Made by a program: the position numbers and the translations under genes
Assembly: GCA_902523495.1 (NCBI GenBank)
Contig: CABYZU010000002.1
Span: forward strand, 1 to 64,000
Direction: 5' to 3'
DNA: 64,000 bases
Source of the DNA: an uncultured Pelagibacteraceae bacterium
Lineage (GTDB): Bacteria > Pseudomonadota > Alphaproteobacteria > Pelagibacterales > Pelagibacteraceae
The notes under the pieces: generated by a model
The model's database searches: none
The model's input: only the letters and a program-made list of their open reading frames with translations
Told to the model about the DNA's origin: nothing
In this document: in pieces, positions 1-64,000 of the stretch
Layout: the number at the start of each line of letters is the position of its first letter
How positions within the stretch are numbered: position 1 is the first letter of the stretch

Positions 1-1764
1 AACCATTCTCTGAGTAGCAGCACTTGGTTCTGAAGTCATTAAACTTACCACAACCATAGATACTAAGCTGACCGCTGAACCGAAGATACCAAATGTTAAC
101 TGTGTTATACCTAAGAATCCACTTCCGCCTGTTCTTACCCAAACTAGGTAACCAGCACCAGAAATTAATCCTAAAGCCATACCAGCTATAGCACCTTCTT
201 TGTTAGCTCTCTTCCACCATACACCAAGTACTAGTGGGAAGAACAGTCCTGACATCGCAAAGTCAAAAGCCCAGATTACTGAACCTAAGATACCTTGGAT
301 TTCAAGAGCTGCGATTGTTGCTCCTGCAAAACCAATTACTACAAGTAATACCCTTGCAACAACTAGTCTCTTCGCAGTCTCAGCTTTTGGATCGATGATC
401 TTATAGTAAACATCGTGTGAGATTGCGTTTGCAATTGCTAAAATCAAACCATCAGCTGTTGACATGGCAGCAGCCATACCTCCAGCAGCAACTAGACCTG
501 AGATTACATATGGTAATCCAGCTATTTCCGGAGTTGCTAACACAACGGCTTTACCACCCATGAAAAACTCGTTTAATTCAAGAGTTCCATTTCCGTTAAA
601 GTCGCTTACAAACATCAAGTTTGCTTGGTTCCAGTTTTGATACCAATCTATCGCTTGAACATCAGTTATTGATTTACCGATAATACCTGTTGGTAGTGAC
701 GGATCAATCAATGACAACTTAGATAGTGTCGCTAACATTGGAGCAGAAGAATAAAGTAGGAATATAAAGAATAATGACCAACCTACTGATTTTCTAGCTG
801 CTTTTACGCTTGGAGTAGTAAAATATCTCATCATAACGTGAGGCAATGAAGCTGTTCCCATCATCATCGCTAACGCTAATGAAATAAATGCCCAAGGTGT
901 TGCGTTCACCGCTGAGTGAGCTTTAGTTATTCCAGCCAAACCTTTTGGTACTTCTTTTAGATTTTCAGCAGAGTTTTTAACAAAACCAAACTGAGCCTCT
1001 AATTCAGCTATTCTAGAAACTTCATCAGCTAACATGAAGTGTGGGAAGAAACCCGCACCCATTTTATTACTGATCCAGAATACTGGTAATAAGTAAGCTA
1101 TGATTAGTACGATATATTGAGCTACCTGTGTCCAAGTTACCCCTCTCATACCGCCAAGCATTGAACAAAGTAAGATGCTTATTAGTCCAACGTATACAGC
1201 GTATTGAAATGGAATATCCAGTGCAACAGATGCAATTGTACCTGTGGCGTTAATTTGTGCAGTCACATAAGTAAATGAAGCAACAGTTAAAACTACTACT
1301 GCCATGAATCTACTTAAATTACCACCGTATCTTGTACCTATAAAATCTGGAACTGTGTAACAGCCAAATTTTCTTAAGTAAGGTGCTAATAGTGATGCAA
1401 CTAATACATATCCACCAGTCCAACCTACAAGTAGTGCCATATATCCGTAACCTTTAAAGTAAATACCACCAGCCATTGCAACGAATGAGGCACCAGACAT
1501 CCAGTCTGCTGCTGTCGCCATTCCGTTGAACACGGTTGGTACTTGTCTTCCAGCTACGTAATAAGCATCTGCTTGCGCTGTACGTGATAGATAACCAATT
1601 ATTGCATAGATGGCTACTGTGAAGGCAACGAAACAAATACCAATTGTTTTCGCTGTCATACCCATCTGTTCGGCAATCGACATAATGATTATGAAACCTA
1701 AAAATCCTCCTGTATAGATTCCATAAACCTTAGGTAAATTGTCTATAAAATTACCTTTTAGCAT
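1..1764 (-). CDS. Sodium/solute symporter large subunit, VC_2705/ActP type (3' end cut by window edge)
   Basis: This is an inner-membrane sodium:solute symporter of the SSS family, most like the VC_2705/acetate permease branch. The reverse-strand frame stays open from an ATG at 1764 to base 1 and encodes many hydrophobic segments. Near the visible end it reads SLMTSEPSAATQRMV, which resembles the region just before the C-terminus of this family, so only a short tail should be missing. A 12-residue EF-hand-like loop (DFNGNGTLELNE) lies at 568-603. The start overlaps the stop of the DUF4212 gene by one base (TAATG), indicating translational coupling. That pairing with a small DUF4212 subunit is typical of this transporter class. 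Substrate is unproven: acetate or another short organic acid is likely, and acs lies close by. Confidence 0.9.
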   Translation of the reverse strand, partial: MLKGNFIDNLPKVYGIYTGGFLGFIIIMSIAEQMGMTAKTIGICFVAFTVAIYAIIGYLSRTAQADAYYVAGRQVPTVFNGMATAADWMSGASFVAMAGGIYFKGYGYMALLVGWTGGYVLVASLLAPYLRKFGCYTVPDFIGTRYGGNLSRFMAVVVLTVASFTYVTAQINATGTIASVALDIPFQYAVYVGLISILLCSMLGGMRGVTWTQVAQYIVLIIAYLLPVFWISNKMGAGFFPHFMLADEVSRIAELEAQFGFVKNSAENLKEVPKGLAGITKAHSAVNATPWAFISLALAMMMGTASLPHVMMRYFTTPSVKAARKSVGWSLFFIFLLYSSAPMLATLSKLSLIDPSLPTGIIGKSITDVQAIDWYQNWNQANLMFVSDFNGNGTLELNEFFMGGKAVVLATPEIAGLPYVISGLVAAGGMAAAMSTADGLILAIANAISHDVYYKIIDPKAETAKRLVVARVLLVVIGFAGATIAALEIQGILGSVIWAFDFAMSGLFFPLVLGVWWKRANKEGAIAGMALGLISGAGYLVWVRTGGSGFLGITQLTFGIFGSAVSLVSMVVVSLMTSEPSAATQRMV

Positions 1765-2024
1765 TAGTCATCTCCTCTCTCACTAAAGCCAAACTCTTCA
1801 TCAATTTTTTCTTGTCTATTCGCAAACCAGAAAATTAGTATCACGAAAATTCCAAGAGAACCTTGACAAGTGAACCAATAAGTCAACGGATAACCAAATG
1901 GTCCCGTAACATCGTTCATTTCAGCCCCGAATAAGAAGATGCCAATTGAGAAAACGAACCAAATTGCTAGCGTCATAATCAGCAAGCCTTTGGATTTTTC
2001 CCAGTGTTGTTCTTGTTTTGACAT
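1764..2024 (-). CDS. DUF4212 small subunit of sodium/solute symporter
   Basis: This 86-residue protein has two hydrophobic segments (about residues 14-35 and 46-67) with a charged C-terminal tail. The N-terminal pattern of a short charged stretch followed by W and K residues before the first helix, and the GYPLTYWF segment, fit DUF4212 (sodium/substrate symporter small subunit). It probably forms a complex with the large symporter encoded immediately downstream, with which it shares one base of stop/start overlap. The gene is first in the two-gene operon; the 104-base spacer to the divergent gene at 2129 should hold its promoter, but no clear motif was seen there. Confidence 0.88.
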   Translation of the reverse strand: MSKQEQHWEKSKGLLIMTLAIWFVFSIGIFLFGAEMNDVTGPFGYPLTYWFTCQGSLGIFVILIFWFANRQEKIDEEFGFSERGDD

Positions 2025-2128
2025 TTATACCTCTCTCTTTTTAGTTATAACTGGCGAAAACCATAACCATTATGAAATAGATTTAAAGTGTTAAAATTGG
2101 TAAATTTACTAGCCTTTTTTAGATATAA

Positions 2129-2773
2129 GTGTCAAAAATAGGGCTTTTTATGGGAAAATACAAATTAACTTGGAGAGACTTAACCTTGCATGATTTTAAG
2201 ACTTATCTATTCGCCATGTTTAAAGCTTTCATTCCTAAAGGGAAAATTAGTAATTTAGATCAACTTGAAGCTTTTATTCAAACAAAGTCCGCTTGGGTGA
2301 GCCAAGTCACTCTTTATGGGTATCTTAAAACCAGGATGGGAACTAGATATGTACTTCATTTTGAGAATGATACTTTCATGGACTCAGTTAACCTTGCTAA
2401 GTGGAATATTTATTCAGTTGCTCTCCAAGATCTTACATTCTTTACATTTTCAAAGCTTAAAGCAAATTTTAATTATCAAGATACTGAAAAGGCAAAAGAA
2501 ATTTTTTTAAAAATTTTAGATGACGAGACTACAAACAAAATGCCTACAGATATCATAGAAAATGCAAAAAAAGGTTTTGATGAAAGATTTCAGAATATCA
2601 ATTGGGATAATTATCACAAGGATTTACCGTTTAATCCTAGTGCATTATCGTTATACAAGTGGGCACCAATTGCTGATGATTTGAAGACGTTAGATCGTAA
2701 AATTGTTCTTAATTCAGTTATTTTAAAATGGGATGTTGTAAAAAAAGAATTCAAAGAGAGAATAAAGTTTTAA
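2129..2773 (+). CDS. Conserved-looking hypothetical protein
   Basis: I do not recognise a characterised family. The 214-residue product has no evident signal peptide or membrane helix and is rich in aromatic residues, with [12 protein letters not shown] near the N-terminus and two tryptophan-containing segments near the C-terminus. The start is uncertain: a GTG at 2129 gives MSKIGLF, and an ATG at 2150 would give MGKYKLTW. It is divergent from the symporter operon. It is convergent with acs, and the two stop codons share bases in TTAA at 2770-2773. No function is proposed. Confidence 0.7.
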
Positions 2774-4842
2774 ATATTTTTTCTATTATCTACCAAACTA
2801 TCTACAACAGTTGGATCAGCAAGAGTAGTTGTATCACCTAGTTGTCCATGTTCATTTGCTGCAATTTTTCTTAAAATTCTTCTCATAATTTTTCCAGACC
2901 TCGTTTTTGGAAGTCCTGGGGTAAAATGAATTAGATCTGGTGTTGCCAAAGGCCCTATTTGTTTTCTCACCCAAAGTTTTAGTTCTCTGTCTAAGTCGCC
3001 AGTCTCACTCTCTCCTGCGTTAAGTGTAACATAACAGTATAATCCATTTCCCTTAATATCATGAGGATATCCAACTACTGCAGCCTCAGCTACTTTTGGA
3101 TGTGCAACAAATGCGCTTTCAATTTCAGCTGTACCTAAATTATGTCCTGAAACAATAATCACATCATCAACTCTACCAGTGATCCAGTAGTAACCATCTT
3201 TATCTCTTTTACATCCGTCCCCAGTAAAATATTTTCCATCAAACTGTGAAAAATAAGTATCAATAAACCTCTGATGATCACCATATACCGTTCTCATTTG
3301 ACCAGGCCAAGATTGAGCTATACAAAGCCTACCTTCTCCCTCACCTTTTATTTCTTTTCCATCTTTATTAACTAACACCGGTTTAATTCCATAAAAAGGT
3401 TTTGTTGCTGATCCTGGTTTTAATGGAATAGCTCCAGTTTGTGGTGCAATAAGAATTCCCCCTGTTTCTGTCTGCCACCATGTGTCAACTATAGGACATT
3501 TTGAATTTCCAACAGTTTTATAATACCACATCCACGCTTCTGGATTTATTGGTTCTCCAACAGTTCCCAATAGTTTTAAGGATTTTCTAGAAGTTTTATT
3601 GACAGGGCCATTGCCCTCTCGCATTAAGGCTCTTATGGCAGTTGGTGCAGTATAAAAAGTATTTACTTTATACTTGTCTACTATTTGCCACCACCTTGAG
3701 CTATCAGGATAATTAGGAACACCTTCAAACATTATAGTGGTTGCTCCATTTGCAAGAGGGCCATAAATTATATAACTATGACCAGTTACCCATCCAATAT
3801 CGGCTGTGCACCAATAAATATCGTTTGGTTTATAATTAAAAATGTATTGATGAGTCATAGAAGCATAAACCATATATCCCCCGGTAGTATGCAGAACCCC
3901 TTTAGGTTTTCCAGTTGATCCTGATGTATAAAGAATAAATAAAGGATCTTCTGCATTCATTTCCTCAGGCTCAGAATGACTTGGAACATCTTTTATCAAA
4001 TCATGATACCAAACATCTCGATCTTCATTCCAGAACACATAGTTACCAGTTCTCTTCACTACAATACATTTTTTGACGTCTGGGCAATTTGATAAAGCTT
4101 CATCTGTTGTTGCTTTCAGAGGAATAGTCTTACCTCCCCTCACTCCTTCATCAGCAGTAATTATATATTCAGATTTACAATCATTAACTCTTCCTGAGAT
4201 TGATTCTGCAGAAAAACCACCAAAAATTATCGAGTGTACTGCACCTATTCTTGCACAAGCCAACATTAAGATTGCTAATTCAGGAATCATTGTCAGATAA
4301 ATAGTTACACGATCACCTTTTTGTATTCCTAATTTTTTTAAGCCATTAGCAGCTTTTGAAACCTTTTGATGTAATTGTTTGTAAGAAATTTTTTGAGTAT
4401 CCTTTGGATCATCACCTACCCAAATAATTGCAGTTTTGTCTTTTTTATCTTTCAAATGACGATCAATACAGTTAACTGACGCATTTAAGGTACCATCTTC
4501 AAACCACTTAATCCTCACTTCATCTTTGCTATACTTCACGTCCTTTATCTTTTTGTAAGGCTTTATCCACGTAATTCTTTTTCCCTCTTTTTTCCAAAAT
4601 GTATTATTATTTTTAATAGATTCAGAATATTTTTTTTGATACTGAGATTTATTTGCTAGACTTCTTTTAATCCACTCAGGTTTAATCTTAATTATTTGTT
4701 CCTTAGTGGATAATTCAATTTTTTTACTTTTAGATTTTTTTTTGTAGGTTTTTTTAGCTTTCGATATTCTGCTTATTTTCCTCTTTTTTTTTTGAATATT
4801 TTTTTTAGCTTTTTTGTTTTTTGATTTTTTTTTCTTTGGCAT
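2770..4842 (-). CDS. acs: Acetyl-CoA synthetase with a lysine-rich N-terminal extension
   Basis: Acs activates acetate with ATP and CoA to acetyl-CoA in the cytoplasm. The 690-residue protein has the ANL signature [19 protein letters not shown], the [10 protein letters not shown] motif, the hinge region [16 protein letters not shown], and the C-terminal [11 protein letters not shown] containing the lysine usually controlled by acetylation. The usual Acs N-terminus begins around [10 protein letters not shown] (about residue 53), preceded here by about 45 extra residues that are mostly Lys. No other ATG, GTG or TTG was found between that extension and the conserved part, so the extension appears to be truly translated. 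The nearby symporter might supply acetate (inference). Confidence 0.96.
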
Positions 4843-4846
4843 ATAT

Positions 4847-5260
4847 TTAAAATTTACTCATCTTATTTAAAATCTTCCAGCTTTTAGAGTCAATAGACAT
4901 TACAGATAATCTGCTTTGTTTAATTAGAGATAAATGGCTTAAATCCTTGTTTTTTTTTATATCTTCCAAAGTTACTGGTTTATCTAATTTTTTTAAAAAT
5001 TTAACAGTTACTGCTACAAACTTCCCAGATTTATCTGTTCTGTCAATGAAATGCTCTTTCACAACCTCTACTATTCCCACAATTTCTTTCCCAATATTTG
5101 AATGATAAAAAAAACACTGGTCTCCCTTTTTCATATTTTTAAGATTTTTGGCTGCTTGATAATTTCTTACACCATCCCAAGGCGCTCCTTTTGGACCAGC
5201 TTTTTTTTGTTGATCAATTGACCATACATCGGGTTCCGATTTGAGTAACCAATATTGCAT
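4847..5260 (-). CDS. EVE-domain protein
   Basis: This 137-residue protein begins [16 protein letters not shown] and continues with [13 protein letters not shown] and [10 protein letters not shown], the hallmarks of the EVE domain (PUA-like fold, thymocyte nuclear protein 1 family). EVE domains are thought to bind modified bases in nucleic acid; the exact target in bacteria of this type is not settled. The whole protein is the domain, which is the normal length for free-standing bacterial members. It starts on the last base of tsaD's stop region (TAATG overlap at 5260) and probably shares its transcript. Confidence 0.93.
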
Positions 5261-6333
5261 TATAATTTTACTCCAGCTCCTTTTAAAAAACTCGCTTTAT
5301 CATCTAATGGCCATCTTGGTTTTGCTGGATAATCTAGATCATTAAACTGTTTTAACTTAAATTTTTCTAAACCTACCATTCCAATCATTGCAGCATTATC
5401 ACCACAAAGGTCAATTGGAGGAAATATACTTAAATAATTTTTTTCTTCGCATAAATTAATTAACATTGATCTAATTTTTTTATTTGCTGCAACACCACCA
5501 GCTACAACAAAAACTTTTTTTTTAAGAGTTTTGTTTTTTTCAAATTGTTTAAAAGCAATTTTGGTTTTTTTAGATAATATTTCTTCGATAGTCTTTTGAA
5601 ACGATGCTGCTAAATCAAATTTTTCTTGTTCTGTTTTGATAGTTTTATTTATCTTTAAAACTGCTGTTTTTAGTCCAGCAAAAGATAAATTGCATCCACC
5701 TTTATTGAAAATTGGTTTTGGCAAATCATATTTTTCTGGATCACCTTTTTTAGCCAAAATTTCGATTTGTGGTCCACCTGGAAATTCGACCCCTAAAAGT
5801 TTAGCTGTTTTATCAAATGCTTCACCTAAAGCATCATCAATAGTTGTTCCCAACCTTTTATATTTGCCTAAACTTTGAACATCAAGATACTGTGAGTGTC
5901 CTCCAGATATTAAAAGTAGTAAATACGGATAATCTAGCGATGAATTTATTTTGGGACTTAGTGCATGGCCCTCAAGATGATTTACAGCAATAAAAGGTTT
6001 GTTTGTTATCGATGCAAAAGTTTTTGCAAAATTTAAACCAACTGATAAACACACAATAAGTCCAGGCCCCGCTGTGCAAGCTATTGCATCAATTTCCTCT
6101 ATTTTTTTTCCACTTTCACTTATTGCTTTTTGAACAATTAAATCTATTTTTTCTATATGAGATCTAGCTGCTAATTCGGGAACAACCCCACCAAAATCTC
6201 TGTGAACTTCTACCTGACTTGATATAATATTTGATAATATAATAGGTAATCCTTGTTCATTTTCAGATATCAAAGAGGCCGCCGTTTCATCACAACTAGA
6301 CTCTATTCCAAGAATTAAGGGTTTTTTACTCAT
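5260..6333 (-). CDS. tsaD: tRNA N6-adenosine threonylcarbamoyltransferase
   Basis: TsaD transfers the threonylcarbamoyl group to A37 of ANN-decoding tRNAs (t6A), working with TsaB and TsaE. The 357-residue protein begins LILGIESSCDETAASL and has the metal-binding VNHLEGHAL histidines near residue 115 and the LISGGHSQ motif near 145. The C-terminal part contains VAGGVAANKKIR and CGDNAAMIG, typical of the ASKHA-fold family. Length matches the family norm. The start is an ATG 56 bases from the divergent hemC gene, so the two share a short promoter region that contains the 10-bp palindrome ATTGTACAAT (6351-6360). Confidence 0.97.
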   Translation of the reverse strand: MSKKPLILGIESSCDETAASLISENEQGLPIILSNIISSQVEVHRDFGGVVPELAARSHIEKIDLIVQKAISESGKKIEEIDAIACTAGPGLIVCLSVGLNFAKTFASITNKPFIAVNHLEGHALSPKINSSLDYPYLLLLISGGHSQYLDVQSLGKYKRLGTTIDDALGEAFDKTAKLLGVEFPGGPQIEILAKKGDPEKYDLPKPIFNKGGCNLSFAGLKTAVLKINKTIKTEQEKFDLAASFQKTIEEILSKKTKIAFKQFEKNKTLKKKVFVVAGGVAANKKIRSMLINLCEEKNYLSIFPPIDLCGDNAAMIGMVGLEKFKLKQFNDLDYPAKPRWPLDDKASFLKGAGVKL

Positions 6334-6389
6334 TCAAATAGTTTTTAATAATTGTACAATCCCAATACAAGTAAGAAATAAATTTATTT

Positions 6390-7307
6390 ATGAGTAAAAA
6401 AATTATTATTGGATCAAGAAGCAGCAAGTTAGCTTTGTTATATGCACAAAAAGTAAGAGATAAAATTATAAATAATACTGATTTTACAGAGCGAGATATT
6501 GCTATAAAAAAAATAACCACCAAAGGTGATGAGTTTAAAGATGTGAGATTGTCAGAGTTTGGGGGTAAAGGATTATTTTCAAGTAATATTGAAAATGAGC
6601 TTAAGCATAAAAATATTGATATAGCTGTTCATGCTCTTAAAGATATGCCTGCTTCAGAGACAGAAGGCCTTACTACAGATACATTTTTAAAAAGAAATGA
6701 TCCAAGAGAAATCCTTATTACACTTAATAAAAAAAAATTAAGCGAATTAAAAATCAATTCTATTATTGGTACTTCTTCTTTTCGGAGAGAGTATCAAATA
6801 AAAAAAATTAGATCAGATATTCAATGTAAGCTTATTAGAGGTAATGTTGACACAAGATTAAAAAAATTAAAAGATGGATTATATGATGCAATAATTTTAT
6901 CTTATGCAGGAATTAAATCTTTAGAGTTTGATAGTGAAATTTCAGAGGTATTTCCACCAGAAAAAATAATTCCTAGTGCTGGACAAGGTATAATAGCACT
7001 TCAATGCAGAGAACAAGATGAAAAAATAACCTCAATTTTGAAAAAAATAAATCATGATGAAACATTTATGAGAGCGCATAGCGAAAGAAATGTCTTGAAA
7101 GTTTTAGAAGGTGATTGTGAAACAGCTGTTGGAGCTTATTCAAAAATAGAGGGGAGCAAAATCACTTTAGAGGCTGAACTTTTCTCACTCGACGGTTCAG
7201 AAAGATTTTATGAAAAAAAAACTGGTAGAGTAGAAGATTATAGTAAAATAGGCAGAGAAGTTGGTGAAATTTTAAAATCAAAATCTAATAATTCTTATAA
7301 AAGATAA
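6390..7307 (+). CDS. hemC: Hydroxymethylbilane synthase (porphobilinogen deaminase)
   Basis: HemC joins four porphobilinogen units into hydroxymethylbilane during haem synthesis. The 305-residue protein starts IIIGSRSSKLAL and carries AVHALKDMP (substrate/cofactor site), the GTSSFRRE segment, and VLEGDCETAVGAY whose cysteine holds the dipyrromethane cofactor. It is followed after one base by hemD, the next pathway enzyme, so the two are co-transcribed. The position next to divergent tsaD is common in alphaproteobacteria. Confidence 0.97.
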   Translation: MSKKIIIGSRSSKLALLYAQKVRDKIINNTDFTERDIAIKKITTKGDEFKDVRLSEFGGKGLFSSNIENELKHKNIDIAVHALKDMPASETEGLTTDTFLKRNDPREILITLNKKKLSELKINSIIGTSSFRREYQIKKIRSDIQCKLIRGNVDTRLKKLKDGLYDAIILSYAGIKSLEFDSEISEVFPPEKIIPSAGQGIIALQCREQDEKITSILKKINHDETFMRAHSERNVLKVLEGDCETAVGAYSKIEGSKITLEAELFSLDGSERFYEKKTGRVEDYSKIGREVGEILKSKSNNSYKR

Positions 7308-7308
7308 T

Positions 7309-8007
7309 ATGCATATTTTATTAACAAGACCTTTAGAAGATTGTTCTGAAATGATTATTAAATTTCAGTCTCTGGGTCATCAGGTTTCTCATCTTCCGTT
7401 ATTAAGTGTAGAGAAAATAGTTTATGAAAAAATTGATTTTACAGATTATGACGGGATCATCTTTACAAGTGCTAATGCTGTAAAATTTTTAAATCTAAAT
7501 GAAATTAATAAAAAAATTAGATGTTTTTGTGTTGGAGAGGCTACTGAAAAAAAAGCTAGAAAATTAGGTTTTCAAAATACAATTGCTGCAGGGGGAAACG
7601 TTTCAAATTTAAAGGAATTAATTATACAAAATTATAATTCATCAACTGGAAATCTACTTTATATAAGTGGAGAAAAAATATCAGCAAACCTAGATCAAGA
7701 ATTATCAAAGGAAGGCTATAAAATTAAAAGAATTATAAACTATAGAATTAATCATAATAAAAATTTTAGTGAACAATTTATAAAAGAATTAAAAAAAGAT
7801 ATGCCTAATATGGTCTATATATACTCTCAAAATAGTGCACATAGTTTTTTAAATTTTATCAAATTTCATCAATTAGAAACTCTTTGCATGGACACGAATT
7901 TAATGTGTATAGGTGAAAAAACCTCGTCAATATTGAATGAAATTAAATGGAAAAAAATATTTCTTTTTAATCCTGGTGAAGAGGAGTTTTTGTTATATAA
8001 AATTTAG
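7309..8007 (+). CDS. hemD: Uroporphyrinogen-III synthase
   Basis: HemD cyclises hydroxymethylbilane to uroporphyrinogen III. The family is poorly conserved. This 232-residue protein shows the expected start (ILLTRPLEDC), the segment DGIIFTSANAVKFL around residue 49, CFCVGEATEKKARKLGF near 79, and a second half with LLYISGEKI and VYIYSQNSA, corresponding to the two-domain fold. Position directly after hemC supports the call. It ends two bases before the mechanosensitive-channel gene. Confidence 0.92.
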   Translation: MHILLTRPLEDCSEMIIKFQSLGHQVSHLPLLSVEKIVYEKIDFTDYDGIIFTSANAVKFLNLNEINKKIRCFCVGEATEKKARKLGFQNTIAAGGNVSNLKELIIQNYNSSTGNLLYISGEKISANLDQELSKEGYKIKRIINYRINHNKNFSEQFIKELKKDMPNMVYIYSQNSAHSFLNFIKFHQLETLCMDTNLMCIGEKTSSILNEIKWKKIFLFNPGEEEFLLYKI

Positions 8008-8009
8008 AA

Positions 8010-9095
8010 ATGGAAATAATAAATAATTTTTCTGAAATATTTTTATCTGTTTGGAGTAGAGGAATTCTTGGGGTAGATATTTTTCAAATATTAATTGGTA
8101 TTCTTATATTCTTAGTGTTTCTAGTTTTTCGGGGGTTAATAAGTAGATTAGTTATTAAAAAATTAGAACTTATTTCAAAAAAAACTACGAACAAACTAGA
8201 TGACACTTTTGTTCGCTCTCTTGAGGGACCAGCTAGATTTTTACCTATTGTTCTGGGCTTCTTTATAGCTAGCTACTATATGACATTTACATCCGAAGGC
8301 AGAGATATAGTGGATACAATTAATAGAACGTTAATAACAATCTTAATATTTTGGGTTATCCATCAAATAATTGAGCCTATATCTTATATATTAAGTGGAT
8401 TAGACAGACTTTTAACAAGAGAACTTATTGGATGGATAATTAAATCATTAAAAATATTAATTTTTATTTTAGGTTTAGCAGCTGTGCTTGAATTATGGGG
8501 CATTAAAATTGGTCCAATTATTGCAGGGCTTGGTTTATTTGGCGTTGCTGTTGCTTTAGGTGCACAGGATCTTTTTAAAAATTTAATATCTGGAATTTTA
8601 GTTTTAGTGGAGAAAAGATTTAAAATTGGAGACTGGATACGGGTTGAGGGAATTATTGAGGGAATTGTTGAAAAAATTGGATTTAGATCAACTACGATAA
8701 GAAAGTTTGATAAATCCCTAGCAATCATACCCAATTTTCAATTTGCAGAAAATGCTGTCATTAATAATAGTGCTAAAAATAATTGGGCAATTAGCTGGAT
8801 CATAACTCTCCAATATGACTCTACTGTTGATCAATTGAAAACTATTAGAAATGAAATTGAGGCTTACATTAATAGTAGTGAAGATTATGACACAAAAGTT
8901 GGCGTAGCCGTAAGAGTGGATAAATTTTCAGATAGCTCAATTGATATGTATGTTCGTTGTTTTACAAAGTCAAATAGTTGGAATGAGTGGCTGTCAGTAA
9001 AAGAGAGATTGGCGATTGAAATTAAAAACATAGTAGAGAAGAATAAAGCATCCTTTGCATTTCCAAGTTCATCTGTCTACATTGAAAAAAAATGA
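8010..9095 (+). CDS. MscS-family mechanosensitive ion channel
   Basis: This is a small-conductance mechanosensitive channel homologue of 361 residues. It has an N-terminal hydrophobic segment (residues 20-45), two more near 75-120, and a pore-lining helix around 170-190 with the alternating Gly/Ala pattern GLGLFGVAVALGAQDLFKN, which matches TM3 of MscS. The beta domain follows (LVEKRFKIGDWIRVEG, then FRSTTIRKFD and the IPNFQF segment), then a C-terminal alpha/beta domain. It should release solutes upon hypo-osmotic shock in the inner membrane. It overlaps the YggT gene by four bases. Confidence 0.94.
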   Translation: MEIINNFSEIFLSVWSRGILGVDIFQILIGILIFLVFLVFRGLISRLVIKKLELISKKTTNKLDDTFVRSLEGPARFLPIVLGFFIASYYMTFTSEGRDIVDTINRTLITILIFWVIHQIIEPISYILSGLDRLLTRELIGWIIKSLKILIFILGLAAVLELWGIKIGPIIAGLGLFGVAVALGAQDLFKNLISGILVLVEKRFKIGDWIRVEGIIEGIVEKIGFRSTTIRKFDKSLAIIPNFQFAENAVINNSAKNNWAISWIITLQYDSTVDQLKTIRNEIEAYINSSEDYDTKVGVAVRVDKFSDSSIDMYVRCFTKSNSWNEWLSVKERLAIEIKNIVEKNKASFAFPSSSVYIEKK

Positions 9096-9382
9096 TAGCT
9101 ATTTTTTATTTGGCTTTACAAATTTTAAAGCTCTACTCTTATGTAGTTATTGCCAATGTAGCTATAAGTTGGTTAATTGCTTTTAATATATTGAATACTC
9201 AAAATAGATTTGTTTATTCTATACTAGAGTTAACTTATCGCTTAACAGACCCGTTTTTAATTAGAATAAGACGTTTTTTACCAAATTTAGGATCTTTAGA
9301 TATTTCACCCATAATATTACTTCTATTGATTTGGTTTATAGAAATGTGTATGAAGCTCTACATCGCACCCATAATATTTTAA
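9092..9382 (+). CDS. YggT family membrane protein
   Basis: This 96-residue protein has two hydrophobic helices (about residues 10-35 and 67-90). Between them lies a segment containing TYRLTDPFLIRIRRFLPNLG and then DISPIILLLLIW, which is the diagnostic pattern of the YggT family (DPxLxPIRRxxPxxGxxDxSPI). Members are linked to osmotic/ion adaptation and to division-site or thylakoid biogenesis, without a defined biochemical role. The overlap with the MscS gene (ATGA) fits a membrane-stress role, which is inference. Confidence 0.92.
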   Translation: MIAIFYLALQILKLYSYVVIANVAISWLIAFNILNTQNRFVYSILELTYRLTDPFLIRIRRFLPNLGSLDISPIILLLLIWFIEMCMKLYIAPIIF

Positions 9383-9386
9383 ACTT

Positions 9387-10232
9387 ATGATTTTAATAGA
9401 TGGAAAAAAGGCAGCAGCTGAATTAAGAGAAGAGCTTAGAAAAGAGGTAATTGAATTAAAAGATAAACATAATAGAGTTCCAGGATTAACAGTTATATTG
9501 ATCGGAGATCTTACGCCAAGCCAAATATATGTAAGAAATAAAGAGAAATCAGCAAAAGAAGTAGGGTTAAATTCTGAGGTAGTTAAATATCCTGACACTG
9601 TTGAGGAAAGAGTTATCTTAGATAAAATTGATGAGCTAAACAAAGAAGATAGCGTCTCAGGTATTTTGGTTCAGTTACCTTTGCCAAAACATATAGACAA
9701 AAAAAAGATTATAGAGGCAATTGACCCAGCTAAAGATGTTGATGGGTTCCATCCAATGAATGTGGGAAATCTTTCCTCAGGTTACGAAAGTTCTGTTCCG
9801 TGTACTCCGTTAGGATGTTATTTGTTAATTAAACAAATTGAGCCAAAATTAAGTGGAAAAAAAGCAGTAATAGTAGGCAGATCAAATTTGAATGGAAAAC
9901 CAATGACACAATTACTTTTGAAAGAAAATTGTACAGTGACAATCACTCACTCAAAAACAAAAGATCTCAAGGCTGAATGTTTGGAAGCGGACATTCTTGT
10001 TGCAGCCGTTGGTATACCTGAGCTTGTAAAAGGAGACTGGGTAAAAAAAGATGCAATAGTAATTGATGTAGGAATCAATAAAACAGATAAGGGCATTGTT
10101 GGAGATGTTGCTTTTGATGAAGTTTCAAAAAAAGCTAAAGCTTTAACGCCAGTTCCAGGTGGTGTTGGCCCAATGACAATTGCATGTTTACTAAAAAATA
10201 CCGTAGAGTGTTTCAAAAGATCGCAACTTTAA
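9387..10232 (+). CDS. folD: Bifunctional methylenetetrahydrofolate dehydrogenase/cyclohydrolase
   Basis: FolD interconverts 5,10-methylene-THF, methenyl-THF and 10-formyl-THF in the cytoplasm. The 281-residue protein has the conserved YVRNKEKSAKEVG (catalytic Lys/Tyr region), VQLPLPKHID, DVDGFHPMNVGNL, the NADP-binding GRSNLNGKPM, and the closing TPVPGGVGPMTIACLL. Length and motifs are all standard. In this organism it would also handle one-carbon units released by DmdA, encoded about 46 kb away; that connection is inference. Confidence 0.97.
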   Translation: MILIDGKKAAAELREELRKEVIELKDKHNRVPGLTVILIGDLTPSQIYVRNKEKSAKEVGLNSEVVKYPDTVEERVILDKIDELNKEDSVSGILVQLPLPKHIDKKKIIEAIDPAKDVDGFHPMNVGNLSSGYESSVPCTPLGCYLLIKQIEPKLSGKKAVIVGRSNLNGKPMTQLLLKENCTVTITHSKTKDLKAECLEADILVAAVGIPELVKGDWVKKDAIVIDVGINKTDKGIVGDVAFDEVSKKAKALTPVPGGVGPMTIACLLKNTVECFKRSQL

Positions 10233-10267
10233 AGTTACAACTTATTAATTTTTTGATACTTTAAGGT

Positions 10268-10477
10268 GTGAAGAAACCTAAATATCCTTATAGAATTGCA
10301 ATAGTATTCTTAATTTTAACAGTTCCAACTATTGGAGCAACCCAATTGGGGTGGTACTTATATGACCAACAAACGGGTTTTGATTATGGTATGATTGTAG
10401 GAACATTTTCAGTTATATATGCTGCTTGGTTAATGTATGAAAAAAATTGGCGAGAAGAGGAAGAGGATGATGATTAG
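10268..10477 (+). CDS. Small hypothetical membrane protein
   Basis: This 69-residue protein has two hydrophobic helices (about residues 9-29 and 38-56) and an acidic C-terminal end (EEEEDDD). It starts with GTG preceded by AAGG, a reasonable ribosome-binding site. I do not recognise a family. The gene follows folD by 35 bases, a spacer that contains AAAGTTACAACT (also found at 18549), and it precedes a SHOCT protein by three bases. The two small membrane genes are likely one transcript. Confidence 0.7.
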   Translation: MKKPKYPYRIAIVFLILTVPTIGATQLGWYLYDQQTGFDYGMIVGTFSVIYAAWLMYEKNWREEEEDDD

Positions 10478-10480
10478 ATT

Positions 10481-10747
10481 ATGGAAAAATTAATTTTTTT
10501 TGGATTAGTAATTCCAATTTTCCTTTTTGTTTTATATTTGGGTGGCACAGCCATTATGAGTGGTTTTAGCGCTAAAGAAGCTAATCGAAAGGTAAAGGAT
10601 GATATCGAAGACGATATTTCATATGATCAACTTAGTGATGAACAGTCTTTAAGTGATGAGCTTGAAAAACTTAACAAATTAAAAGATTCTGGAGTTTTGA
10701 CACAAGAGGAATTTGAAAAGGCTAAAAATAAATTATTAAATAATTAA
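10481..10747 (+). CDS. SHOCT-domain membrane protein
   Basis: This 88-residue protein has one N-terminal transmembrane helix (residues 5-24), an acidic linker, and a C-terminal segment LNKLKDSGVLTQEEFEKAK that fits the SHOCT (short C-terminal) domain, a roughly 30-residue helical element found at the ends of many membrane proteins. Its role is unknown; oligomerisation or nucleic-acid binding has been suggested for the domain. It ends one base from the convergent transporter gene, leaving no room for a separate terminator. Confidence 0.82.
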   Translation: MEKLIFFGLVIPIFLFVLYLGGTAIMSGFSAKEANRKVKDDIEDDISYDQLSDEQSLSDELEKLNKLKDSGVLTQEEFEKAKNKLLNN

Positions 10748-10748
10748 A

Positions 10749-11645
10749 TTACTTTGTTAGTAATAATAATGTTGCCCCTGAAATAAATATTATAATACCC
10801 ATAATTTCGATAAAAGTTATTTTTTCCTTAAAAAGATATTTTGACGACATATAACTAAAAAGTATTTCAATTTGACCGACCGCTCTAACAAAAGAGGCTT
10901 GAATTAAGGTAAACGCAAAAAACCATGATAATGTTGCTAAAAAACCTGCTAATCCTGTGAAACAAATTTCAACTTTATTTTGATAAAATTTTTTAAATTC
11001 CGACTTTTCAAAAATCAAAAGATAAGTCGTTACTACTGCAGTTTGGATAAACAAACCAAAAAATAAAGTTGTAACTGCCTTATCAAAATTTGATGAAAAA
11101 TTTTCAAGTGATAATGCTGCTGCTCTGAAATAAACAACACTCAAACCTAAAATCAGACCTGTTGTTAATCCTATAAGAGTAACTTTTGAAAAAAAATTTC
11201 TAAAAAATAATTTTACATCTTTAATTGTTATAACAATAACACCTATAGTGGCGACTATTATTCCAATAATTCCAAATAAATTTAATTTATCTTTAAGTAT
11301 AATATATTCGAATATAGCTATTTGTATCACCTCTGTTTTACTTAAGGACGTTCCCACAACAAAATTGGAAAATTTGAAAAGATACAACAATAGTAATGTG
11401 AATATGACCTGAAAAATTGCTCCTAAGAAAGTATAGTAAATAAAATTATTTTGATCTAAAATTATTTGAACTATATCTAAACTACGAAAATTAACAAAAA
11501 ATATTATAAATGCAAATGGCAAAGCAAAAGCAAACCTTACATATGCTGAGGCAACCAATGATAGATTCTTATTTAATCTTTTCTGTAACGACGTTCTTAA
11601 ATTTTGAAAAAAAGCTGCTAAAACTGTAAAGATAACCCAATTCAT
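10749..11645 (-). CDS. EamA/DMT-superfamily transporter
   Basis: The 298-residue protein is almost entirely hydrophobic, with about ten predicted helices arranged as two repeats, which is the EamA (drug/metabolite transporter) plan. The first repeat ends around residue 135 (LFGIIGIIVATIGVIVI) and the second ends with FIEIMGIIIFISGATLLLL; both show the typical motif of a glycine-rich last helix. The substrate cannot be told from sequence; amino acids and other small metabolites are common. It is convergent with the SHOCT gene and stands 58 bases upstream of nothing else on its strand, so its promoter lies in 11646-11702. Confidence 0.88.
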   Translation of the reverse strand: MNWVIFTVLAAFFQNLRTSLQKRLNKNLSLVASAYVRFAFALPFAFIIFFVNFRSLDIVQIILDQNNFIYYTFLGAIFQVIFTLLLLYLFKFSNFVVGTSLSKTEVIQIAIFEYIILKDKLNLFGIIGIIVATIGVIVITIKDVKLFFRNFFSKVTLIGLTTGLILGLSVVYFRAAALSLENFSSNFDKAVTTLFFGLFIQTAVVTTYLLIFEKSEFKKFYQNKVEICFTGLAGFLATLSWFFAFTLIQASFVRAVGQIEILFSYMSSKYLFKEKITFIEIMGIIIFISGATLLLLTK

Positions 11646-11702
11646 AAATTTATTTAGATTAAAGTTTTAATAGAATTAATTACTTAGTTGTATCTAAAAA
11701 AA

Positions 11703-12767
11703 CTACTTTTTCTCCATTAGCCAAAGAGCATCTGCACCTAAAAAGTAAATTTTCCCATTACTTGGATGTACTTGAATATCTCTTATTCTCCCAATTTTAT
11801 CCTTAAAAATGATAACTTCCCTCACATTTGAAGTGTCATCAAATATTAATTTTCTCAAAGACTTATCTTTTAGTGAGGTAACCAGAGCATGTCCATTCCA
11901 CTCATTAAATTCTTTACCTTTATAGATTGTTATCGCACTTGTTGCGATAGATGGAACCCAATAATGAATTGCTTTTGTAAATCCCGGTTTCCATTTAGGC
12001 CCGATTGGAATGCCTGAATAGTTTGTTCCACCCCATCCTAAAATCTTCCATCCATAATTTTCACCTTTTTTGGCTTCACCAAACCAATCACCCCCTCGTG
12101 CTCCATGATTACTCATATAAATTTTTCCGTCATATGGAGACAAAGTTAAACCTTGAGGATTTCTAATTCCAATTTGATAAATTTCTGGCAGCCAATTTGA
12201 TTTACCTTGAAATTTTGGATTATCTTTTGGAATACTACCATTAATATTAATTCTAATAATACTGCCAGGATGTTTAGTAGGATCTTGCGCAATCATTCCC
12301 TGACCTCTCTCTCCAGCAGATATAAATAGAAAATTATCTTTTATAGCAAGTCGTGATCCAAAGTGATATCCAGAGTCAATCGGTGGATTTGCTTGAAAAA
12401 TATTTTTAAATAAAAGATTTTGTCTATTAAACTTAGCTTTTGCTACTGAAGTACTGGTTTTTCCATTACCTCTATCCTCAGTGTAAGAAATATATATAAA
12501 ATTATCCTTAAAGAGGATGTCTAACAAACCTCCTTGACCATGTTCTAAGTAATTAAGATTGTGTTTAATTTCATAAATTTTTTTTTTATTGAGGTCAAAA
12601 AATTTAATCTTTCCACCCTTCTCTGAAATAATTAATTTATTATTGTCAATAAAAGATGATCCCCAAGGGCCATCTAAATCGATTAATTTTTGAAATTTTA
12701 AGTTATCAGATTGAACAGCTGAAATGCTGATGATAAAAAAAAAAATTATTTTAATTAAAATTTTCAG
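11703..12767 (-). CDS. PQQ-dependent sugar dehydrogenase, YliI/sorbosone type, with non-canonical start
   Basis: This is a periplasmic soluble aldose dehydrogenase-like beta-propeller. Recognisable segments are IYISYTEDRGNGKTST, HFGSRLAIKDNFLFIS, IYQIGIRNPQGL, MSNHGARGGDWFGE, NYGWKILGWG and RIRDIQVHPSNGKIYFL. A TTG at 12527 would give only 274 residues and remove the first propeller blade. The same frame stays open upstream to 12770 and encodes LKILIKIIFFFIISISA (a signal peptide) followed by DLDGPWGSSFIDNN and ISEKGGKI, which are family N-terminal motifs. No ATG, GTG or TTG exists in that extension. CTG at 12767, three bases after the stop of the upstream gene, is the best start and gives 354 residues, near the family norm. 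An assembly error in the 11-A run at 12735-12745 is the alternative. Confidence 0.85.
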   Translation of the reverse strand: MKILIKIIFFFIISISAVQSDNLKFQKLIDLDGPWGSSFIDNNKLIISEKGGKIKFFDLNKKKIYEIKHNLNYLEHGQGGLLDILFKDNFIYISYTEDRGNGKTSTSVAKAKFNRQNLLFKNIFQANPPIDSGYHFGSRLAIKDNFLFISAGERGQGMIAQDPTKHPGSIIRININGSIPKDNPKFQGKSNWLPEIYQIGIRNPQGLTLSPYDGKIYMSNHGARGGDWFGEAKKGENYGWKILGWGGTNYSGIPIGPKWKPGFTKAIHYWVPSIATSAITIYKGKEFNEWNGHALVTSLKDKSLRKLIFDDTSNVREVIIFKDKIGRIRDIQVHPSNGKIYFLGADALWLMEKK

Positions 12768-12770
12768 TTT

Positions 12771-13481
12771 TTACTCCGCTCTTCCTTGAATATAAAATTC
12801 ATTATTATTATTTTTTTTTACTTTATCTTTTGTATTAAACCATTTATTTCCAAACACGCTTATATCTCCTTTTACATGTAGTGTTTCATCTTCAAGTTTT
12901 GTATCACAATATACATTGTCTCCCATTAGAGTTCCTTCTATTGATCTTTTTTTATATTCTAAGACTTTTTCTGTATTTTCAAATGTTGTATTAATCGCAC
13001 ATGGACCAATTTCTGTCATACCCCAATTTATCATGAACTTACAACCTCTTTTGACAAAATTAATTATTAAATCCCATTCCACAGGCTCACTACCACATGT
13101 CACCCAAATACCATTTAGATCTAAACTTTTGAATGATTTAGTAAGAGAGATAGCTTTGCCATGATCAGGAGTAATGTGTGTATGGGTAAAGTTTCTTATT
13201 TTTTTACAAAAACTAAAAGCGTTAAACTTTTCAATTTTTATCTGCGCACCAACCTCAAAAGCAGGAAGTGTTTGTGCTAATAGGCCGCCCGCATGTTCCA
13301 TCTTACAAATAGTATAAATTTTACTTTTAGAAGAAATTTTTTGGCATTCTCGTGCAATTTTATTTGCACTTTTCAATTTTTCTGGTGGCTGATAAATCCT
13401 TTTTTGTGGTCCAGTTGTACCACTTGATTTTAATTCAACTCCGTTTCTTAATATTTGAGCCAAACTGTTTTTCTGTTCCAT
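12771..13481 (-). CDS. Mini AMP-binding (ANL superfamily) protein
   Basis: The protein shows ANL adenylation motifs: the P-loop-like LKSSGTTGPQKR near residue 18, the HAGGL and WVTCGSEPV segments, INWGMTEIGPCA, and FNTKDKVK followed by YIQGRAE at the very end. It starts just before the P-loop and stops at the hinge where normal family members continue with a C-terminal domain, so it is only about 236 residues instead of about 500. It is not interrupted, so it looks like a reduced but intact gene. A TTG start at 13520 is possible; the ATG at 13481 was chosen. It overlaps the DUF6356 gene by 47 bases and lies in a row with an SDR. Function as ligase, adenylating enzyme or binding protein is open. 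Confidence 0.75.
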   Translation of the reverse strand: MEQKNSLAQILRNGVELKSSGTTGPQKRIYQPPEKLKSANKIARECQKISSKSKIYTICKMEHAGGLLAQTLPAFEVGAQIKIEKFNAFSFCKKIRNFTHTHITPDHGKAISLTKSFKSLDLNGIWVTCGSEPVEWDLIINFVKRGCKFMINWGMTEIGPCAINTTFENTEKVLEYKKRSIEGTLMGDNVYCDTKLEDETLHVKGDISVFGNKWFNTKDKVKKNNNNEFYIQGRAE

Positions 13482-13656
13482 CAACAATTTTTTTTGCAAG
13501 TTTGTAAGGTGTGAAAACAAAGATCCACGGAAAAATACTGTGTATTACACCAGTAATAAAAATCAAAAGAGCTAAAAAATTAAAATAGCTCGCATATAAA
13601 AAATGTTTTAACCATGAAGAATTAATTTTCTTAAGATGTTTAAAATCTAAATCCAT
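13435..13656 (-). CDS. DUF6356-like small membrane protein
   Basis: The product is about 73 residues: a basic N-terminal segment beginning MDLDFKHLKKINSSW, one central hydrophobic stretch with AxxFNxLALLIFITGVIHSIFP, and a tail VDGTEKQFGSN. The pattern of HxxxS...H near the helix and the basic tail resembles DUF6356, a family of unknown function. The start is the ATG at 13656, two bases after the SDR stop; a longer frame runs upstream inside the SDR gene but is not needed. It overlaps the mini AMP-binding gene, pointing to coupled translation. Confidence 0.7.
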   Translation of the reverse strand: MDLDFKHLKKINSSWLKHFLYASYFNFLALLIFITGVIHSIFPWIFVFTPYKLAKKIVDGTEKQFGSNIKKRS

Positions 13657-13657
13657 T

Positions 13658-14368
13658 CTAAGAAAGTTTGGATCTGCCACCGTCGACAGCAATTATTTGA
13701 CCGGTAACCCATGAGCTATCATCGGTAATTAGAAATTTGGCAAGAGCAGCTGAGTCTTTTCCTTCACCTAATCTTTTTAAAGGATGAGCTTTCGCTATAC
13801 CATCTGCCAAAGCTTTATTTTTTAACATTGGTTCTGCAATTTTTGAATTTGTTAAGCTTGGAGCAATACAGTTTACTCTTATATTTGGTGCAAACTCTGC
13901 AGCTAATGAAACTGTCAATCCCTCAACAGCCGCTTTTGTAGAAGCTATTATTGCGTGATTAGTAAATCCTCTCTGAGCAGCTACAGTTGAAAACAGAACT
14001 ACTGATCCTTTATTTTTTTTTAAACTTTCTTGATAACCTTTAATGACCTCAACTGCTGAATAAAGATTTAATTTCATACATTTATTAAAATCTTCCTCGG
14101 TTACCATTCTCAAAGGTTTTAGATCTATGGAACCTACACAGTAAGCAATGCCTTTAACTTCTGGAATGTCATTTTTAACTTTTTCAATAAACCCATTTTC
14201 TAAAACGTTGGCTATTGTAAAAGTACAACCCAATTTCTCAGAAATATCCTTTGTTTCAGTTTCGCTTCTCCCAATCAAATGAATATTAAATCCCGAATTT
14301 ACCATTTGTTCGGCCAAGCTTGATCCGATTGAACCTGTCGCACCAAAAATTAGATATTTTTCTGACAT
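13658..14368 (-). CDS. Short-chain dehydrogenase/reductase lacking the catalytic Tyr
   Basis: The 236-residue protein has the Rossmann motif IFGATGSIGSS, the structural AYCVGS strand, the SDR Asn (N101), and a C-terminal WVTGQIIAVDGGRS. In the active-site stretch TNHAIIASTKAAVEG the usual Tyr of YxxxK is Ile141, although Ser127 and Lys145 are present, so standard SDR catalysis is doubtful. It is the first gene of a minus-strand row (SDR, DUF6356, mini AMP-binding, sugar dehydrogenase). Only 27 bases separate its start from the divergent photolyase gene, so the promoters must overlap with each other or with coding sequence. Confidence 0.92.
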   Translation of the reverse strand: MSEKYLIFGATGSIGSSLAEQMVNSGFNIHLIGRSETETKDISEKLGCTFTIANVLENGFIEKVKNDIPEVKGIAYCVGSIDLKPLRMVTEEDFNKCMKLNLYSAVEVIKGYQESLKKNKGSVVLFSTVAAQRGFTNHAIIASTKAAVEGLTVSLAAEFAPNIRVNCIAPSLTNSKIAEPMLKNKALADGIAKAHPLKRLGEGKDSAALAKFLITDDSSWVTGQIIAVDGGRSKLS

Positions 14369-14395
14369 AAAAAATTTTATTAGTTATATTTAGCT

Positions 14396-15886
14396 ATGAA
14401 CTTATTCTTTATACTGGGAAACCAATTATTTCCATCAAAATACTTAGATCGCTTCAAAAAAGACCATCTATTTTTCATGGCTGAAGATTATGAATTGTGT
14501 ACTTATGAAAAACATCATAAACAAAAGATACTTCTTTTCTTATCTTCTATGCGATCACATGCAGAAAGTCTTAAAAAAGATAAATTTAAATTAGAATATA
14601 TTAAAATTGAAGATAAAGAATTTAAAGATGATTATTTAAAGAAATTAAAGAGAATCATTATTTCAAAAAAAATAAAAGAAATTTCAAGTTTTGAAGTTGA
14701 GGATAAATTTTTTGAAAAAAAAATAAATCAATTTATTAAAAAAGAAAAACTAAAGTGGAATGTTATACAAACCCCAATGTTTTTAAATTCAAGAGAAGAA
14801 TTTAAACAATATTTATCTAAATCAAAAAAACCTTTTATGGCAACTTTTTATAAGGATGTCAGAAAAAAATCAGGAATATTAATGGGTTCAGATGGGAACC
14901 CTATAGGAGGTAAATGGAGCTTTGATGAGGATAATAGAAATAAATTACCTAAAAATATTTCTATTCCAAAATTTCCGAAAATTAATGAGACAAACCACAC
15001 AAAAAAATTAAAACCAATTATTGAAAAATTATTTAATGATCATCCTGGTAAAACAGATAATTTTTGGCATGCAACAGAATATAATGATGTCATTAAGCTT
15101 TTAAATTTTTTCATTAAGGAAAAATCAAATTTATTTGGTGATTATGAGGATGCAGTTGATCAAAAGGATAATATCTTATTTCATAGTGCTTTAAGTCCTT
15201 ATATAAATTTAGGCTTGATAACGCCTGAGTTGATTATAAAAAGAATACTCGATTTTCATAAAAGTAAAAAAATTAAATTAAATTCTTTAGAAGGTTACAT
15301 ACGTCAAGTAATCGGTTGGAGAGAATTTATGAGAGGAATTTACCAGAGTTACTCTAATGAAATGGAAACTGGAAATTTTTTTAAACAAAATAGAAAAATG
15401 AAAAAATCTTGGTACGAAGGAACAACTGGTTTACCACCACTCGATTATGCAATTAAAAACGCTCTTAATCATGGATGGTCTCATCACATTGAAAGGTTAA
15501 TGATTTTATCCAACATCATGAATCTATGTGAGATAAAACCAACTGTTGTTTATAAGTGGTTTATGGAAATGTTTGTAGACTCCTCTGATTGGGTAATGGT
15601 GCCAAATGTCTATGGGATGGGGTTGTTTAGTGATGGAGGAATATTTGCAACCAAACCATACATTTGTGGATCAAGTTATTTTATGAAAATGATGGATTTT
15701 AAAAAAGGTGATTGGTGTAACATAATGGATGGGTTGTACTGGAGATTTATTGATCGAAACAGAAAATTTTTTTTGAAAAATCCTAGACTATCCATGATGG
15801 TTAGAATCTTTGATAAAATGAAAACTGATAGAAAAAAATTAATTCTTCCAGCTGCAGAAAGATTCATTAAACAAAATACAATTTAG
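14396..15886 (+). CDS. Cryptochrome/photolyase-related protein (PhrB-like family)
   Basis: The 496-residue protein starts LFFILGNQLFP and has the extended cryptochrome/photolyase-related architecture of prokaryotic (6-4) photolyases: an N-terminal alpha/beta domain to about residue 130, then a helical FAD-binding domain with LEGYIRQVIGWREFMRG, GWSHHIERLM, and VMVPNVYGMGLFSDGG. The DNA-lesion reading His-Ile-x-x-Leu-Met segment is present. The C-x2-C pair that helps ligate the Fe-S cluster in PhrB is absent between KPY and LYW; only C378, C424 and C441 occur in the region. It is likely to use light to repair DNA or to sense light. It leads an operon with DUF2256 and DUF4174 genes. Confidence 0.9.
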   Translation: MNLFFILGNQLFPSKYLDRFKKDHLFFMAEDYELCTYEKHHKQKILLFLSSMRSHAESLKKDKFKLEYIKIEDKEFKDDYLKKLKRIIISKKIKEISSFEVEDKFFEKKINQFIKKEKLKWNVIQTPMFLNSREEFKQYLSKSKKPFMATFYKDVRKKSGILMGSDGNPIGGKWSFDEDNRNKLPKNISIPKFPKINETNHTKKLKPIIEKLFNDHPGKTDNFWHATEYNDVIKLLNFFIKEKSNLFGDYEDAVDQKDNILFHSALSPYINLGLITPELIIKRILDFHKSKKIKLNSLEGYIRQVIGWREFMRGIYQSYSNEMETGNFFKQNRKMKKSWYEGTTGLPPLDYAIKNALNHGWSHHIERLMILSNIMNLCEIKPTVVYKWFMEMFVDSSDWVMVPNVYGMGLFSDGGIFATKPYICGSSYFMKMMDFKKGDWCNIMDGLYWRFIDRNRKFFLKNPRLSMMVRIFDKMKTDRKKLILPAAERFIKQNTI

Positions 15887-16017
15887 TGAGAAAAGAAAAT
15901 CTTCCTTTTAAAATCTGTATTATTTGTAAAAAACCTTTTACATGGAGAAAAAAATGGAAGTTAAATTGGGAAAGAGTTAAGTATTGTTCAAAGAGATGTT
16001 CTAGCAAAAAAATATGA
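15886..16017 (+). CDS. DUF2256 zinc-ribbon protein
   Basis: This 43-residue gene starts at a GTG overlapping the photolyase stop (TAGTG) and ends overlapping the next start (ATGA), so it is embedded in the operon. The translation has C-x2-C, then PFTWRKKWKLNW, then YCSKRC, exactly the DUF2256 pattern of four cysteines around a W-R-K-K-W core. Four cysteines suggest a zinc or iron site. DUF2256 genes are often found beside photolyase/cryptochrome genes in marine bacteria, and this copy follows that rule. Function is unknown. Confidence 0.9.
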   Translation: MRKENLPFKICIICKKPFTWRKKWKLNWERVKYCSKRCSSKKI

Positions 16018-16547
16018 ACTTAGAAAAATACAAATGGAAAACTAGAATCTTACTTGTTTCTACACCAAATTATAAGGATAGAACCTATCTAGAGGTGAAA
16101 AAAATTTATCAATCTAAAATAAAAGATTTTCATAAAAGATATGTAAAATTAATTTGTAAAATTAATAAGAAGGAAAAATCTTCTATTAATTTAATTGGTT
16201 TTGATGGAAAATCTAAAAAGAAGATGGATAACCTTAACTATAAAATAGCGTTTAAAATCATAGATAAAATGCCACTAAGTAAAAAATTTAGACCAATAAA
16301 TTTGTCTCTTTATTCAGATTATAATCCCAAAACCACCACTCAAGGTTTGGGATTTAAAAATAAGGAAAAAGCCCTTTATACAATTAAAACTATAAAAAAT
16401 CGTTCAAGTAAGTATCAGGTGAATGTCATTGCAACCATGTTGGGTAGAGCAAAGAACCATCCTAACAAAACTGAAGATATGGAGGATGCCATAAAAATAT
16501 TTAGTGATTGGATGAAAAAATATAAAAGTAAAAAAAGTAAGAATTAA
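16014..16547 (+). CDS. DUF4174-like domain fused to a conserved helical domain
   Basis: The 177-residue protein has two parts. Residues 1-95 fit DUF4174: TRILLVSTPNYKDRTYLE at the start and LIGFDGKSKKKM followed by IIDKMPLSKKFRP at the end, matching the LVGxDG and IDxMPxRxxE pattern. Residues 100-177 form a second block (NPKTTTQGLGFKNKEKAL, then YQVNVIATMLGRAKNHPNKT and AIKIFSDWMKKY) that looks like an independent helical domain I cannot name. No signal peptide is seen, although many DUF4174 proteins are exported. It lies between DUF2256 and a CRTAC1-type gene. Confidence 0.75.
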   Translation: MNLEKYKWKTRILLVSTPNYKDRTYLEVKKIYQSKIKDFHKRYVKLICKINKKEKSSINLIGFDGKSKKKMDNLNYKIAFKIIDKMPLSKKFRPINLSLYSDYNPKTTTQGLGFKNKEKALYTIKTIKNRSSKYQVNVIATMLGRAKNHPNKTEDMEDAIKIFSDWMKKYKSKKSKN

Positions 16548-16548
16548 G

Positions 16549-17979
16549 ATGATAAAATATTTAAAAAAAGTAGTAGTTTTATTTTTTCTGTTAATCCCAA
16601 ATAGTCTATATGCTGATTTTTTTGAGGATATTACAAACCAAATCGTCGATAATCCCCAAAGGCTTAGTTATGGAGTTTCTGTGACGGACGTAAACCAAGA
16701 TGGAAATTTTGATTTTATAGTCACCGGATTTGGTTATTTGAATTTAGCTTTATCATATGAGAATGGAAAATTAATCAATATTGTAAATCAAAAAAAATTT
16801 ACAGATGAGTTTAGGAGAACTATTGGGGTCGCTGCATGCGATATAGATAAAGATGGATATGAAGAAATATATTTTCTTAACACTGATACATATAGTGGTA
16901 CAAAAAAATATTCAGACAGACTTATCGATTTAGAAAAAGATAAGTATGTAGATTTATTTGAAATTGAAAAAAATCAGAGCGATCTTAATTTAACTGCTGG
17001 CAGATCAGTTGTCTGTGTCGACAGAAAAGGTGATGGAAATTATGGTGTTTATGTTGCTAATTATGGAGGACCAACTAGGTTTTATGAATATAGTGACGAG
17101 ATAATAGTTGATAAATCTGTTCAATTAAATCTTGCAAAGGTCACTGGTGGTCGAGCTGTTGTAGCTGGACATATTATTTCTGATAAAATTGATGTTTTTG
17201 CAGCTAATGAAAGAGGAGCAAATTTTTTATATAAAAACAATCAGGGTAAATTTTTAGACGTTGCAAACGAATATAGAGTTGAAGATTTTCTTCAAAATGG
17301 GAGAGGAACTGCTTTGTCTGATATTTATTATAGAGGACGATTGGATATTTTAAACGGAAATTGGGGAGGATTTCACAGAGCCTATGTGTTAAAGGATAAT
17401 ATCTTTCAAGATATAGCCCAGCCACCTTTTGATGAGCCATCAAGAATAAGAACTGTTATTTCAGCTGATTTAGATAATGATGGTTATGATGAAGTCTTCA
17501 TGAACAACATTGGTGAACCTAATAAACTTTTTAAAATATTGGATAATGGTGTGATTGAGCAAATACCATTAGATGTTGGCTTAGAGCCAAATGGATATGG
17601 AACTGGTGCAGCAGTTGCTGATATAGATAATGACGGTGTTCTAGAGTTATTAGTTTCACACGGAGAAAGTTTTGATCAACCATTGTCCTTGTACAAAGCA
17701 AAAGTAAATCCTCAAAATAAATATTTAAGAATAAAACCTTTAAATAAATACGGTGCGCCCGCAAGAGGAGCAACAGTGACATTAATTTCAAATTTGAGAA
17801 AACATTCTAAAACAATTGACTCTGGATCTGGTTATCTTTGCCAAATGGAGCCAGTGGCTCACTATGGAATTCGAGAAAATGAAAAAAATATAAAAATTCA
17901 GGTTAGGTGGACTAATGGTGAAACCGAAACGATTTCTATCAAAAAATTAAACGAAACAATTGTCTTAAATCAAAAATAA
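16549..17979 (+). CDS. Exported FG-GAP/VCBS repeat protein, CRTAC1 family
   Basis: The 476-residue protein has a signal peptide (residues 1-22, VVLFFLLIPNSLYA). It is followed by repeated calcium-binding loops typical of beta-propeller FG-GAP repeats: DVNQDGNFDF, DIDKDGYEEIYF, DRKGDGNYGVYV, DLDNDGYDEVF and DIDNDGVLELL. The C-terminus (GAPARGATVTL, SGSGYLCQMEP, VRWTNGETETI) is an ASPIC/UnbV domain. These proteins are extracytoplasmic with undefined ligands. It begins one base after the DUF4174 gene and ends flush with the convergent fasciclin gene. Confidence 0.92.
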   Translation: MIKYLKKVVVLFFLLIPNSLYADFFEDITNQIVDNPQRLSYGVSVTDVNQDGNFDFIVTGFGYLNLALSYENGKLINIVNQKKFTDEFRRTIGVAACDIDKDGYEEIYFLNTDTYSGTKKYSDRLIDLEKDKYVDLFEIEKNQSDLNLTAGRSVVCVDRKGDGNYGVYVANYGGPTRFYEYSDEIIVDKSVQLNLAKVTGGRAVVAGHIISDKIDVFAANERGANFLYKNNQGKFLDVANEYRVEDFLQNGRGTALSDIYYRGRLDILNGNWGGFHRAYVLKDNIFQDIAQPPFDEPSRIRTVISADLDNDGYDEVFMNNIGEPNKLFKILDNGVIEQIPLDVGLEPNGYGTGAAVADIDNDGVLELLVSHGESFDQPLSLYKAKVNPQNKYLRIKPLNKYGAPARGATVTLISNLRKHSKTIDSGSGYLCQMEPVAHYGIRENEKNIKIQVRWTNGETETISIKKLNETIVLNQK

Positions 17980-18453
17980 CTAATTTAAAGGTTGCAGAAC
18001 TCTATTTATAAAATGGATTACACCATTCGGAGCTTCAATGTCAGCCGTTACAACTTCAGCCTCATTTATATATACAATTCCATTAACCTTTTTAATCGTT
18101 ATCTCTTCACCATTAATTGCCTTAATTTTTATTTCACCGTTTATTTCTGAAGAAGTTATTTTTTTTGAAATAACATGTCTTCCTAAAATGTTAATTAGTT
18201 TTTCTTTGTTCTCTTCTTTTAAGAGGCCGTAATATGTTTGTGCACTAATTGCAGCAAATGCATCATCTAATGGTGCAAAAATTGTAAATGGTCCATCGCC
18301 CTCTAGATTTTTATCTAAACCCGACTTAGTTAGTGTTTCATTTAATTTAGTAAACTTACCAGTCTCATTAAGTTGATTAATTATATTTGCAAATGTAATC
18401 GTTGGTACGAAAATCATTATTAGTAAACAGATAATTGAACTAATTTTTTTCAT
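17980..18453 (-). CDS. Exported fasciclin (FAS1) domain protein
   Basis: The 157-residue protein has a signal peptide (residues 1-22, ending TFA) and a single FAS1 domain with GPFTIFAPLDDAFAAI near residue 54, LGRHVISKKI near 88, and the closing GVIHFINRVLQP. FAS1 domains mediate adhesion or bind pigments such as carotenoids in some photoprotective proteins. Placement among photolyase-family genes makes a photostress role attractive but unproven. Its promoter must lie in the 151-base spacer 18454-18604, shared with the divergent gene. Confidence 0.93.
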   Translation of the reverse strand: MKKISSIICLLIMIFVPTITFANIINQLNETGKFTKLNETLTKSGLDKNLEGDGPFTIFAPLDDAFAAISAQTYYGLLKEENKEKLINILGRHVISKKITSSEINGEIKIKAINGEEITIKKVNGIVYINEAEVVTADIEAPNGVIHFINRVLQPLN

Positions 18454-18604
18454 TTATTTTAAATATATAAAAATTAATAATTTAAAAGGTTAATTTAGTG
18501 CGACAAATGTTTAATCAAAAACTTCATATTGTTTATATTTAACACTAGAAAGTTACAACTATTAATTTAGACTGAAATTTAATCATAAATTTTAATCTAA
18601 ATAA

Positions 18605-19306
18605 ATGAGATTTTTAAAAAATATAATTAAGACATCGGTCATTATAGCTCTAGTTTTATCTTTTTCAAATATCTCAAATTCATCAGAAAAAAACTATTAC
18701 AAAGATTTGATTAATGACTGGTCAAGAATATTTCCAGATAAAAATAGAAATGCTGCAGGCCCAAAATTCTTTAAATATATAATTGATAAAGATATTACTT
18801 ATAAAGATTTTATTGAGTACAACAAATTATATTGTGCTGTATCTGGCTCATTAATTGATCCTAACAGTCAGCCAGATTTTATATTTCTTAAAGAAAGAAA
18901 AACTAAAAATAAGATTTGTGGTAGCTACTATAAATGCTGTATCCCATGTTCATGTGATATTATGAAATACTCCGAGGTTCAAAGAATGAAACATAAATTT
19001 AGCGATGGTGTAAAAGAGTTTTTTGTTTTTACAATTAAAAATCCCTGCAAGAAACAAGACTTTCCAAACAGAGTAAATAAAGATTATTTTTGTGATGGTA
19101 ATAAAATTAATGATAAACAAGTTTACAGTATCAAAGATCGAATAGTAATAGGTTTACTACATAACGGGAAAAGCTGTGAAAAGGATGAGATAGATTTTGT
19201 AAAGAGTCATCAGATAACTGGAAGATTTTGCGAATTTAGAAATAATACCCCTATAGAAAATTTAGAAGCTGGCATGGGTGATATTTTTATAAAACTTGCA
19301 AGATAA
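18605..19306 (+). CDS. Exported cysteine-rich hypothetical protein
   Basis: I do not recognise a family. The 233-residue protein has a signal-type N-terminus (residues 1-26) and many cysteines: a cluster CGSYYKCCIPCSCD near residue 103, and further single cysteines through the C-terminal half, suggesting disulfides or a metal site in the periplasm. The sequence also holds KNPCKKQDFPNR and a terminal EAGMGDIFIKL segment. It lies six bases before the small ArfA-like gene and may be co-transcribed with it. Confidence 0.75.
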   Translation: MRFLKNIIKTSVIIALVLSFSNISNSSEKNYYKDLINDWSRIFPDKNRNAAGPKFFKYIIDKDITYKDFIEYNKLYCAVSGSLIDPNSQPDFIFLKERKTKNKICGSYYKCCIPCSCDIMKYSEVQRMKHKFSDGVKEFFVFTIKNPCKKQDFPNRVNKDYFCDGNKINDKQVYSIKDRIVIGLLHNGKSCEKDEIDFVKSHQITGRFCEFRNNTPIENLEAGMGDIFIKLAR

Positions 19307-19312
19307 CTTTTT

Positions 19313-19459
19313 ATGGGAAAGAAAATCAAAAAAAGAAAAAAAATAAAAAAAAAAAATCCAATAGCAAAATTATTAAGTTCACCAATGTTAAGAAATAAAA
19401 TAATAAAAAATGAAAAAAAAATTTATAATAGAAAAAAAATTAAATTTGAGAATGAATAA
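19313..19459 (+). CDS. Small basic protein resembling ribosome-rescue factor ArfA
   Basis: An ATG at 19313 opens a 48-residue, very basic protein. Its core, NPIAKLLSSPMLRNKIIKN, followed by EKKIYNRKKIK, lines up with the remembered core of ArfA (N-A-I-E-A-L-L-x-D-P-L-F-R-x-R-V-x-K-N, then Y-x-R-K-x-K) with matching spacing up to a two- to three-residue difference before the Tyr. ArfA binds ribosomes stalled on non-stop mRNA and recruits RF2. The N-terminal lysine run is extra; a C-terminal hydrophobic tail like that of full-length E. coli ArfA is missing, as in its active truncated form. The match is by eye, so the call is tentative, but the gene itself looks real. Confidence 0.6.
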   Translation: MGKKIKKRKKIKKKNPIAKLLSSPMLRNKIIKNEKKIYNRKKIKFENE

Positions 19460-19468
19460 AATTTAATC

Positions 19469-20608
19469 TTAATTAAAAGTTGAAATTATTTTGGGAATAT
19501 AATTCTTAAAATTAAAAAAACCTTTATTACAATATTGCCAAGAATACTGATCTAGTTTTCTATACAGAAAATCAAATTTTAAACTATTCGAATTTAAATA
19601 GTCCAGATTTTCACCAACATTTGGATATAACGCGAATACTCTTTCATTTATATTTTTAATTTCATTTATATCTATTGTTTCACAACTTATGGACTTATCA
19701 TTTAATCTTTGCTTTTGGTCATTAATTAAAAGTAATTTAAATTTTATAACATTTTCACTTAATTTTATAGATCTAGTTTCATTTTTATTTGAAATTATAT
19801 AAATCTTTTTAAATTCATTATTTTGGAAATCACTAGCTTCAAAAGATAAATTATTTTCAAAAATTAAAAGATTTCTATCATCTAAATTTTTATTACTAAA
19901 ATCTTGTTTGACAATTGGGTAAGTTTTTTCCGAAACCCTTGGGGGAGCGTTCTCATTTAACTTTATATTATTAAATCTATTATTTGTGAATTTTTTAATA
20001 TTCCATTCACTGGCTAGATAATGTTTTCCTTGCGTTTGAACCCCAGCTACCCATCTCCAACCAAGAGTGTTAGACGCAGCATCTCCATCATAAAGGTGTT
20101 GCATAAAAAATTCTGCTCCTAACTGCCAGGGCAACTCCAAAGTAAAAATCCAAATACTTGCGAACCACATTCTTGTATGATTATGTAAATAGTTGTTTTC
20201 TTTGAGTTCATTTACCCAAAAATTAAAACACTCAATATCTGTTTTCCCTTCAATAGCGTTTTTATAATTTTGGTTATTCTTAAAATCTTCTCTAATTTTA
20301 TTCAATTCAACCAAATAATCTGTCCAAACATTTGGTCTTAATTCTAACCAACCTTTCCAATAAGTTCGCCATAAAACTTCTTGAATAAATTTTTCATTTT
20401 TTGAAAAAGAAAATTTGCTGAGTGATTTCTCAATTATTTCTCTTTCGTTTATGACGCCATGGGTAATGTAAGGAGATAAACAGGATACATTGGTTCTCTT
20501 TTCTGGCCCAAAATCAAAATTTCTTAATTTAGAATATTCAGCAAGATTTTCTTCAACAAAATTGTTTAATTTATTTAAGGCTGCAGCCCTAGACGCTTCA
20601 AATTTCAT
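19469..20608 (-). CDS. FAD-binding photolyase-like protein with alpha/beta domain at the C-terminus
   Basis: The 379-residue protein begins directly with the helical FAD-binding domain of photolyases: RTNVSCLSPYITHGVI near residue 38, VLWRTYWKGWLE, NHTRMWFASIWIF, and the flavin-site DGDAASNTLGWRWVAG near 190. The usual N-terminal antenna-binding alpha/beta domain is missing. Instead residues 240-379 look alpha/beta (LLIFENNLSFEA, KKIYIISNKN, FKLLLINDQKQRL, RVFALYPNVGENL), as if the Rossmann domain had moved to the C-terminus. It is likely to be light-driven repair or a photosensor. It is convergent with the ArfA-like gene and precedes no other gene within seven bases on its own strand except psiE upstream. 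Confidence 0.88.
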   Translation of the reverse strand: MKFEASRAAALNKLNNFVEENLAEYSKLRNFDFGPEKRTNVSCLSPYITHGVINEREIIEKSLSKFSFSKNEKFIQEVLWRTYWKGWLELRPNVWTDYLVELNKIREDFKNNQNYKNAIEGKTDIECFNFWVNELKENNYLHNHTRMWFASIWIFTLELPWQLGAEFFMQHLYDGDAASNTLGWRWVAGVQTQGKHYLASEWNIKKFTNNRFNNIKLNENAPPRVSEKTYPIVKQDFSNKNLDDRNLLIFENNLSFEASDFQNNEFKKIYIISNKNETRSIKLSENVIKFKLLLINDQKQRLNDKSISCETIDINEIKNINERVFALYPNVGENLDYLNSNSLKFDFLYRKLDQYSWQYCNKGFFNFKNYIPKIISTFN

Positions 20609-20614
20609 TTTTAT

Positions 20615-20995
20615 TTATTTTGATTTTTTTTTCTTAAGACCAAGTTTATCACTATGTCTTAATCTAAGAATAACAATTGCACCTGCAATCAATACTATAG
20701 CAATAGCTTCATAAACTAATGCTGTTGGATCCATTTCTTTTCCTTGAAGAATTATAAATCTCGCTAGAGCTGTAATAGCTATTAAAAGTGGCAATGTAAT
20801 GCTTATTGATTGTTGGTTCCAAAAAACTCGCACCATTGCAAGTACTTCTAGGTAAAGAAACATTAATAGTAAATCAGCTAAAGTAACTGACCTGTTTTCA
20901 AACATTTTATACATCTCTATACCCACAGCAATTACTGTACTTATTAAAATAATAACCATTAAAATAAGTTGTAAATTTTTTGCTACTTTTTCCAT
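20615..20995 (-). CDS. PsiE-family membrane protein
   Basis: The 126-residue protein has four hydrophobic helices (residues 8-26, 38-55, 65-83, 94-112). The stretch LLLMFLYLEVLAMVRVFWN and the later ITALARFIILQGKEMDP match the PsiE family (phosphate-starvation-inducible E). Function is unknown; in E. coli it is PhoB-regulated. No clear Pho box was seen near the gene. It overlaps the upstream membrane gene by one base (start at 20995, stop of the upstream gene at the same position). Confidence 0.88.
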   Translation of the reverse strand: MEKVAKNLQLILMVIILISTVIAVGIEMYKMFENRSVTLADLLLMFLYLEVLAMVRVFWNQQSISITLPLLIAITALARFIILQGKEMDPTALVYEAIAIVLIAGAIVILRLRHSDKLGLKKKKSK

Positions 20996-21453
20996 TATTT
21001 GTCTTTGCTAAATGGCAACCATTTTTCAAATACTGATTTTGATGAACCATCGTATGGTATTGAATAAGAGTAGGGGTTTGGACTTGTTAGAACTTCAATT
21101 CCCTTTGAAAATACGAATATAAATACGATTACAAAAACTAGGACCATAATTTTAAAGGGGTCAAAATTTTTTGTCTTAAAAACACTAGATGAATTTTCTT
21201 CAGCCCTGTGAAAATGTTTAAAGGTCATATACACAGCAAAGATCAAACCAATATGAGCTAAAAAAAGTCCAGTCCAACCAAATACAAAAGTTGTGTATGA
21301 AAATACGTATAAACTAAAAACTGTTGTCCAAATAAAGCTCAAAACTAATAAAATTTGCAACCTAACAGTTTTAGGAAGTGAACGTAGATCATTTTTACTA
21401 TCGTCAAACAATATGTTTGCTGTATCTTTCATCCAATTTCTAAATGATTCCAT
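20995..21453 (-). CDS. Hypothetical membrane protein
   Basis: The 152-residue protein has three hydrophobic segments (about residues 30-52, 54-76 and 99-118) and a C-terminal soluble tail with YSYSIPYDGSSKS. I do not recognise the family. Stop/start overlap with psiE suggests the two work or are expressed together. Its promoter lies in 21454-21516, between it and argG on the same strand. Confidence 0.72.
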   Translation of the reverse strand: MESFRNWMKDTANILFDDSKNDLRSLPKTVRLQILLVLSFIWTTVFSLYVFSYTTFVFGWTGLFLAHIGLIFAVYMTFKHFHRAEENSSSVFKTKNFDPFKIMVLVFVIVFIFVFSKGIEVLTSPNPYSYSIPYDGSSKSVFEKWLPFSKDK

Positions 21454-21516
21454 TTTTCTAAGATATAACTAAAAATAAATTTAACAAACCATAAATTGTC
21501 CTAAAACTTAATAATA

Positions 21517-22698
21517 TTAGAGTTTTTTCTTATGATAATTAATAAATCTTTCAACATTAGATTTATTGAAAGTTTTATTTTCTTCAAAAGAAACTTTTTT
21601 CATTGAGTATGCATTACTTTTTGTAATTCTAGATTGGATAGTGATATTCCCTTTATATAGTTTAAGTTTAACAGACCCATTTACCTTACTTCTCTTTTGA
21701 TCAATAATTTTTTGTAATTTAAATCTCTCTTTTGAATACCAATAACCATTATATATTAGTTCAGCATATCTTGGCATAATTGTATCTTTTTTGTGCATTG
21801 TATTTTTATCTAACGTCACTGACTCAATTGCTCGGTGGGCATGAATTAAAAGTGTTCCTCCTGGAGTTTCATAAACTCCCCTTGACTTAATACCAAGAAA
21901 TCTATTTTCGACTAAATCAACTCTTCCTATGCCATTTTTTCCAGCTATAAAATTTAATTTAGTTAGAATTTTTTCAGGGTTTAATTTTTTTCCATTTATT
22001 CCAACTGGATCACCGTTTTTAAAGTTGATTGAAATATAAGTTGGTTTGCTTGGTGCTTTTTCAGGTGAGACTATTCTTTGAAAAATAAATTCTGGAGCTG
22101 AATTTTTTGGATTTTCTAAAATCTTACCTTCAGTTGATGTATGAAATAAATTATCATCAACAGAAAAAGGTGGTGCACCTTTTTTATCTTTTGGAATAGG
22201 TATCCCATATTTTTTTGCATAATTAACTAAATCGCTTCTAGATTTTAATTTCCAAATTCTCCAAGGAGCGATAACTTTTATCTTTGGATCAAAATAGTGA
22301 TAACCTAGCTCAAATCTTACCTGATCGTTTCCTTTTCCAGTAGCACCATGAGAAACGGCATATGCTTTAAATTTTTTAGCTATACTTATTTGATCTTTCG
22401 CAATCAATGGTCTTGCAATGGAAGTTCCTAATAAATAAACCCCTTCATAAATTGCATTACCTCGTATCATTGGAAAAACATAATCTTTTACGAAAAGATT
22501 TTTTAAATCTTTAATTATAATATTTTTAACACCAAATTTTTTTGCAGTGTTAATTATTTTTTTTCGATTAATCTCTTGTCCTATGTCAGCCGTATAACAT
22601 ATGACTTCTGCGTTATAATTTTCTTGAAGCCATTTCAGAATTATGGATGTATCTAACCCACCTGAATAAGCTAAAACAATTCTCTTTTTTAATTTCAT
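21517..22698 (-). CDS. argG: Argininosuccinate synthase
   Basis: ArgG condenses citrulline and aspartate with ATP in arginine synthesis. The 393-residue protein begins VLAYSGGLDTSIILKWL (PP-loop), has VSHGATGKGNDQVRFELG near residue 113, and GRVDLVENRFLGIKSRGVYE near 258; all are strongly conserved in the family, and the length is standard. It follows the IalB gene by three bases on the same strand and may be the last gene of an AKR-IalB-argG transcript. Confidence 0.97.
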   Translation of the reverse strand: MKLKKRIVLAYSGGLDTSIILKWLQENYNAEVICYTADIGQEINRKKIINTAKKFGVKNIIIKDLKNLFVKDYVFPMIRGNAIYEGVYLLGTSIARPLIAKDQISIAKKFKAYAVSHGATGKGNDQVRFELGYHYFDPKIKVIAPWRIWKLKSRSDLVNYAKKYGIPIPKDKKGAPPFSVDDNLFHTSTEGKILENPKNSAPEFIFQRIVSPEKAPSKPTYISINFKNGDPVGINGKKLNPEKILTKLNFIAGKNGIGRVDLVENRFLGIKSRGVYETPGGTLLIHAHRAIESVTLDKNTMHKKDTIMPRYAELIYNGYWYSKERFKLQKIIDQKRSKVNGSVKLKLYKGNITIQSRITKSNAYSMKKVSFEENKTFNKSNVERFINYHKKKL

Positions 22699-22701
22699 CT
22701 A

Positions 22702-23208
22702 TTAACTGCAAGCTTTTTTTGCAGAATTATAAGCTTTTGTGAATCCTAATAATGAGTAATGATCTATGGTTTGAGATCCTTTTTCATTGTAACCAGTAAC
22801 CATAATTCTCGATCCTTTTTTCATAACCTTAACCATTATTTTTTCTTTTTTATTACTCGTCATCCAGGCAAAACCCTGCTGTTTAATATCGAACTTAAAT
22901 TTGTTATTTCCTGACGTGGCTAAAACAGAATTATTCTTGTTAAATTCATATCCAGCAGTTGCACTAATCTCATTAGAAATTTTTGCATTCGGTCTGAAGG
23001 TAACAAATAATCTAGCATCCCTCTTATTTGTTTTTGGTGCTTGTAAAACTGGAATAGATTGAGCAAAACAGACTTTTCCAGAACTCTCTTGGACTACTAA
23101 CGTTTCCCAATCTTTAAATTTACCAACCTTTTTAATATCTGCTAAAGTAATCGTCATAGGAATGATTAAAAATAGAAACGTGAAGATAAATTTTTTATTT
23201 ATGGACAT
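22702..23208 (-). CDS. Invasion-associated locus B (IalB) family protein
   Basis: The 168-residue protein has a signal peptide (residues 1-23, ending TLA), then KVGKFKDWETLVVQES and KVCFAQSIPVLQ, the opening pattern of the alphaproteobacterial IalB family, and ends with FTKAYNSAKKACS, which retains the terminal cysteine expected to pair with the early one. Despite the name, IalB proteins are widespread in free-living alphaproteobacteria and have no settled function. The start overlaps the upstream aldo/keto reductase gene by ten bases. Confidence 0.88.
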   Translation of the reverse strand: MSINKKFIFTFLFLIIPMTITLADIKKVGKFKDWETLVVQESSGKVCFAQSIPVLQAPKTNKRDARLFVTFRPNAKISNEISATAGYEFNKNNSVLATSGNNKFKFDIKQQGFAWMTSNKKEKIMVKVMKKGSRIMVTGYNEKGSQTIDHYSLLGFTKAYNSAKKACS

Positions 23209-24239
23209 GGATTTGGGTATTTCTGTTGAATTTTGTTAATATCATTAATTATATCACTGTTTAAATTAACATTTACACTTTCTATATTTGTTTTCAACTG
23301 TTCCATTGTTGTTGCTCCAATAATAACGCTTGTTGTGAAATGTTGAATTTCACAGAATTTTAAGGACATTTGAGTAAAATCTAAATTATATTTTTTTGAA
23401 ATTTTGTAGTATTCATCAATGGCTTTTTGACCATTTTCATTTTTATATCGATTAAAATTTTTAAATAGTTGCATCCGAGATTTTGCTGGTAGTTTATTAT
23501 TTCTATATTTTCCTGTAAGATATCCAAACGCTAATGGAGAGTAAGCTAATAAGCCGCTTTGTTCCCTTACAGAAATTTCTGCCAAACCAACTTCATAGGT
23601 TCTATTGAGTAAATTATATGGATTTTGCACTGACATCATTTTTGGAAGCCCTTTAATCTTTGAGAGTTCAAGAAATTTAGATAGACCCCAGGCAGTTTCA
23701 TTTGATAAACCTACATATCTAATTTTACCTTGTTCAATAAATTTTTCTAAACTTTCCAAAATTTCCTCAAAAGGTGTCCAATTTTTATCATTCTCATCAT
23801 GTTCATAACCATAATCGCCAAAAAAATTTGTATTTCTTTCAGGCCAATGAAGTTGATATAAGTCAATATAGTCGGTTTTTAGTCTCTTTAAACTTTCATC
23901 TAAAGCTTCAATAATCTTTTTTTTCCCAAAATTATTTCCGCCACCTCTAATATATTTGTTTGATGTATTCCCGCATACTTTTGTAGCTAGAACAATTTCA
24001 TTTCTTTTTTTTGTTTTCTGAAACCAATTACCAATTATTCTTTCAGTTTCCCCATAGGTTTCTTCTCTCATTGGAATTGAATATATTTCTGCTGTATCCC
24101 AAAAATTTACACCTTGGTTTAAAGCAAAATCCATTTGTTCGAAACCATCTTTTTCTGAGTTTTGTTCACCCCAGGTCATCGTGCCGAGACAAATTGTACT
24201 CACATTTAGATCAGTATTTCCTAATTTTTTGTAATTCAT
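23199..24239 (-). CDS. Aldo/keto reductase, Tas-like
   Basis: This 346-residue NADPH-dependent oxidoreductase has the TIM-barrel signatures GTMTWGEQN near residue 19, NFWDTAEIYSIP with the catalytic Asp/Tyr near 51, DLYQLHWPERNT containing the catalytic His, YVGLSNETAWG, and the cofactor-loop SVIIGATTMEQLKTNIE. The longer loop with GNSxKYIRGGG matches the E. coli Tas branch. Substrate unknown. It is divergent from the Bax-inhibitor gene, with 77 bases between starts. Confidence 0.94.
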   Translation of the reverse strand: MNYKKLGNTDLNVSTICLGTMTWGEQNSEKDGFEQMDFALNQGVNFWDTAEIYSIPMREETYGETERIIGNWFQKTKKRNEIVLATKVCGNTSNKYIRGGGNNFGKKKIIEALDESLKRLKTDYIDLYQLHWPERNTNFFGDYGYEHDENDKNWTPFEEILESLEKFIEQGKIRYVGLSNETAWGLSKFLELSKIKGLPKMMSVQNPYNLLNRTYEVGLAEISVREQSGLLAYSPLAFGYLTGKYRNNKLPAKSRMQLFKNFNRYKNENGQKAIDEYYKISKKYNLDFTQMSLKFCEIQHFTTSVIIGATTMEQLKTNIESVNVNLNSDIINDINKIQQKYPNPCP

Positions 24240-24316
24240 TACTATATTACCGTATTAGTCATTTATTGTTTTTTTGATATCTTGAATAATTAATAAAAGA
24301 TTATATATATTTCATT

Positions 24317-25087
24317 ATGGAATTTAATAAAAAAGGTATCTTAGGAAGAGCAAAACAAGCTGCTCAACAATCAGCTACAGCAACAGTTACAGACGAAGGC
24401 TTAAGAGCTTATATGCTTAAAGTATATAACTACATGGCAACTGGAATTCTTCTAACAGGTATAATTGCACTTGTGACTTTTAAAATGTCTGTTTTGACTG
24501 ATAGTTCAGGGTCTATAGTTGGACTAACTCAAATGGGTAACGCAATTTACATGTCAGGGTTAAAGTGGTTGGTTATGTTAGCTCCTCTTGGAGTAGTATT
24601 TTATATGAGTTTTGGAATAAATAAAATGAGTGCATCAAAAGCTCAGACAACTTTTTGGATTTTTGCAGCGTTAATGGGTTTGTCTCTTTCATCAATTTTA
24701 TTAGTTTATACCGGCATGAGTATCACAAGGGTATTTTTCATTTGTTCAGCAACATTTGGAGCTATGAGCATATACGGCTACACAACTAAAAGAGACCTAA
24801 CAAAATTAGGATCATTTTTAATGATGGGATTAATTGGAATCATAATTGCATCAATAGTTAACTTATTTATGAAATCTTCGATGATGTATTTTGTAATTTC
24901 AATTTTAGGAGTTTTAATTTTTGTAGGTCTTACTGCTTACGATACCCAAAAAATTAAGAACATGTATGCTGCTAGCGACACAGGTGAACTTATGGGCAAA
25001 AAAGCTGTAATGGGCGCGTTAACACTTTATTTAGACTTTATTAATTTGTTTATTATGTTGCTTAGACTTTTTGGCCAAAGAAGATAA
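24317..25087 (+). CDS. Bax inhibitor-1/YccA family membrane protein
   Basis: The 256-residue protein has seven hydrophobic helices after a soluble N-terminus of about 28 residues. VYNYMATGILLTGI near residue 37, FGAMSIYGYTTKRDLTKLGSF near 145 and FVGLTAYDTQKIKNMY near 205 are diagnostic of the family (TMBIM/BI-1). Members act as calcium-leak or stress-related channels and associate with membrane proteases in bacteria. It is a single gene, convergent with DUF2794 one base away. Confidence 0.95.
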   Translation: MEFNKKGILGRAKQAAQQSATATVTDEGLRAYMLKVYNYMATGILLTGIIALVTFKMSVLTDSSGSIVGLTQMGNAIYMSGLKWLVMLAPLGVVFYMSFGINKMSASKAQTTFWIFAALMGLSLSSILLVYTGMSITRVFFICSATFGAMSIYGYTTKRDLTKLGSFLMMGLIGIIIASIVNLFMKSSMMYFVISILGVLIFVGLTAYDTQKIKNMYAASDTGELMGKKAVMGALTLYLDFINLFIMLLRLFGQRR

Positions 25088-25088
25088 T

Positions 25089-25430
25089 TCAAAGTTTTTT
25101 CCAATTAATATTTCTTAACAGACTACTTAATTCAGATGAATTTCTGAATATTTTTCCATTAGCATCAGTAATTAGATATTTAAGATTTTTATTTTTTGGC
25201 TTAAAATTTTTGCAAATCTTATACAAAGCATTTTCGGTAGTGTTTTTAAAAACACTAAAACCAACTTGTTTACTCGAAATGTTAAGACCATAATCCTTCC
25301 ATGATCCTTCAGAGACCATTTTTGCATATAGGTCTAAAATTATCTTTAATTCATCTTTCTCAAAAAAATGTTTTTCCTCAATATTCTTTTTATTAACATT
25401 ATTGATTATCAGACGTAAATTATTACTCAT
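25089..25430 (-). CDS. DUF2794 protein
   Basis: The 113-residue protein contains FEKDELKIILDLYAKMVSEG, KDYGLNIS, GFSVFKNTTENALYKICK and ITDANGKIFRNSSEL, which follow the DUF2794 pattern (FxRxELxxILxLYgrMVaxGeWrDY). This is a cytoplasmic family nearly confined to alphaproteobacteria and has no known function. It overlaps the YciB gene by eight bases, which indicates co-translation. Confidence 0.9.
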   Translation of the reverse strand: MSNNLRLIINNVNKKNIEEKHFFEKDELKIILDLYAKMVSEGSWKDYGLNISSKQVGFSVFKNTTENALYKICKNFKPKNKNLKYLITDANGKIFRNSSELSSLLRNINWKKL

Positions 25431-25974
25431 TTGTTTTATATTTATTTATTAAACTTACTTGGAAAGCAGTAAATATAAATGTAATTGGTAATAATCCCCA
25501 AACTTTAAAGTTTACCCAAAATTCTTCAGATTGAGTTCTCCAAACTATTTCGTTGAGTATTGCAAGGCTAAAGAAGAAATATATCCACCTTTTATTTAGC
25601 ACCTCCCAACCTTCATCTGTTAGTGAAATAGATTTGCCCATTAATTTTTTTAAAACAGGTCCATTTGTGAAGTATCTTCCAAATATCAAAGCAAATGCAA
25701 AAAGAATATTTATAATTGTCGGTTTAATGTAAATAAAAACTGGGTTATTAAAGTAAATTGTTAAGCCACCAAAGAAAGTAATTAAAACTCCGCTTAACAA
25801 AGTAACTTTTGGTATCTTTTTTTCTAAAAACCATACGATTGATAATGCTATTATTGTCGCAATAATAAACGGAGGAATGGCAATTTTTAAGTCTTTTCCA
25901 CTATCGTAGTAATAGTAAAAAAAAATTACTAAAGGTCCAAAATCTGTTAGAAACTTTAAAAATGATTTGTTCAC
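25423..25974 (-). CDS. yciB: YciB/IspZ-family inner membrane protein
   Basis: The 183-residue protein has five or six hydrophobic helices. FLTDFGPLVIFFYYYY at the N-terminus, LSGVLITFFGGLTIYFNNPVF, KPTIINILFA and WVNFKVWGLLPITFIFTAFQ are the conserved blocks of the family formerly called intracellular septation protein A. YciB helps to maintain envelope integrity and lipid homeostasis at division. Start is the ATG at 25974, 88 bases from the divergent hspQ start. Confidence 0.94.
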   Translation of the reverse strand: MNKSFLKFLTDFGPLVIFFYYYYDSGKDLKIAIPPFIIATIIALSIVWFLEKKIPKVTLLSGVLITFFGGLTIYFNNPVFIYIKPTIINILFAFALIFGRYFTNGPVLKKLMGKSISLTDEGWEVLNKRWIYFFFSLAILNEIVWRTQSEEFWVNFKVWGLLPITFIFTAFQVSLINKYKTNE

Positions 25975-26062
25975 GAGTAAGATATTAACACAAATAATAT
26001 TTTCGTAAAAACTTTTAATTTTTCTTATTGATTTTTAATTTTAAATACCCATACTAAACATA

Positions 26063-26383
26063 ATGGCAATTCAAAAAGCTAAATTCTCAATAGGTGATAT
26101 TGTAAAACATAAACACTTTGACTTTAGAGGTGTGATTTATGACGTTGATTTTGAGTTTAATAATTCTGAAGAATGGTACCAATCCATTCCAAAAAATGTA
26201 AGACCTAGAAAAGATCAACCTTTTTATCATCTGTTGGCTGAAAATGATGAAATCACTTATGAAGCATACGTTTCTGAGCAAAATCTTCTAGTTGATGACT
26301 CAGATGAACCAATAAAACATCCTCTAATTGAGGAAATTTTCTCTGGAAAAAAAGGATCTAGCTATTTTAAGCTATCTAATTAA
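26063..26383 (+). CDS. hspQ: Heat shock protein HspQ
   Basis: The 106-residue protein has the HspQ/YccV hallmarks: AKFSIGDIVKHKHFDFRGVI at the start, DVDFEFNNSEEWY, and QPFYHLLAENDEITYEAYVS. HspQ is a small hemimethylated-DNA-binding-like protein that acts as a specificity factor for Lon protease. Length is typical. It is a single gene followed by the hairpin at 26450-26521. Confidence 0.93.
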   Translation: MAIQKAKFSIGDIVKHKHFDFRGVIYDVDFEFNNSEEWYQSIPKNVRPRKDQPFYHLLAENDEITYEAYVSEQNLLVDDSDEPIKHPLIEEIFSGKKGSSYFKLSN

Positions 26384-26449
26384 ATCAATCACTTTTTTAA
26401 CACATTTAGCTCAAACCTTTGACACAGCAATTTGTTTATATAGGTTAAT

Positions 26450-26521
26450 TCTGATCAAGGGTGCTACTTATTTACCCTTCGTTATTATCTCCCTCTAGCA
26501 TTCTTGATCAGGCAGTTTTTT
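26450..26521 (+). ncRNA. Candidate small RNA or attenuator hairpin upstream of the ccm operon
   Basis: CTGATCAAGGGTGCTA (26450-26465) pairs with TAGCATTCTTGATCAG (26495-26510) as one unbroken 16-bp helix with two G-U pairs. It encloses a 29-base pyrimidine-rich loop that contains ACCCTTC and TCTCCCTC. Four bases after the stem comes a run of seven T (26515-26521), giving the form of an intrinsic terminator. An alternative inner hairpin AAGGGT/ACCCTT (26456-26461 with 26473-26478) competes for part of the stem. A perfect TTGACA lies at 26418, but no -10 box sits at the usual distance. It could be a free sRNA with a C-rich seed, a terminator for hspQ, or an attenuator for ccmC. Confidence 0.6.
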
Positions 26522-26541
26522 CATAATAAAAATAATTCCAT

Positions 26542-27249
26542 ATGTTTAAATATTTTGAACCAAATAAAATCTTTTCGATAACATCAAAAGCTCCTAAGTA
26601 TGTTTTATTTTTATTTATTGTCATTCTTTCGATAGGATTAACAGAAGCATTAATATTATCTCCTGAGGATTACAAACAAAGTCACTCTGTTAGAATTATG
26701 TATGTTCATGTACCAGCAGCTTGGATTTCGTTAGGAATTTTTTCTTTTATTACTTTTTTATCTTTAGTTGGATACATTTTTAAGTTAAGAAATTTTTTTT
26801 TAATTGCAAAAAGTTTGGCACCCTCTGGATTGGTATTCAATATAATAGCTCTTGTTACTGGCTCAATATGGGGAAAACCTACCTGGGGAACATGGTGGGC
26901 TTGGGACGCAAGAATTACCTCTATGTTAATATTAGCACTATTTTACTTAATGTACGTTGTTGCGTGGAGAATATTTGAAAATGATGATAAAGTATTTAAA
27001 GTTACATCAATTGTTTCAATTTTAGGAATAATTAATGTTCCTATCATAAAGTACTCAGTAGATTGGTGGAATACATTGCATCAACCAGCTTCAATTAACA
27101 TTCTATCGAAATCATCAATTGATGTTTCAATGCTCTTTCCTTTGTTAATAATGACTGCGGCATTTGCCCTATTCTCACTACTGATTTTTTTAATGAAATA
27201 TAATACAGAACTGATAAAAATTAAAAATAAAGGGTTAGATAGATTATGA
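26542..27249 (+). CDS. ccmC: Haem exporter/handling protein CcmC
   Basis: CcmC presents haem to the chaperone CcmE in system I cytochrome c maturation. The 235-residue protein has six hydrophobic helices and the WWD motif GTWWAWDARITSM near residue 115, flanked by histidines in MYVHVPAAW and WWNTLHQPAS that bind haem. It heads a row of six ccm genes and overlaps ccmD by four bases. A structured element lies 21 bases upstream. Confidence 0.96.
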   Translation: MFKYFEPNKIFSITSKAPKYVLFLFIVILSIGLTEALILSPEDYKQSHSVRIMYVHVPAAWISLGIFSFITFLSLVGYIFKLRNFFLIAKSLAPSGLVFNIIALVTGSIWGKPTWGTWWAWDARITSMLILALFYLMYVVAWRIFENDDKVFKVTSIVSILGIINVPIIKYSVDWWNTLHQPASINILSKSSIDVSMLFPLLIMTAAFALFSLLIFLMKYNTELIKIKNKGLDRL

Positions 27250-27473
27250 TTGAAAATTTGTTTTTTATGGATGGATATGGACAGTATGTTTGGTCAGCAT
27301 TTTCATTTACTCTGGTTAGTTTTTTGACACTTTTTTTAGTTGTCAAAGCACAATACAATAGAGAAAAAAATAAATTTATAACAAAATTTGGATCTTTAAA
27401 TTCTGAGAGAGCAGCTTTTGCAAAATCTCAAAGTATAAACAAAGAAATTTTGTCAAATACTTCAAGTATTTAA
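27246..27473 (+). CDS. ccmD: Small membrane protein CcmD
   Basis: The 75-residue protein has one transmembrane helix (about residues 15-36) with GQYVWSAFSFTL just before it, as in CcmD. A charged tail YNREKNKF follows. CcmD stabilises the CcmABC-CcmE complex and helps release holo-CcmE. Position between ccmC and ccmE, with ATGA overlap to ccmC, settles the assignment. The tail is longer than usual, ending in a Ser-rich stretch. Confidence 0.88.
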   Translation: MIENLFFMDGYGQYVWSAFSFTLVSFLTLFLVVKAQYNREKNKFITKFGSLNSERAAFAKSQSINKEILSNTSSI

Positions 27474-27482
27474 CTTTTAAAC

Positions 27483-27902
27483 ATGTATGGGCGAAAAGTT
27501 AAATTAAGATTTTTTTTTGTATTATTAATATTAACAACTTTAGCGTTATCAGTTTTTTTATTGATCAAGTCTTTAGAGGAAAACGTTATTTTTTTTAAAT
27601 CACCAACAGAAATTAAAGCTTTAAGTGAAATTGAAAAAAATAAAATTAGAATAGGTGGAATGGTTAAGAAAGACTCTATAACTATGATTTCAAAAGAAAT
27701 AAAATTTGTTGTTACAGATTTTAAAAATGAGATAAATGTTGTTTATTCTGGAGTTGTGCCAAATCTTTTTGCTGAAGAAAAAGGAGTTGTTGCTGAAGGT
27801 TATTTAAAAGATAAAAATTTTTTTTTAGCTACAAAGATTTTAGCTAAACATGATGAAAATTATATGCCACCAGAAGTTAAGGCTGCATTAGAGGAGAAAT
27901 AA
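27483..27902 (+). CDS. ccmE: Haem chaperone CcmE
   Basis: The 139-residue protein has an N-terminal membrane anchor (residues 12-30), the beta-barrel segments [27 protein letters not shown], and GVVAEGYLK, and the haem-binding motif [13 protein letters not shown], where His (about residue 124) binds haem covalently and Tyr (about 128) ligates it. Length and order match the family. It lies nine bases after ccmD. Confidence 0.97.
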
Positions 27903-27904
27903 AT

Positions 27905-29782
27905 TTGGCAAGTTTAATAGGTTCTTATTCATTAGGTTTTGGACTTTTCTTTTCATTTCTTATTATTTTTTTTTCTTTCAGAAATTTAAGAAATACTGAA
28001 ATTTTAGATAAAAGAATTTTATCTTTTACATTTATTCAATTTTTTTTTGTAGTAATTAGTTTTTTAGGGTTAATTGTATCTTTTGTTAACTCAGATTTTA
28101 GCAACGAAACTGTTTTCAATAACTCTCACACAACCAAACCATTATTTTACAAAATCTCAGGAACCTGGGGAAATCATGAGGGGAGTTTATTGTTATGGCT
28201 GCTAGTATTAACTTTATTTATTTCAATTTTTTTAATTAAATCTAAACAACAGCCAAAAAAATATAGAATTTTTACTTTATTGTTTCAACAAATAATAATT
28301 ATTGGCTTTTTTATTTTTTTAATCAAAACCTCCAGTCCATTTAATTATATTTCCCCAACACCAAATGAGGGTTTAGGTTTGAACCCAATATTACAAGATC
28401 CTGCTTTAGCGATACATCCACCAATTTTATATTTGGGCTATGTAGGTTCCTCGATAATTTTCTCATCAGCTCTTGCCGCTATGGTTACATCATATGTATC
28501 AAAAGAATGGGCGAAACATGTTAAACAATGGGTATTAGCCTCTTGGGTTTTTCTTACACTAGGAATTTTACTTGGATCTATTTGGGCATACTATGAATTA
28601 GGTTGGGGAGGTTTTTGGTTTTGGGATCCAGTTGAAAATGTATCTTTAATGCCATGGTTTGCGTTAACAACTTTACTTCACTGTATACTAGTCTTGGAGA
28701 AGAAGAAAATATTAACCTCATGGGCCATGATATTATCAATTGCAACTTTTGCTTTAAGTATGAGTGGTACTTTTTTAGTAAGATCTGGAATTTTAAATTC
28801 AGTTCATACATTTGCAAATGATCCAGAGAGAGGTTTATTTATTTTAATTTTTCTTTTTATACTTATTTTTTTATCTATTTTTATTTTTATTTTTTTTCAC
28901 ACAGAAAAAGAAAAATTAGAAAATAGTTTTTTTTGGCTTAGTAAAGAGTCATCTATTTTAGTTAATAATTGGTTTATGATGTATTTTTTATCAGTAGTTT
29001 TGATAGGGACAATTTATCCAATATTTTTAGAAGTTTTAACCACAAATAAAATATCCGTTGGACCTCCTTTTTATAACAAACTCATATTGCCTTTCTTAAT
29101 TCCATTTTTAGTAGCTATGGCAATAGGACCAAATCTCAATTGGGTTAAATCAGATTTTAAAAATAAGTTTTATATGACAATGTTTTTAATAATATCGTTT
29201 TTGTTATCAGCATTAATAATCAAACAATTTGATATAAATTTTTTGATTAACACAATTTTAGTTACTTCTGCTTTCTTTTTATTTTTTTCTACTTTTAGGG
29301 AATTTTTTGTCAAAAGATTTAGAAATTTATCTCAGAATATTGCTCATTTTGGTTTTAGTTTATTAATTCTAAGTATTCTATTTAATAATATTTTTTCTAA
29401 TGAAGTAATTACTAATCTAAAAATTGGTGAAACATTTAAGACTGAAAAATTTACAATAAATTTTGAAAAAATTGAGCAAGAAGATGAAAAAAATTTTAAA
29501 GCAATTAAAGGAAAATTTAATGTGCAAAATTTAGATGGGACGTTAGATATTCTAAACCCTGAGTTAAGAATATACAATCAACCAAATATAATTACGAGCG
29601 AGGCTGACATTAAAACTAACTTACTTACAGATAAATTTATGACAATGAATTATGTTCAGAACCAGGAATACTTCAATATTAGATATCAAGTAAAACCTTT
29701 TATGATTTGGATATGGATTTCAGTAATATTAATAAGTTTTGGTGGCTTTTTAAGTTTTTTTAAAAAAAGATATGAAATCTAA
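27905..29782 (+). CDS. ccmF: Cytochrome c haem lyase subunit CcmF
   Basis: CcmF attaches haem from CcmE to apocytochrome c at the periplasmic face. The 625-residue polytopic protein has GTWGNHEGSLLLW near residue 87, LGLNPILQDPALAIHPPILYLGY near 155, the WWD domain WGGFWFWDPVENVSLMPW near 234, and GTFLVRSGILNSVHTFANDP near 288. The reading frame starts at TTG (27905), three bases after ccmE, and gives the usual N-terminal SLGFGLFFS segment. The end overlaps ccmG by 11 bases. Confidence 0.97.
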   Translation: MASLIGSYSLGFGLFFSFLIIFFSFRNLRNTEILDKRILSFTFIQFFFVVISFLGLIVSFVNSDFSNETVFNNSHTTKPLFYKISGTWGNHEGSLLLWLLVLTLFISIFLIKSKQQPKKYRIFTLLFQQIIIIGFFIFLIKTSSPFNYISPTPNEGLGLNPILQDPALAIHPPILYLGYVGSSIIFSSALAAMVTSYVSKEWAKHVKQWVLASWVFLTLGILLGSIWAYYELGWGGFWFWDPVENVSLMPWFALTTLLHCILVLEKKKILTSWAMILSIATFALSMSGTFLVRSGILNSVHTFANDPERGLFILIFLFILIFLSIFIFIFFHTEKEKLENSFFWLSKESSILVNNWFMMYFLSVVLIGTIYPIFLEVLTTNKISVGPPFYNKLILPFLIPFLVAMAIGPNLNWVKSDFKNKFYMTMFLIISFLLSALIIKQFDINFLINTILVTSAFFLFFSTFREFFVKRFRNLSQNIAHFGFSLLILSILFNNIFSNEVITNLKIGETFKTEKFTINFEKIEQEDEKNFKAIKGKFNVQNLDGTLDILNPELRIYNQPNIITSEADIKTNLLTDKFMTMNYVQNQEYFNIRYQVKPFMIWIWISVILISFGGFLSFFKKRYEI

Positions 29783-30290
29783 ATTTATCCCGCTAATTTT
29801 AATTTTATTTTTTTTAATTACTTTTGTAATTTTTTTCAAAGGCTTAAGAAATTCAAATATTTATATTCCTGACACCAATTTAAAAAAAGCAGTTCCATCA
29901 TTCGAGTTAAAATCTTTTGAGAATGGCTCTATTGTCATTTCAGAAAAAATTTTTGAAGATAATGATTATTATTTTATGAACATCTGGGCATCATGGTGTA
30001 TTCCTTGTAAAGAGGAACATGAATTTCTAATGGAATTAAAAAAAGACGACAGAATAGAATTAATAGGATTTAATTATAAAGACAACTATACAAATGCCTC
30101 AAGTTTTTTAAAAGATTTGGGAAATCCTTATGATATAATTGTATCAGATAAGAATGGCATAGCATCAATTGATTGGGGTGCTTATGGGGTGCCAGAAAGT
30201 TTTTTGGTATATCAAAATAAAATTATAAAAAGATTTATTGGACCAATAAACAATGAGGATTTATTAGAAATTCAGAAAATAATTAGATGA
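29772..30290 (+). CDS. ccmG: Thiol:disulfide oxidoreductase CcmG/DsbE
   Basis: The 172-residue protein has an N-terminal signal anchor (residues 5-24) and a thioredoxin fold with active site WASWCIPCKEEH near residue 72 and the cis-Pro region YGVPESFLV near 137. CcmG keeps the CXXCH cysteines of apocytochrome c reduced in the periplasm. It overlaps ccmF at its start and ccmH at its end, consistent with one translated row. Confidence 0.96.
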   Translation: MKSKFIPLILILFFLITFVIFFKGLRNSNIYIPDTNLKKAVPSFELKSFENGSIVISEKIFEDNDYYFMNIWASWCIPCKEEHEFLMELKKDDRIELIGFNYKDNYTNASSFLKDLGNPYDIIVSDKNGIASIDWGAYGVPESFLVYQNKIIKRFIGPINNEDLLEIQKIIR

Positions 30291-30649
30291 AATTTATTCA
30301 TATATTTTTGATTGTAGCTATAATTTTAAATTTTAATTTCTTAAAGGCAGATGAAGTTAAAACTGAAAATAAAATAGCCAAAAATTTGAGATGCTTAATT
30401 TGTCAAGGCCAATCTGTGTATGACTCAGATTCAGAGTTCGCGATAAGTCTAAAGTTAGTTATTAAAAATAAAATCCAGGAAGGTCTAAGTGAGGAACAAA
30501 TATATAGTTTTTTAAAAATGAAATATGGAGAATGGATATTGTATGATCCAGTTTTCAACAGAAATACCTATTTTTTATGGTTATTGCCTATCTTGATATT
30601 CTTAGCGGGTGGTGCAATAATCGTTAAAAGGTTTTATAATAAAAAATAA
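30287..30649 (+). CDS. ccmH: Cytochrome c maturation protein CcmH
   Basis: The 120-residue protein has a signal peptide (residues 1-21), the redox motif LRCLICQGQSVYDSDSEFA, YGEWILYDPVFNRNTYFLW and one C-terminal membrane helix. This is the short CcmH (CcmL-like) with a CXXC pair. No CcmI-type TPR domain is fused or encoded next to it. The gene ends 15 bases before a PagL-like gene. ccmA and ccmB are not in this cluster. Confidence 0.94.
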   Translation: MKFIHIFLIVAIILNFNFLKADEVKTENKIAKNLRCLICQGQSVYDSDSEFAISLKLVIKNKIQEGLSEEQIYSFLKMKYGEWILYDPVFNRNTYFLWLLPILIFLAGGAIIVKRFYNKK

Positions 30650-30664
30650 TCTTAATAAGAAATA

Positions 30665-31174
30665 ATGAGTTTAAAAAAAATTTTTTTAGTTTTGTTAATT
30701 TTTGTTCTGCCTTCAAAGTTAATTGGAGATACTGATATTGAAAATGACAACCATCAATTTAATCTATACCTTGGGAATTTTGATTTTAGTGATGATAAAC
30801 AAAAGGCAACACTGCTAGGGTTCCAGCACCAAAATGAAGATTTAAATAGGAATACATTTTTAGGGAATATTTCGCCTGTGACAGGAGGTTTTATAACAGA
30901 AAATTCTGCAGCATATATTTACACAGGTGTAGAGTGGAATATGGACATGGGCCAATTTTTTTTTACTCCAAGCTTTACTCCTGGACTTTACCATGAAGGC
31001 GATGGAAAGGATCTTGGACATGTTCTTGAATTTAAGTCAGAGTTACAGCTTTCTTATAAAACTACAGATACAACAAATTTTGCTGTATCATATAATCATG
31101 TGTCTAATGCTAGTTTAGGCGATAAAAATCCTGGGGCAAATAGTTATATGTTTAATTTCCTTAAAAAGTTTTAA
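30665..31174 (+). CDS. PagL-like lipid A deacylase (acyloxyacyl hydrolase family)
   Basis: The 169-residue protein has a signal peptide (residues 1-21), an outer-membrane beta-barrel style of alternating strands, FTPSFTPGLYHEGDG near residue 103 and the C-terminal SYNHVSNASLGDKNPGANSY, which holds the His-Ser pair of PagL enzymes. The final residues end in Phe, typical of outer-membrane barrels. PagL removes the 3-O acyl chain from lipid A. It follows ccmH closely and may be co-transcribed, although the roles are unrelated. Confidence 0.83.
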   Translation: MSLKKIFLVLLIFVLPSKLIGDTDIENDNHQFNLYLGNFDFSDDKQKATLLGFQHQNEDLNRNTFLGNISPVTGGFITENSAAYIYTGVEWNMDMGQFFFTPSFTPGLYHEGDGKDLGHVLEFKSELQLSYKTTDTTNFAVSYNHVSNASLGDKNPGANSYMFNFLKKF

Positions 31175-31182
31175 GAAAAATC

Positions 31183-32334
31183 ATGAATTTAAAAGATTGC
31201 CATAATTTTAGTGACTTTAGAAAATTAGCTCAAAAAAAACTACCATCACCCATTTTTCATTATATTGATGGTGCAGCAGATGATGAAGTTACATATGCTA
31301 GGAATACTAGTGCATTCGACGATGTAGATTTAGTTCCTAATGTTTTGCGGGGAGTTGAAGAAGTTGATTTGTCTACCACCATATTTGGAAAAAAATTAGA
31401 TTTACCTTTTTATTTATCTCCAACAGCTTTACAGAGACTTTTTCATTACGACGGAGAAAGAGCAGTTGGAAAAGCTGCAAAAAAATTTAATACAATGTTT
31501 GGTGTTTCTGCTCTAGCCACAGTTAGTGTTGAGGAAATTTCCTCAATGATTGACACACCTAAAATGTTTCAGTTTTATTTTCATAAAGATAGAGGATTAA
31601 ACGACTCTTGTTTGGAAAGAGCTAAAGCAGCAAATTTTGATGTCATGGCTTTAACAGTTGATACTATTACTGGAGGAAATAGGGAGAGAGACTTAAGAAC
31701 AGGATTTACCTCCCCGCCAAAGTTAACTTTAGCAAGTTTATTTAGTTTTGCTACTAAGCCAATGTGGGGAATTAATTATTTAACAAAAGGTAAGTTTGAA
31801 TTACCTCATTTACAAGATTTTGTGAAAGAAGGCACTGATGTAAACTCATCAATTGGAAATTATTTTTCAACTATGTTGGATCAATCCATGAATTGGAAAG
31901 ACGCAGAAAATCTTTGTTCTAAATGGGGAGGTCATTTTGCTCTCAAAGGAGTTATGAGCGTAGAAGATGCAAAAAGAGCGGTAGACATAGGTTGCACAGG
32001 TATAATGGTATCAAATCATGGCGGAAGACAGTTAGATGGATCTAGAGCGCCTTTTGATCAACTTGCAGAAATTGTTGATGCGGTTGGAGATAAATTAGAC
32101 GTGATTTGTGAAGGTGGAATTCATAGAGGAACTCATATGTTAAAAGCCTTATCATTAGGTGCGAAAGCATGTTCAGGTGGTAGACTTTATCTTTACGCTT
32201 TAGCAGCTGCTGGCCAAGCTGGAGTTGAGAGAGCATTAGAAAAGTATAGAACTGAATTAGAGCGTAATATGAAACTTATGGGCTGTACAAAAATAAGTGA
32301 TTTAAGTCGAAATAATTTAAGATTCAGAAGATAG
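31183..32334 (+). CDS. FMN-dependent alpha-hydroxyacid dehydrogenase (LldD family), copy 1
   Basis: The 383-residue TIM-barrel flavoprotein oxidises a 2-hydroxyacid such as L-lactate or glycolate to the 2-oxoacid. Seen are LPSPIFHYIDGAADDE near residue 20, LSPTALQRLFHYDGE, LTVDTITGGNRERD, KGVMSVEDAKRAVD, and the catalytic SNHGGRQLDGSRAPFDQL near 278 followed by EGGIHRGTHMLKAL. Typical family members have a DGGxRRG phosphate site; here it reads EGGIHRG, a small deviation. The stop overlaps the GTG start of a close paralogue (TAGTG). Confidence 0.93.
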   Translation: MNLKDCHNFSDFRKLAQKKLPSPIFHYIDGAADDEVTYARNTSAFDDVDLVPNVLRGVEEVDLSTTIFGKKLDLPFYLSPTALQRLFHYDGERAVGKAAKKFNTMFGVSALATVSVEEISSMIDTPKMFQFYFHKDRGLNDSCLERAKAANFDVMALTVDTITGGNRERDLRTGFTSPPKLTLASLFSFATKPMWGINYLTKGKFELPHLQDFVKEGTDVNSSIGNYFSTMLDQSMNWKDAENLCSKWGGHFALKGVMSVEDAKRAVDIGCTGIMVSNHGGRQLDGSRAPFDQLAEIVDAVGDKLDVICEGGIHRGTHMLKALSLGAKACSGGRLYLYALAAAGQAGVERALEKYRTELERNMKLMGCTKISDLSRNNLRFRR

Positions 32335-33485
32335 TGAGTTTAAAAAATTGCTATAATTTCCAGGATTTTAGAAATTTAGCAAAAAAAAAATTACCATCAC
32401 CAATTTTTCATTATATTGATGGTGGTTCCGATGATGAAGCTACTTTAAGAAGAAACACAGACTCATTTAATGAATGTGACTTAGTTCCAAATGTTTTAGC
32501 AAATGTTGGTAAACCTGATTTAACAACAACTTTGTTTGGAAGAAAAATAGATATGCCAATTTTTCTTTCTCCAGCCGCAATGCAGAGACTTTATCATGTT
32601 GATGGAGATAAAGCCTCAGCAAGAGCAGCAGAAAAATTTGGAACATTTTACAGTATGTCTTCGATGAGTAATAACTCTATTGAGGAGATATCCAATATTT
32701 CAAGTGGTCCAAAATTATTTCAACTTTATGTTCATAAAGATAAATCAATCACAGATGATTTGATTGATAGGTCAAGAAGATCAGGATTTGATGCAATGTG
32801 TCTGACTGTAGATACTTTAGTAGCAGGAAACAGAGAAAAAGATCATAGAACAGGATTTACAACACCCCCAAAATTTACATTGGAAAGCTTAATGAGTTTT
32901 GCGATGAGACCAGGTTGGGTTTTTAATTATTTAACTGGAAAAAAATTTGAACTCTCAAATGTAAAGAAAAAAACAGACAAAGGAACGAACATTGCAAAAT
33001 CAGTTATTGAATATATTAATGAGCAGTATGATCCATTGATGGGATGGAAAGATGCAGAATATTGTGCAAAAAAATGGAATGGACCATTTGCTCTAAAAGG
33101 AGTTATGTCAGTTGAGGATGCAAAAAAGGCAGTTGATATTGGATGTACTGCTATTATGATCTCAAATCATGGAGGAAGACAGCTAGATGGCTCTAGATCA
33201 CCTTTTGATCAAGTGAAAGCGATTTCAGATGCAGTTGGTGATAAACTTGAAATTATTTTAGATGGAGGTGTAAGAAGAGGAACTCACGTGTTGAAAGCAA
33301 TCGCTGCTGGAGCCAAAGCTTGTAGTTTTGGAAAGATGTTTTTGTTCTCTTTGGCCGCAGGGGGTCAACAAGGCGTTGAACATTTACTTAAAAACATGCA
33401 CGATGAGATAAATAGAAATATGGTTTTAATGGGGTGCAAAAATTTAAAAGAGTTGAATAGTTCAAAATTAATATATAGAAAATAG
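32334..33485 (+). CDS. FMN-dependent alpha-hydroxyacid dehydrogenase (LldD family), copy 2
   Basis: The 383-residue protein is the same length as its upstream paralogue and clearly arose by tandem duplication, but the two have diverged throughout. Motifs: LPSPIFHYIDGGSDDE, LSPAAMQRLYHVDGD, LTVDTLVAGNREKD, SNHGGRQLDGSRSPFDQV with the catalytic His, and the canonical DGGVRRGTHVLKAI. The GTG start lies on the stop of copy 1. Different substrate ranges, or a heteromeric enzyme, are both possible. The row continues with an aminotransferase. Confidence 0.94.
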   Translation: MSLKNCYNFQDFRNLAKKKLPSPIFHYIDGGSDDEATLRRNTDSFNECDLVPNVLANVGKPDLTTTLFGRKIDMPIFLSPAAMQRLYHVDGDKASARAAEKFGTFYSMSSMSNNSIEEISNISSGPKLFQLYVHKDKSITDDLIDRSRRSGFDAMCLTVDTLVAGNREKDHRTGFTTPPKFTLESLMSFAMRPGWVFNYLTGKKFELSNVKKKTDKGTNIAKSVIEYINEQYDPLMGWKDAEYCAKKWNGPFALKGVMSVEDAKKAVDIGCTAIMISNHGGRQLDGSRSPFDQVKAISDAVGDKLEIILDGGVRRGTHVLKAIAAGAKACSFGKMFLFSLAAGGQQGVEHLLKNMHDEINRNMVLMGCKNLKELNSSKLIYRK

Positions 33486-33495
33486 GATTAAAATT

Positions 33496-34665
33496 ATGAA
33501 ATTAGCTAAAAGTTTAGAAAGATTAGGAACAGAGTCTGCATTTACAGTTTTGGCAGAAGCAAAAAAATTGGAAGCTCAAGGAAAACCTATGATCCATTTG
33601 GGATTGGGTCAGCCCGACTTTAAAACTCCTAAACATGTTGTTGATGCCGCAAAGAAAGCTTTAGATGATGGACATCATGGATACGTAATGTCAAATGGTA
33701 TTCCTGAATGTCGTCAAGCTGTAACAAGGTGGATAAAAAAACGTTACAATGTTGATATTGATTTCGAGAGAATACTAATCATGCCTGGTGGTAAACCCAC
33801 TATGAGTTATGCTATCCAATGTTTCGGTGAACCTGGAGCAGAAATTATACATCCAACACCTGCTTTCCCAATTTATGAGTCAATGATAAATTATACTGGT
33901 TCGACCTCCGTTCCATACGATTTAACTGAAAATAAAGATTTGAAATTTGATCCTGATAAAATATTATCTATGATTACTGATAAAACTCGACTGTTAATTT
34001 TAATCAATCCGAATAATCCAACAGGTAGCTTTGTAGAGAGAAAAGATATTGATGTTTTAGCAGACGGTCTTAAGAAATATCCTCATGTTACTATACTTAG
34101 TGATGAAATTTATAGCAGACAAATTTTTGATGGAAAAGAGATGCCAACATTTTTTAATTATCCAGAGTTAAGAGAAAGATTAATAGTATTAGAAGGATGG
34201 AGTAAAGCTTATTCAATGACTGGGTGGAGACTTGGTTGGAGCTTCTGGCCACAACATTTAGTTGAGCATGTTAATAAATTATTAATAAATAGTGTTTCAT
34301 GTGTTAATGCTGCTGCTCAGTTTGCAGGAATTGCTGCACTAGATGGACCAGATGACTCAATTGATGCAATGATGGAAAAATTTACTCAAAGAAGAGAAAT
34401 AATTTATAAGGGCTTAAATGATTTACCAGGCGTGGAATGTAGCTTGCCTGGTGGAGCCTTCTATGCATTTCCAAAAGTAATTGGTACTGGAATGAATGGA
34501 GCAGAGTTTGCTAGAAAAGCTATGCATGAAGCAGGAGTAGCAATAGTGCCTGGGTCAGCTTTTGGTGAAACTTGTCAAAATTATGTAAGATTTAGTTTTG
34601 CTGCATCCAGAGATAACATTTCACAGGCTTTAGAAAATATAAAGAAAATGCTTGCAAATAAATAA
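33496..34665 (+). CDS. Class I/II PLP-dependent aminotransferase
   Basis: The 389-residue protein has LGLGQPDFKTPKHV near residue 36, ILINPNNPTGSF near 172, SDEIYSRQIFDG, and the PLP-lysine segment EGWSKAYSMTGWRLGW near 232, with a C-terminal FSFAASRDNI carrying the substrate Arg. It belongs to the aspartate/alanine aminotransferase fold type I. Next to hydroxyacid-oxidising enzymes, amination of the 2-oxoacid product (for example glyoxylate to glycine) is a plausible job, which is inference. Confidence 0.93.
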   Translation: MKLAKSLERLGTESAFTVLAEAKKLEAQGKPMIHLGLGQPDFKTPKHVVDAAKKALDDGHHGYVMSNGIPECRQAVTRWIKKRYNVDIDFERILIMPGGKPTMSYAIQCFGEPGAEIIHPTPAFPIYESMINYTGSTSVPYDLTENKDLKFDPDKILSMITDKTRLLILINPNNPTGSFVERKDIDVLADGLKKYPHVTILSDEIYSRQIFDGKEMPTFFNYPELRERLIVLEGWSKAYSMTGWRLGWSFWPQHLVEHVNKLLINSVSCVNAAAQFAGIAALDGPDDSIDAMMEKFTQRREIIYKGLNDLPGVECSLPGGAFYAFPKVIGTGMNGAEFARKAMHEAGVAIVPGSAFGETCQNYVRFSFAASRDNISQALENIKKMLANK

Positions 34666-34704
34666 GGTATATTTTTTTTATATTTTTTATTAGTATCAAT
34701 TCTT

Positions 34705-36078
34705 ATGAATAATCAAGTCCAAGCTGAATTTAAAAGAATTTTTAATTCCAGATTTTCAACCTCTGTGTCTACAAGAACAAATTATGCTAGAGGTGAAGAC
34801 ACCTATGATCCGATTTTATCAAAAGCCGTAGTATTTCCGGAGACTAATGAAGAGGTTTCTCAAATACTAAGAATTTGTAATGAACATAAAATTCCAGTTG
34901 TGCCTTTTGGCACAGGAACATCACTAGAAGGTAATGTTGTAGGTAATGAAGAAGGAATAACAATTTGTTTAGAAAAAATGAATAAAATTTTGAGTGTTAA
35001 CGCTGAGGACTTTGATTGCAGAGTTCAGGCTTGTGTAACAAAAGAGCAACTTAATGATTATTTAAGAGAAGATGGTGTTTTTTTTCCAATTGACCCAGGT
35101 GCTAATGCAGCTATTGGAGGTATGGCTTCTACCTCAGCTTCAGGAACAATGGCAGTTAAATATGGAACAATGAAAACCGTCATTTCGGGGCTCACTGTCG
35201 TTTTACCCTCTGGTGATATTATTAATACGGGAGGAAGAACTAAAAAAACTTCTGCTGGTTATAATTTAACTAATTTGTTCATAGGCTCTGAAGGAACGTT
35301 AGGAATAATAACAGAAGTTCAATTAAGACTTTCACCTATACCAGAGAGTATAATGTCTGCAGTTTGCCATTTTCCATCTTTAGAAAATGCAGTACAGACT
35401 GCGCAACAAGTAATCCAATATGGTGTACCAATTGCGAGAATTGAAATGCTGAATAAAGATCAAATGGGTATAAGTATAAATTATTCAAAATTAAGCAATA
35501 TAGAAGAGACGCCCACATTATTTTTTGAATTTCATGGATCAGAACTATCTAATAATGAAAATATCAAAATCGTAGAGGAAATATCTAATGATAATAATGG
35601 CAGCTCTTTTAAATGGGCTAAAGATTTAGAGGAAAGAAACAAACTTTGGAGAGCGAGATGGGATGTTTACTACTCAGTAAAAGCTTTAATAAATAATGGA
35701 AGAGTCTACTCAACTGACGTGTGTTTACCAATCTCAAGTATAACAGAGTGTGTAAATTATGCAGAAGAACAAGCAGAAAAATTTGGACTAAGAGCACCAA
35801 TGGTCGGACACTTAGGTGATGGAAATTTTCATGTGCTTTTACCATTCGATCCAGAAGACAAAGAAATGTATAAAAGAATTAAACAATTCAATGATTTGTT
35901 AATAAAAAAAGCGCTGGAATTAAATGGAACGATCACAGGAGAACATGGTGTAGGTCTTCACAAAAAAGAATATCTTTTAAAGGAGCATGGAGACAATATT
36001 CCAGTAATGAAATTAATAAAAAGAAGCATTGATCAAAACAATATCATGAATCCAGGTAAGATTTTCGATCTTAATTGA
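34705..36078 (+). CDS. FAD-binding oxidase, GlcD/D-lactate dehydrogenase family
   Basis: The 457-residue protein has the PCMH-type FAD domain (VPFGTGTSLEGNVVG near residue 68, DPGANAAIGGMASTSASGT near 132, GGRTKKTSAGYNLTNLFIGS near 177) and the FAD-oxidase C-terminal domain (MVGHLGDGNFHVLLPF near 370, GTITGEHGVGLHKKEYL near 412, MNPGKIFDLN at the end). It should oxidise a D-2-hydroxyacid such as glycolate or D-lactate. No GlcE/GlcF subunits are adjacent, so a single-subunit enzyme is likely. Confidence 0.94.
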   Translation: MNNQVQAEFKRIFNSRFSTSVSTRTNYARGEDTYDPILSKAVVFPETNEEVSQILRICNEHKIPVVPFGTGTSLEGNVVGNEEGITICLEKMNKILSVNAEDFDCRVQACVTKEQLNDYLREDGVFFPIDPGANAAIGGMASTSASGTMAVKYGTMKTVISGLTVVLPSGDIINTGGRTKKTSAGYNLTNLFIGSEGTLGIITEVQLRLSPIPESIMSAVCHFPSLENAVQTAQQVIQYGVPIARIEMLNKDQMGISINYSKLSNIEETPTLFFEFHGSELSNNENIKIVEEISNDNNGSSFKWAKDLEERNKLWRARWDVYYSVKALINNGRVYSTDVCLPISSITECVNYAEEQAEKFGLRAPMVGHLGDGNFHVLLPFDPEDKEMYKRIKQFNDLLIKKALELNGTITGEHGVGLHKKEYLLKEHGDNIPVMKLIKRSIDQNNIMNPGKIFDLN

Positions 36079-36089
36079 TATAAAATTCT

Positions 36090-37043
36090 ATGAAAAAAAT
36101 CTTGATTACGAGAAAACTGATTAAAGATAGTGAAGATAAAGCTTCTAAAACATTTAATCCAATATTTAATACTAATGATGAGTTATACTCTCAGTCCAAA
36201 GTAGTAGATATGAGCCAAGGTTGCGATGGAATTTTAACATCACTCACTGATAAAATGGATAAAGAGACTATAAACAAGTTGCCAGATACAATTAAAATTA
36301 TCTCAAACTTTGCAGTAGGTTTTGGAAATATCGATTTAAATGCTGCTAATGAAAAAGGTATCGCAGTTACTAATACCCCAGATGTGTTGTCTGACGCTAC
36401 AGCAGAAATAGGTGTATTGTTAATATTAGGTGCATGTAGAAGAGCCTCTGAAGGTATCCAGTCAGCAAAAGATGGTGGTTGGAAATGGTCTGCAGATTAT
36501 TTGATTGGTAAACAATTAACTGGAACTAGATTGGGTATTTTAGGAATGGGAAGGATTGGACAGAAAATTGCAAGAATAGCAAAGTCTTTAGGCATGATCA
36601 TACATTATCATAATAGATCAAAGTTACCTAAAGATAAGGAAGATGGAGCAACTTACCATGACAATATTAAAAGTCTTTTTTCAGTCTCAGATGTCTTATC
36701 TATTTGTTGCCCTGCAACTAAAGAGACTGAAAATATGATAAATAAAGAAACAGTTGAGTATTTCCCAAAAGGGGCGGTAGTAACAAATGTTGCAAGAGGC
36801 GACATAGTTGATGACGAAGCTTTGATAGACGCACTTAATAGAAGAAAGATTTATGCAGTGGGTTTAGATGTTTACAAGAATGAACCAAATTTAAATCCCG
36901 GTTATTTAAAAATTAAATCAGCATTCATTTTACCTCATTTAGGAAGCGCAACTAAAGACACCAGAATTGCAATGGCTAATTTAGCAATTGATAATATTGA
37001 TGAGTTTTTCAACACTGGAAATTGTGTAAATAAAGTCAATTAA
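36090..37043 (+). CDS. D-2-hydroxyacid dehydrogenase (glyoxylate/hydroxypyruvate reductase type)
   Basis: The 317-residue NAD(P)-dependent enzyme has SNFAVGFGNIDLNAA near residue 71, the Rossmann motif LGILGMGRIGQKIA near 145, VARGDIVDDEALIDAL with the catalytic Arg near 231, the Glu in NEPNLNP, and the catalytic His in LPHLGSATKDTR near 283. It most resembles glyoxylate/hydroxypyruvate reductases. It is the last enzyme before the TRAP transporter and fits recycling of glyoxylate or hydroxypyruvate. Confidence 0.95.
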   Translation: MKKILITRKLIKDSEDKASKTFNPIFNTNDELYSQSKVVDMSQGCDGILTSLTDKMDKETINKLPDTIKIISNFAVGFGNIDLNAANEKGIAVTNTPDVLSDATAEIGVLLILGACRRASEGIQSAKDGGWKWSADYLIGKQLTGTRLGILGMGRIGQKIARIAKSLGMIIHYHNRSKLPKDKEDGATYHDNIKSLFSVSDVLSICCPATKETENMINKETVEYFPKGAVVTNVARGDIVDDEALIDALNRRKIYAVGLDVYKNEPNLNPGYLKIKSAFILPHLGSATKDTRIAMANLAIDNIDEFFNTGNCVNKVN

Positions 37044-37132
37044 TACTACCCTAGATTGAATTTAATTAAATTTCTGCGGCATCAACACGTTTTTTTAGAA
37101 AGACTCTAATTTGATTCTATGTTTAATTACCC

Positions 37133-37146
37133 TAGTTAATTAACTA
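37133..37146. promoter_or_regulatory. 14-bp perfect palindrome, candidate operator before dctP
   Basis: TAGTTAATTAACTA (37133-37146) is its own reverse complement. It lies three bases before the AGGAG ribosome-binding site (37150-37154) of the TRAP binding-protein gene. TACCCTAG occurs at 37047-37054 and again at 37128-37135, the second copy running into the palindrome. A dimeric repressor (for example GntR or TetR type) or an RNA hairpin hiding the ribosome-binding site are possible. The AT-rich composition makes short palindromes less surprising, so this is tentative. Confidence 0.45.
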
Positions 37147-37159
37147 AAGAGGAGTAATA

Positions 37160-38317
37160 ATGACTAAAGAAAACAAATCATTGAAGATAAAAACATCTTC
37201 AAGACGTAAGTTCTTTAAAACTGCTGCTAAAGCTAGTGCTGTAGCTGCAGCTGCTGTTGCAATGCCAAACATAGCAACTGCTGGCGGTCACAAAACTTTA
37301 AAGATGCAAGCTGCATGGCCAAGTGGAGCGAACATCTTTTTTGAAATGGCCGGAGACTACTGCAAAATGGTAGATGAAATGTCTGGAGGCACACTTAAGA
37401 TAGATCTTCAACCAGTTGGAGCAGTCGTAAAGACTTCAGAAATCGGACAAGCAGTAAGTTCTGGTGTAGTTGATATGGGTCACTGGGTGACTGCATATTG
37501 GTATGGTAAAAATCCAGCTGCATCTTTATTTGGGACTGGTCCTTCATACGGTATGTCATCTCAAGAAGTTATGGGATGGATGGAATATGGTGGAGGGAGA
37601 AAACTATATGATGAAACACTTGCAAAAGTAGGTTTTGATTATATTGGATTTTTCCACATGCCTATGCCTGCGCAGCCTTTCGGTTGGTTCAAAAAGAACG
37701 TAACTAAAGTATCTGATGTTAAAGGTATGAAGTACAGAACAGTTGGTCTAGCGACTAACGTTTTAACCGCAATGGGAATGGTAGTTAGACAATTACCAGG
37801 TGGTGAAATTCAACCAGCTATGAAAACTGGTTTGATTGAAGCAGCTGAGTTTAACAACCCAACTTCAGACTCTCAATTTGGTATGCAAGATGTTTCTAAG
37901 CACTATCACTTAGGAAGCTTTCACCAATCTCAAGAGATGTTTGAAATTCCAGTTAACAAAAAAACATATAATAGCTTATCACCAGCGCACCAAGCAATAT
38001 TGAAAAATGCTGCTTATGCTGCAAATAGTGATAACTACTTTAAAGCTTTAGTGAGATACTCAGCTGACTTAGCTAAGTTAATGAACGAGCATAAAGTAAA
38101 TGTTTACCAAACTTCTGATGAAATCTTGGCTCAACAATTAAAGGGTTGGGATAAGGTGATTGGCGATTTTAATAAGAAAGATCCTTTCTTTAAAAAAGTT
38201 GTCGATTCTCAGAAATCATATGCGAAGAGAGTAATGAAATACTTGCTGATGAATCAGCCAAATTACAAACTTGCGTATGAAAATGAGTTTGGTCCAATTG
38301 GAAAAGTTAAGATATAA
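37160..38317 (+). CDS. TRAP transporter solute-binding protein, 2-oxoacid/monocarboxylate type
   Basis: The 385-residue periplasmic protein has a twin-arginine-like signal (SSRRKFFKTAAKASAVAAAA, cleavage near residue 41). The DctP fold has KMQAAWPSGANIFFEMAG near residue 47, the ligand-binding MKYRTVGLATNVLTAMG near 192 and EAAEFNNPTSDSQFGM near 228. The RTVGLA and EFNNPTSD blocks recall TakP-like proteins that bind 2-oxoacids or lactate. It has an unusually good AGGAG ribosome-binding site and is separated from the membrane subunits by a terminator, as expected for a protein needed in excess. Confidence 0.94.
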   Translation: MTKENKSLKIKTSSRRKFFKTAAKASAVAAAAVAMPNIATAGGHKTLKMQAAWPSGANIFFEMAGDYCKMVDEMSGGTLKIDLQPVGAVVKTSEIGQAVSSGVVDMGHWVTAYWYGKNPAASLFGTGPSYGMSSQEVMGWMEYGGGRKLYDETLAKVGFDYIGFFHMPMPAQPFGWFKKNVTKVSDVKGMKYRTVGLATNVLTAMGMVVRQLPGGEIQPAMKTGLIEAAEFNNPTSDSQFGMQDVSKHYHLGSFHQSQEMFEIPVNKKTYNSLSPAHQAILKNAAYAANSDNYFKALVRYSADLAKLMNEHKVNVYQTSDEILAQQLKGWDKVIGDFNKKDPFFKKVVDSQKSYAKRVMKYLLMNQPNYKLAYENEFGPIGKVKI

Positions 38318-38340
38318 TTAACTTTTATAAATTTTATAAA

Positions 38341-38362
38341 GGGGGCTTCGGCCCCCTTTTTT
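38341..38362 (+). terminator. Strong intrinsic terminator between dctP and dctQ
   Basis: GGGGGC-TTCG-GCCCCC followed by TTTTTT, with A residues just upstream. It is the only strongly GC-rich hairpin seen in the window and has a stable UUCG loop. Partial read-through would give more binding protein than membrane subunits; a separate promoter for dctQ in 38363-38402 is the alternative. Confidence 0.95.
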
Positions 38363-38402
38363 GTTTGATTATTTAAGTACAATTCAATAAAAGTTTATAT
38401 CT

Positions 38403-38993
38403 ATGATGAGATCTTATATAAAGTTTGCTGATCGTTTGAGTGTCTCGATGGGTAAAGCTTTTTCTTGGTGTATAGTTATCTTAATGGGTGGAACATGCTA
38501 TGAGGTATTTATGGCATATGCACTTAATGCTCCCACTTTATGGAATTTTGATTTTAGTCTTCAAATGTACGGAGCAATTTTTATGATGGCGGGTGCTTAT
38601 ACATTGTCAACTGAAGCGCATGTTAGGGGAGATGTTATCTATAGATTATTCTCTCAAAAAACACAGGCTTATATTGACTTAGTTTTATATTTTATTTTCT
38701 TTTTTCCAGGCGTTATCGCTCTTGCCTTTTATGGTTATGAATATGCTGCTTTGGCTTGGAAAATTGGAGAGACAAGCTGGAATAGCCCAGCACAAATACA
38801 AATTTATATGGCAAAGTCTCTAATACCTTTGTCAGGAACTCTTTTAACATTGCAGGGCATTAGTGAAGTATTCAGATGTTTGATTTGTATTAAGCAGGGT
38901 AGTTGGCCAGAAAGAGTTTCAGCAGATGCAGAAGAAACTGAAAAAATATTAATGAGAACTGCTCAGAAAGGAAATGCAGACGATGTTATTTAG
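38403..38993 (+). CDS. TRAP transporter small membrane subunit (DctQ)
   Basis: The 196-residue protein has four hydrophobic helices (about residues 20-38, 56-74, 92-115, 138-158). The segment TLSTEAHVRGDVIYRLFSQK near residue 66 matches the DctQ family motif (E-x-H-V-R-x-D). It partners with the binding protein and DctM in the inner membrane. It overlaps dctM by 20 bases. Confidence 0.93.
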   Translation: MMRSYIKFADRLSVSMGKAFSWCIVILMGGTCYEVFMAYALNAPTLWNFDFSLQMYGAIFMMAGAYTLSTEAHVRGDVIYRLFSQKTQAYIDLVLYFIFFFPGVIALAFYGYEYAALAWKIGETSWNSPAQIQIYMAKSLIPLSGTLLTLQGISEVFRCLICIKQGSWPERVSADAEETEKILMRTAQKGNADDVI

Positions 38994-40344
38994 TCTTACT
39001 AACCCAGAAGTAGCAATTATGATGATGGGTATATTTCTCTTTGCAGTTTTATTAGGATTTCCAATTGCATTTACATTAATGGCAATGGGTTTAGGTTTTG
39101 GATATTACGCTTACTTCGATCCAACAAAAATGGAACATCTTTTTGACAATAGGATATTCCAACTTTTTGTGCAAAATACTTATACGGTGATGGACAACAA
39201 TGTCTTGACCGCCGTACCACTTTTTCTATTCATGGGTTATTTAGTTGAAAGAGCAGGAATAGTTGCAAAATTATTTTTTGCAATTAGACTAGCCTCTCAC
39301 AAACTTCCTGCTTCGATGGCAGTTGCAGCATTAATAACTTGTACTTTATTTTCAACAGCAACAGGAATTATTGGAGCTGTTGTTACTTTAATGGGACTTT
39401 TAGCTTGGCCAGCAATGGTAAAAGCTGGGTATGATAAAAAATTTGCATCTGGAATAATTTGTTCTGGTGGATGCTTAGGAATCTTAATTCCACCAAGCAT
39501 TATGTTAATTGTTTACTCTGTTATTGCACAGTTATCTCCTTTGAGATTATTTGCTGCTGCCATATTTCCAGGACTGATGTTAGCCGGTTTATACATAGGT
39601 TATGCAGTTTTTAGGGCTTGGTTAAATCCATCAATAGCCCCAAAACCAGCTGCTGAGGAGATACCACCACCATCTGTAATCATGAGAGAAGTTTTAGTTT
39701 CATTCTTACCATTATTCTCACTTATTATTTTAGTTTTGGGAACTATACTTGCGGGTATTGCTACTCCAGCAGAGGCCGCAGCAGTGGGTGCTTTTGGTGC
39801 TTTAGTGCTTTCCTATTTCTATAAAACCTTGAAATGGAAAAATTTTAAAGAGTCAGTATTTTTAACAGCAAAAACAACAGCTATGATTATGTGGTTGTTT
39901 ATCGGTTCTTGGACTTTCGCTTCTGTTTTTTCTTATTTAGGTGGTCATGAAGTATTTGAACATTTCTTTAAATCTTTAAATCTTCAGCCTTGGCAGTTCT
40001 TAGTTATAACCCAAATAATTATTTTTTTATTAGGTTGGCCACTAGAATGGACAGAAATTTTAATTATTTTTGTTCCAATTTTTTTACCTTTGGTTGAATT
40101 TTTTGGAGTTAATCCATATTTCTTTGCAATGTTGATTGCATTAAATTTACAAACCTCATTTTTAACCCCACCTATGGCAATGTCTGCCTATTATTTAAAA
40201 GGTGTGCAATCAAGAAATGTTGAATTGATGCAAATATTTAGTGGTATAATGCCGTTTTTGGGAATTGTAATTTTAGCAATGGTTTTAATGTATTTGTTTC
40301 CAGGAATAGCACTTTGGTTGCCAGAGACTTTATTTGCTAATTAA
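38974..40344 (+). CDS. TRAP transporter large membrane subunit (DctM)
   Basis: The 456-residue protein has about twelve hydrophobic helices. LFLFMGYLVERAGIV near residue 81, FSTATGIIGAVVTLMG near 126, IICSGGCLGILIPPSIMLIVYS near 155 and the ATPAEAAAVGAFGALVLS block near 260 are diagnostic for DctM. It forms the sodium-driven permease of the TRAP system. The amidase gene starts six bases after its stop. Confidence 0.95.
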   Translation: MQTMLFSLTNPEVAIMMMGIFLFAVLLGFPIAFTLMAMGLGFGYYAYFDPTKMEHLFDNRIFQLFVQNTYTVMDNNVLTAVPLFLFMGYLVERAGIVAKLFFAIRLASHKLPASMAVAALITCTLFSTATGIIGAVVTLMGLLAWPAMVKAGYDKKFASGIICSGGCLGILIPPSIMLIVYSVIAQLSPLRLFAAAIFPGLMLAGLYIGYAVFRAWLNPSIAPKPAAEEIPPPSVIMREVLVSFLPLFSLIILVLGTILAGIATPAEAAAVGAFGALVLSYFYKTLKWKNFKESVFLTAKTTAMIMWLFIGSWTFASVFSYLGGHEVFEHFFKSLNLQPWQFLVITQIIIFLLGWPLEWTEILIIFVPIFLPLVEFFGVNPYFFAMLIALNLQTSFLTPPMAMSAYYLKGVQSRNVELMQIFSGIMPFLGIVILAMVLMYLFPGIALWLPETLFAN

Positions 40345-40350
40345 CTTTGA

Positions 40351-41679
40351 ATGACAGACATATTCTCTTTAAGCTTAGAAGAATTAAGTGAAAAAATAAA
40401 GAGTGGGCAACTTACATCAGTTGAGGTTTGTGAAAAATATATAGAGAGAATAAAAAAGTTTGATAAAGATATAAAAGCCTGGGCATATTTTGATAGGAAA
40501 GTTTTATTAGAAAAAGCATCTGAAGCGGATGAACATAGAAGAGCGGGTAAACCCACAGGTTCTCTTCATGGAGTGCCAATAGCAGTTAAAGATATAATTG
40601 GGACTGTTGATATGCCAACTGAATGTGGAACCGTTATTAGAAAAGGCAAATCTTATTCACAAAATGCTGAAATAATTGATTTGCTACATTCATCAGGATC
40701 AATTGTTATGGGCAAAACAGCAACTTCAGAACTTGCTTATTTAGGCCCACCACCAACCACAAATCCACATGATAAAACTAGAACACCAGGTGGTTCATCA
40801 AGTGGATCTGCTGCCTCTGTCGCCTCATTTATGGCACCAGCTTCCATTGGCTCTCAAACAGGTGGATCTGTAATTAGACCAGCATCTTATTGTGGCGTTG
40901 TTGGTTACAAACCAAGTTATGGACTTATTTCAAGAAATGGTGTTTTGAGAACATCATATAATTTAGACCAAATTGGTATGTTTGGCCGAAAGGTTGAAGA
41001 TGTAGCTATGTTAGCGAAAGTGTTGATTAAAAAGGATAAGTATGACCCAGCTACAATTCACTATTCAACAGAAAATATTTTATCGGAAACAAAAAAAGGT
41101 CCAATATTTGAACCTAAGTTTATTTTTTATAAAACTGATTATTGGAAAATAATTGATAAAAAATCAAGAGAGGCTTTTGAGTATTTTATTAAATCTTTTA
41201 AAAAAAATATTGAGATTTTTGATACTCCGTCGTATTTCAAAGATATACACAAATATCATCAGATTATTCATGAAACTGATTTAGCTAATAATTTCTCAAT
41301 TTATTATAAAAAGTATAAAAAAAAACTTTCTAAATATATGCAGGATGCTATTTCAAACGGAAATAAGTACACCGCTAAAGAATATGCCGAGGCAATTGAC
41401 TTTATGAAAAGAAGCTACGAGTCTTACGAGGAAGTATTTGAAGATTATCATGGAGTTTTATCCCCATCAAGCCCCGGTGTTGCACCAAAAGGCTTAAAAA
41501 GCACTGGCACAGCGGAATTTAATAAAGTTTGGTCTTATCTGGGAACACCATGTATTTCACTGCCTTTACTTGAGGGAGAAAATAATTTACCATTAGGAGT
41601 ACAATTAGTTGGCAATAAGTATGACGATCACAGATTTTTAGGTATTGCCAAATGGTTAGAGAAAGAATGTCAGGAATAA
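40351..41679 (+). CDS. Amidase (GatA-type amidase signature family)
   Basis: The 442-residue enzyme has the Ser-cisSer-Lys triad region: Lys in HGVPIAVKDIIGT near residue 78, and the Gly/Ser-rich TPGGSSSGSAASVASFMAP near 148 followed by GSQTGGSVIRPASYCGVVG. The second half is less conserved. GatB and GatC are not adjacent, so a stand-alone amide hydrolase is more likely than the tRNA amidotransferase subunit. It lies within the TRAP locus and may release the transported acid from an amide (inference). Confidence 0.93.
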   Translation: MTDIFSLSLEELSEKIKSGQLTSVEVCEKYIERIKKFDKDIKAWAYFDRKVLLEKASEADEHRRAGKPTGSLHGVPIAVKDIIGTVDMPTECGTVIRKGKSYSQNAEIIDLLHSSGSIVMGKTATSELAYLGPPPTTNPHDKTRTPGGSSSGSAASVASFMAPASIGSQTGGSVIRPASYCGVVGYKPSYGLISRNGVLRTSYNLDQIGMFGRKVEDVAMLAKVLIKKDKYDPATIHYSTENILSETKKGPIFEPKFIFYKTDYWKIIDKKSREAFEYFIKSFKKNIEIFDTPSYFKDIHKYHQIIHETDLANNFSIYYKKYKKKLSKYMQDAISNGNKYTAKEYAEAIDFMKRSYESYEEVFEDYHGVLSPSSPGVAPKGLKSTGTAEFNKVWSYLGTPCISLPLLEGENNLPLGVQLVGNKYDDHRFLGIAKWLEKECQE

Positions 41680-41683
41680 TAGT

Positions 41684-41860
41684 ATGAATAAAATAACAAC
41701 ATTAATAGGTTTATCATTTGCTGTTTTTTTTTTAGTTGGTTTGGCAACGACGCTGACCAAATCAATGATGATAGGCTTTCTCGATGTATTGCCAGTTTAT
41801 ATTTTAATGGCTGCTGCCATCATTATGATGATTTACGAAGCCTTTTTTGATAAAAGTTAA
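41684..41860 (+). CDS. Small two-helix membrane protein
   Basis: An ATG at 41684 opens a 58-residue protein with two hydrophobic helices (residues 5-24 and 33-51) and the tail IYEAFFDKS. It lies four bases after the amidase stop and eleven bases before the next transporter start, so it sits in a transcribed row. I do not recognise the family; the second helix is rich in Ala and Met. The gene fits its neighbours in codon use and spacing and is probably real. Confidence 0.65.
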   Translation: MNKITTLIGLSFAVFFLVGLATTLTKSMMIGFLDVLPVYILMAAAIIMMIYEAFFDKS

Positions 41861-41871
41861 TTTCAATTAAA

Positions 41872-42777
41872 TTGATTAACTCGAAAAAAAATTTTTTTGC
41901 ATTTTCATTATTATTTATTCAACCTATTTTTATGGCAAGCAATCTTGTCGTAGCAAGAGGTGGTGTCGAGTTTGTCCCTCCAATATCATTAGCTTTTTGG
42001 AGATGGGCACTAGTTTTTTTAATATTGTTGCCTTTTACCTATGTAACATTAAAGAAAAATTTTAAAATCATTAAAAAGGAATATAAAAAATTATTTTTTT
42101 TAGGCTTAATGGGATGTGGAGTATGCGGAGCCTTTCCATTTTTGGCAGGCGAAACCACAACTGTGACTAATATGGGAATTATTTATACATCTTCGCCTGT
42201 ATTCATAATTTTGATTTCATATTTTTTTTTTCATGAAAAAATAAATTTCACAAAAATAATTGGACTAATTTCATGCTTAATAGGTGTCTTTATAATCATT
42301 ATAAAAGGAAATTTATATTTATTAATTAATTTACAATTTACTATTGGTGATTTATGGATGTTGGCTGCAGCTGTTGGATGGGCATTATATTCAATTTATT
42401 TATATTATTGGAATTCAGAACTAAAAATTTTTGAGAGATTTACTTTAATATCATTTTTTGGAGCTTTAAGTTTATTACCTTTCTATATAGGTGAGGAAAT
42501 ATTTTATAAACAGACAGTTTTTATACCTGAATTTTATTTTTGGGTAATTTTTGCTGCTATTTCCCCAGGAATAATTGCTTTTACACTTTACACTGTCGCT
42601 CAAAAAAAATTAGGTACGTCCTTGACGGGGTTCACCCTTTATGTTTTTACAGTCTATGGAGCAATTTATGGTTATTTTTTATTTGATGAAAAATTTGAAA
42701 ATTATCATTTCATTGGAACAATCCTGGTATTTTTTGGCATATACTTAGCAAAGAAAAAAAATGTTAAAAAAGTCTAG
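41872..42777 (+). CDS. EamA/DMT-superfamily transporter
   Basis: The 301-residue protein has about ten hydrophobic helices in two EamA repeats (LAFWRWALVFLILLPF near residue 40, and GFTLYVFTVYGAIYGYFLFDE near 255). The start codon is TTG at 41872. Glycine-rich helix ends (IIGLISCLIGVFIIIIKG) fit the family. Substrate unknown. The stop overlaps the next gene by 17 bases, an unusually long overlap that implies coupling with the alpha/beta hydrolase. Confidence 0.88.
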   Translation: MINSKKNFFAFSLLFIQPIFMASNLVVARGGVEFVPPISLAFWRWALVFLILLPFTYVTLKKNFKIIKKEYKKLFFLGLMGCGVCGAFPFLAGETTTVTNMGIIYTSSPVFIILISYFFFHEKINFTKIIGLISCLIGVFIIIIKGNLYLLINLQFTIGDLWMLAAAVGWALYSIYLYYWNSELKIFERFTLISFFGALSLLPFYIGEEIFYKQTVFIPEFYFWVIFAAISPGIIAFTLYTVAQKKLGTSLTGFTLYVFTVYGAIYGYFLFDEKFENYHFIGTILVFFGIYLAKKKNVKKV

Positions 42778-43579
42778 GAATATTTTGTTGTTATTTTTTC
42801 AAATTATTATTTTTGTCTATTTTTTAATCTTAGTTTTTTTATATTTTTATCAGAGAAATTTGTTGTATCATCCAAATGAAAATAATTATTCAGGTGATCA
42901 AATATCAGTCCCTATTGCAAAGGTAAAAATTAAGACGGAAGATAATATTGATTTATTGGGCTGGTTTCATGAGAAAGACTTAGAAAAATATAAAACGGTT
43001 TTATTTTTTCACGGAAATGCCGGTTCCCTTGAAAATAGAATTCATAAATTAAACCATTTCCATAAAATGGATGTTAATTTTTTAATAATTGCCTGGAGAG
43101 GGTTTAGTGGCAATAAAGGTAAACCATCTGAGGAAGGCCTTTATAAAGATGGAAGAAGTGGAATAAATTGGTTAGTCAGAAAAGGTGTAAAAGAAGAAAA
43201 TATTGTTATTTATGGCGAATCATTAGGAACTGGTGTTGCAACTCATTTGTCACAAAATAAAAATTTTGCTGGCGTTGTACTGGAAACTCCTTTTACTTCT
43301 ATGATTGATGCAGCCAAAACGTTTTATCCATATGCACCTGTAAGTTTATTATTGAAAGATAAATTTGATAATAAAAGCAAAATTAAGAATATAAATGTTC
43401 CAATTTTAATAATGCATGGTGAGGCTGATCAAATTGTTCCATTTTTTATGGGAAAAAAAATGTATGAAAAAGCTAATATGCCAAAATATTCTTATTTCAC
43501 AAAACATGACAATCATATGATGGAGTACGATGAAAACCTTGTTAAAGCCCTTAACTCATTTTTTAAAAGTTTAAATTAA
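42761..43579 (+). CDS. Membrane-anchored alpha/beta hydrolase, BEM46-like
   Basis: The 272-residue protein has an N-terminal membrane anchor (residues 8-29) followed by RNLLYHPNENN, typical of this group. The fold shows the oxyanion-hole FHGNAGSLENR near residue 83, the nucleophile elbow IYGESLGTGVA with Ser near 155, the acid in MHGEADQIVP, and the His in KHDNHMMEY near 252. Substrate unknown; serine hydrolases of this family act on lipids or peptides. The start lies inside the preceding transporter gene. Confidence 0.92.
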   Translation: MLKKSRNILLLFFQIIIFVYFLILVFLYFYQRNLLYHPNENNYSGDQISVPIAKVKIKTEDNIDLLGWFHEKDLEKYKTVLFFHGNAGSLENRIHKLNHFHKMDVNFLIIAWRGFSGNKGKPSEEGLYKDGRSGINWLVRKGVKEENIVIYGESLGTGVATHLSQNKNFAGVVLETPFTSMIDAAKTFYPYAPVSLLLKDKFDNKSKIKNINVPILIMHGEADQIVPFFMGKKMYEKANMPKYSYFTKHDNHMMEYDENLVKALNSFFKSLN

Positions 43580-43629
43580 GCCACAATCTCAACAAATATA
43601 CTTCAAGAATTTAATTTAATAAAAAGATA

Positions 43630-44193
43630 ATGAAAAAATTATTTGTTTTATTTATTGCGTTCCTTGTTTTTATTACTAATGTTTATTCACAAGATGAATT
43701 TTTTCAACCAGATGATTTATTTCATATAGATCATATGGACTCACATAACAAAGAATTTAGCTTATATTTTAAAGGTAGAGAAAAATCTATTTTAGCAAGA
43801 GGCGAAAATAATAATTACATAAATGATTATCCAAAAGATCTTTATATTTATAGTTATTTAACAAAGTCTTCTTCACCTCTAATTTCTTATGAGTGGTTTC
43901 CTTCACAAGCTAAATATTTTTTACAAGAATATGATTTTCCAGTGTTTCCAGATGATTTTGCATATTATTTATTAAAAGATGACAAAACATTAGTAATGAT
44001 TAGCGCTGTGAAAAGTTTAAATGTTAATTTTAAATATGACATCACAAGTAAAAAACTAGAACTTTATCCTACTACTGGAAAATTTGAATTTATAATCTCG
44101 TCATTTTCTAAAGATTGCGGACATTATAAATTTGATGATAATTACAAATGTAATATTTATAAACCTTTAATTTCCAGCAATTTAATTAATTAA
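43630..44193 (+). CDS. Exported hypothetical protein
   Basis: The 187-residue protein has a clear signal peptide (residues 1-20, ending VYS). The mature part is rich in aromatic and acidic residues (EFFQPDDLFHIDHMDSH at its start) and has two cysteines near the C-terminus in CGHYKFDDNYKC that may pair. I do not recognise a family. It is convergent with ftsY, and the coding regions overlap by eight bases at their stops. Confidence 0.7.
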   Translation: MKKLFVLFIAFLVFITNVYSQDEFFQPDDLFHIDHMDSHNKEFSLYFKGREKSILARGENNNYINDYPKDLYIYSYLTKSSSPLISYEWFPSQAKYFLQEYDFPVFPDDFAYYLLKDDKTLVMISAVKSLNVNFKYDITSKKLELYPTTGKFEFIISSFSKDCGHYKFDDNYKCNIYKPLISSNLIN

Positions 44194-45103
44194 TTTGGGT
44201 AAAAGCCTCAGCAAATTTTTCTGCTTCGAACAATTGTAAGTCGTCTACTTTTTCACCCAAACCAAGTGCAATAATTGGGATTTCATATTTTTTTGCCAGC
44301 GCTAACAAAATTCCTCCCTTGGCTGTGCCATCTAATTTTGTCATCACGATACCTGTTATCGGGATGATTTTATTAAATTCCTCGACTTGATTTAATACAT
44401 TTTGTCCTGAGGTTGCATCTAAAACTAAAATAACATTATGAGGCGCGTTGGGATCTATTTTTTTTGTGACATTCGCTATCTTTTTATATTCTTCCATTAA
44501 ATTTTTTTTATTTTGGAGTCTTCCTGCAGTATCTATCAAAACTTGATCAAAATTATTTTTAATAGCTTCATCCACAGCCTTAAAAGCAACTGAAGCGGGA
44601 TCAGCTCCTTGAGATGATTTTACTATTTGAACACCAACTTTACTTGCCCAATTTTCTAATTGTTCGATTGCAGCGGCACGAAATGTATCTGAAGCTGCAA
44701 ACATGACTTTACTGCCGTTAGTCTTCAATATTTTTCCTATTTTACCGATAGTGGTTGTTTTACCAACACCGTTCACACCAGAAATTAACGTTGCATTAAG
44801 GTTTTCTTTTTTCTCAAAGAAGAATTTATTTTCTAAGGGTTTCATCAAAGAAATTATATATTCTTTTAAAATAGAGTTTATCTCTTTAGATAGATCTTTA
44901 TTTGGATCAATTTTTTTTCTAGAAATTATTTCTTTTATTTCAGATGCAGCCTCAACCCCCACATCTGATCTAATTAAAAATTCCTCAATTTTATTTAAAT
45001 TTTCGTCATTAATTTCTTTTTTGACAATTATATCTTTAAGTCCAGATGTAAAAGCTGATGCACTTTTCTTAAATCCGATTTTAAATTTATCAAAGATACC
45101 CAT
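44186..45103 (-). CDS. ftsY: Signal recognition particle receptor FtsY
   Basis: FtsY docks SRP-ribosome complexes at the membrane. The 305-residue protein has the short N-domain, then the G-domain motifs GVNGVGKTTTIGKIG near residue 109, FAASDTFRAAAIEQL, DTAGRLQNKKNLMEE near 190 and TKLDGTAKGG near 253. The acidic A-domain seen in E. coli is missing, which is normal in compact genomes. The start overlaps the dapF stop by one base. Its partner ffh lies about 1 kb away on the other strand. Confidence 0.97.
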   Translation of the reverse strand: MGIFDKFKIGFKKSASAFTSGLKDIIVKKEINDENLNKIEEFLIRSDVGVEAASEIKEIISRKKIDPNKDLSKEINSILKEYIISLMKPLENKFFFEKKENLNATLISGVNGVGKTTTIGKIGKILKTNGSKVMFAASDTFRAAAIEQLENWASKVGVQIVKSSQGADPASVAFKAVDEAIKNNFDQVLIDTAGRLQNKKNLMEEYKKIANVTKKIDPNAPHNVILVLDATSGQNVLNQVEEFNKIIPITGIVMTKLDGTAKGGILLALAKKYEIPIIALGLGEKVDDLQLFEAEKFAEAFTQIN

Positions 45104-45927
45104 TACAATTTTATCTTAATTTCTTTAATATCTGAAACAGGTCCTTTCATGTGGATAGAATTATTTTCATCTATCGAAATTGATAATTTTCCAGTTGCAA
45201 ACTCTATATCAGTTTTATTTTCTGTAAGATTATGTAATTTACCTGCATATGCTGTAGCACACGCTGCAGTTCCACAAGCTTTAGTTAGACCAGCTCCTCT
45301 TTCCCAAACTTTTACCTTGATCAAATTTTTATTAAAAATTTGCGCAATTGTTACGTTACATTTCTCTGGGAAGATTTCTTGATTTTCTATCTCAGGGCCA
45401 ATTTTCTCAATATTGAAATCCTCAATCCTTTTAACGAAAAAAACAATATGTGGGTTACCCACATTAATTGCAGTGCCACCTAAGTACTCATTATTATTTT
45501 TATCAATAATTTTGACATTTAAGTTCTTTGTATCCATTTTTTTTGATAAAGGTATTTCATCCCATTTTAATTTTGCTTTACCAATTTCTGTTGTAACAAT
45601 TTTTTTTCCTAAAATTTCAGATTTTAATTTTCCAGATAGCGTATTTAAAATTATTAATTTGTTATTTTTTTCGCTTGAAATCAAATTTGCAACACATCTA
45701 GTTCCATTTCCACATGCCCCAGACTCTCCTCCATCTGAATTAAAAAATCTTAAACTTGCATCTGCAGAACTATCTGGTTCAATAAATATTAGTTGATCAC
45801 AACCAATAAAATTTCTATCACAAATTTTAACTATCTGATCCTTCGTCAATTTGGTAATTTTCTCTCTATTATCGATTATAACAAAATCATTACCTAATCC
45901 GTCCATTTTAAAAGCTTTGATGTCCAT
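45103..45927 (-). CDS. dapF: Diaminopimelate epimerase
   Basis: DapF converts LL- to meso-diaminopimelate for lysine and peptidoglycan synthesis. The 274-residue enzyme has DGLGNDFVIIDNR at the N-terminus and the two catalytic cysteines in SGACGNGTRCVA near residue 74 and TKACGTAACATA near 215. The dapF-ftsY neighbourhood is common in alphaproteobacteria. Its start is 161 bases from the divergent ffh start, and the spacer is dominated by the structured element at 45988-46073. Confidence 0.97.
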   Translation of the reverse strand: MDIKAFKMDGLGNDFVIIDNREKITKLTKDQIVKICDRNFIGCDQLIFIEPDSSADASLRFFNSDGGESGACGNGTRCVANLISSEKNNKLIILNTLSGKLKSEILGKKIVTTEIGKAKLKWDEIPLSKKMDTKNLNVKIIDKNNNEYLGGTAINVGNPHIVFFVKRIEDFNIEKIGPEIENQEIFPEKCNVTIAQIFNKNLIKVKVWERGAGLTKACGTAACATAYAGKLHNLTENKTDIEFATGKLSISIDENNSIHMKGPVSDIKEIKIKL

Positions 45928-45987
45928 ATATAGTTATTTAACTTATTTATTGACTTTTTGTAGCTCTATTATAGTTTGTGGCAGTTT

Positions 45988-46073
45988 CCGCAAAAACATT
46001 AAATTTGCGGTGTCTTTGGAAACAAAGAGATCGACACTAGTCAGCGAGGGTTCGCCCACTAGTGCGTTTGCTG
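45988..46073 (+). promoter_or_regulatory. Structured 5' leader of ffh: three hairpins and a pseudoknot (candidate regulatory RNA)
   Basis: Three hairpins follow each other. Hairpin 1 is CCGCAAA (45988-45994) with TTTGCGG (46004-46010). Hairpin 2 is TCTTTG-GAAA-CAAAGA (46013-46028) with a GNRA tetraloop. Hairpin 3 is CACTAGT (46035-46041) with ACTAGTG (46058-46064), extended by CG/CG around a bulged A, with an inner GGG-TTCG-CCC (46048-46057). The six bases CAGCGA (46042-46047) inside hairpin 3 can pair with TTGCTG (46068-46073) just outside, forming a pseudoknot with one G-U pair. The tetraloops favour the plus strand, hence the ffh leader. It ends 15 bases before the ATG, and no Shine-Dalgarno is evident. 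I do not match it to a known RNA family. Confidence 0.6.
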
Positions 46074-46088
46074 CTATGTGTAATAAAT

Positions 46089-47447
46089 ATGTTTGAAAAT
46101 TTAACAAATAAATTTGAGGAAGTTTTTTCCTCACTAAAAAAAGCTCCATCACTTGATGAAAATCAGGTTGATGAGGGGTTGAGAGGAATAAGACAAGCTT
46201 TATTAGAAGCTGATGTGTCTCTTGAAGTTGCTAAAGATTTTATTGAAAAGGTTAAACCAAAAGCATTAGGTCAAGAAATTATTAGATCAACATCACCTGG
46301 TGATATGGTAATAAAGATTGTTTATGATGAGTTAGTTAATCTTTTAGGTGAAAAGAATAATGATGTAAATTTAAATGCAGTTCCACCAGTGCCAATGATG
46401 CTGGTCGGGTTACAAGGTTCTGGTAAAACAACAACAACTGCTAAGCTTGCAAGATATTTAGCGAATACAAAAAAAAAGAAAGTAATGATGGTCAGTTTAG
46501 ATATTTACAGACCAGCTGCTCAAGAGCAGTTAAAATCTTTGGGTGAACAAAATAATATATTAACTCTCCCAATAATTGAGGGTCAACAACCCAGTGATAT
46601 TTGTCAAAGAGCAATTAGTGCAGCAAACTTGAATGGTGCAGATATAATATTATTCGATACTGCCGGTAGAACACAAATAGATTTGCAGATGATGAGTGAA
46701 ATTAAACAAATTGAAAACACCATCAAACCGGCAGAGACGTTTTTAGTTGCCGACTCGCTTACTGGACAAGTAGCTGCATCAGTGGCAAAAGAATTTAATA
46801 ATACAGTAAATTTATCTGGAATTATTTTAACAAGAGCAGATGGTGATGCGAGAGGCGGAGCTGCTGTAAGTATGAAATTTGTTTCACAGGTTCCAATTAA
46901 ATTTTTAGGTATTGGTGAAAAGATTGAAAATTTTGAAGTTTTTCACCCAGATAGAATTGCAAATAGAATTCTTGGGATGGGAGATATTGTTTCTCTTGTT
47001 GAAAAAGCAGCCCAAGATCTTGGGGAAGAAAATTTAAAAAAAACAGAGGAAAATTTAAAAAAAGGACAATTCTCTATGCAAGATTATTTAACGCAACTGA
47101 GACAAATGAAAAAAATGGGAGGGATCGAAGGTATAATGTCTTTTATGCCAGGCGTTTCAAAGGCTAAATCTCAAATGGATGCAGCGGGTATTGATGAGAG
47201 TGTTATTACAAAAAATGAGGCTATAATTTTATCAATGACCAAAAAAGAAAGAGAGAACCCAAAAATAATTGATGGTTCTAGAAAAAAAAGAATTGCTAAT
47301 GGTTCAGGAACTGATCCAGCCACTATCAATAAATTGTTAAAACAATTTAAAATGATGTCTGAAATGATGAAGAAGATGTCAAAAGGAAATCTGAAAGGTA
47401 TGTCTGACAAAGGAATACCTCCAGAATTATTTAATCAATTAAAATAA
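46089..47447 (+). CDS. ffh: Signal recognition particle protein Ffh
   Basis: Ffh is the GTPase of the SRP, delivering inner-membrane proteins. The ATG at 46089 gives 452 residues starting MFENLTNKFEEVF, the usual N-domain. An upstream in-frame ATG at 46062 lies inside the structured leader and is unlikely. G-domain motifs: GLQGSGKTTTTAKLA near residue 104, DTAGRTQIDL near 188, TRADGDARGGAA near 245. The Met-rich M-domain (MMSEMMKKMSKG) closes the protein. The SRP RNA gene was not found in this window. Confidence 0.97.
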   Translation: MFENLTNKFEEVFSSLKKAPSLDENQVDEGLRGIRQALLEADVSLEVAKDFIEKVKPKALGQEIIRSTSPGDMVIKIVYDELVNLLGEKNNDVNLNAVPPVPMMLVGLQGSGKTTTTAKLARYLANTKKKKVMMVSLDIYRPAAQEQLKSLGEQNNILTLPIIEGQQPSDICQRAISAANLNGADIILFDTAGRTQIDLQMMSEIKQIENTIKPAETFLVADSLTGQVAASVAKEFNNTVNLSGIILTRADGDARGGAAVSMKFVSQVPIKFLGIGEKIENFEVFHPDRIANRILGMGDIVSLVEKAAQDLGEENLKKTEENLKKGQFSMQDYLTQLRQMKKMGGIEGIMSFMPGVSKAKSQMDAAGIDESVITKNEAIILSMTKKERENPKIIDGSRKKRIANGSGTDPATINKLLKQFKMMSEMMKKMSKGNLKGMSDKGIPPELFNQLK

Positions 47448-47459
47448 AAAGGAGAGTGA

Positions 47460-47942
47460 ATGTTAAAATTAAGATTATCTAGAGGTGGCACAAAAAAGAG
47501 GCCTGTTTATAAGGTTGTTGTAGCTGATAGTCGATTTGCTAGAGATGGTAGATTTATAGAGAAAGTAGGTTTTTTTAATCCTTTGTTACCAAAAGAAAAA
47601 AAGGAAAGAATTGGATTAGAGGCTGAGAGAATAAAATACTGGCTTGGTCAAGGTGCGCAACCTACAACAAGAGTAGCTAGAATTTTAGGTGAGAGTGAAT
47701 TGATGCCTATGCCTGCTAATGGAAATAACCCACAAAAAGCAATTCCAAAAAAAGATAGAAAAAAAGAGGGTTCAGACGAGACTAAAAAGGAAGAGTCTTC
47801 AAAGCCAGATGCTGCTCCAGCTGGAGAAGCTAAAAAAGAAGAAGCTCCAAAAGCAGAAGCTAAAAAAGAAGAAGCTCCAAAAGCAGAAGCTAAAAAAGAA
47901 GAAGCTCCAAAAGCAGAAGTTAAAAAAGAAGAGAAGAAATAA
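47460..47942 (+). CDS. rpsP: 30S ribosomal protein S16 with repetitive C-terminal tail
   Basis: The first 80 residues are typical S16 ([44 protein letters not shown]). They are followed by an unusual tail of about 75 residues rich in Lys, Glu, Ala and Pro, which includes a ten-residue unit ([10 protein letters not shown]) repeated three times and a degraded fourth. It has a GGAG ribosome-binding site. The order ffh-rpsP-trmD-rplS is conserved in proteobacteria. The tail is probably disordered and not needed for assembly. Confidence 0.96.
47826..47915 (+). repeat. Three perfect 30-bp tandem repeats inside rpsP
   Basis: The 30-base unit starting GAAGCTAAAAAAGAAGAAGC occupies 47826-47855, 47856-47885 and 47886-47915 with no differences between copies. 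A shortened, diverged copy runs on to the stop at 47942. The unit keeps the reading frame, so copy-number changes would lengthen or shorten the S16 tail by ten residues. Perfect identity suggests recent slippage or assembly collapse. Confidence 0.97.
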
Positions 47943-47956
47943 AGTAAAGGATATTA

Positions 47957-48643
47957 ATGTTGCAAGCTCAAGTATTTACACTTTATCCAGATATTTTCCC
48001 TGGGCCTTTGGGAAAAGGTCTTTACGGAAAAGCAATGTCTAAAAAATTGTGGAGTTTGAATGTGATAAATATTAGAGAGGCAGCTACTGACAAACACAAA
48101 ACGGTTGATGATACTCCTTACGGTGGTGGAACAGGTATGTTATTAAAACCTGATGTTTTAGCAAATTCTATCGATCAAAACATAAATGAAGGAGATAGGA
48201 TTTTGTATCTTTCACCGAAAGGTAAAGTATTTAATCAAAAACTTGCGCAAGATCTGTCATTAGAAAAATCCTTCTCATTAATTTGTGGTCATTTCGAAGG
48301 TGTTGATGAGAGAGTATTATCCACAAGAAATATTGAAGAGATTAGTGTAGGAGACTATGTATTGTCAGGCGGAGAAACTGCTGCGCTAGTAGTGCTTGAT
48401 AGTGTATTGAGACTTTTACCTGGAGTGTTAGGGAATGACAAATCAGCTTCAGATGAAACTTTTGAAAATGGCCTTTTGGAGTATCCACAATATACCAAAC
48501 CACAGATTTGGGAGGAAAAATCAGTGCCAGATGTGCTATTATCTGGTGATCACGCTAAAATTAAAGACTGGCGTTTATCTCAATCTGAGGCTATAACACG
48601 CGTCCGTAGACCAGATTTGTGGCATAAATATAAAAAGGATTAG
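47957..48643 (+). CDS. trmD: tRNA (guanine-N1)-methyltransferase
   Basis: TrmD makes m1G37 in tRNAs reading CNN codons, preventing frameshifts. The 228-residue SPOUT enzyme has [19 protein letters not shown] near the start, [18 protein letters not shown] near residue 50, [14 protein letters not shown] near 108, [16 protein letters not shown] near 128 and the C-terminal [15 protein letters not shown]. Position between rpsP and rplS is the standard arrangement. Confidence 0.97.
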
Positions 48644-48659
48644 TTTGCTTAGTATCAAA

Positions 48660-49226
48660 ATGAAAACAATAGAAGAGATAAACCAAAGTAACGTAAAAAA
48701 AATTCTTTCAGAAAAAAAAATTCCTGATTTCTTTCCTGGAGATGTTGTAAAAGTTGGTGTCAGAATTACAGAGGGAAAAAAAGAAAGAGTTCAATATTTT
48801 GAAGGTGTCTGTATTGCAAAAAAAAGTAGGAATATAAATTCATCTTTTACTGTTAGAAAAATATCTTTTGGAGAAGGTGTTGAAAGAACTTTCCCATTGT
48901 ATGGAACAGTAATAGATTCAATTAAAGTAATTCGTTCAGGAAAAGTTAGAAGAGCAAAACTTTATTATTTAAGAGATAGAACTGGTAAATCTGCAAGAAT
49001 AGCTGAAAAAATTAGAAAAAAAATCGGTATAGATATTGATGTAAAGCCTGAGAGTGTAACAGAAGAAAATGCAGTACCAACCGCAAAAGAGAATGAACCA
49101 AAGGCACCAAAAGAGGCAAAACCAGCAGTTGTTGAGGCTAAAAAAGAGGAAAATTCAAAAAAAGAGACCTCTGAGGCTGAAATTAAAACAGAAAAAAAAC
49201 TTGAAAATTTACAGGAAAAAAAATAA
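48660..49226 (+). CDS. rplS: 50S ribosomal protein L19 with acidic/basic C-terminal extension
   Basis: The core has [22 protein letters not shown] (split over residues 24-46), the [19 protein letters not shown] block, and [17 protein letters not shown], all typical of L19. The ATG at 48660 was preferred over a TTG at 48645, giving 188 residues. About 65 residues beyond the normal end are rich in Glu, Lys, Ala and Pro, much like the S16 tail encoded nearby. L19 sits at the 30S-50S interface. It is last in the ffh-rpsP-trmD-rplS row. Confidence 0.96.
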
Positions 49227-49237
49227 TTTTTTTTTCA

Positions 49238-50641
49238 ATGCCCTACACACTTTACGATAAAATTTGGAAAGACCATTTAGTTCATCAGCAAGAAGATGGA
49301 ACAGCACTATTGTTTGTTGATAGACATTTAGTTCATGAAGTAACTAGTCCACAAGCTTTCGAAGGATTGAGAAATTCTAAACGTAAAGTGAGACATCCAA
49401 AATTAACATTAGCAGTTGCGGATCACAACGTTCCAACAACTGATAGATCAAAAGGTATTTCAGACCATGAATCTAAAATCCAAGTTGAAACTCTAGAGGC
49501 TAATTGTAAAGAATTTGGAATTAAACTTTTTGGAATGAGCGATAAAAGACAAGGAATTGTTCATGTAACTGGTCCCGAACAAGGCTTTACTCAACCTGGC
49601 ACAGTTATTGTTTGTGGTGATAGTCATACTGCAACACATGGTGCGTTTGGTGCATTAGCGTTTGGAATTGGAACTTCAGAAGTAGAACACGTTTTAGCAA
49701 CTCAAACATTAGTACAAAAAAAAGCAAAAAATTTTAGAATAAACGTTAACGGCACACTTCCATTGGGCGTTACATCCAAAGATGTAATACTACAAATAAT
49801 TGGAAAAATAGGCACTGCAGGTGGAACAGGATGTGTAATAGAATATGCAGGTGATCTAATCAAATCACTGAGCGTTGAGAACAGAATGACAATTTGCAAT
49901 ATGACGATAGAAGGAGGTGCTAGAGCAGGATTAATAGCTCCAGATGAAAAGATATTTAAATATTTAGAAGGTAGACCAATGTCTCCTAAAGGAGAGGATT
50001 GGGATAAAGCTCTAGAAAATTGGAAAAATTTGAATACTGATGAGGGTGCTAAGTTTGATAAAGAAGTAAATTTAAATGCTAATGAAATTTCACCAATGAT
50101 AACTTGGGGAACGTCACCTCAAGACGTTATTACTATTGATGAAAAAGTACCAAATCCAAAAAATGAGAAGGATGAAGACAAAAAAAATTCTTTAGAAAGA
50201 TCATTAAATTATATGGGTTTGAAACCAGATATGGCAGCTAAAGATATTAAGATTGATAAAGTTTTTATTGGAAGTTGTACTAACGGTAGAATAGAGGATT
50301 TAAGAGAGGCTGCAAAAATTCTTAAAGATAAAAAAATAGCGTCTCATGTAGAAGCTATGGTTGTACCGGGGTCTGGATTAGTGAAAGAACAAGCAGAGCA
50401 AGAGGGATTGGATAAAATTTTTGTAAATTCAGGGTTTGAATGGAGAGAGCCAGGCTGTTCAATGTGTTTAGCAATGAATGCGGACAAATTAAAACCAGAA
50501 GAGAGATGTGCCTCAACATCAAATAGAAATTTTGAAGGAAGACAAGGACGAGGTGGAAGAACTCACTTAGTTAGCCCTGGCATGGCAGCTGCAGCAGCAA
50601 TCTCAGGTAACCTTGACGATGTAAGAAAATATCAAAATTAA
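49238..50641 (+). CDS. leuC: 3-isopropylmalate dehydratase large subunit
   Basis: LeuC with LeuD isomerises 2- to 3-isopropylmalate in leucine synthesis. The 467-residue protein has the iron-sulfur ligands in [11 protein letters not shown] near residue 347 and [10 protein letters not shown] near 407, [22 protein letters not shown] near 131, and the closing [19 protein letters not shown]. Length is standard. It is followed after one base by leuD. Confidence 0.97.
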
Positions 50642-50642
50642 T

Positions 50643-51248
50643 ATGCAAAAATTTAATACTTTGAAGAGTATACCGGCATATCTGCCTATAGTTAATATTG
50701 ATACAGATATGATTATTCCAAAACAGTTTTTAAAGACAATTAAAAGAACTGGACTCGGTAAAAATTTATTTTTTGAGATGAGGTATGATGACAAAGGCAA
50801 AGAAATAAATGACTTTGTATTAAATCAAAAACCATACACTAATTCAAAGATTTTAATTGCTGGTAAAAATTTTGGATGTGGTTCATCAAGAGAGCATGCA
50901 CCTTGGGCATTATTAGATTTTGGTATTACTAGTGTAATAAGCTCAAGTTTTGCAGACATTTTTTATAACAACTGTTTTAAAAATGGAATTTTACCAATTA
51001 TTCTTAATGATGAAAAAATTAAAGAATTATCAGAGTATGCAAAAAGAAAAGAAGAAATTTTTATAGACCTAAAGGAAGAAAAAATTATTTTTGGGAATAA
51101 TGAGACAAAATTTAAAATAGACTCATTTAAAAAGAGATGTCTCTTAGAAGGATTGGACGATATAGCATTGTCTTTGAAAAAAACGGATAAAATAAAAAAT
51201 TTTGAGAAAGGTTTGAAAATTAAAAAGCCGTGGGTTTTTAATGATTAA
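50643..51248 (+). CDS. leuD: 3-isopropylmalate dehydratase small subunit
   Basis: The 201-residue protein has [16 protein letters not shown] near residue 16, the swivelling-domain signature [20 protein letters not shown] near 75 and the [11 protein letters not shown] block. It forms the heterodimer with LeuC. It overlaps leuB by eight bases. Confidence 0.97.
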
Positions 51249-52347
51249 ATTAAAAAAAAGAAAAATTTTATTGCTTCCCGGAGATGGAATTGGTCCAGAG
51301 GTCACTGAAGAAGTTAAAAAAATAATTAATTGGTTTAATGATAAAAAATCCTTAGGCTTTGAGACTGATGAAGAATTGGTTGGAGGTTGTTCTTATGACA
51401 AACATGGAACACCCATTACTGATGAAGTTTTTTACAAAGCATTAGAGAGTGCAGTTATAATGTTGGGGGCTGTTGGTGGACCAAAATGGGAAAGTGTAGA
51501 ATTTTCAAAAAAACCAGAGAGAGCTCTATTAAAGCTGAGAAAGGAATTAAAACTTTTTGCTAACTTAAGACCAGCAATATGCTTTAAGCAATTAGTTGAT
51601 GCCTCAACCTTAAAACCAGAAATAATATCAGGTTTAGATATAATGATTGTAAGGGAGTTAACCGGTGGAGTTTATTTTGGGGAGCCGAGAGGAATTAAGC
51701 CAATAGAAAATGGTGAAAGAAAAGGAGTGAATACACACACTTATACAAGCAGTGAAATTATTAGAGTTGCTAGAATTGCTTTTGATTTAGCGAGAAAAAG
51801 ATCCAATAAAGTTATATCTTGTGAAAAATCTAATGTAATGGAAGCTGGACAACTTTGGAAAGAGGAAGTGCAAGCATTACATGATAAAGATTATAAAGAT
51901 GTAAATTTGAGTCATATGTTAGCAGACAATTGTGCTATGCAATTAGTTAGAAATCCAAAACAATTTGATGTAATTTTAACTGACAATCTTTTTGGTGATA
52001 TGTTATCCGACGAGGCATCAATGTTGACAGGGTCTCTTGGACTTCTTCCATCAGCATCATTAGGAGCAAAAGATAAAGACGGAGAAATGAGAGCAATGTA
52101 TGAACCAATACATGGGTCAGCACCTGATATAGCAGGAAAAGGAGTGGCAAACCCAATAGCAAGTGTATTGAGTTTTGCTATGGCGCTTAAATATTCCTTA
52201 GATTTGGATAAAGAGGCTGAGGTATTAGAGAAAGCTGTACAAGATGTGTTAAATGATGGATTAAGGACAAAAGACATTCTTTCAGAGGGTATGAAAGAAG
52301 TTTCAACTTCGCAAATGGGAGATGCGATAATTTCAAAATTGCAATAA
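51241..52347 (+). CDS. leuB: 3-isopropylmalate dehydrogenase
   Basis: LeuB oxidatively decarboxylates 3-isopropylmalate with NAD. The 368-residue protein has [15 protein letters not shown] near residue 8, VGGPKWE near 78, [14 protein letters not shown] near 138, the metal/substrate [20 protein letters not shown] near 241 and the cofactor-binding [20 protein letters not shown] near 281. In many alphaproteobacteria asd follows leuB; here four DMSP-related genes lie between. Confidence 0.97.
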
Positions 52348-52373
52348 TTAATTAATTATTTTAAACTGATTAT

Positions 52374-54140
52374 ATGCCAAGCTATATCGCACCTGTAGAA
52401 GATATGATGTTTCTATTCGAGAAACTAAGAGACAATAAATATTATAACGAGTTAGAAAAATATAAAGATGTTAGTCCAGATCTAGTAAAAGATATACTAG
52501 AGGAGGCAGCAAAAATAAATCAAAATTTGATTTTACCACTTGCTAAGGCTGGAGATGAAAATCCTGCTGTCTTGGAGAATGGAGTTGTAAGAACACCACC
52601 CGGGTATAAAGAAGTTTATCAAAAATATATTGAAGATGGTTGGACTTCATTATGTTGTGATCCAAAATATGGCGGGCAAGGAATGCCTAGAACAGTAAGT
52701 GCGTTTTTTGACGAAATGATATCATCAGCAAGCTTAGCATTTAAACTTTATAGTGAATTAACATTAGGTGCTTATAATTGCATTCATCATCACGCAAGTG
52801 ATGAAATAAAAAATAAATTTCTGCCTAAGATGGTTGAGGGTAAATGGAGTGGCACTATGTGTTTAACTGAACCAGTTTGTGGAACTGATTTAGGTTTACT
52901 TAAGACAAAGGCCTTAGAACAGCCAGATGGCACATATAAAATTACAGGTCAAAAGATATTTATTACCTCTGGTGATCATGATTTAACCGAAAATATTATT
53001 CATTTAGTAATAGCTAGAGCAGCAGACTCACCTAAAGGAACAAAAGGAATAAGTTTATTTTTAGTTCCAAAATTTGTCGTAAAAGAAGATGGAACAATCG
53101 GAGCAAGAAATGGAATATCCACAGGCTCGATAGAAACAAAAATGGGTATCAAAGGTTCAGCTACGTGCGTTTTAAATTTTGATGAGGCAACAGGTTTTAT
53201 GATCGGTCCCAAAAATAAGGGATTGAGTCAAATGTTTACAATGATGAATTTAGAGAGAATAGTTGTTGGAATTCAGGGTTTAGGAATATCAGAAATTGCT
53301 TATCAGAACTCATTAAGTTATGCAAAAGATAGAAAGCAAGGAAAAAGTAATAATAATAAAACAGAAAATGGAAGTGCCGACTCAATTATTGAACATGCAG
53401 ATATAAGAAAAACTTTGTTGAATATGAAATCAATTATAGAAGGAGAAAGAGCATTATGTTTTTGGTTGTCACAACAAACTGAAGTTAGCCTAAATCATAA
53501 TGATCAAAAAATTAGACAAGACGCTTCTGATATGGTGTCATTGATGACACCAGTCGTAAAATCTTTATTTTCAGACTTGGGAATGGAAATTACCAGTGAT
53601 GCTATGCAAATATTTGGTGGATATGGTTATACAAAAGATCAAGGTATTGAACAACTGTATAGAGATAACAGGATTACGCCAATTTATGAAGGGACAAATT
53701 CAGTTCAGGCAGCTGATTTAGTTTTCAGAAAATTATCAAATAAAAACGGTAATGTAATTGATAAGTTTTTAGATCTAATTAAATTTGAGGCTAATTCAAA
53801 TAATGAAAATGTGAAGCCATTTATTAAACAATTTAATCACTATATAGACATCCTTTCAAAGTTTAGTGAATGGACAATTGAGAAGACCAAAACTAATAGA
53901 GATGATGTAAGTGCAGCTGCAAATGATTACCTAAAAACTTTGGGATATGTGTCATTAGCTTTTGCATGGGTTAAAGTACTTAATGTAAGTTTTAAAGATT
54001 ATGAAGAAAATAAAAAGTTTTACGACAATAAAATAAATACTGCCAAGTTTTATTTTGATAAAGTTCTACCTAGAGCTGAACAGCACTTTAAATCTGCTAT
54101 TTCAGGAAGCTCAAATATTATGAACTTTAAATTTAACTAA
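52374..54140 (+). CDS. dmdC: Methylthiopropionyl-CoA dehydrogenase (DmdC-type acyl-CoA dehydrogenase)
   Basis: DmdC oxidises 3-methylmercaptopropionyl-CoA to methylthioacryloyl-CoA. The 588-residue length, longer than simple acyl-CoA dehydrogenases, fits the DmdC branch with an extra C-terminal domain. Seen are MCLTEPVCGTDLGLLKTKA near residue 162, KIFITSGDHDLTENIIH near 193, MQIFGGYGYTKDQGIEQLYRD near 410 and ITPIYEGTNSVQAADL. Position beside dmdB and dmdA homologues strengthens the specific assignment. Confidence 0.92.
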   Translation: MPSYIAPVEDMMFLFEKLRDNKYYNELEKYKDVSPDLVKDILEEAAKINQNLILPLAKAGDENPAVLENGVVRTPPGYKEVYQKYIEDGWTSLCCDPKYGGQGMPRTVSAFFDEMISSASLAFKLYSELTLGAYNCIHHHASDEIKNKFLPKMVEGKWSGTMCLTEPVCGTDLGLLKTKALEQPDGTYKITGQKIFITSGDHDLTENIIHLVIARAADSPKGTKGISLFLVPKFVVKEDGTIGARNGISTGSIETKMGIKGSATCVLNFDEATGFMIGPKNKGLSQMFTMMNLERIVVGIQGLGISEIAYQNSLSYAKDRKQGKSNNNKTENGSADSIIEHADIRKTLLNMKSIIEGERALCFWLSQQTEVSLNHNDQKIRQDASDMVSLMTPVVKSLFSDLGMEITSDAMQIFGGYGYTKDQGIEQLYRDNRITPIYEGTNSVQAADLVFRKLSNKNGNVIDKFLDLIKFEANSNNENVKPFIKQFNHYIDILSKFSEWTIEKTKTNRDDVSAAANDYLKTLGYVSLAFAWVKVLNVSFKDYEENKKFYDNKINTAKFYFDKVLPRAEQHFKSAISGSSNIMNFKFN

Positions 54141-54141
54141 A

Positions 54142-55761
54142 ATGAGTTCTTACAATACCGATTTAGATAAAAATGCAGCTAATTACGTTCCTCTTACACC
54201 TTTAACTTTTATTAAGAGAGCTAAAGAGATTTATCCAGACTATGAAGCTTTAATTTACGAGGACCGAAAATATTCATGGGCAGAGGTTTACAAACGAACA
54301 GTTAAGTTTGCGAGTGCCTTAAACAATATTGGTATCGGAAAAGGAGATACTGTATCTTTTTTAGCATTTAACACTCCTGAAATCTTTGAAGGTCATTACT
54401 CTGTACCAATGACAGGCGCAGTGCTAAACACAATCAATATAAGATTGGATGCTAAAACAATAGCTTATATTTTAGATCATAGTGAAGCTAAAGTTTTAGT
54501 AGTAGATCGACAGCTACATATTGAAGTGAAAAAAGCTCTTGGTATTTTAAAAAGAAAAATCATAATTATTGATATTAATGACGAACATGCGGATCAATCA
54601 AAATGTGAAAAAATAGGTGAATTAGAGTATGAAAGTTTTTTAAATACAGGTGACGAAAACTATGATTGGAAAATGCCAGAGGATGAATGGCAAGCGATTT
54701 CTCTAAGCTATACTTCAGGTACAACTGGCAATCCAAAAGGTGTTGTCTACCATCACAGAGGCTCCTATTTAATGTCAACTGGAAGTGCAGTAGCTTGGAA
54801 TATGCCTAACAGACTTAATTTCTTAACTATTGTACCAATGTTTCACTGTAATGGATGGGGTTATCCTTGGACTGTTCCTATGTTGAATGGAAGAACTATT
54901 TGTTTAAGAAATATTGATGTAAAGAAAATTTTTAATTTGATTGATGAGCACAACATAACTCACTTTGGTGGAGCACCAATAGTTTTAAATATGATCACAG
55001 GTGCACCAGATGCTGATAAAAAGAAGTTAAAAAACAAAGTTTATGTGCTTACAGCAGGCGCACCACCACCAAGTATAATTTTTAAAAAAATGAATGAACT
55101 TGGATTTGAAGTAATGCATGTATATGGTTTAACAGAAACTTATGGACATGTGACCCAGTGTGCATGGAATGATGCTTGGAATAAATTCGACGAAGAAAAA
55201 CAAAATGAGATTAAAGCCAGACAAGGAGTTAGGTATCCAAACACTGAAGGAATAACTGTAATGAATCCTGAAACAATGAAAGAGGTACCCAAAGATGGAA
55301 AAACAATTGGAGAAATTATGATTAAAGGAAACATAGTTATGAAAGGTTATTTTAAAGATAAAGATGCAACCAGCAAAGCTATGCACGGTGGCTGGTTTCA
55401 TTCTGGTGATTTAGCTGTAATTCACCCCGATGGTTACGTTAAAATTCAAGATAGATCTAAAGATATTATAATTTCTGGTGGTGAAAATATATCCTCCATA
55501 GAAATTGAAAATACTTTGGCAAAACATCCATCTGTATCTATTGCTGCTGTAGTTGCAAAACCAGATGAAAAATGGGGAGAAGTTCCATGTGCATTTATCG
55601 AAATGGTAAAAGATAAACCTGTGACAGAGAAAGAATTAATAAGTTTTTGTAAGGAAACTCTTGCTGGATTTAAGGTGCCCAAACAAGTTGTTTTTTGCGA
55701 GCTACCAAAAACATCAACAGGAAAAATTCAAAAATTTGAATTAAGAAAAAATTTTAGGTAG
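54142..55761 (+). CDS. dmdB: Methylmercaptopropionate-CoA ligase (DmdB type)
   Basis: DmdB activates methylmercaptopropionate, the DmdA product, with CoA and ATP. The 539-residue ANL enzyme has SYTSGTTGNPKGVVYHHRG near residue 190, MFHCNGWGYPWTVP near 233, VYGLTETYGHVT near 330, the hinge DRSKDIIISGGENIS near 437 and the catalytic Lys region PKTSTGKIQKFELR near 520. General medium-chain acyl-CoA ligases look similar, so context is what points to DmdB. Confidence 0.92.
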   Translation: MSSYNTDLDKNAANYVPLTPLTFIKRAKEIYPDYEALIYEDRKYSWAEVYKRTVKFASALNNIGIGKGDTVSFLAFNTPEIFEGHYSVPMTGAVLNTINIRLDAKTIAYILDHSEAKVLVVDRQLHIEVKKALGILKRKIIIIDINDEHADQSKCEKIGELEYESFLNTGDENYDWKMPEDEWQAISLSYTSGTTGNPKGVVYHHRGSYLMSTGSAVAWNMPNRLNFLTIVPMFHCNGWGYPWTVPMLNGRTICLRNIDVKKIFNLIDEHNITHFGGAPIVLNMITGAPDADKKKLKNKVYVLTAGAPPPSIIFKKMNELGFEVMHVYGLTETYGHVTQCAWNDAWNKFDEEKQNEIKARQGVRYPNTEGITVMNPETMKEVPKDGKTIGEIMIKGNIVMKGYFKDKDATSKAMHGGWFHSGDLAVIHPDGYVKIQDRSKDIIISGGENISSIEIENTLAKHPSVSIAAVVAKPDEKWGEVPCAFIEMVKDKPVTEKELISFCKETLAGFKVPKQVVFCELPKTSTGKIQKFELRKNFR

Positions 55762-55765
55762 ATAA

Positions 55766-56542
55766 TTGATATTTCAAATAGATGATAAAAAAATTCACGC
55801 ATCTGATTCAGGTCAAGGCATAGATAATCAAAAACAAACAATAGTTTTTCTTCACGGGAGTGGTCTTTCCCATATTGTATGGTCTCTTACTGAGCAATTT
55901 TTTTCAAACAAAAATTTCAATGTACTCTCTTTAGATTTACCTGGACATGGAAGCTCAGATGGACCTTGTTTAGAAAGTATTGAGAAAATTGCTGATTGGT
56001 TAGAGGATGTATTTGATAAATTGAAATTAAAAAATTTAATTTTAGTTGGTCACTCACAAGGATGTCTTGAAATATTAGAATATATTTATAGATACAAAGA
56101 TAAAATTGCTAAAGCAGTTTTTGTTGGTGGATCGAATAAAATGCCTGTTCATCCTGATTTGATAAAGCTAGCTCAAAATGGTGATTCTGATGCAGTTAAG
56201 TTAATGATGAAGTGGGGCTATGAGGGTTCGAAAAAATTTATCGGGGGAAATCCAGTTGAAAAAATAATTCAATCGCCAAGAGATATTAGTGAAATTTTAG
56301 CAACTGATTTAAATGCCTGTAATAATTATGCAAATGGAATAGAGGCAGCAAAGACCATTAAATGTCCAACAATGTTTATATTGGGTGGACTGGACAAGAT
56401 GGTTAATTTGGAACATGCAATGAAATTTGCGAACTCGGTTAAGGACTCAAGTATCCACATAATTCATGGATCTGGACATATGATTATGATTGAAAAAGCT
56501 TTTGAAATGAGAGAAAAGATCTTAGAATTTTTAAAAAAATGA
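55766..56542 (+). CDS. Alpha/beta hydrolase within the DMSP cassette
   Basis: The 258-residue hydrolase has [13 protein letters not shown] near residue 28, [12 protein letters not shown] near 57, the nucleophile elbow VGHSQGCLE with Ser near 97, Asp in [10 protein letters not shown] near 205 and His in [10 protein letters not shown] near 233. The start is TTG (55766), four bases after dmdB. It is not DmdD, which is a crotonase. A thioesterase or other accessory role in the pathway is suggested only by position. It overlaps dmdA by four bases. Confidence 0.9.
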
Positions 56543-57648
56543 GAAACTTTCCAATTGTTAAATCAAGAAGATTAAGAAGCACGCCTTATACAGATAGAAT
56601 TGAGGCTCATGGAGTAAGTAGTTACACTGTATATAACCATATGTTATTGCCAGCTTCTTTTAAGTCTTTAGAGTCTGATTATCACCACTTAAAAAAATTT
56701 GTTCAAGTGTGGGATGTTGCAGCTGAAAGACAAGTTGAAATTTCTGGCAAAGACTCTGCTAAGTTAGTTCAATTGATGACATGTAGAGACTTATCTAATT
56801 CAAAAGTAGGTAGATGTTATTATGCGCCTTTGGTAGATCATAAAGGCCTTTTAGTAAATGACCCAATCATAAATAAATTAGCAGATGATAAGTGGTGGTT
56901 ATCTATTGCGGACTCAGATGTTATCTTTTTTGCAAAGGGACTCGCAGCTGGAAAAAAACTTGAAGTTGAAATTAGTGAACCAAACGTGAATATTCTTGCA
57001 GTACAAGGACCTTTGTCAGATGATTTAATGGCAAAATTATTTGGTGAGAAAATTAGAGAGTTAAAATTTTTTAATTTTCAATATTTAGAATTTAAGGGTA
57101 AACAATATTTTATTGCCAGATCTGGATGGTCAAAACAAAGTGGTTTTGAAATTTACGTTGAAGATAATTTAGCTGGTCAGGATCTGTATGATTATTTATT
57201 TGAACTAGGAAAAGAATTTAATGTAAGAGCAGGATGCCCAAATTTAATAGAGAGAATAGAGTCAGCACTCTTATCTTACGGTAATGACTTTGATAATAGA
57301 GATAATCCTTTTGAGGCAAATTTTGATAAGTTTATTAATTTGGACAGCAATGTTGATTTTATTGGAAAAGAAAAATTGAAAAAAATTCAGCAAAAAGGAA
57401 TTGAAAGAAAATTAATGGGAGTAAAAATTGATCATGATAAGATCGATATGTATTGTGAAAAGACATTACTGGATGATGAAAATAATATTGTGGGTTATGT
57501 AAGATCTGCAGCATATTCACCTACTTTCAAAAAAGTAATAGGTATTGCTATGATTAATAAACCCTATTGGGACACCAAAACCCAATTTAAGATAGATATT
57601 GGTGAAAAAATATTTGTTGGAAAAATTTGCGATTTACCTTTCATTTAG
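56539..57648 (+). CDS. dmdA: DMSP demethylase
   Basis: DmdA transfers a methyl group from dimethylsulfoniopropionate to tetrahydrofolate, giving methylmercaptopropionate. The 369-residue protein has the GcvT-like fold and begins with [20 protein letters not shown], continues with [20 protein letters not shown] near residue 58, and [16 protein letters not shown] near 193, which together resemble the SAR11 DmdA branch. True GcvT proteins differ in these regions. ATGA overlap links it to the hydrolase gene. Confidence 0.95.
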
Positions 57649-57663
57649 TGTAAAAGTTACATC

Positions 57664-58671
57664 ATGAATATTGCATTAGTAGGCGCGACTGGAAATGTTG
57701 GAAGAAAAACTTTAGAAGTTCTTGAAACAAAAAAGATTTCTATTGATAATCTTTATTTAGTTGCCTCACCAAAAAGCGTAGGAAAAAAAATTAAATTTCA
57801 AGGAAAAGAAATTGAGGTCTATAATTTAGAAAATTTTGATTTTTCAAAAGTGAATATCGCTTTTTTTGCAGCGGGGGGAAAAATTTCAGAAAAATTTGCA
57901 GAAAAAGCAGCAAAGTATTGTTTGGTAATTGACAACTCAAGCTTTTTTAGAATGGACCCAGATGTTCCTTTAGTGGTTCCTCAAGTTAATTCAGATGATT
58001 TGAATAATATTAAAAAAAATATTATCGCAAATCCAAACTGTTCAACAGCACAATTAGTTATTGCCTTAAAACCATTACATGATCTTTTTGTAATTAAAAG
58101 AATTGTTGTTTCTACATATCAATCAGTTTCAGGAGCTGGTAAAGCACCAATGGATGAGTTATTTGAACAAACTGAACTAGTTTTAGGTGGTAAAAATATT
58201 AATTCTAAAAATTTTACAAAACAAATAGCTTTTAATGCAATTCCGCATATCGATGTTTTTTCTGATGATGGTTATACAAAAGAGGAATTGAAAATGAGGA
58301 ATGAGACTAAAAAAATTTTAGATGATAAAATTGACCTTACAGCAACCTGCGTAAGATTACCAATTTCTGTTTCTCACTCAGAATCAGTGAATCTTCAATT
58401 TAAAAAATCTTTTTCTTTAGAAAAAGTAAGAGAGGTATTGAATAATTTTGAAGGCTGCAAAGTGATTGATGAAAGAGCTGATGGTGGATACATGACACCG
58501 CTAGAAGCAGAGGGAAAAAATGAAACATTTATTTCAAGAATAAGAGAAGATAAAACTATTGATAATGGATTAAATTTATGGATTGTATCTGATAACCTTT
58601 TAAGAGGAGCAGCTTTAAATGCAGTTGAAATAGCAGAAACATTAATTAAAAATAATTTTTATGGAAAATAA
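57664..58671 (+). CDS. asd: Aspartate-semialdehyde dehydrogenase
   Basis: Asd reduces aspartyl phosphate for lysine, threonine and methionine synthesis. The 335-residue protein has NIALVGATGNVGRKTLEVLE, the catalytic Cys in ANPNCSTAQLVIAL near residue 126, STYQSVSGAGKAPMDELFEQ near 155, and the His in LPISVSHSESVN near 237. The stop overlaps sdhC by 11 bases, so it shares a transcript with the sdh genes. Confidence 0.97.
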   Translation: MNIALVGATGNVGRKTLEVLETKKISIDNLYLVASPKSVGKKIKFQGKEIEVYNLENFDFSKVNIAFFAAGGKISEKFAEKAAKYCLVIDNSSFFRMDPDVPLVVPQVNSDDLNNIKKNIIANPNCSTAQLVIALKPLHDLFVIKRIVVSTYQSVSGAGKAPMDELFEQTELVLGGKNINSKNFTKQIAFNAIPHIDVFSDDGYTKEELKMRNETKKILDDKIDLTATCVRLPISVSHSESVNLQFKKSFSLEKVREVLNNFEGCKVIDERADGGYMTPLEAEGKNETFISRIREDKTIDNGLNLWIVSDNLLRGAALNAVEIAETLIKNNFYGK

Positions 58672-59044
58672 ACCTCCTTTATCTCCGCATATACAAGTTT
58701 ATAGATGGCAAATCTCATCTTTAGTTTCTATCTCTCACAGAATAACAGGAATAATAAACATTATTGCAATTACTTTAATTTGTTTATGGATTTCTTTAAT
58801 ATTTCTTGGTGAAAGCAAATATGAAACTATTAATTTATTGTTAAATTCACCAGTTGGAAAATTTATTATCTTGGGAGTTACATGGTCTTTTTCATTTCAA
58901 ATTTTAAGTGAAATTAGACACTTGATTATGGATCTCGGTTATGGATTTGAACTTAGGACAACTAAGATATCTGGTCTAATAGTAATTTTTGGGTCAGTAA
59001 TTTTAACTATAATTTTTTTTATAATAGGAAAAACTTTTATTTAA
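58661..59044 (+). CDS. sdhC: Succinate dehydrogenase cytochrome b subunit (SdhC) without the haem-ligand His
   Basis: SdhC anchors complex II and helps bind ubiquinone. The 127-residue protein has LSPHIQVYRWQISSLVSISH, the quinone-site SHRITG near residue 25, and three helices. In the block FQILSEIRHLIMDLGYG the usual haem-binding His (YHxxxGIRH pattern, His84 in E. coli) is Gln80, while the later His87 is kept. Overlap with asd at the start. Confidence 0.94.
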   Translation: MENKPPLSPHIQVYRWQISSLVSISHRITGIINIIAITLICLWISLIFLGESKYETINLLLNSPVGKFIILGVTWSFSFQILSEIRHLIMDLGYGFELRTTKISGLIVIFGSVILTIIFFIIGKTFI

Positions 59045-59045
59045 T

Positions 59046-59369
59046 ATGATAACTGCAACAAAAAAATGGATTTTTTTAAAAATAAGTGGAGCTCTACTAA
59101 TTCCATTAATGACATGGTTTATTTTGAATTTAATAAAAATCTATGATCAAGATTACTCAAATCTAGTAGCTTTTTTTACAAATCCTTTCTCGAAATTTTT
59201 GTTTAGTATCTTTATTATTAATGCTTACTTTTTCTCAGCCTTGAGTATTAGTGAGGTTTTTGAGGATTATATAAAAAATGATAAAATCAAAAATGTCGCA
59301 AATAAGCTTTTATATGCTTCAACTGTAGCAATTCCATTAATTACAATTATATTAATCATATATATATGA
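59046..59369 (+). CDS. sdhD: Succinate dehydrogenase membrane anchor (SdhD) without the haem-ligand His
   Basis: The 107-residue protein has three hydrophobic helices and the SdhD hallmark FEDYI near residue 72 including the quinone-site Asp74-Tyr75. The residue eleven before that Asp, normally the second haem b ligand (His71 in E. coli), is Phe63 here, within [15 protein letters not shown]. Family sequence is weakly conserved, so identity rests on position and on the DY motif. It overlaps sdhA by four bases. Confidence 0.88.
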
Positions 59370-61141
59370 GTTCATATAAAATAATTGATCACGAATACGA
59401 CGTAGTTGTTTTAGGCGCTGGAGGCTCAGGTCTAAGAGCTGCTGTTGGGTTAAGCGAAGCAGGATTAAAGACTGCATGTATTTCGAAAGTATTCCCAACT
59501 AGAAGTCATACCTCTGCTGCACAAGGAGGAATTTCTGCTGCTCTTGGAAACATGGGTGAGGATGATTGGCGATGGCACATGTATGATACTGTAAAAGGTG
59601 CAGATTGGTTAGGTGACCAAGACAGCATTGAGTATCTTTGTAAAGAGGCCCCTAAAGCTGTTATTGAATTAGAAAAATATGGTGTTCCTTTTAGTAGAAC
59701 GGATGACGGAAAAATTTATCAGAGACCTTTTGGGGGAATGACCAAAGATTACGGAAATGGAATAGTTCAAAGAACTTGCGCTGCAGCAGATAGAACTGGG
59801 CACGCAATTTTACACACACTCTACGGGCAAGCTTTAAAACACCGAACTGAATTTTTTATTGAATATTTTGCTCTAGATCTGTTAATGAAAGATGGAGAGT
59901 GCAAAGGTTTAATTGCTTGGAACTTAAACGATGGAACAATACATAGATTTAGATCTCATACGGTGATTATAGCCACTGGTGGATATGGTAAAGTATATTA
60001 TTCAGCGACATCAGCTCATACTTGTACAGGAGATGGAAATGCGATGGTTCTAAGAGCAGGCTTACCATTACAAGATATGGAGTTTGTACAATTTCATCCA
60101 ACAGGAATTTATGGGCACGGAACATTAATTACAGAGGGTGCAAGAGGTGAAGGAGGGTATCTTACAAATTCTAAAGGTGAAAGATTTATGGAAAGATATG
60201 CACCTAAAGCTAAAGATTTAGCATCTCGAGATGTTGTTAGTCGATCTATGTCTATTGAAATTAATGAGGGTAGAGGTGTTGGTAAAGATCAAGATCACGT
60301 TCACTTAAATTTAAATCACCTTGATAAAGAAATTATAGAAAGCAGATTACCAGGTATAACAGAGGCAGCAAGATTATTTGCTAATGTTGACGTTACCAAG
60401 GAACCAATACCAGTTGTACCAACTGTTCATTATAACATGGGTGGAATACCTACTAATTATAAAGCAGAAGTATTAACTGTAAATGGTTCTGAAAAAACAG
60501 TTCCTGGACTAATGGCAATTGGAGAGGCTGCCTGTGTTTCAGTTCATGGAGCTAATAGATTAGGCTCGAACTCTTTAATAGATCTTGTTGTTTTTGGAAG
60601 AGCTGCAGCAAAAAGAGCTGCTGAATTAATTAAACCTGGTATGCCACATGAAGAAATTAGTGAGACGGAGACACAAAAATGTTTAGATCGTTTCGATAAA
60701 ATTAGAAATTCTGAAGGCAATGTTGGTACTGCTGAATTAAGATTGTCTATGCAGAAGACTATGCAATCAAAATGCGCTGTATTTAGAACAGAAAAAACTC
60801 TTAAAGAGGGTGTTAATGAAATTAAAAAAACATTTAATGGTTTAAACTCTATTTCTGTTAAGGATAAATCTTTGATATTTAATACTGATTTAGTCGAGAC
60901 CTTAGAATTTGATAATCTAATTAGACAAGCAGTAGTAACGGTTGATTCTGCCTATAATAGAAAAGAAAGTAGAGGAGCACATGCGAGAGAAGATTATCCT
61001 AAAAGAGATGATGATAAATTTATGCAACACACTCTAGCTTGGTGTGACGGAAAGAATACAAAAATAAGTTATAGAGATGTCCATAAATCTACATTAACTA
61101 ATGATGTACAATATTTTCCGCCTCAGGAAAGAGTTTATTAA
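59366..61141 (+). CDS. sdhA: Succinate dehydrogenase flavoprotein subunit
   Basis: SdhA oxidises succinate using covalently bound FAD. The 591-residue protein has [20 protein letters not shown] near residue 14, the FAD-linked His in [17 protein letters not shown] near 47, [20 protein letters not shown] near 244, and [20 protein letters not shown] near 394. All catalytic regions look intact. One-base overlap joins it to sdhB. Confidence 0.98.
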
Positions 61142-61920
61142 TGGTACAAATTAGTTTACCTGAAAAGTCTCAAATAAAAAAAGGTAAATATTTCAAAGAT
61201 AAAACTGGTTCAAAAAATTTAAAAAAAGTGAATGTATATAGATGGGATCCATCTTCAGGAGAAAATCCCAGAATTGATACTTACGAAGTTGATATGGATA
61301 ATTGTCCATCTAAAGTCTTAGATGTTTTAAATAAAATTAAAAATGAAATCGACTCCACTCTCGCTTACAGAAGATCATGTGCGCATGGTGTCTGTGGTTC
61401 TTGTGCCATGAATATGGCTGGAAAAAATGGTTTAGCTTGTACAACTCCACATGCAGATATAGATGGAGATATTGATATTTATCCATTACCTCATTTAAAA
61501 GTTAAAAAAGATTTAATTGGAGATTTAGATGGACTGTACAAACAGTATCAATCAATTGAGCCTTGGTTGAAATCTAGTTCAAAATCAGAAGTTAGCGAAA
61601 TTTTTCAATCTAAAGAAGATAGAGCAAAGTTAGATGGTGCATATGAGTGTATTATGTGTGCGTGTTGCTCGACATCATGCCCAAGTTATTGGTGGAATGG
61701 TGACAAGTATTTAGGTCCAGCGGTTTTATTACAAGCATATAGATGGATAATAGATAGTAGAGATGAGGAAAGACAGACAAGACTCAAAAAAGTAGCCGAT
61801 GAACTTAAATTATATCGTTGTCATACAATTCTTAACTGCACAAGTGCATGTCCAAAAGGATTGAATCCTGCAAAGGCAATTGCTGAAATAAAAAAAATGT
61901 TAGCAACAGCTAATATTTAA
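61141..61920 (+). CDS. sdhB: Succinate dehydrogenase iron-sulfur subunit
   Basis: SdhB carries electrons from FAD to quinone. The 259-residue protein has the three cluster sites: 2Fe-2S in [18 protein letters not shown] near residue 78, 4Fe-4S in [16 protein letters not shown] near 171, and 3Fe-4S in [17 protein letters not shown] near 222. Order sdhC-D-A-B is the standard operon. A 42-base spacer follows before mmsA. Confidence 0.98.
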
Positions 61921-61962
61921 ACAATAGACTCATAAGATTTTTTGCTCTAAAAGATCGTATTC

Positions 61963-64000
<2,038 letters not shown>

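Follow-up and report, generated by a model that had tools for sequence, protein, structure and literature searches.

The window analysed here, 64,000 nucleotides in length (contig 2, bases 1-64000, of an 873 kb, 41-contig genome that is 75.6% complete), contains at 19313-19459 on the forward strand an open reading frame with an ATG start and a TAA stop. On the basis of this ORF, its orthologues, its dN/dS ratio and its profile score relative to shuffled sequences, we describe the 48-amino acid product (MGKKIKKRKKIKKKNPIAKLLSSPMLRNKIIKNEKKIYNRKKIKFENE) as a short-loop ArfA-like protein and a candidate RF2-dependent ribosome-rescue factor. Its start codon lies 6 nt after the stop of a same-strand gene (18605-19306) encoding a 233-amino acid protein with an N-terminal signal-like segment, for which a Pfam scan gave no match. 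A convergent photolyase-family gene (FAD_binding_7 by Pfam; 19469-20608, reverse strand) lies on the other side. Neighbourhood comparison identified both as conserved neighbours, within a set kept around short-loop arfA that encodes a DPRP photolyase-like protein, an FG-GAP-type protein, the secreted-like protein of 229-233 amino acids, the convergent photolyase and an argininosuccinate-synthase-like protein (the FG-GAP and argininosuccinate-synthase labels were read off the sequence, not taken from a scan). Two distinct photolyase/cryptochrome-family genes, no more than about 5 kb apart (14396-15886 and 19469-20608), are both retained around this locus.

ArfA is a short peptide, ordered mainly when on the ribosome, whose region N14-N32 meets the decoding centre and RF2. 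The window protein resembles E. coli ArfA (PF03889, YhdL) in its N-x-I-x-x-L-L-x-x-P-x-hydrophobic-R block and in its basic C-terminal tail with Y-x-R-K, and it is about the size of the active core. In the alignment, codons N15-N33 (19355-19411, forward strand; NPIAKLLSSPMLRNKIIKN) correspond to E. coli N14-N32, and codons E34-K42 (EKKIYNRKK; 19412-19438, forward strand), part of the positively charged C-terminal tail (KNEKKIYNRKKIK), correspond to the mRNA-channel segment. P24 and L26, the latter hydrophobic, align with Pro23 and F25 of ArfA (for the role of Pro23 and of the 25-29 segment, see PMC5378476). The preliminary description, which had the position and length of the ORF exactly right, also held that its spacing matched the ArfA core. 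The motif itself (N-x-I-x-x-L-L-x-x-P-x-x-R, then K-N and Y-x-R-K) is present, but E. coli ArfA has two more residues between K-N and Y-x-R-K (KNKKGKGSYMRK as opposed to KNEKKIYNRK), and the KGKGS segment, which canonical SAR11 ArfAs retain, is gone from the window protein. Its further observation that the hydrophobic C-terminal tail is missing was accurate, as the protein ends at KFENE. The window protein also differs from E. coli ArfA in having an additional Lys-rich N-terminus and an alphaproteobacterial host, and in having Lys at the A18 position, where canonical SAR11 ArfAs have Lys or Glu; in E. coli, A18T inactivates ArfA whereas A18C is active (PMC4245945). Truncation to 40 residues inactivates E. 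coli ArfA, whereas about 55 are enough for activity (PMC8012679); in the same numbering the window protein ends at about 49 and its canonical SAR11 counterparts at about 44, which makes the SAR11 proteins natural cores near the minimum.

A search for a regulatory RNA or non-stop hairpin at the window arfA found none. Because there is neither a stable fold (folding z-score +0.41) nor a terminator-like site within the ORF, non-stop autoregulation of the E. coli type appears to be absent. ArfT of Francisella (40 amino acids) and BrfA of Bacillus, which most of the literature treats as independent of ArfA, are likewise very short, basic rescue factors that recruit release factors. ArfT also appears to be without non-stop regulation (PMC6299226); it keeps a KGKGS-like segment and can use RF1, whereas the window protein has no KGKGS. 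The window protein contains no GGQ, which sets it apart from ArfB, a protein of about 140 amino acids with a GGQ-bearing RF-1 domain.

Direct scans of the window protein against Pfam, NCBIfam and the PDB gave no match, and the PF03889 search that the preliminary description had proposed as a check was negative for the protein itself (cut-off 25.5 bits), as was DUF7230 (PF23876; cut-off 27 bits). For so short a protein with such a strong compositional bias, these negative scans are not decisive. Intermediates of 34-38 amino acids from other SAR11 genera, represented by MKKRNPIAEDLRSPKYKKRIVKPKKGKGSFKRKKK (g9), MKKKNPVAKDLRTPKYKKRIVKSKKGKGSFKRKKT (g12) and LKKRNIIAKDLFSVKYKKRVVKPKKGKGSYNRKKFKKV (g2), connect it to ArfA. 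These canonical SAR11 relatives clear PF03889, with 32.8, 26.4, 29.3 and 31.8 bits against the 25.5-bit cut-off, and are members of that family; the g9 protein also matches solved ArfA chains in the PDB across the full core (E ~8e-4). Forms that have lost GKG come next in the series, with MKRNPIAKALRTPKFKKKVIKDKKKYNRKKVKKYF (g5) followed by the window type. Across SAR11 genera and phages, short-loop and canonical sequences are linked by a gradation.

The gene is real and conserved. A search with the window protein found the window type in 19 of 201 sampled genomes of the genus, at 77-100% identity and counting the window's own genome, and 53 named loci carry this form, most of them from uncultured Pelagibacteraceae and a few from other SAR11 single-cell genomes; the close relatives among them are single-cell genomes labelled Pelagibacteraceae. 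A spurious ORF within AT-rich sequence would fit with the ease with which Lys-rich frames arise from poly-A-rich DNA, and with the failure of the family models used for annotation to name the gene. However, mean dN was 0.042 and mean dS 0.51 over 28 core codons in 44 distinct gene copies, and the ratio of 0.08, which reflects strong purifying selection, refutes a chance frame. In many genomes short-loop arfA overlaps its neighbours at both ends, an upstream glutamine-amidotransferase gene at the start and the following gene (MNNKIFEWAG...) at the stop, as is typical of translational coupling. Given that these overlaps are preserved across many genomes and that the neighbourhood is conserved, we regard a spurious ORF as scarcely credible. 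It is also very unlikely, if not to the same degree, that the product is a small basic protein of another kind, such as a peptide that binds nucleic acid or associates with the ribosome, whose likeness to ArfA stems from convergence or composition and not from descent. The very Lys/Asn/Ile-rich composition, the large HMMER composition bias (12.4 bits) and the lack of a direct Pfam or NCBIfam match all speak for convergence. Against it, the window protein scored 23.5 bits after bias correction with a canonical ArfA profile built from 18 sequences (SAR11, other alphaproteobacteria, a pelagiphage and E. coli) and zero of the window type. The best of 5000 shuffles reached 9.1 bits and the best unrelated sequence among about 3900 six-frame fragments 8.5 bits, whereas the g5 forms scored 31-35 bits. 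The N-block alone, free of the low-complexity tail, taken from locus L159 and identical to that of the window protein, scored 28.2 bits with a profile of SAR11 long-form N-blocks, for which the best shuffle gave 14.3. These scores, together with the graded series, the PF03889-positive intermediates and the PDB match, bear out the ArfA-like identity first suggested from motif spacing, and we conclude from sequence comparison that the window protein is homologous to ArfA by way of the intermediates. It is best filed as a variant within the ArfA kind, of a derived short-loop type; missing both the Pfam cut-off and KGKGS, it is not filed as a strict PF03889 member. A short-loop ArfA-like factor that is an ArfA homologue and probably works like ArfA is its best description.

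In SAR11, ArfA is nearly universal. A profile that covers both forms matched 259 of 297 genomes of the order, nearly always in one copy and in all 12 genera searched, and 179 of 199 genomes of the genus; this is conservation far wider than the preliminary description had guessed. The sister family within the order gave only weak, tentative matches (E 1e-6 to 1e-3). The canonical form, of about 34-38 amino acids with KGKGSFKRKK, occurs at L130:1501-1605 and throughout the SAR11 loci L129-L158; relatives of these proteins clear PF03889 where tested and carry no NCBIfam name. In four genomes (G341, G923, G243 and G911) the canonical match holds one TAA inside the aligned stretch, which may be an early end or a real truncation. 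The remaining 38 of 297 genomes of the order gave no ArfA match, among them at least two single-contig genomes (G217 and G235), and the combined profile found no ArfA in the single-contig genus-mate G226 in the genus search. Such genomes may represent either true absence or loss, or further divergent forms. An estimate that only about 10% of the genus has ArfA, obtained with the window protein alone as query, was dropped; its weak matches included canonical ArfAs.

The canonical arfA locus lies between a winged-helix (Trans_reg_C) gene and a convergent gene for a PfkB-like kinase, adjoining nth (kinase and nth were named from sequence), and a control genome with the canonical form has arfA at this place. 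The locus is present but empty of arfA in 12 genomes that carry the window form, where its neighbours usually abut, and it is likewise empty in two genomes with other short forms, a genus-mate and a member of g5. Because genomes with the short-loop form lack canonical arfA at its usual locus, the two forms look interchangeable, and functional replacement would be expected to give just such mutual exclusion between forms encoded at separate loci.

The short-loop form is also found in viruses. IMG/VR contigs contain at least 109 ArfA relatives, many of them short-loop. Tblastn of phages gave nothing with either the window protein or a canonical SAR11 ArfA as query, a short-loop phage protein found phage matches only at E >=0.5, and a scan of viral contigs with a narrow window-type alignment gave no match. 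The short-loop phage proteins tested fall in phrog_20887, and most of them match DUF7230, one above the cut-off. Both families are without an assigned function and have the N-block and short loop (KRNPVAKSLRTPKFKQKIVKNKKQYNRKK) seen in the window protein; the members that we met are mostly phage-borne, whereas the window protein is chromosomal and has no DUF7230 match. The phrog_20887 profile matches the window protein (27.1 bits, 5.9e-6) as well as a PF03889-positive SAR11 ArfA (26.5 bits), and the g5 SAR11 relative scores exactly 27 bits with DUF7230, which is its cut-off. DUF7230 hardly occurs in the sampled chromosomes of the phylum, and our literature search found no mention of it. We propose that phrog_20887 and DUF7230 may be short-loop ArfAs. 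As to whether the short loop arose in phages or within SAR11, N-blocks score alike against the SAR11-long and phage-short profiles. Loci L212-L291 from IMG/VR include many phage proteins with the ArfA N-block and either a long or a short loop.

Among 20 chosen SAR11 genomes, all 20 have an alphaproteobacterial tmRNA and 18 have SmpB. RF-1-domain proteins number at most two in each of the SAR11 genomes examined, and because their reading frames are all about 345-365 amino acids long, none of them is the size of ArfB. At 11 of the 12 RF-1-domain loci inspected an SPF motif marks RF2; the remaining one is of the RF1 type. Counted from SPF, SAR11 RF2 has Ile (Val in some) at the position of E. coli V198 and Phe at that of F217, where SAR11 RF1 has Ala; the V198-F217 pocket of RF2 is the ArfA docking site (PMC6299226). 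In the window's own genome, which is 75.6% complete, we found neither SmpB nor an RF-1-domain gene, both of which occur in its relatives.

We consider it quite probable, judging from sequence and gene content, that the product of the ORF belongs to the ArfA lineage as a derived short-loop form and works as the cell's backup ribosome-rescue factor, its likely function being to release ribosomes stalled on truncated mRNA in an RF2-dependent manner. From the gene, its ArfA homology, the near-universal ArfA, the partner genes in relatives, the lack of ArfB in the genomes examined and the mutual exclusion, we infer RF2 binding, RF2 dependence, rescue activity and every biochemical step as follows. 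On a ribosome at the 3' end of a stop-less mRNA, the basic tail EKKIYNRKKIK would occupy the empty mRNA entry channel while the NPIAKLLSSPMLRNK block would sit in the decoding centre, where it would recruit and open RF2, whose GGQ motif would then hydrolyse the peptidyl-tRNA. Short-loop ArfA would in this way back up trans-translation and take the role played by ArfB in most other alphaproteobacteria. Rescue by this form is supported by homology, the dN/dS of 0.08, about one ArfA copy per genome, the tmRNA/SmpB/RF2 setting and the emptied canonical locus. Counted against it are the lack of PF03889 or NCBIfam recognition, the loss of KGKGS from the mRNA-channel segment, Lys at the A18 position, the lack of any sign of non-stop regulation, and an incomplete source genome in which neither SmpB nor an RF-1-domain gene was found. 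The reduced mRNA-channel motif would equally suit an ArfA descendant with another job, one that binds the ribosome or RF2 without peptide release as a competitor, a hibernation-like factor or a domesticated phage host-takeover protein, as would the abundance of the short-loop form in phage contigs and the want of a known function for its closest families. However, the short-loop form replaces canonical arfA in its genomes and is under strong purifying selection in chromosomes, and since canonical ArfA also occurs in phages, phage carriage is no argument for another role. We consider such a change of function unlikely.

SAR11 is the most abundant bacterial group of the surface ocean, and its genomes are among the smallest of free-living cells. 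According to one review, ArfA occurs only in some beta- and gammaproteobacteria (PMC8012679). A 2024 survey of more than 15,000 genomes, which used nucleotide profiles, found arfB in 2,022 of 2,376 and arfA in 0 of 2,376 Alphaproteobacteria (PMC11633108). Nucleotide profiles would probably miss such short AT-rich genes. SAR11, previously counted as having no ArfA, has related genes in most of its genomes and appears to depart from the rest of its class in both arfA and arfB. We lean towards a broader proposal, that ArfA, not ArfB, may be the standard trans-translation backup of SAR11 and that the KGKGS-less short-loop class of some SAR11 chromosomes and many phages may be a functional second ArfA architecture, able to open RF2 without the canonical mRNA-channel motif or non-stop regulation. 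If SAR11 generally keeps ArfA and has no ArfB, the known distribution of rescue pathways is incomplete for one of the most numerous groups in it, and two rescue systems would be retained even in a highly streamlined cell. The short-loop form is a test of which ArfA segments are required, and it offers a concrete candidate function for phage families now labelled unknown.

With E. coli ArfA as query, ArfA-like proteins were found in phages of Caulobacter, Brevundimonas, Erythrobacter, Citromicrobium and Roseobacter; several of these matches had only weak E-values and are clear ArfA sequences on reading. The pelagiphage HTVC027P protein gp30 was called ArfA in 2025 (PMC12753301). This protein of a SAR11-infecting phage resembles the window protein (NPVAKEVRTPKYKSQIIKPKKGRGSFKR; PF03889 match of 20.2 bits) but is long-loop, phage-encoded and different at its N-terminus. 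In Salmonella phage Arash, gp99c (L124:517-741) is annotated as 'ribosomal protein L2', and its frame holds the ArfA-like sequence VKAILQDPLFSQKVEKPKKGKGSYRR. Roseobacter phage CRP-212 (L121:601-696) and Pseudomonas phage pf16 (L123:601-717) each contain an ArfA-like frame without a gene annotation of its own.

Follow-up and report, generated by a model that had tools for sequence, protein, structure and literature searches.

What does a long hairpin with a C-rich loop do in the short gap between hspQ and ccmC of a SAR11 bacterium, and in what form, as RNA or as DNA, does it act? SAR11 are among the most abundant bacterial groups in the sea. The stretch analyzed here, termed 'the window', is 64,000 nucleotides of an incomplete, 873-kb SAR11 assembly (G000). 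In it, the YccV-like gene hspQ (positions 26063–26383, forward strand; Pfam PF08755, E 5e-30) is followed after 158 bp by ccmC (26542–27249, forward strand; PF01578, E 6e-32), and the hairpin lies inside this gap. ccmC heads a run of cytochrome c maturation genes—ccmD, ccmE, ccmF, the redoxin-type ccmG, and ccmH follow it—that extends to 30649. The hairpin is real and strongly conserved, and we discuss below what it is made of, how it has been kept, from where it might be transcribed, and what it might do.

The hairpin and its conservation

The 5' arm (26450–26466, forward strand) and the 3' arm (26496–26512, forward strand) were placed by folding and covariation. They enclose a loop of 29 nt (26467–26495, forward strand), the size given in the first-pass annotation, which also reported a 16-bp helix; there are 17 bp when the outer U-G pair is counted, and 16 when it is not. 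A 131-nt stretch folds with a z-score of -3.5, and none of 200 shuffles folds as well. When the 64-kb window was scanned for stems of 15 bp or more, with a minimum of five G-C pairs and a loop of 15–35 nt, this hairpin was the sole match; the same scan of six copies generated by a first-order Markov model of the window returned 0, 0, 0, 0, 2 and 0. A run of T does come after the stem, although it comprises six T (26516–26521, forward strand) rather than the seven first counted, and does not follow immediately but begins 4 nt after the stem.

All 94 distinct hspQ–ccmC gaps examined in the same genus contain the hairpin. Plain blastn recovered the region in many of 150 same-genus genomes, and 79 of 101 yielded ccmC. 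A covariance model built from genus elements and run on same-genus genomes returned one element per genome in approximately 150 of them, with E below 1e-8; its other matches were at chance level, making the element single-copy. At the same-genus loci inspected, hspQ is 5' and ccmC is 3' of the element, and the gap is 151–201 bp. The alignment of 53 non-redundant genus elements has 98.6% of its cells paired, with both-side changes in 10 of 15 pairs, and none of five measures was reached by any shuffle. Matches of this model to other genera were not strong. Inspection upstream of ccmC in five other genera revealed a hairpin of the same design and different stem sequence (e.g. GCCTAATTGGGGATT/AATTCTCAATTAGGC and GTCCAGTTTGAAG/CTTCAAACTGGAC), stems ranging from 12 to 17 bp among elements. 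Across the family (20 elements, six genera), 97.9% of cells are paired, 11 of 12 pairs have changed on both sides, and the covariation score is 0.875, whereas shuffles give 0.425 and sliding gives no more than 0.24. Since this covariation spans stems that differ in sequence, the stem sequence is free and the pairing is what is kept. Loss of pairing among relatives had been named at the outset as grounds for abandoning the element; pairing is conserved at both levels. In every case, in the genus and beyond it, the element lies directly 5' of ccmC on the same strand, and this and the covariation bear out the initial proposal of a functional structured RNA linked to the cytochrome c maturation genes.

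The T-run, by comparison, is a lineage-specific addition and not a conserved part. A run of five or more T within 14 nt of the stem is present in 33 of the 94 elements of the genus; the nine elements from other genera have none. With the T-run not conserved, there is no general support for the first suggestion, an sRNA that stops at a terminator of its own, nor for an attenuator.

Beyond SAR11, matches to the loop-plus-arm pattern were found in viral and other sequences, and none comprises the full hairpin. A class-wide search with a second model gave one match outside the family, on a short contig (G521:C48, L385) binned with a genome from a different order of Alphaproteobacteria. This contig has the order hspQ–element–ccmC, and its hspQ and ccmC are SAR11-like (90% and 79% identity); we judged it to be contamination. 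The element thus occurs in Pelagibacteraceae, the single match elsewhere being explained by contamination, within the limited sensitivity of a search that missed a known positive (G151), for which reason absence outside the family is weak evidence.

The loop

The loop is far better conserved than the stem sequence. Its near-invariant motif, UUAUCUCCCUC in the genus (26485–26495, forward strand, from alignments of relatives) and CUCCCU as a family-wide core, stands 0–4 nt 5' of the 3' arm, with one to three additional C in some lineages. The core is predicted to be unpaired, with a mean probability of 0.96 across relatives, and so the single-stranded, C-rich loop noticed initially is indeed there, and is the most conserved part of the element. 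As the part kept by selection, the loop is most likely the working part of the RNA, and its invariance implies a partner.

The first-pass annotation envisaged pairing with G-rich ribosome-binding sites and proposed target prediction against those of SAR11; the prediction yielded no enriched target. As a general mechanism, such pairing is doubtful because SAR11 seldom uses these sites. Counted over the window and 400 kb of stretches from one relative (G012, L342–L361), 10 of 364 ORFs are preceded by AGGAG, against a chance expectation of 3.3, and 18 by GGAG, against 11.8; these are rough counts since the first ATG was taken as the start. Matches to GAGGGAGA before ATG were considered as Shine–Dalgarno targets and rejected: there are 26, forward and reverse, including the element's own antisense, and the readable cases lie in coding frames. 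Over seven genomes, TTATCTCCCT occurs elsewhere at control level. Target statistics, based on the window and those 400 kb, showed no enrichment, and no partner of the loop was found.

The upstream block and predicted promoter

Upstream of the hairpin, column conservation reveals a 39-bp block (26388–26426, forward strand) of four direct repeats with an 11-bp period, marked by CA at 26390, 26401, 26412 and 26423. Its consensus is nTCATTnTTTA / AACACAnTTAG / nTCAAAnCTTn / GnCAnA, with CA at offsets -22, -11, 0 and +11. The block most resembles itself at lags of 11 and 22 (column permutation p = 0.0018 and 0.005; combined 0.0002). Versions of the block are visible in other genera, and no second copy was found in the window or in 400 kb of a complete relative. 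At offset +24 is a predicted -10 hexamer, TTATAT in the window (26436–26441, forward strand) and TAnnnT across the family (T 97%, A 89%, T 73%). Counting 7 from it places the predicted transcription start at 26448 (approximately 26447–26449, forward strand). In 90 of 91 elements, the stem begins 0–5 nt after this position, the exception bearing an 18-nt insertion.

Judging from this arrangement, the element apparently has a promoter of its own and opens the transcript for cytochrome c maturation. Repeats arrayed in tandem every 11 bp, immediately 5' of a -10, are a signature of OmpR/PhoB-type regulators, and the block is most likely the binding array of a response regulator of this type. The ChvI site of Sinorhizobium meliloti, GCC-N8-GCC, has the same period and a different sequence (PMC9731502). 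SAR11 is reported to possess only two sigma factors and four two-component systems (PMC13198564). A conserved GACA block was considered as the -35 and rejected, its spacing to the -10 not being normal; a sigma-70 scan gave no promoter at the block. Among the 94 same-genus elements, no conserved promoter or ribosome-binding site occurs between hairpin and ccmC, and hence the upstream promoter is the conserved one; an extended -10 before ccmC, tried as a second promoter, occurs in nine of these versus 11.8 in shuffles.

Association with ccmC

In the family to which the element belongs (f1), ccmC is placed after hspQ, detached from ccmB. In the sister family (f2), ccmC follows ccmB, and the element is absent from the genomes examined (L314, L315 and L324, compared with window positions 26063–27249). 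The coincidence of gene order with presence of the element represents one evolutionary event. In one genome (G200:C2, L317), an ABC transporter permease gene occupies hspQ's place, and the block, the hairpin and ccmC are still together. That they stay together beside a different neighbor is suggestive only, because hspQ sits at the edge of another contig. In a further genome, ccmC (G024:C1:26576-27281; upstream region L099) is in two frames with stops, by frameshift or sequencing error, and the hairpin upstream is intact.

What the element might do

The reading we favor, to which we give about an even chance, is that the element is the 5'-terminal leader hairpin of the ccmC–ccmH transcript, with the C-rich loop as a docking site. 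A protein, most likely a response regulator of the OmpR/PhoB type, would bind the four direct repeats with their 11-bp spacing and control a dedicated promoter in the hspQ–ccmC gap, and RNA synthesis would start 0–5 nt before the hairpin. The T-run is missing in most lineages, so intrinsic termination is not the general rule, and polymerase should read on into ccmC. The 12–17 bp stem at the start of the mRNA should shield its 5' end from decay; a 5'-terminal stem-loop can stabilize mRNA (Emory 1992, as cited in PMC6237742). At the CUCCCU loop a partner in trans, either an RNA-binding protein or a G-rich RNA, would dock and adjust how stable the cytochrome c maturation mRNA is or how well it is translated. 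The layout is that of a 5' mRNA leader: the predicted promoter lies upstream and the gene downstream, on the same strand, with no conserved terminator between. The unconserved T-run, the lack of a second promoter, the contrast between the two families and the linkage in the permease-bearing genome all favor a leader. Against it counts the window's own lineage, which carries six T past the stem; partial termination may occur there.

Published expression data bear on the leader in both directions. In strain HTCC1062, which presumably carries the element given its near-universality in the genus, ccmC mRNA was up approximately 10-fold in sulfur-limited stationary phase in one comparison, and 4.7-fold over the control in stationary phase (PMC5069961). 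In the published tables examined, ccmC appears alone among ccm genes as induced, which counts against the leader, because a simple leader of a shared operon would not predict it. The text of the HTCC7211 start-site paper does not mention the hspQ–ccmC locus (PMC5069720).

The main alternative, possible although we consider it rather unlikely, is that the same promoter produces a free-standing or processed, trans-acting sRNA of approximately 70 nt, whose CUCCCU pairs with a G-rich target RNA and to which ccmC is a mere neighbor. The predicted RNA start at the hairpin, the unpaired, near-invariant loop on a drifting stem, and the six T of the window's lineage would all suit such an RNA, and C-rich sRNAs of alphaproteobacteria (e.g. 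alphaR8/SisA) act through UUUCCUCCCU (PMC12559287). However, the element has no conserved terminator, adjoins ccmC in every case and is single-copy, Shine–Dalgarno motifs are rare in the genus, and target searches showed no enrichment. An sRNA may also be cut from the leader, or arise by partial termination in T-run lineages such as the window's. More doubtful still, in our estimation, is a picture in which a family-wide SAR11 regulatory RNA, under a two-component response regulator, combines trans action through CUCCCU with a place at the 5' end of the ccm transcript.

We think it improbable that the hairpin is the intrinsic terminator of hspQ, or an attenuator before ccmC. A strong hairpin followed by six T in the window, and runs of at least five T in 33 of 94 relatives, speak for these; but a GC-rich stem leading directly into a U-run is not what most lineages, or any of the nine elements from other genera, possess. 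Even in the window the stem and the start of the T-run lie 4 nt apart, the loop spans 29 nt, and its sequence is conserved as no terminator needs; the element has, moreover, its own promoter block. The competing inner hairpin described initially can form in the window, where AAGGGU pairs with ACCCUU, at -6.7 kcal/mol versus -21.8 for the long stem. It can form in just nine of the 94 relatives, however, and so is not a conserved switch of the kind an attenuator employs. Least probable of all is a DNA-level operator in which a protein binds the inverted repeat TGATCA...TGATCA of the window's arms, for elsewhere the palindrome is lost and the pairing kept (TGACCA with TGGTCA; GCCTAATTG with CAATTAGGC), G-U pairs are frequent in the stem, and conservation is highest in the loop.

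If the leader is correct, SAR11 would have a concrete and testable circuit in a conserved RNA with a regulated promoter, placed before an essential respiratory assembly operon, and this would be a candidate explanation of the reported response of ccmC to sulfur limitation. If the RNA acts in trans, it would represent regulation in organisms that scarcely use Shine–Dalgarno sequences.

Comparison with known systems

The hairpin element matches no catalogued RNA family. Rfam 15 has none above its gathering threshold, and nothing credible at relaxed thresholds; the ccmC region is absent from the table and text of the Pelagibacter RNA survey of Meyer et al. (2009), and our literature search found no account of an hspQ–ccmC element. 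By C-rich motif, the closest known RNAs are alphaR8/SisA and CcsR/cuckoo, but these differ from it in structure and synteny. alphaR8 (SisA–D in Caulobacter) is likewise alphaproteobacterial, with a single-stranded C-rich motif; the 10-mer is UUUCCUCCCU there and UUAUCUCCCU here, identical at 8 of 10 positions. In alphaR8 the motif is 3' of a weak hairpin, before a separate Rho-independent terminator, whereas here the loop of a single long hairpin (12–17 bp), with no conserved U-run, contains it. alphaR8 usually, but not strictly, accompanies a gene for N-formylglutamate amidohydrolase (FGase) rather than hspQ and ccmC; FGase (PF05013) had no match in nine SAR11 genomes, the Caulobacter control being positive.

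CcsR/cuckoo RNAs are C-rich, with anti-Shine–Dalgarno-like loops, and resemble the element in this and in being alphaproteobacterial. They are associated with DUF1127 genes, with RpoH promoters and with a Rho-independent terminator, and often occur as several copies (PMC10253847). The element, in contrast, is single-copy and neighbors hspQ and ccmC instead of DUF1127 genes. The block upstream of it looks like 11-bp direct repeats followed by TAnnnT. The mRNA-stabilizing stem-loops of Escherichia coli also stand a few nucleotides from the 5' end (here, the predicted one), but need no conserved loop sequence, whereas this loop is nearly invariant. In the window itself, the ffh motif of Rfam (RF01793), a known SAR11 element, scores 55.1 bits at 46020–46072 (forward strand) and overlaps the start of an ORF at 46062. 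Like the RNAs of Meyer et al. (e.g. the ffh, rhtB and pntA elements), the hspQ–ccmC hairpin is structured, intergenic and family-restricted in SAR11.
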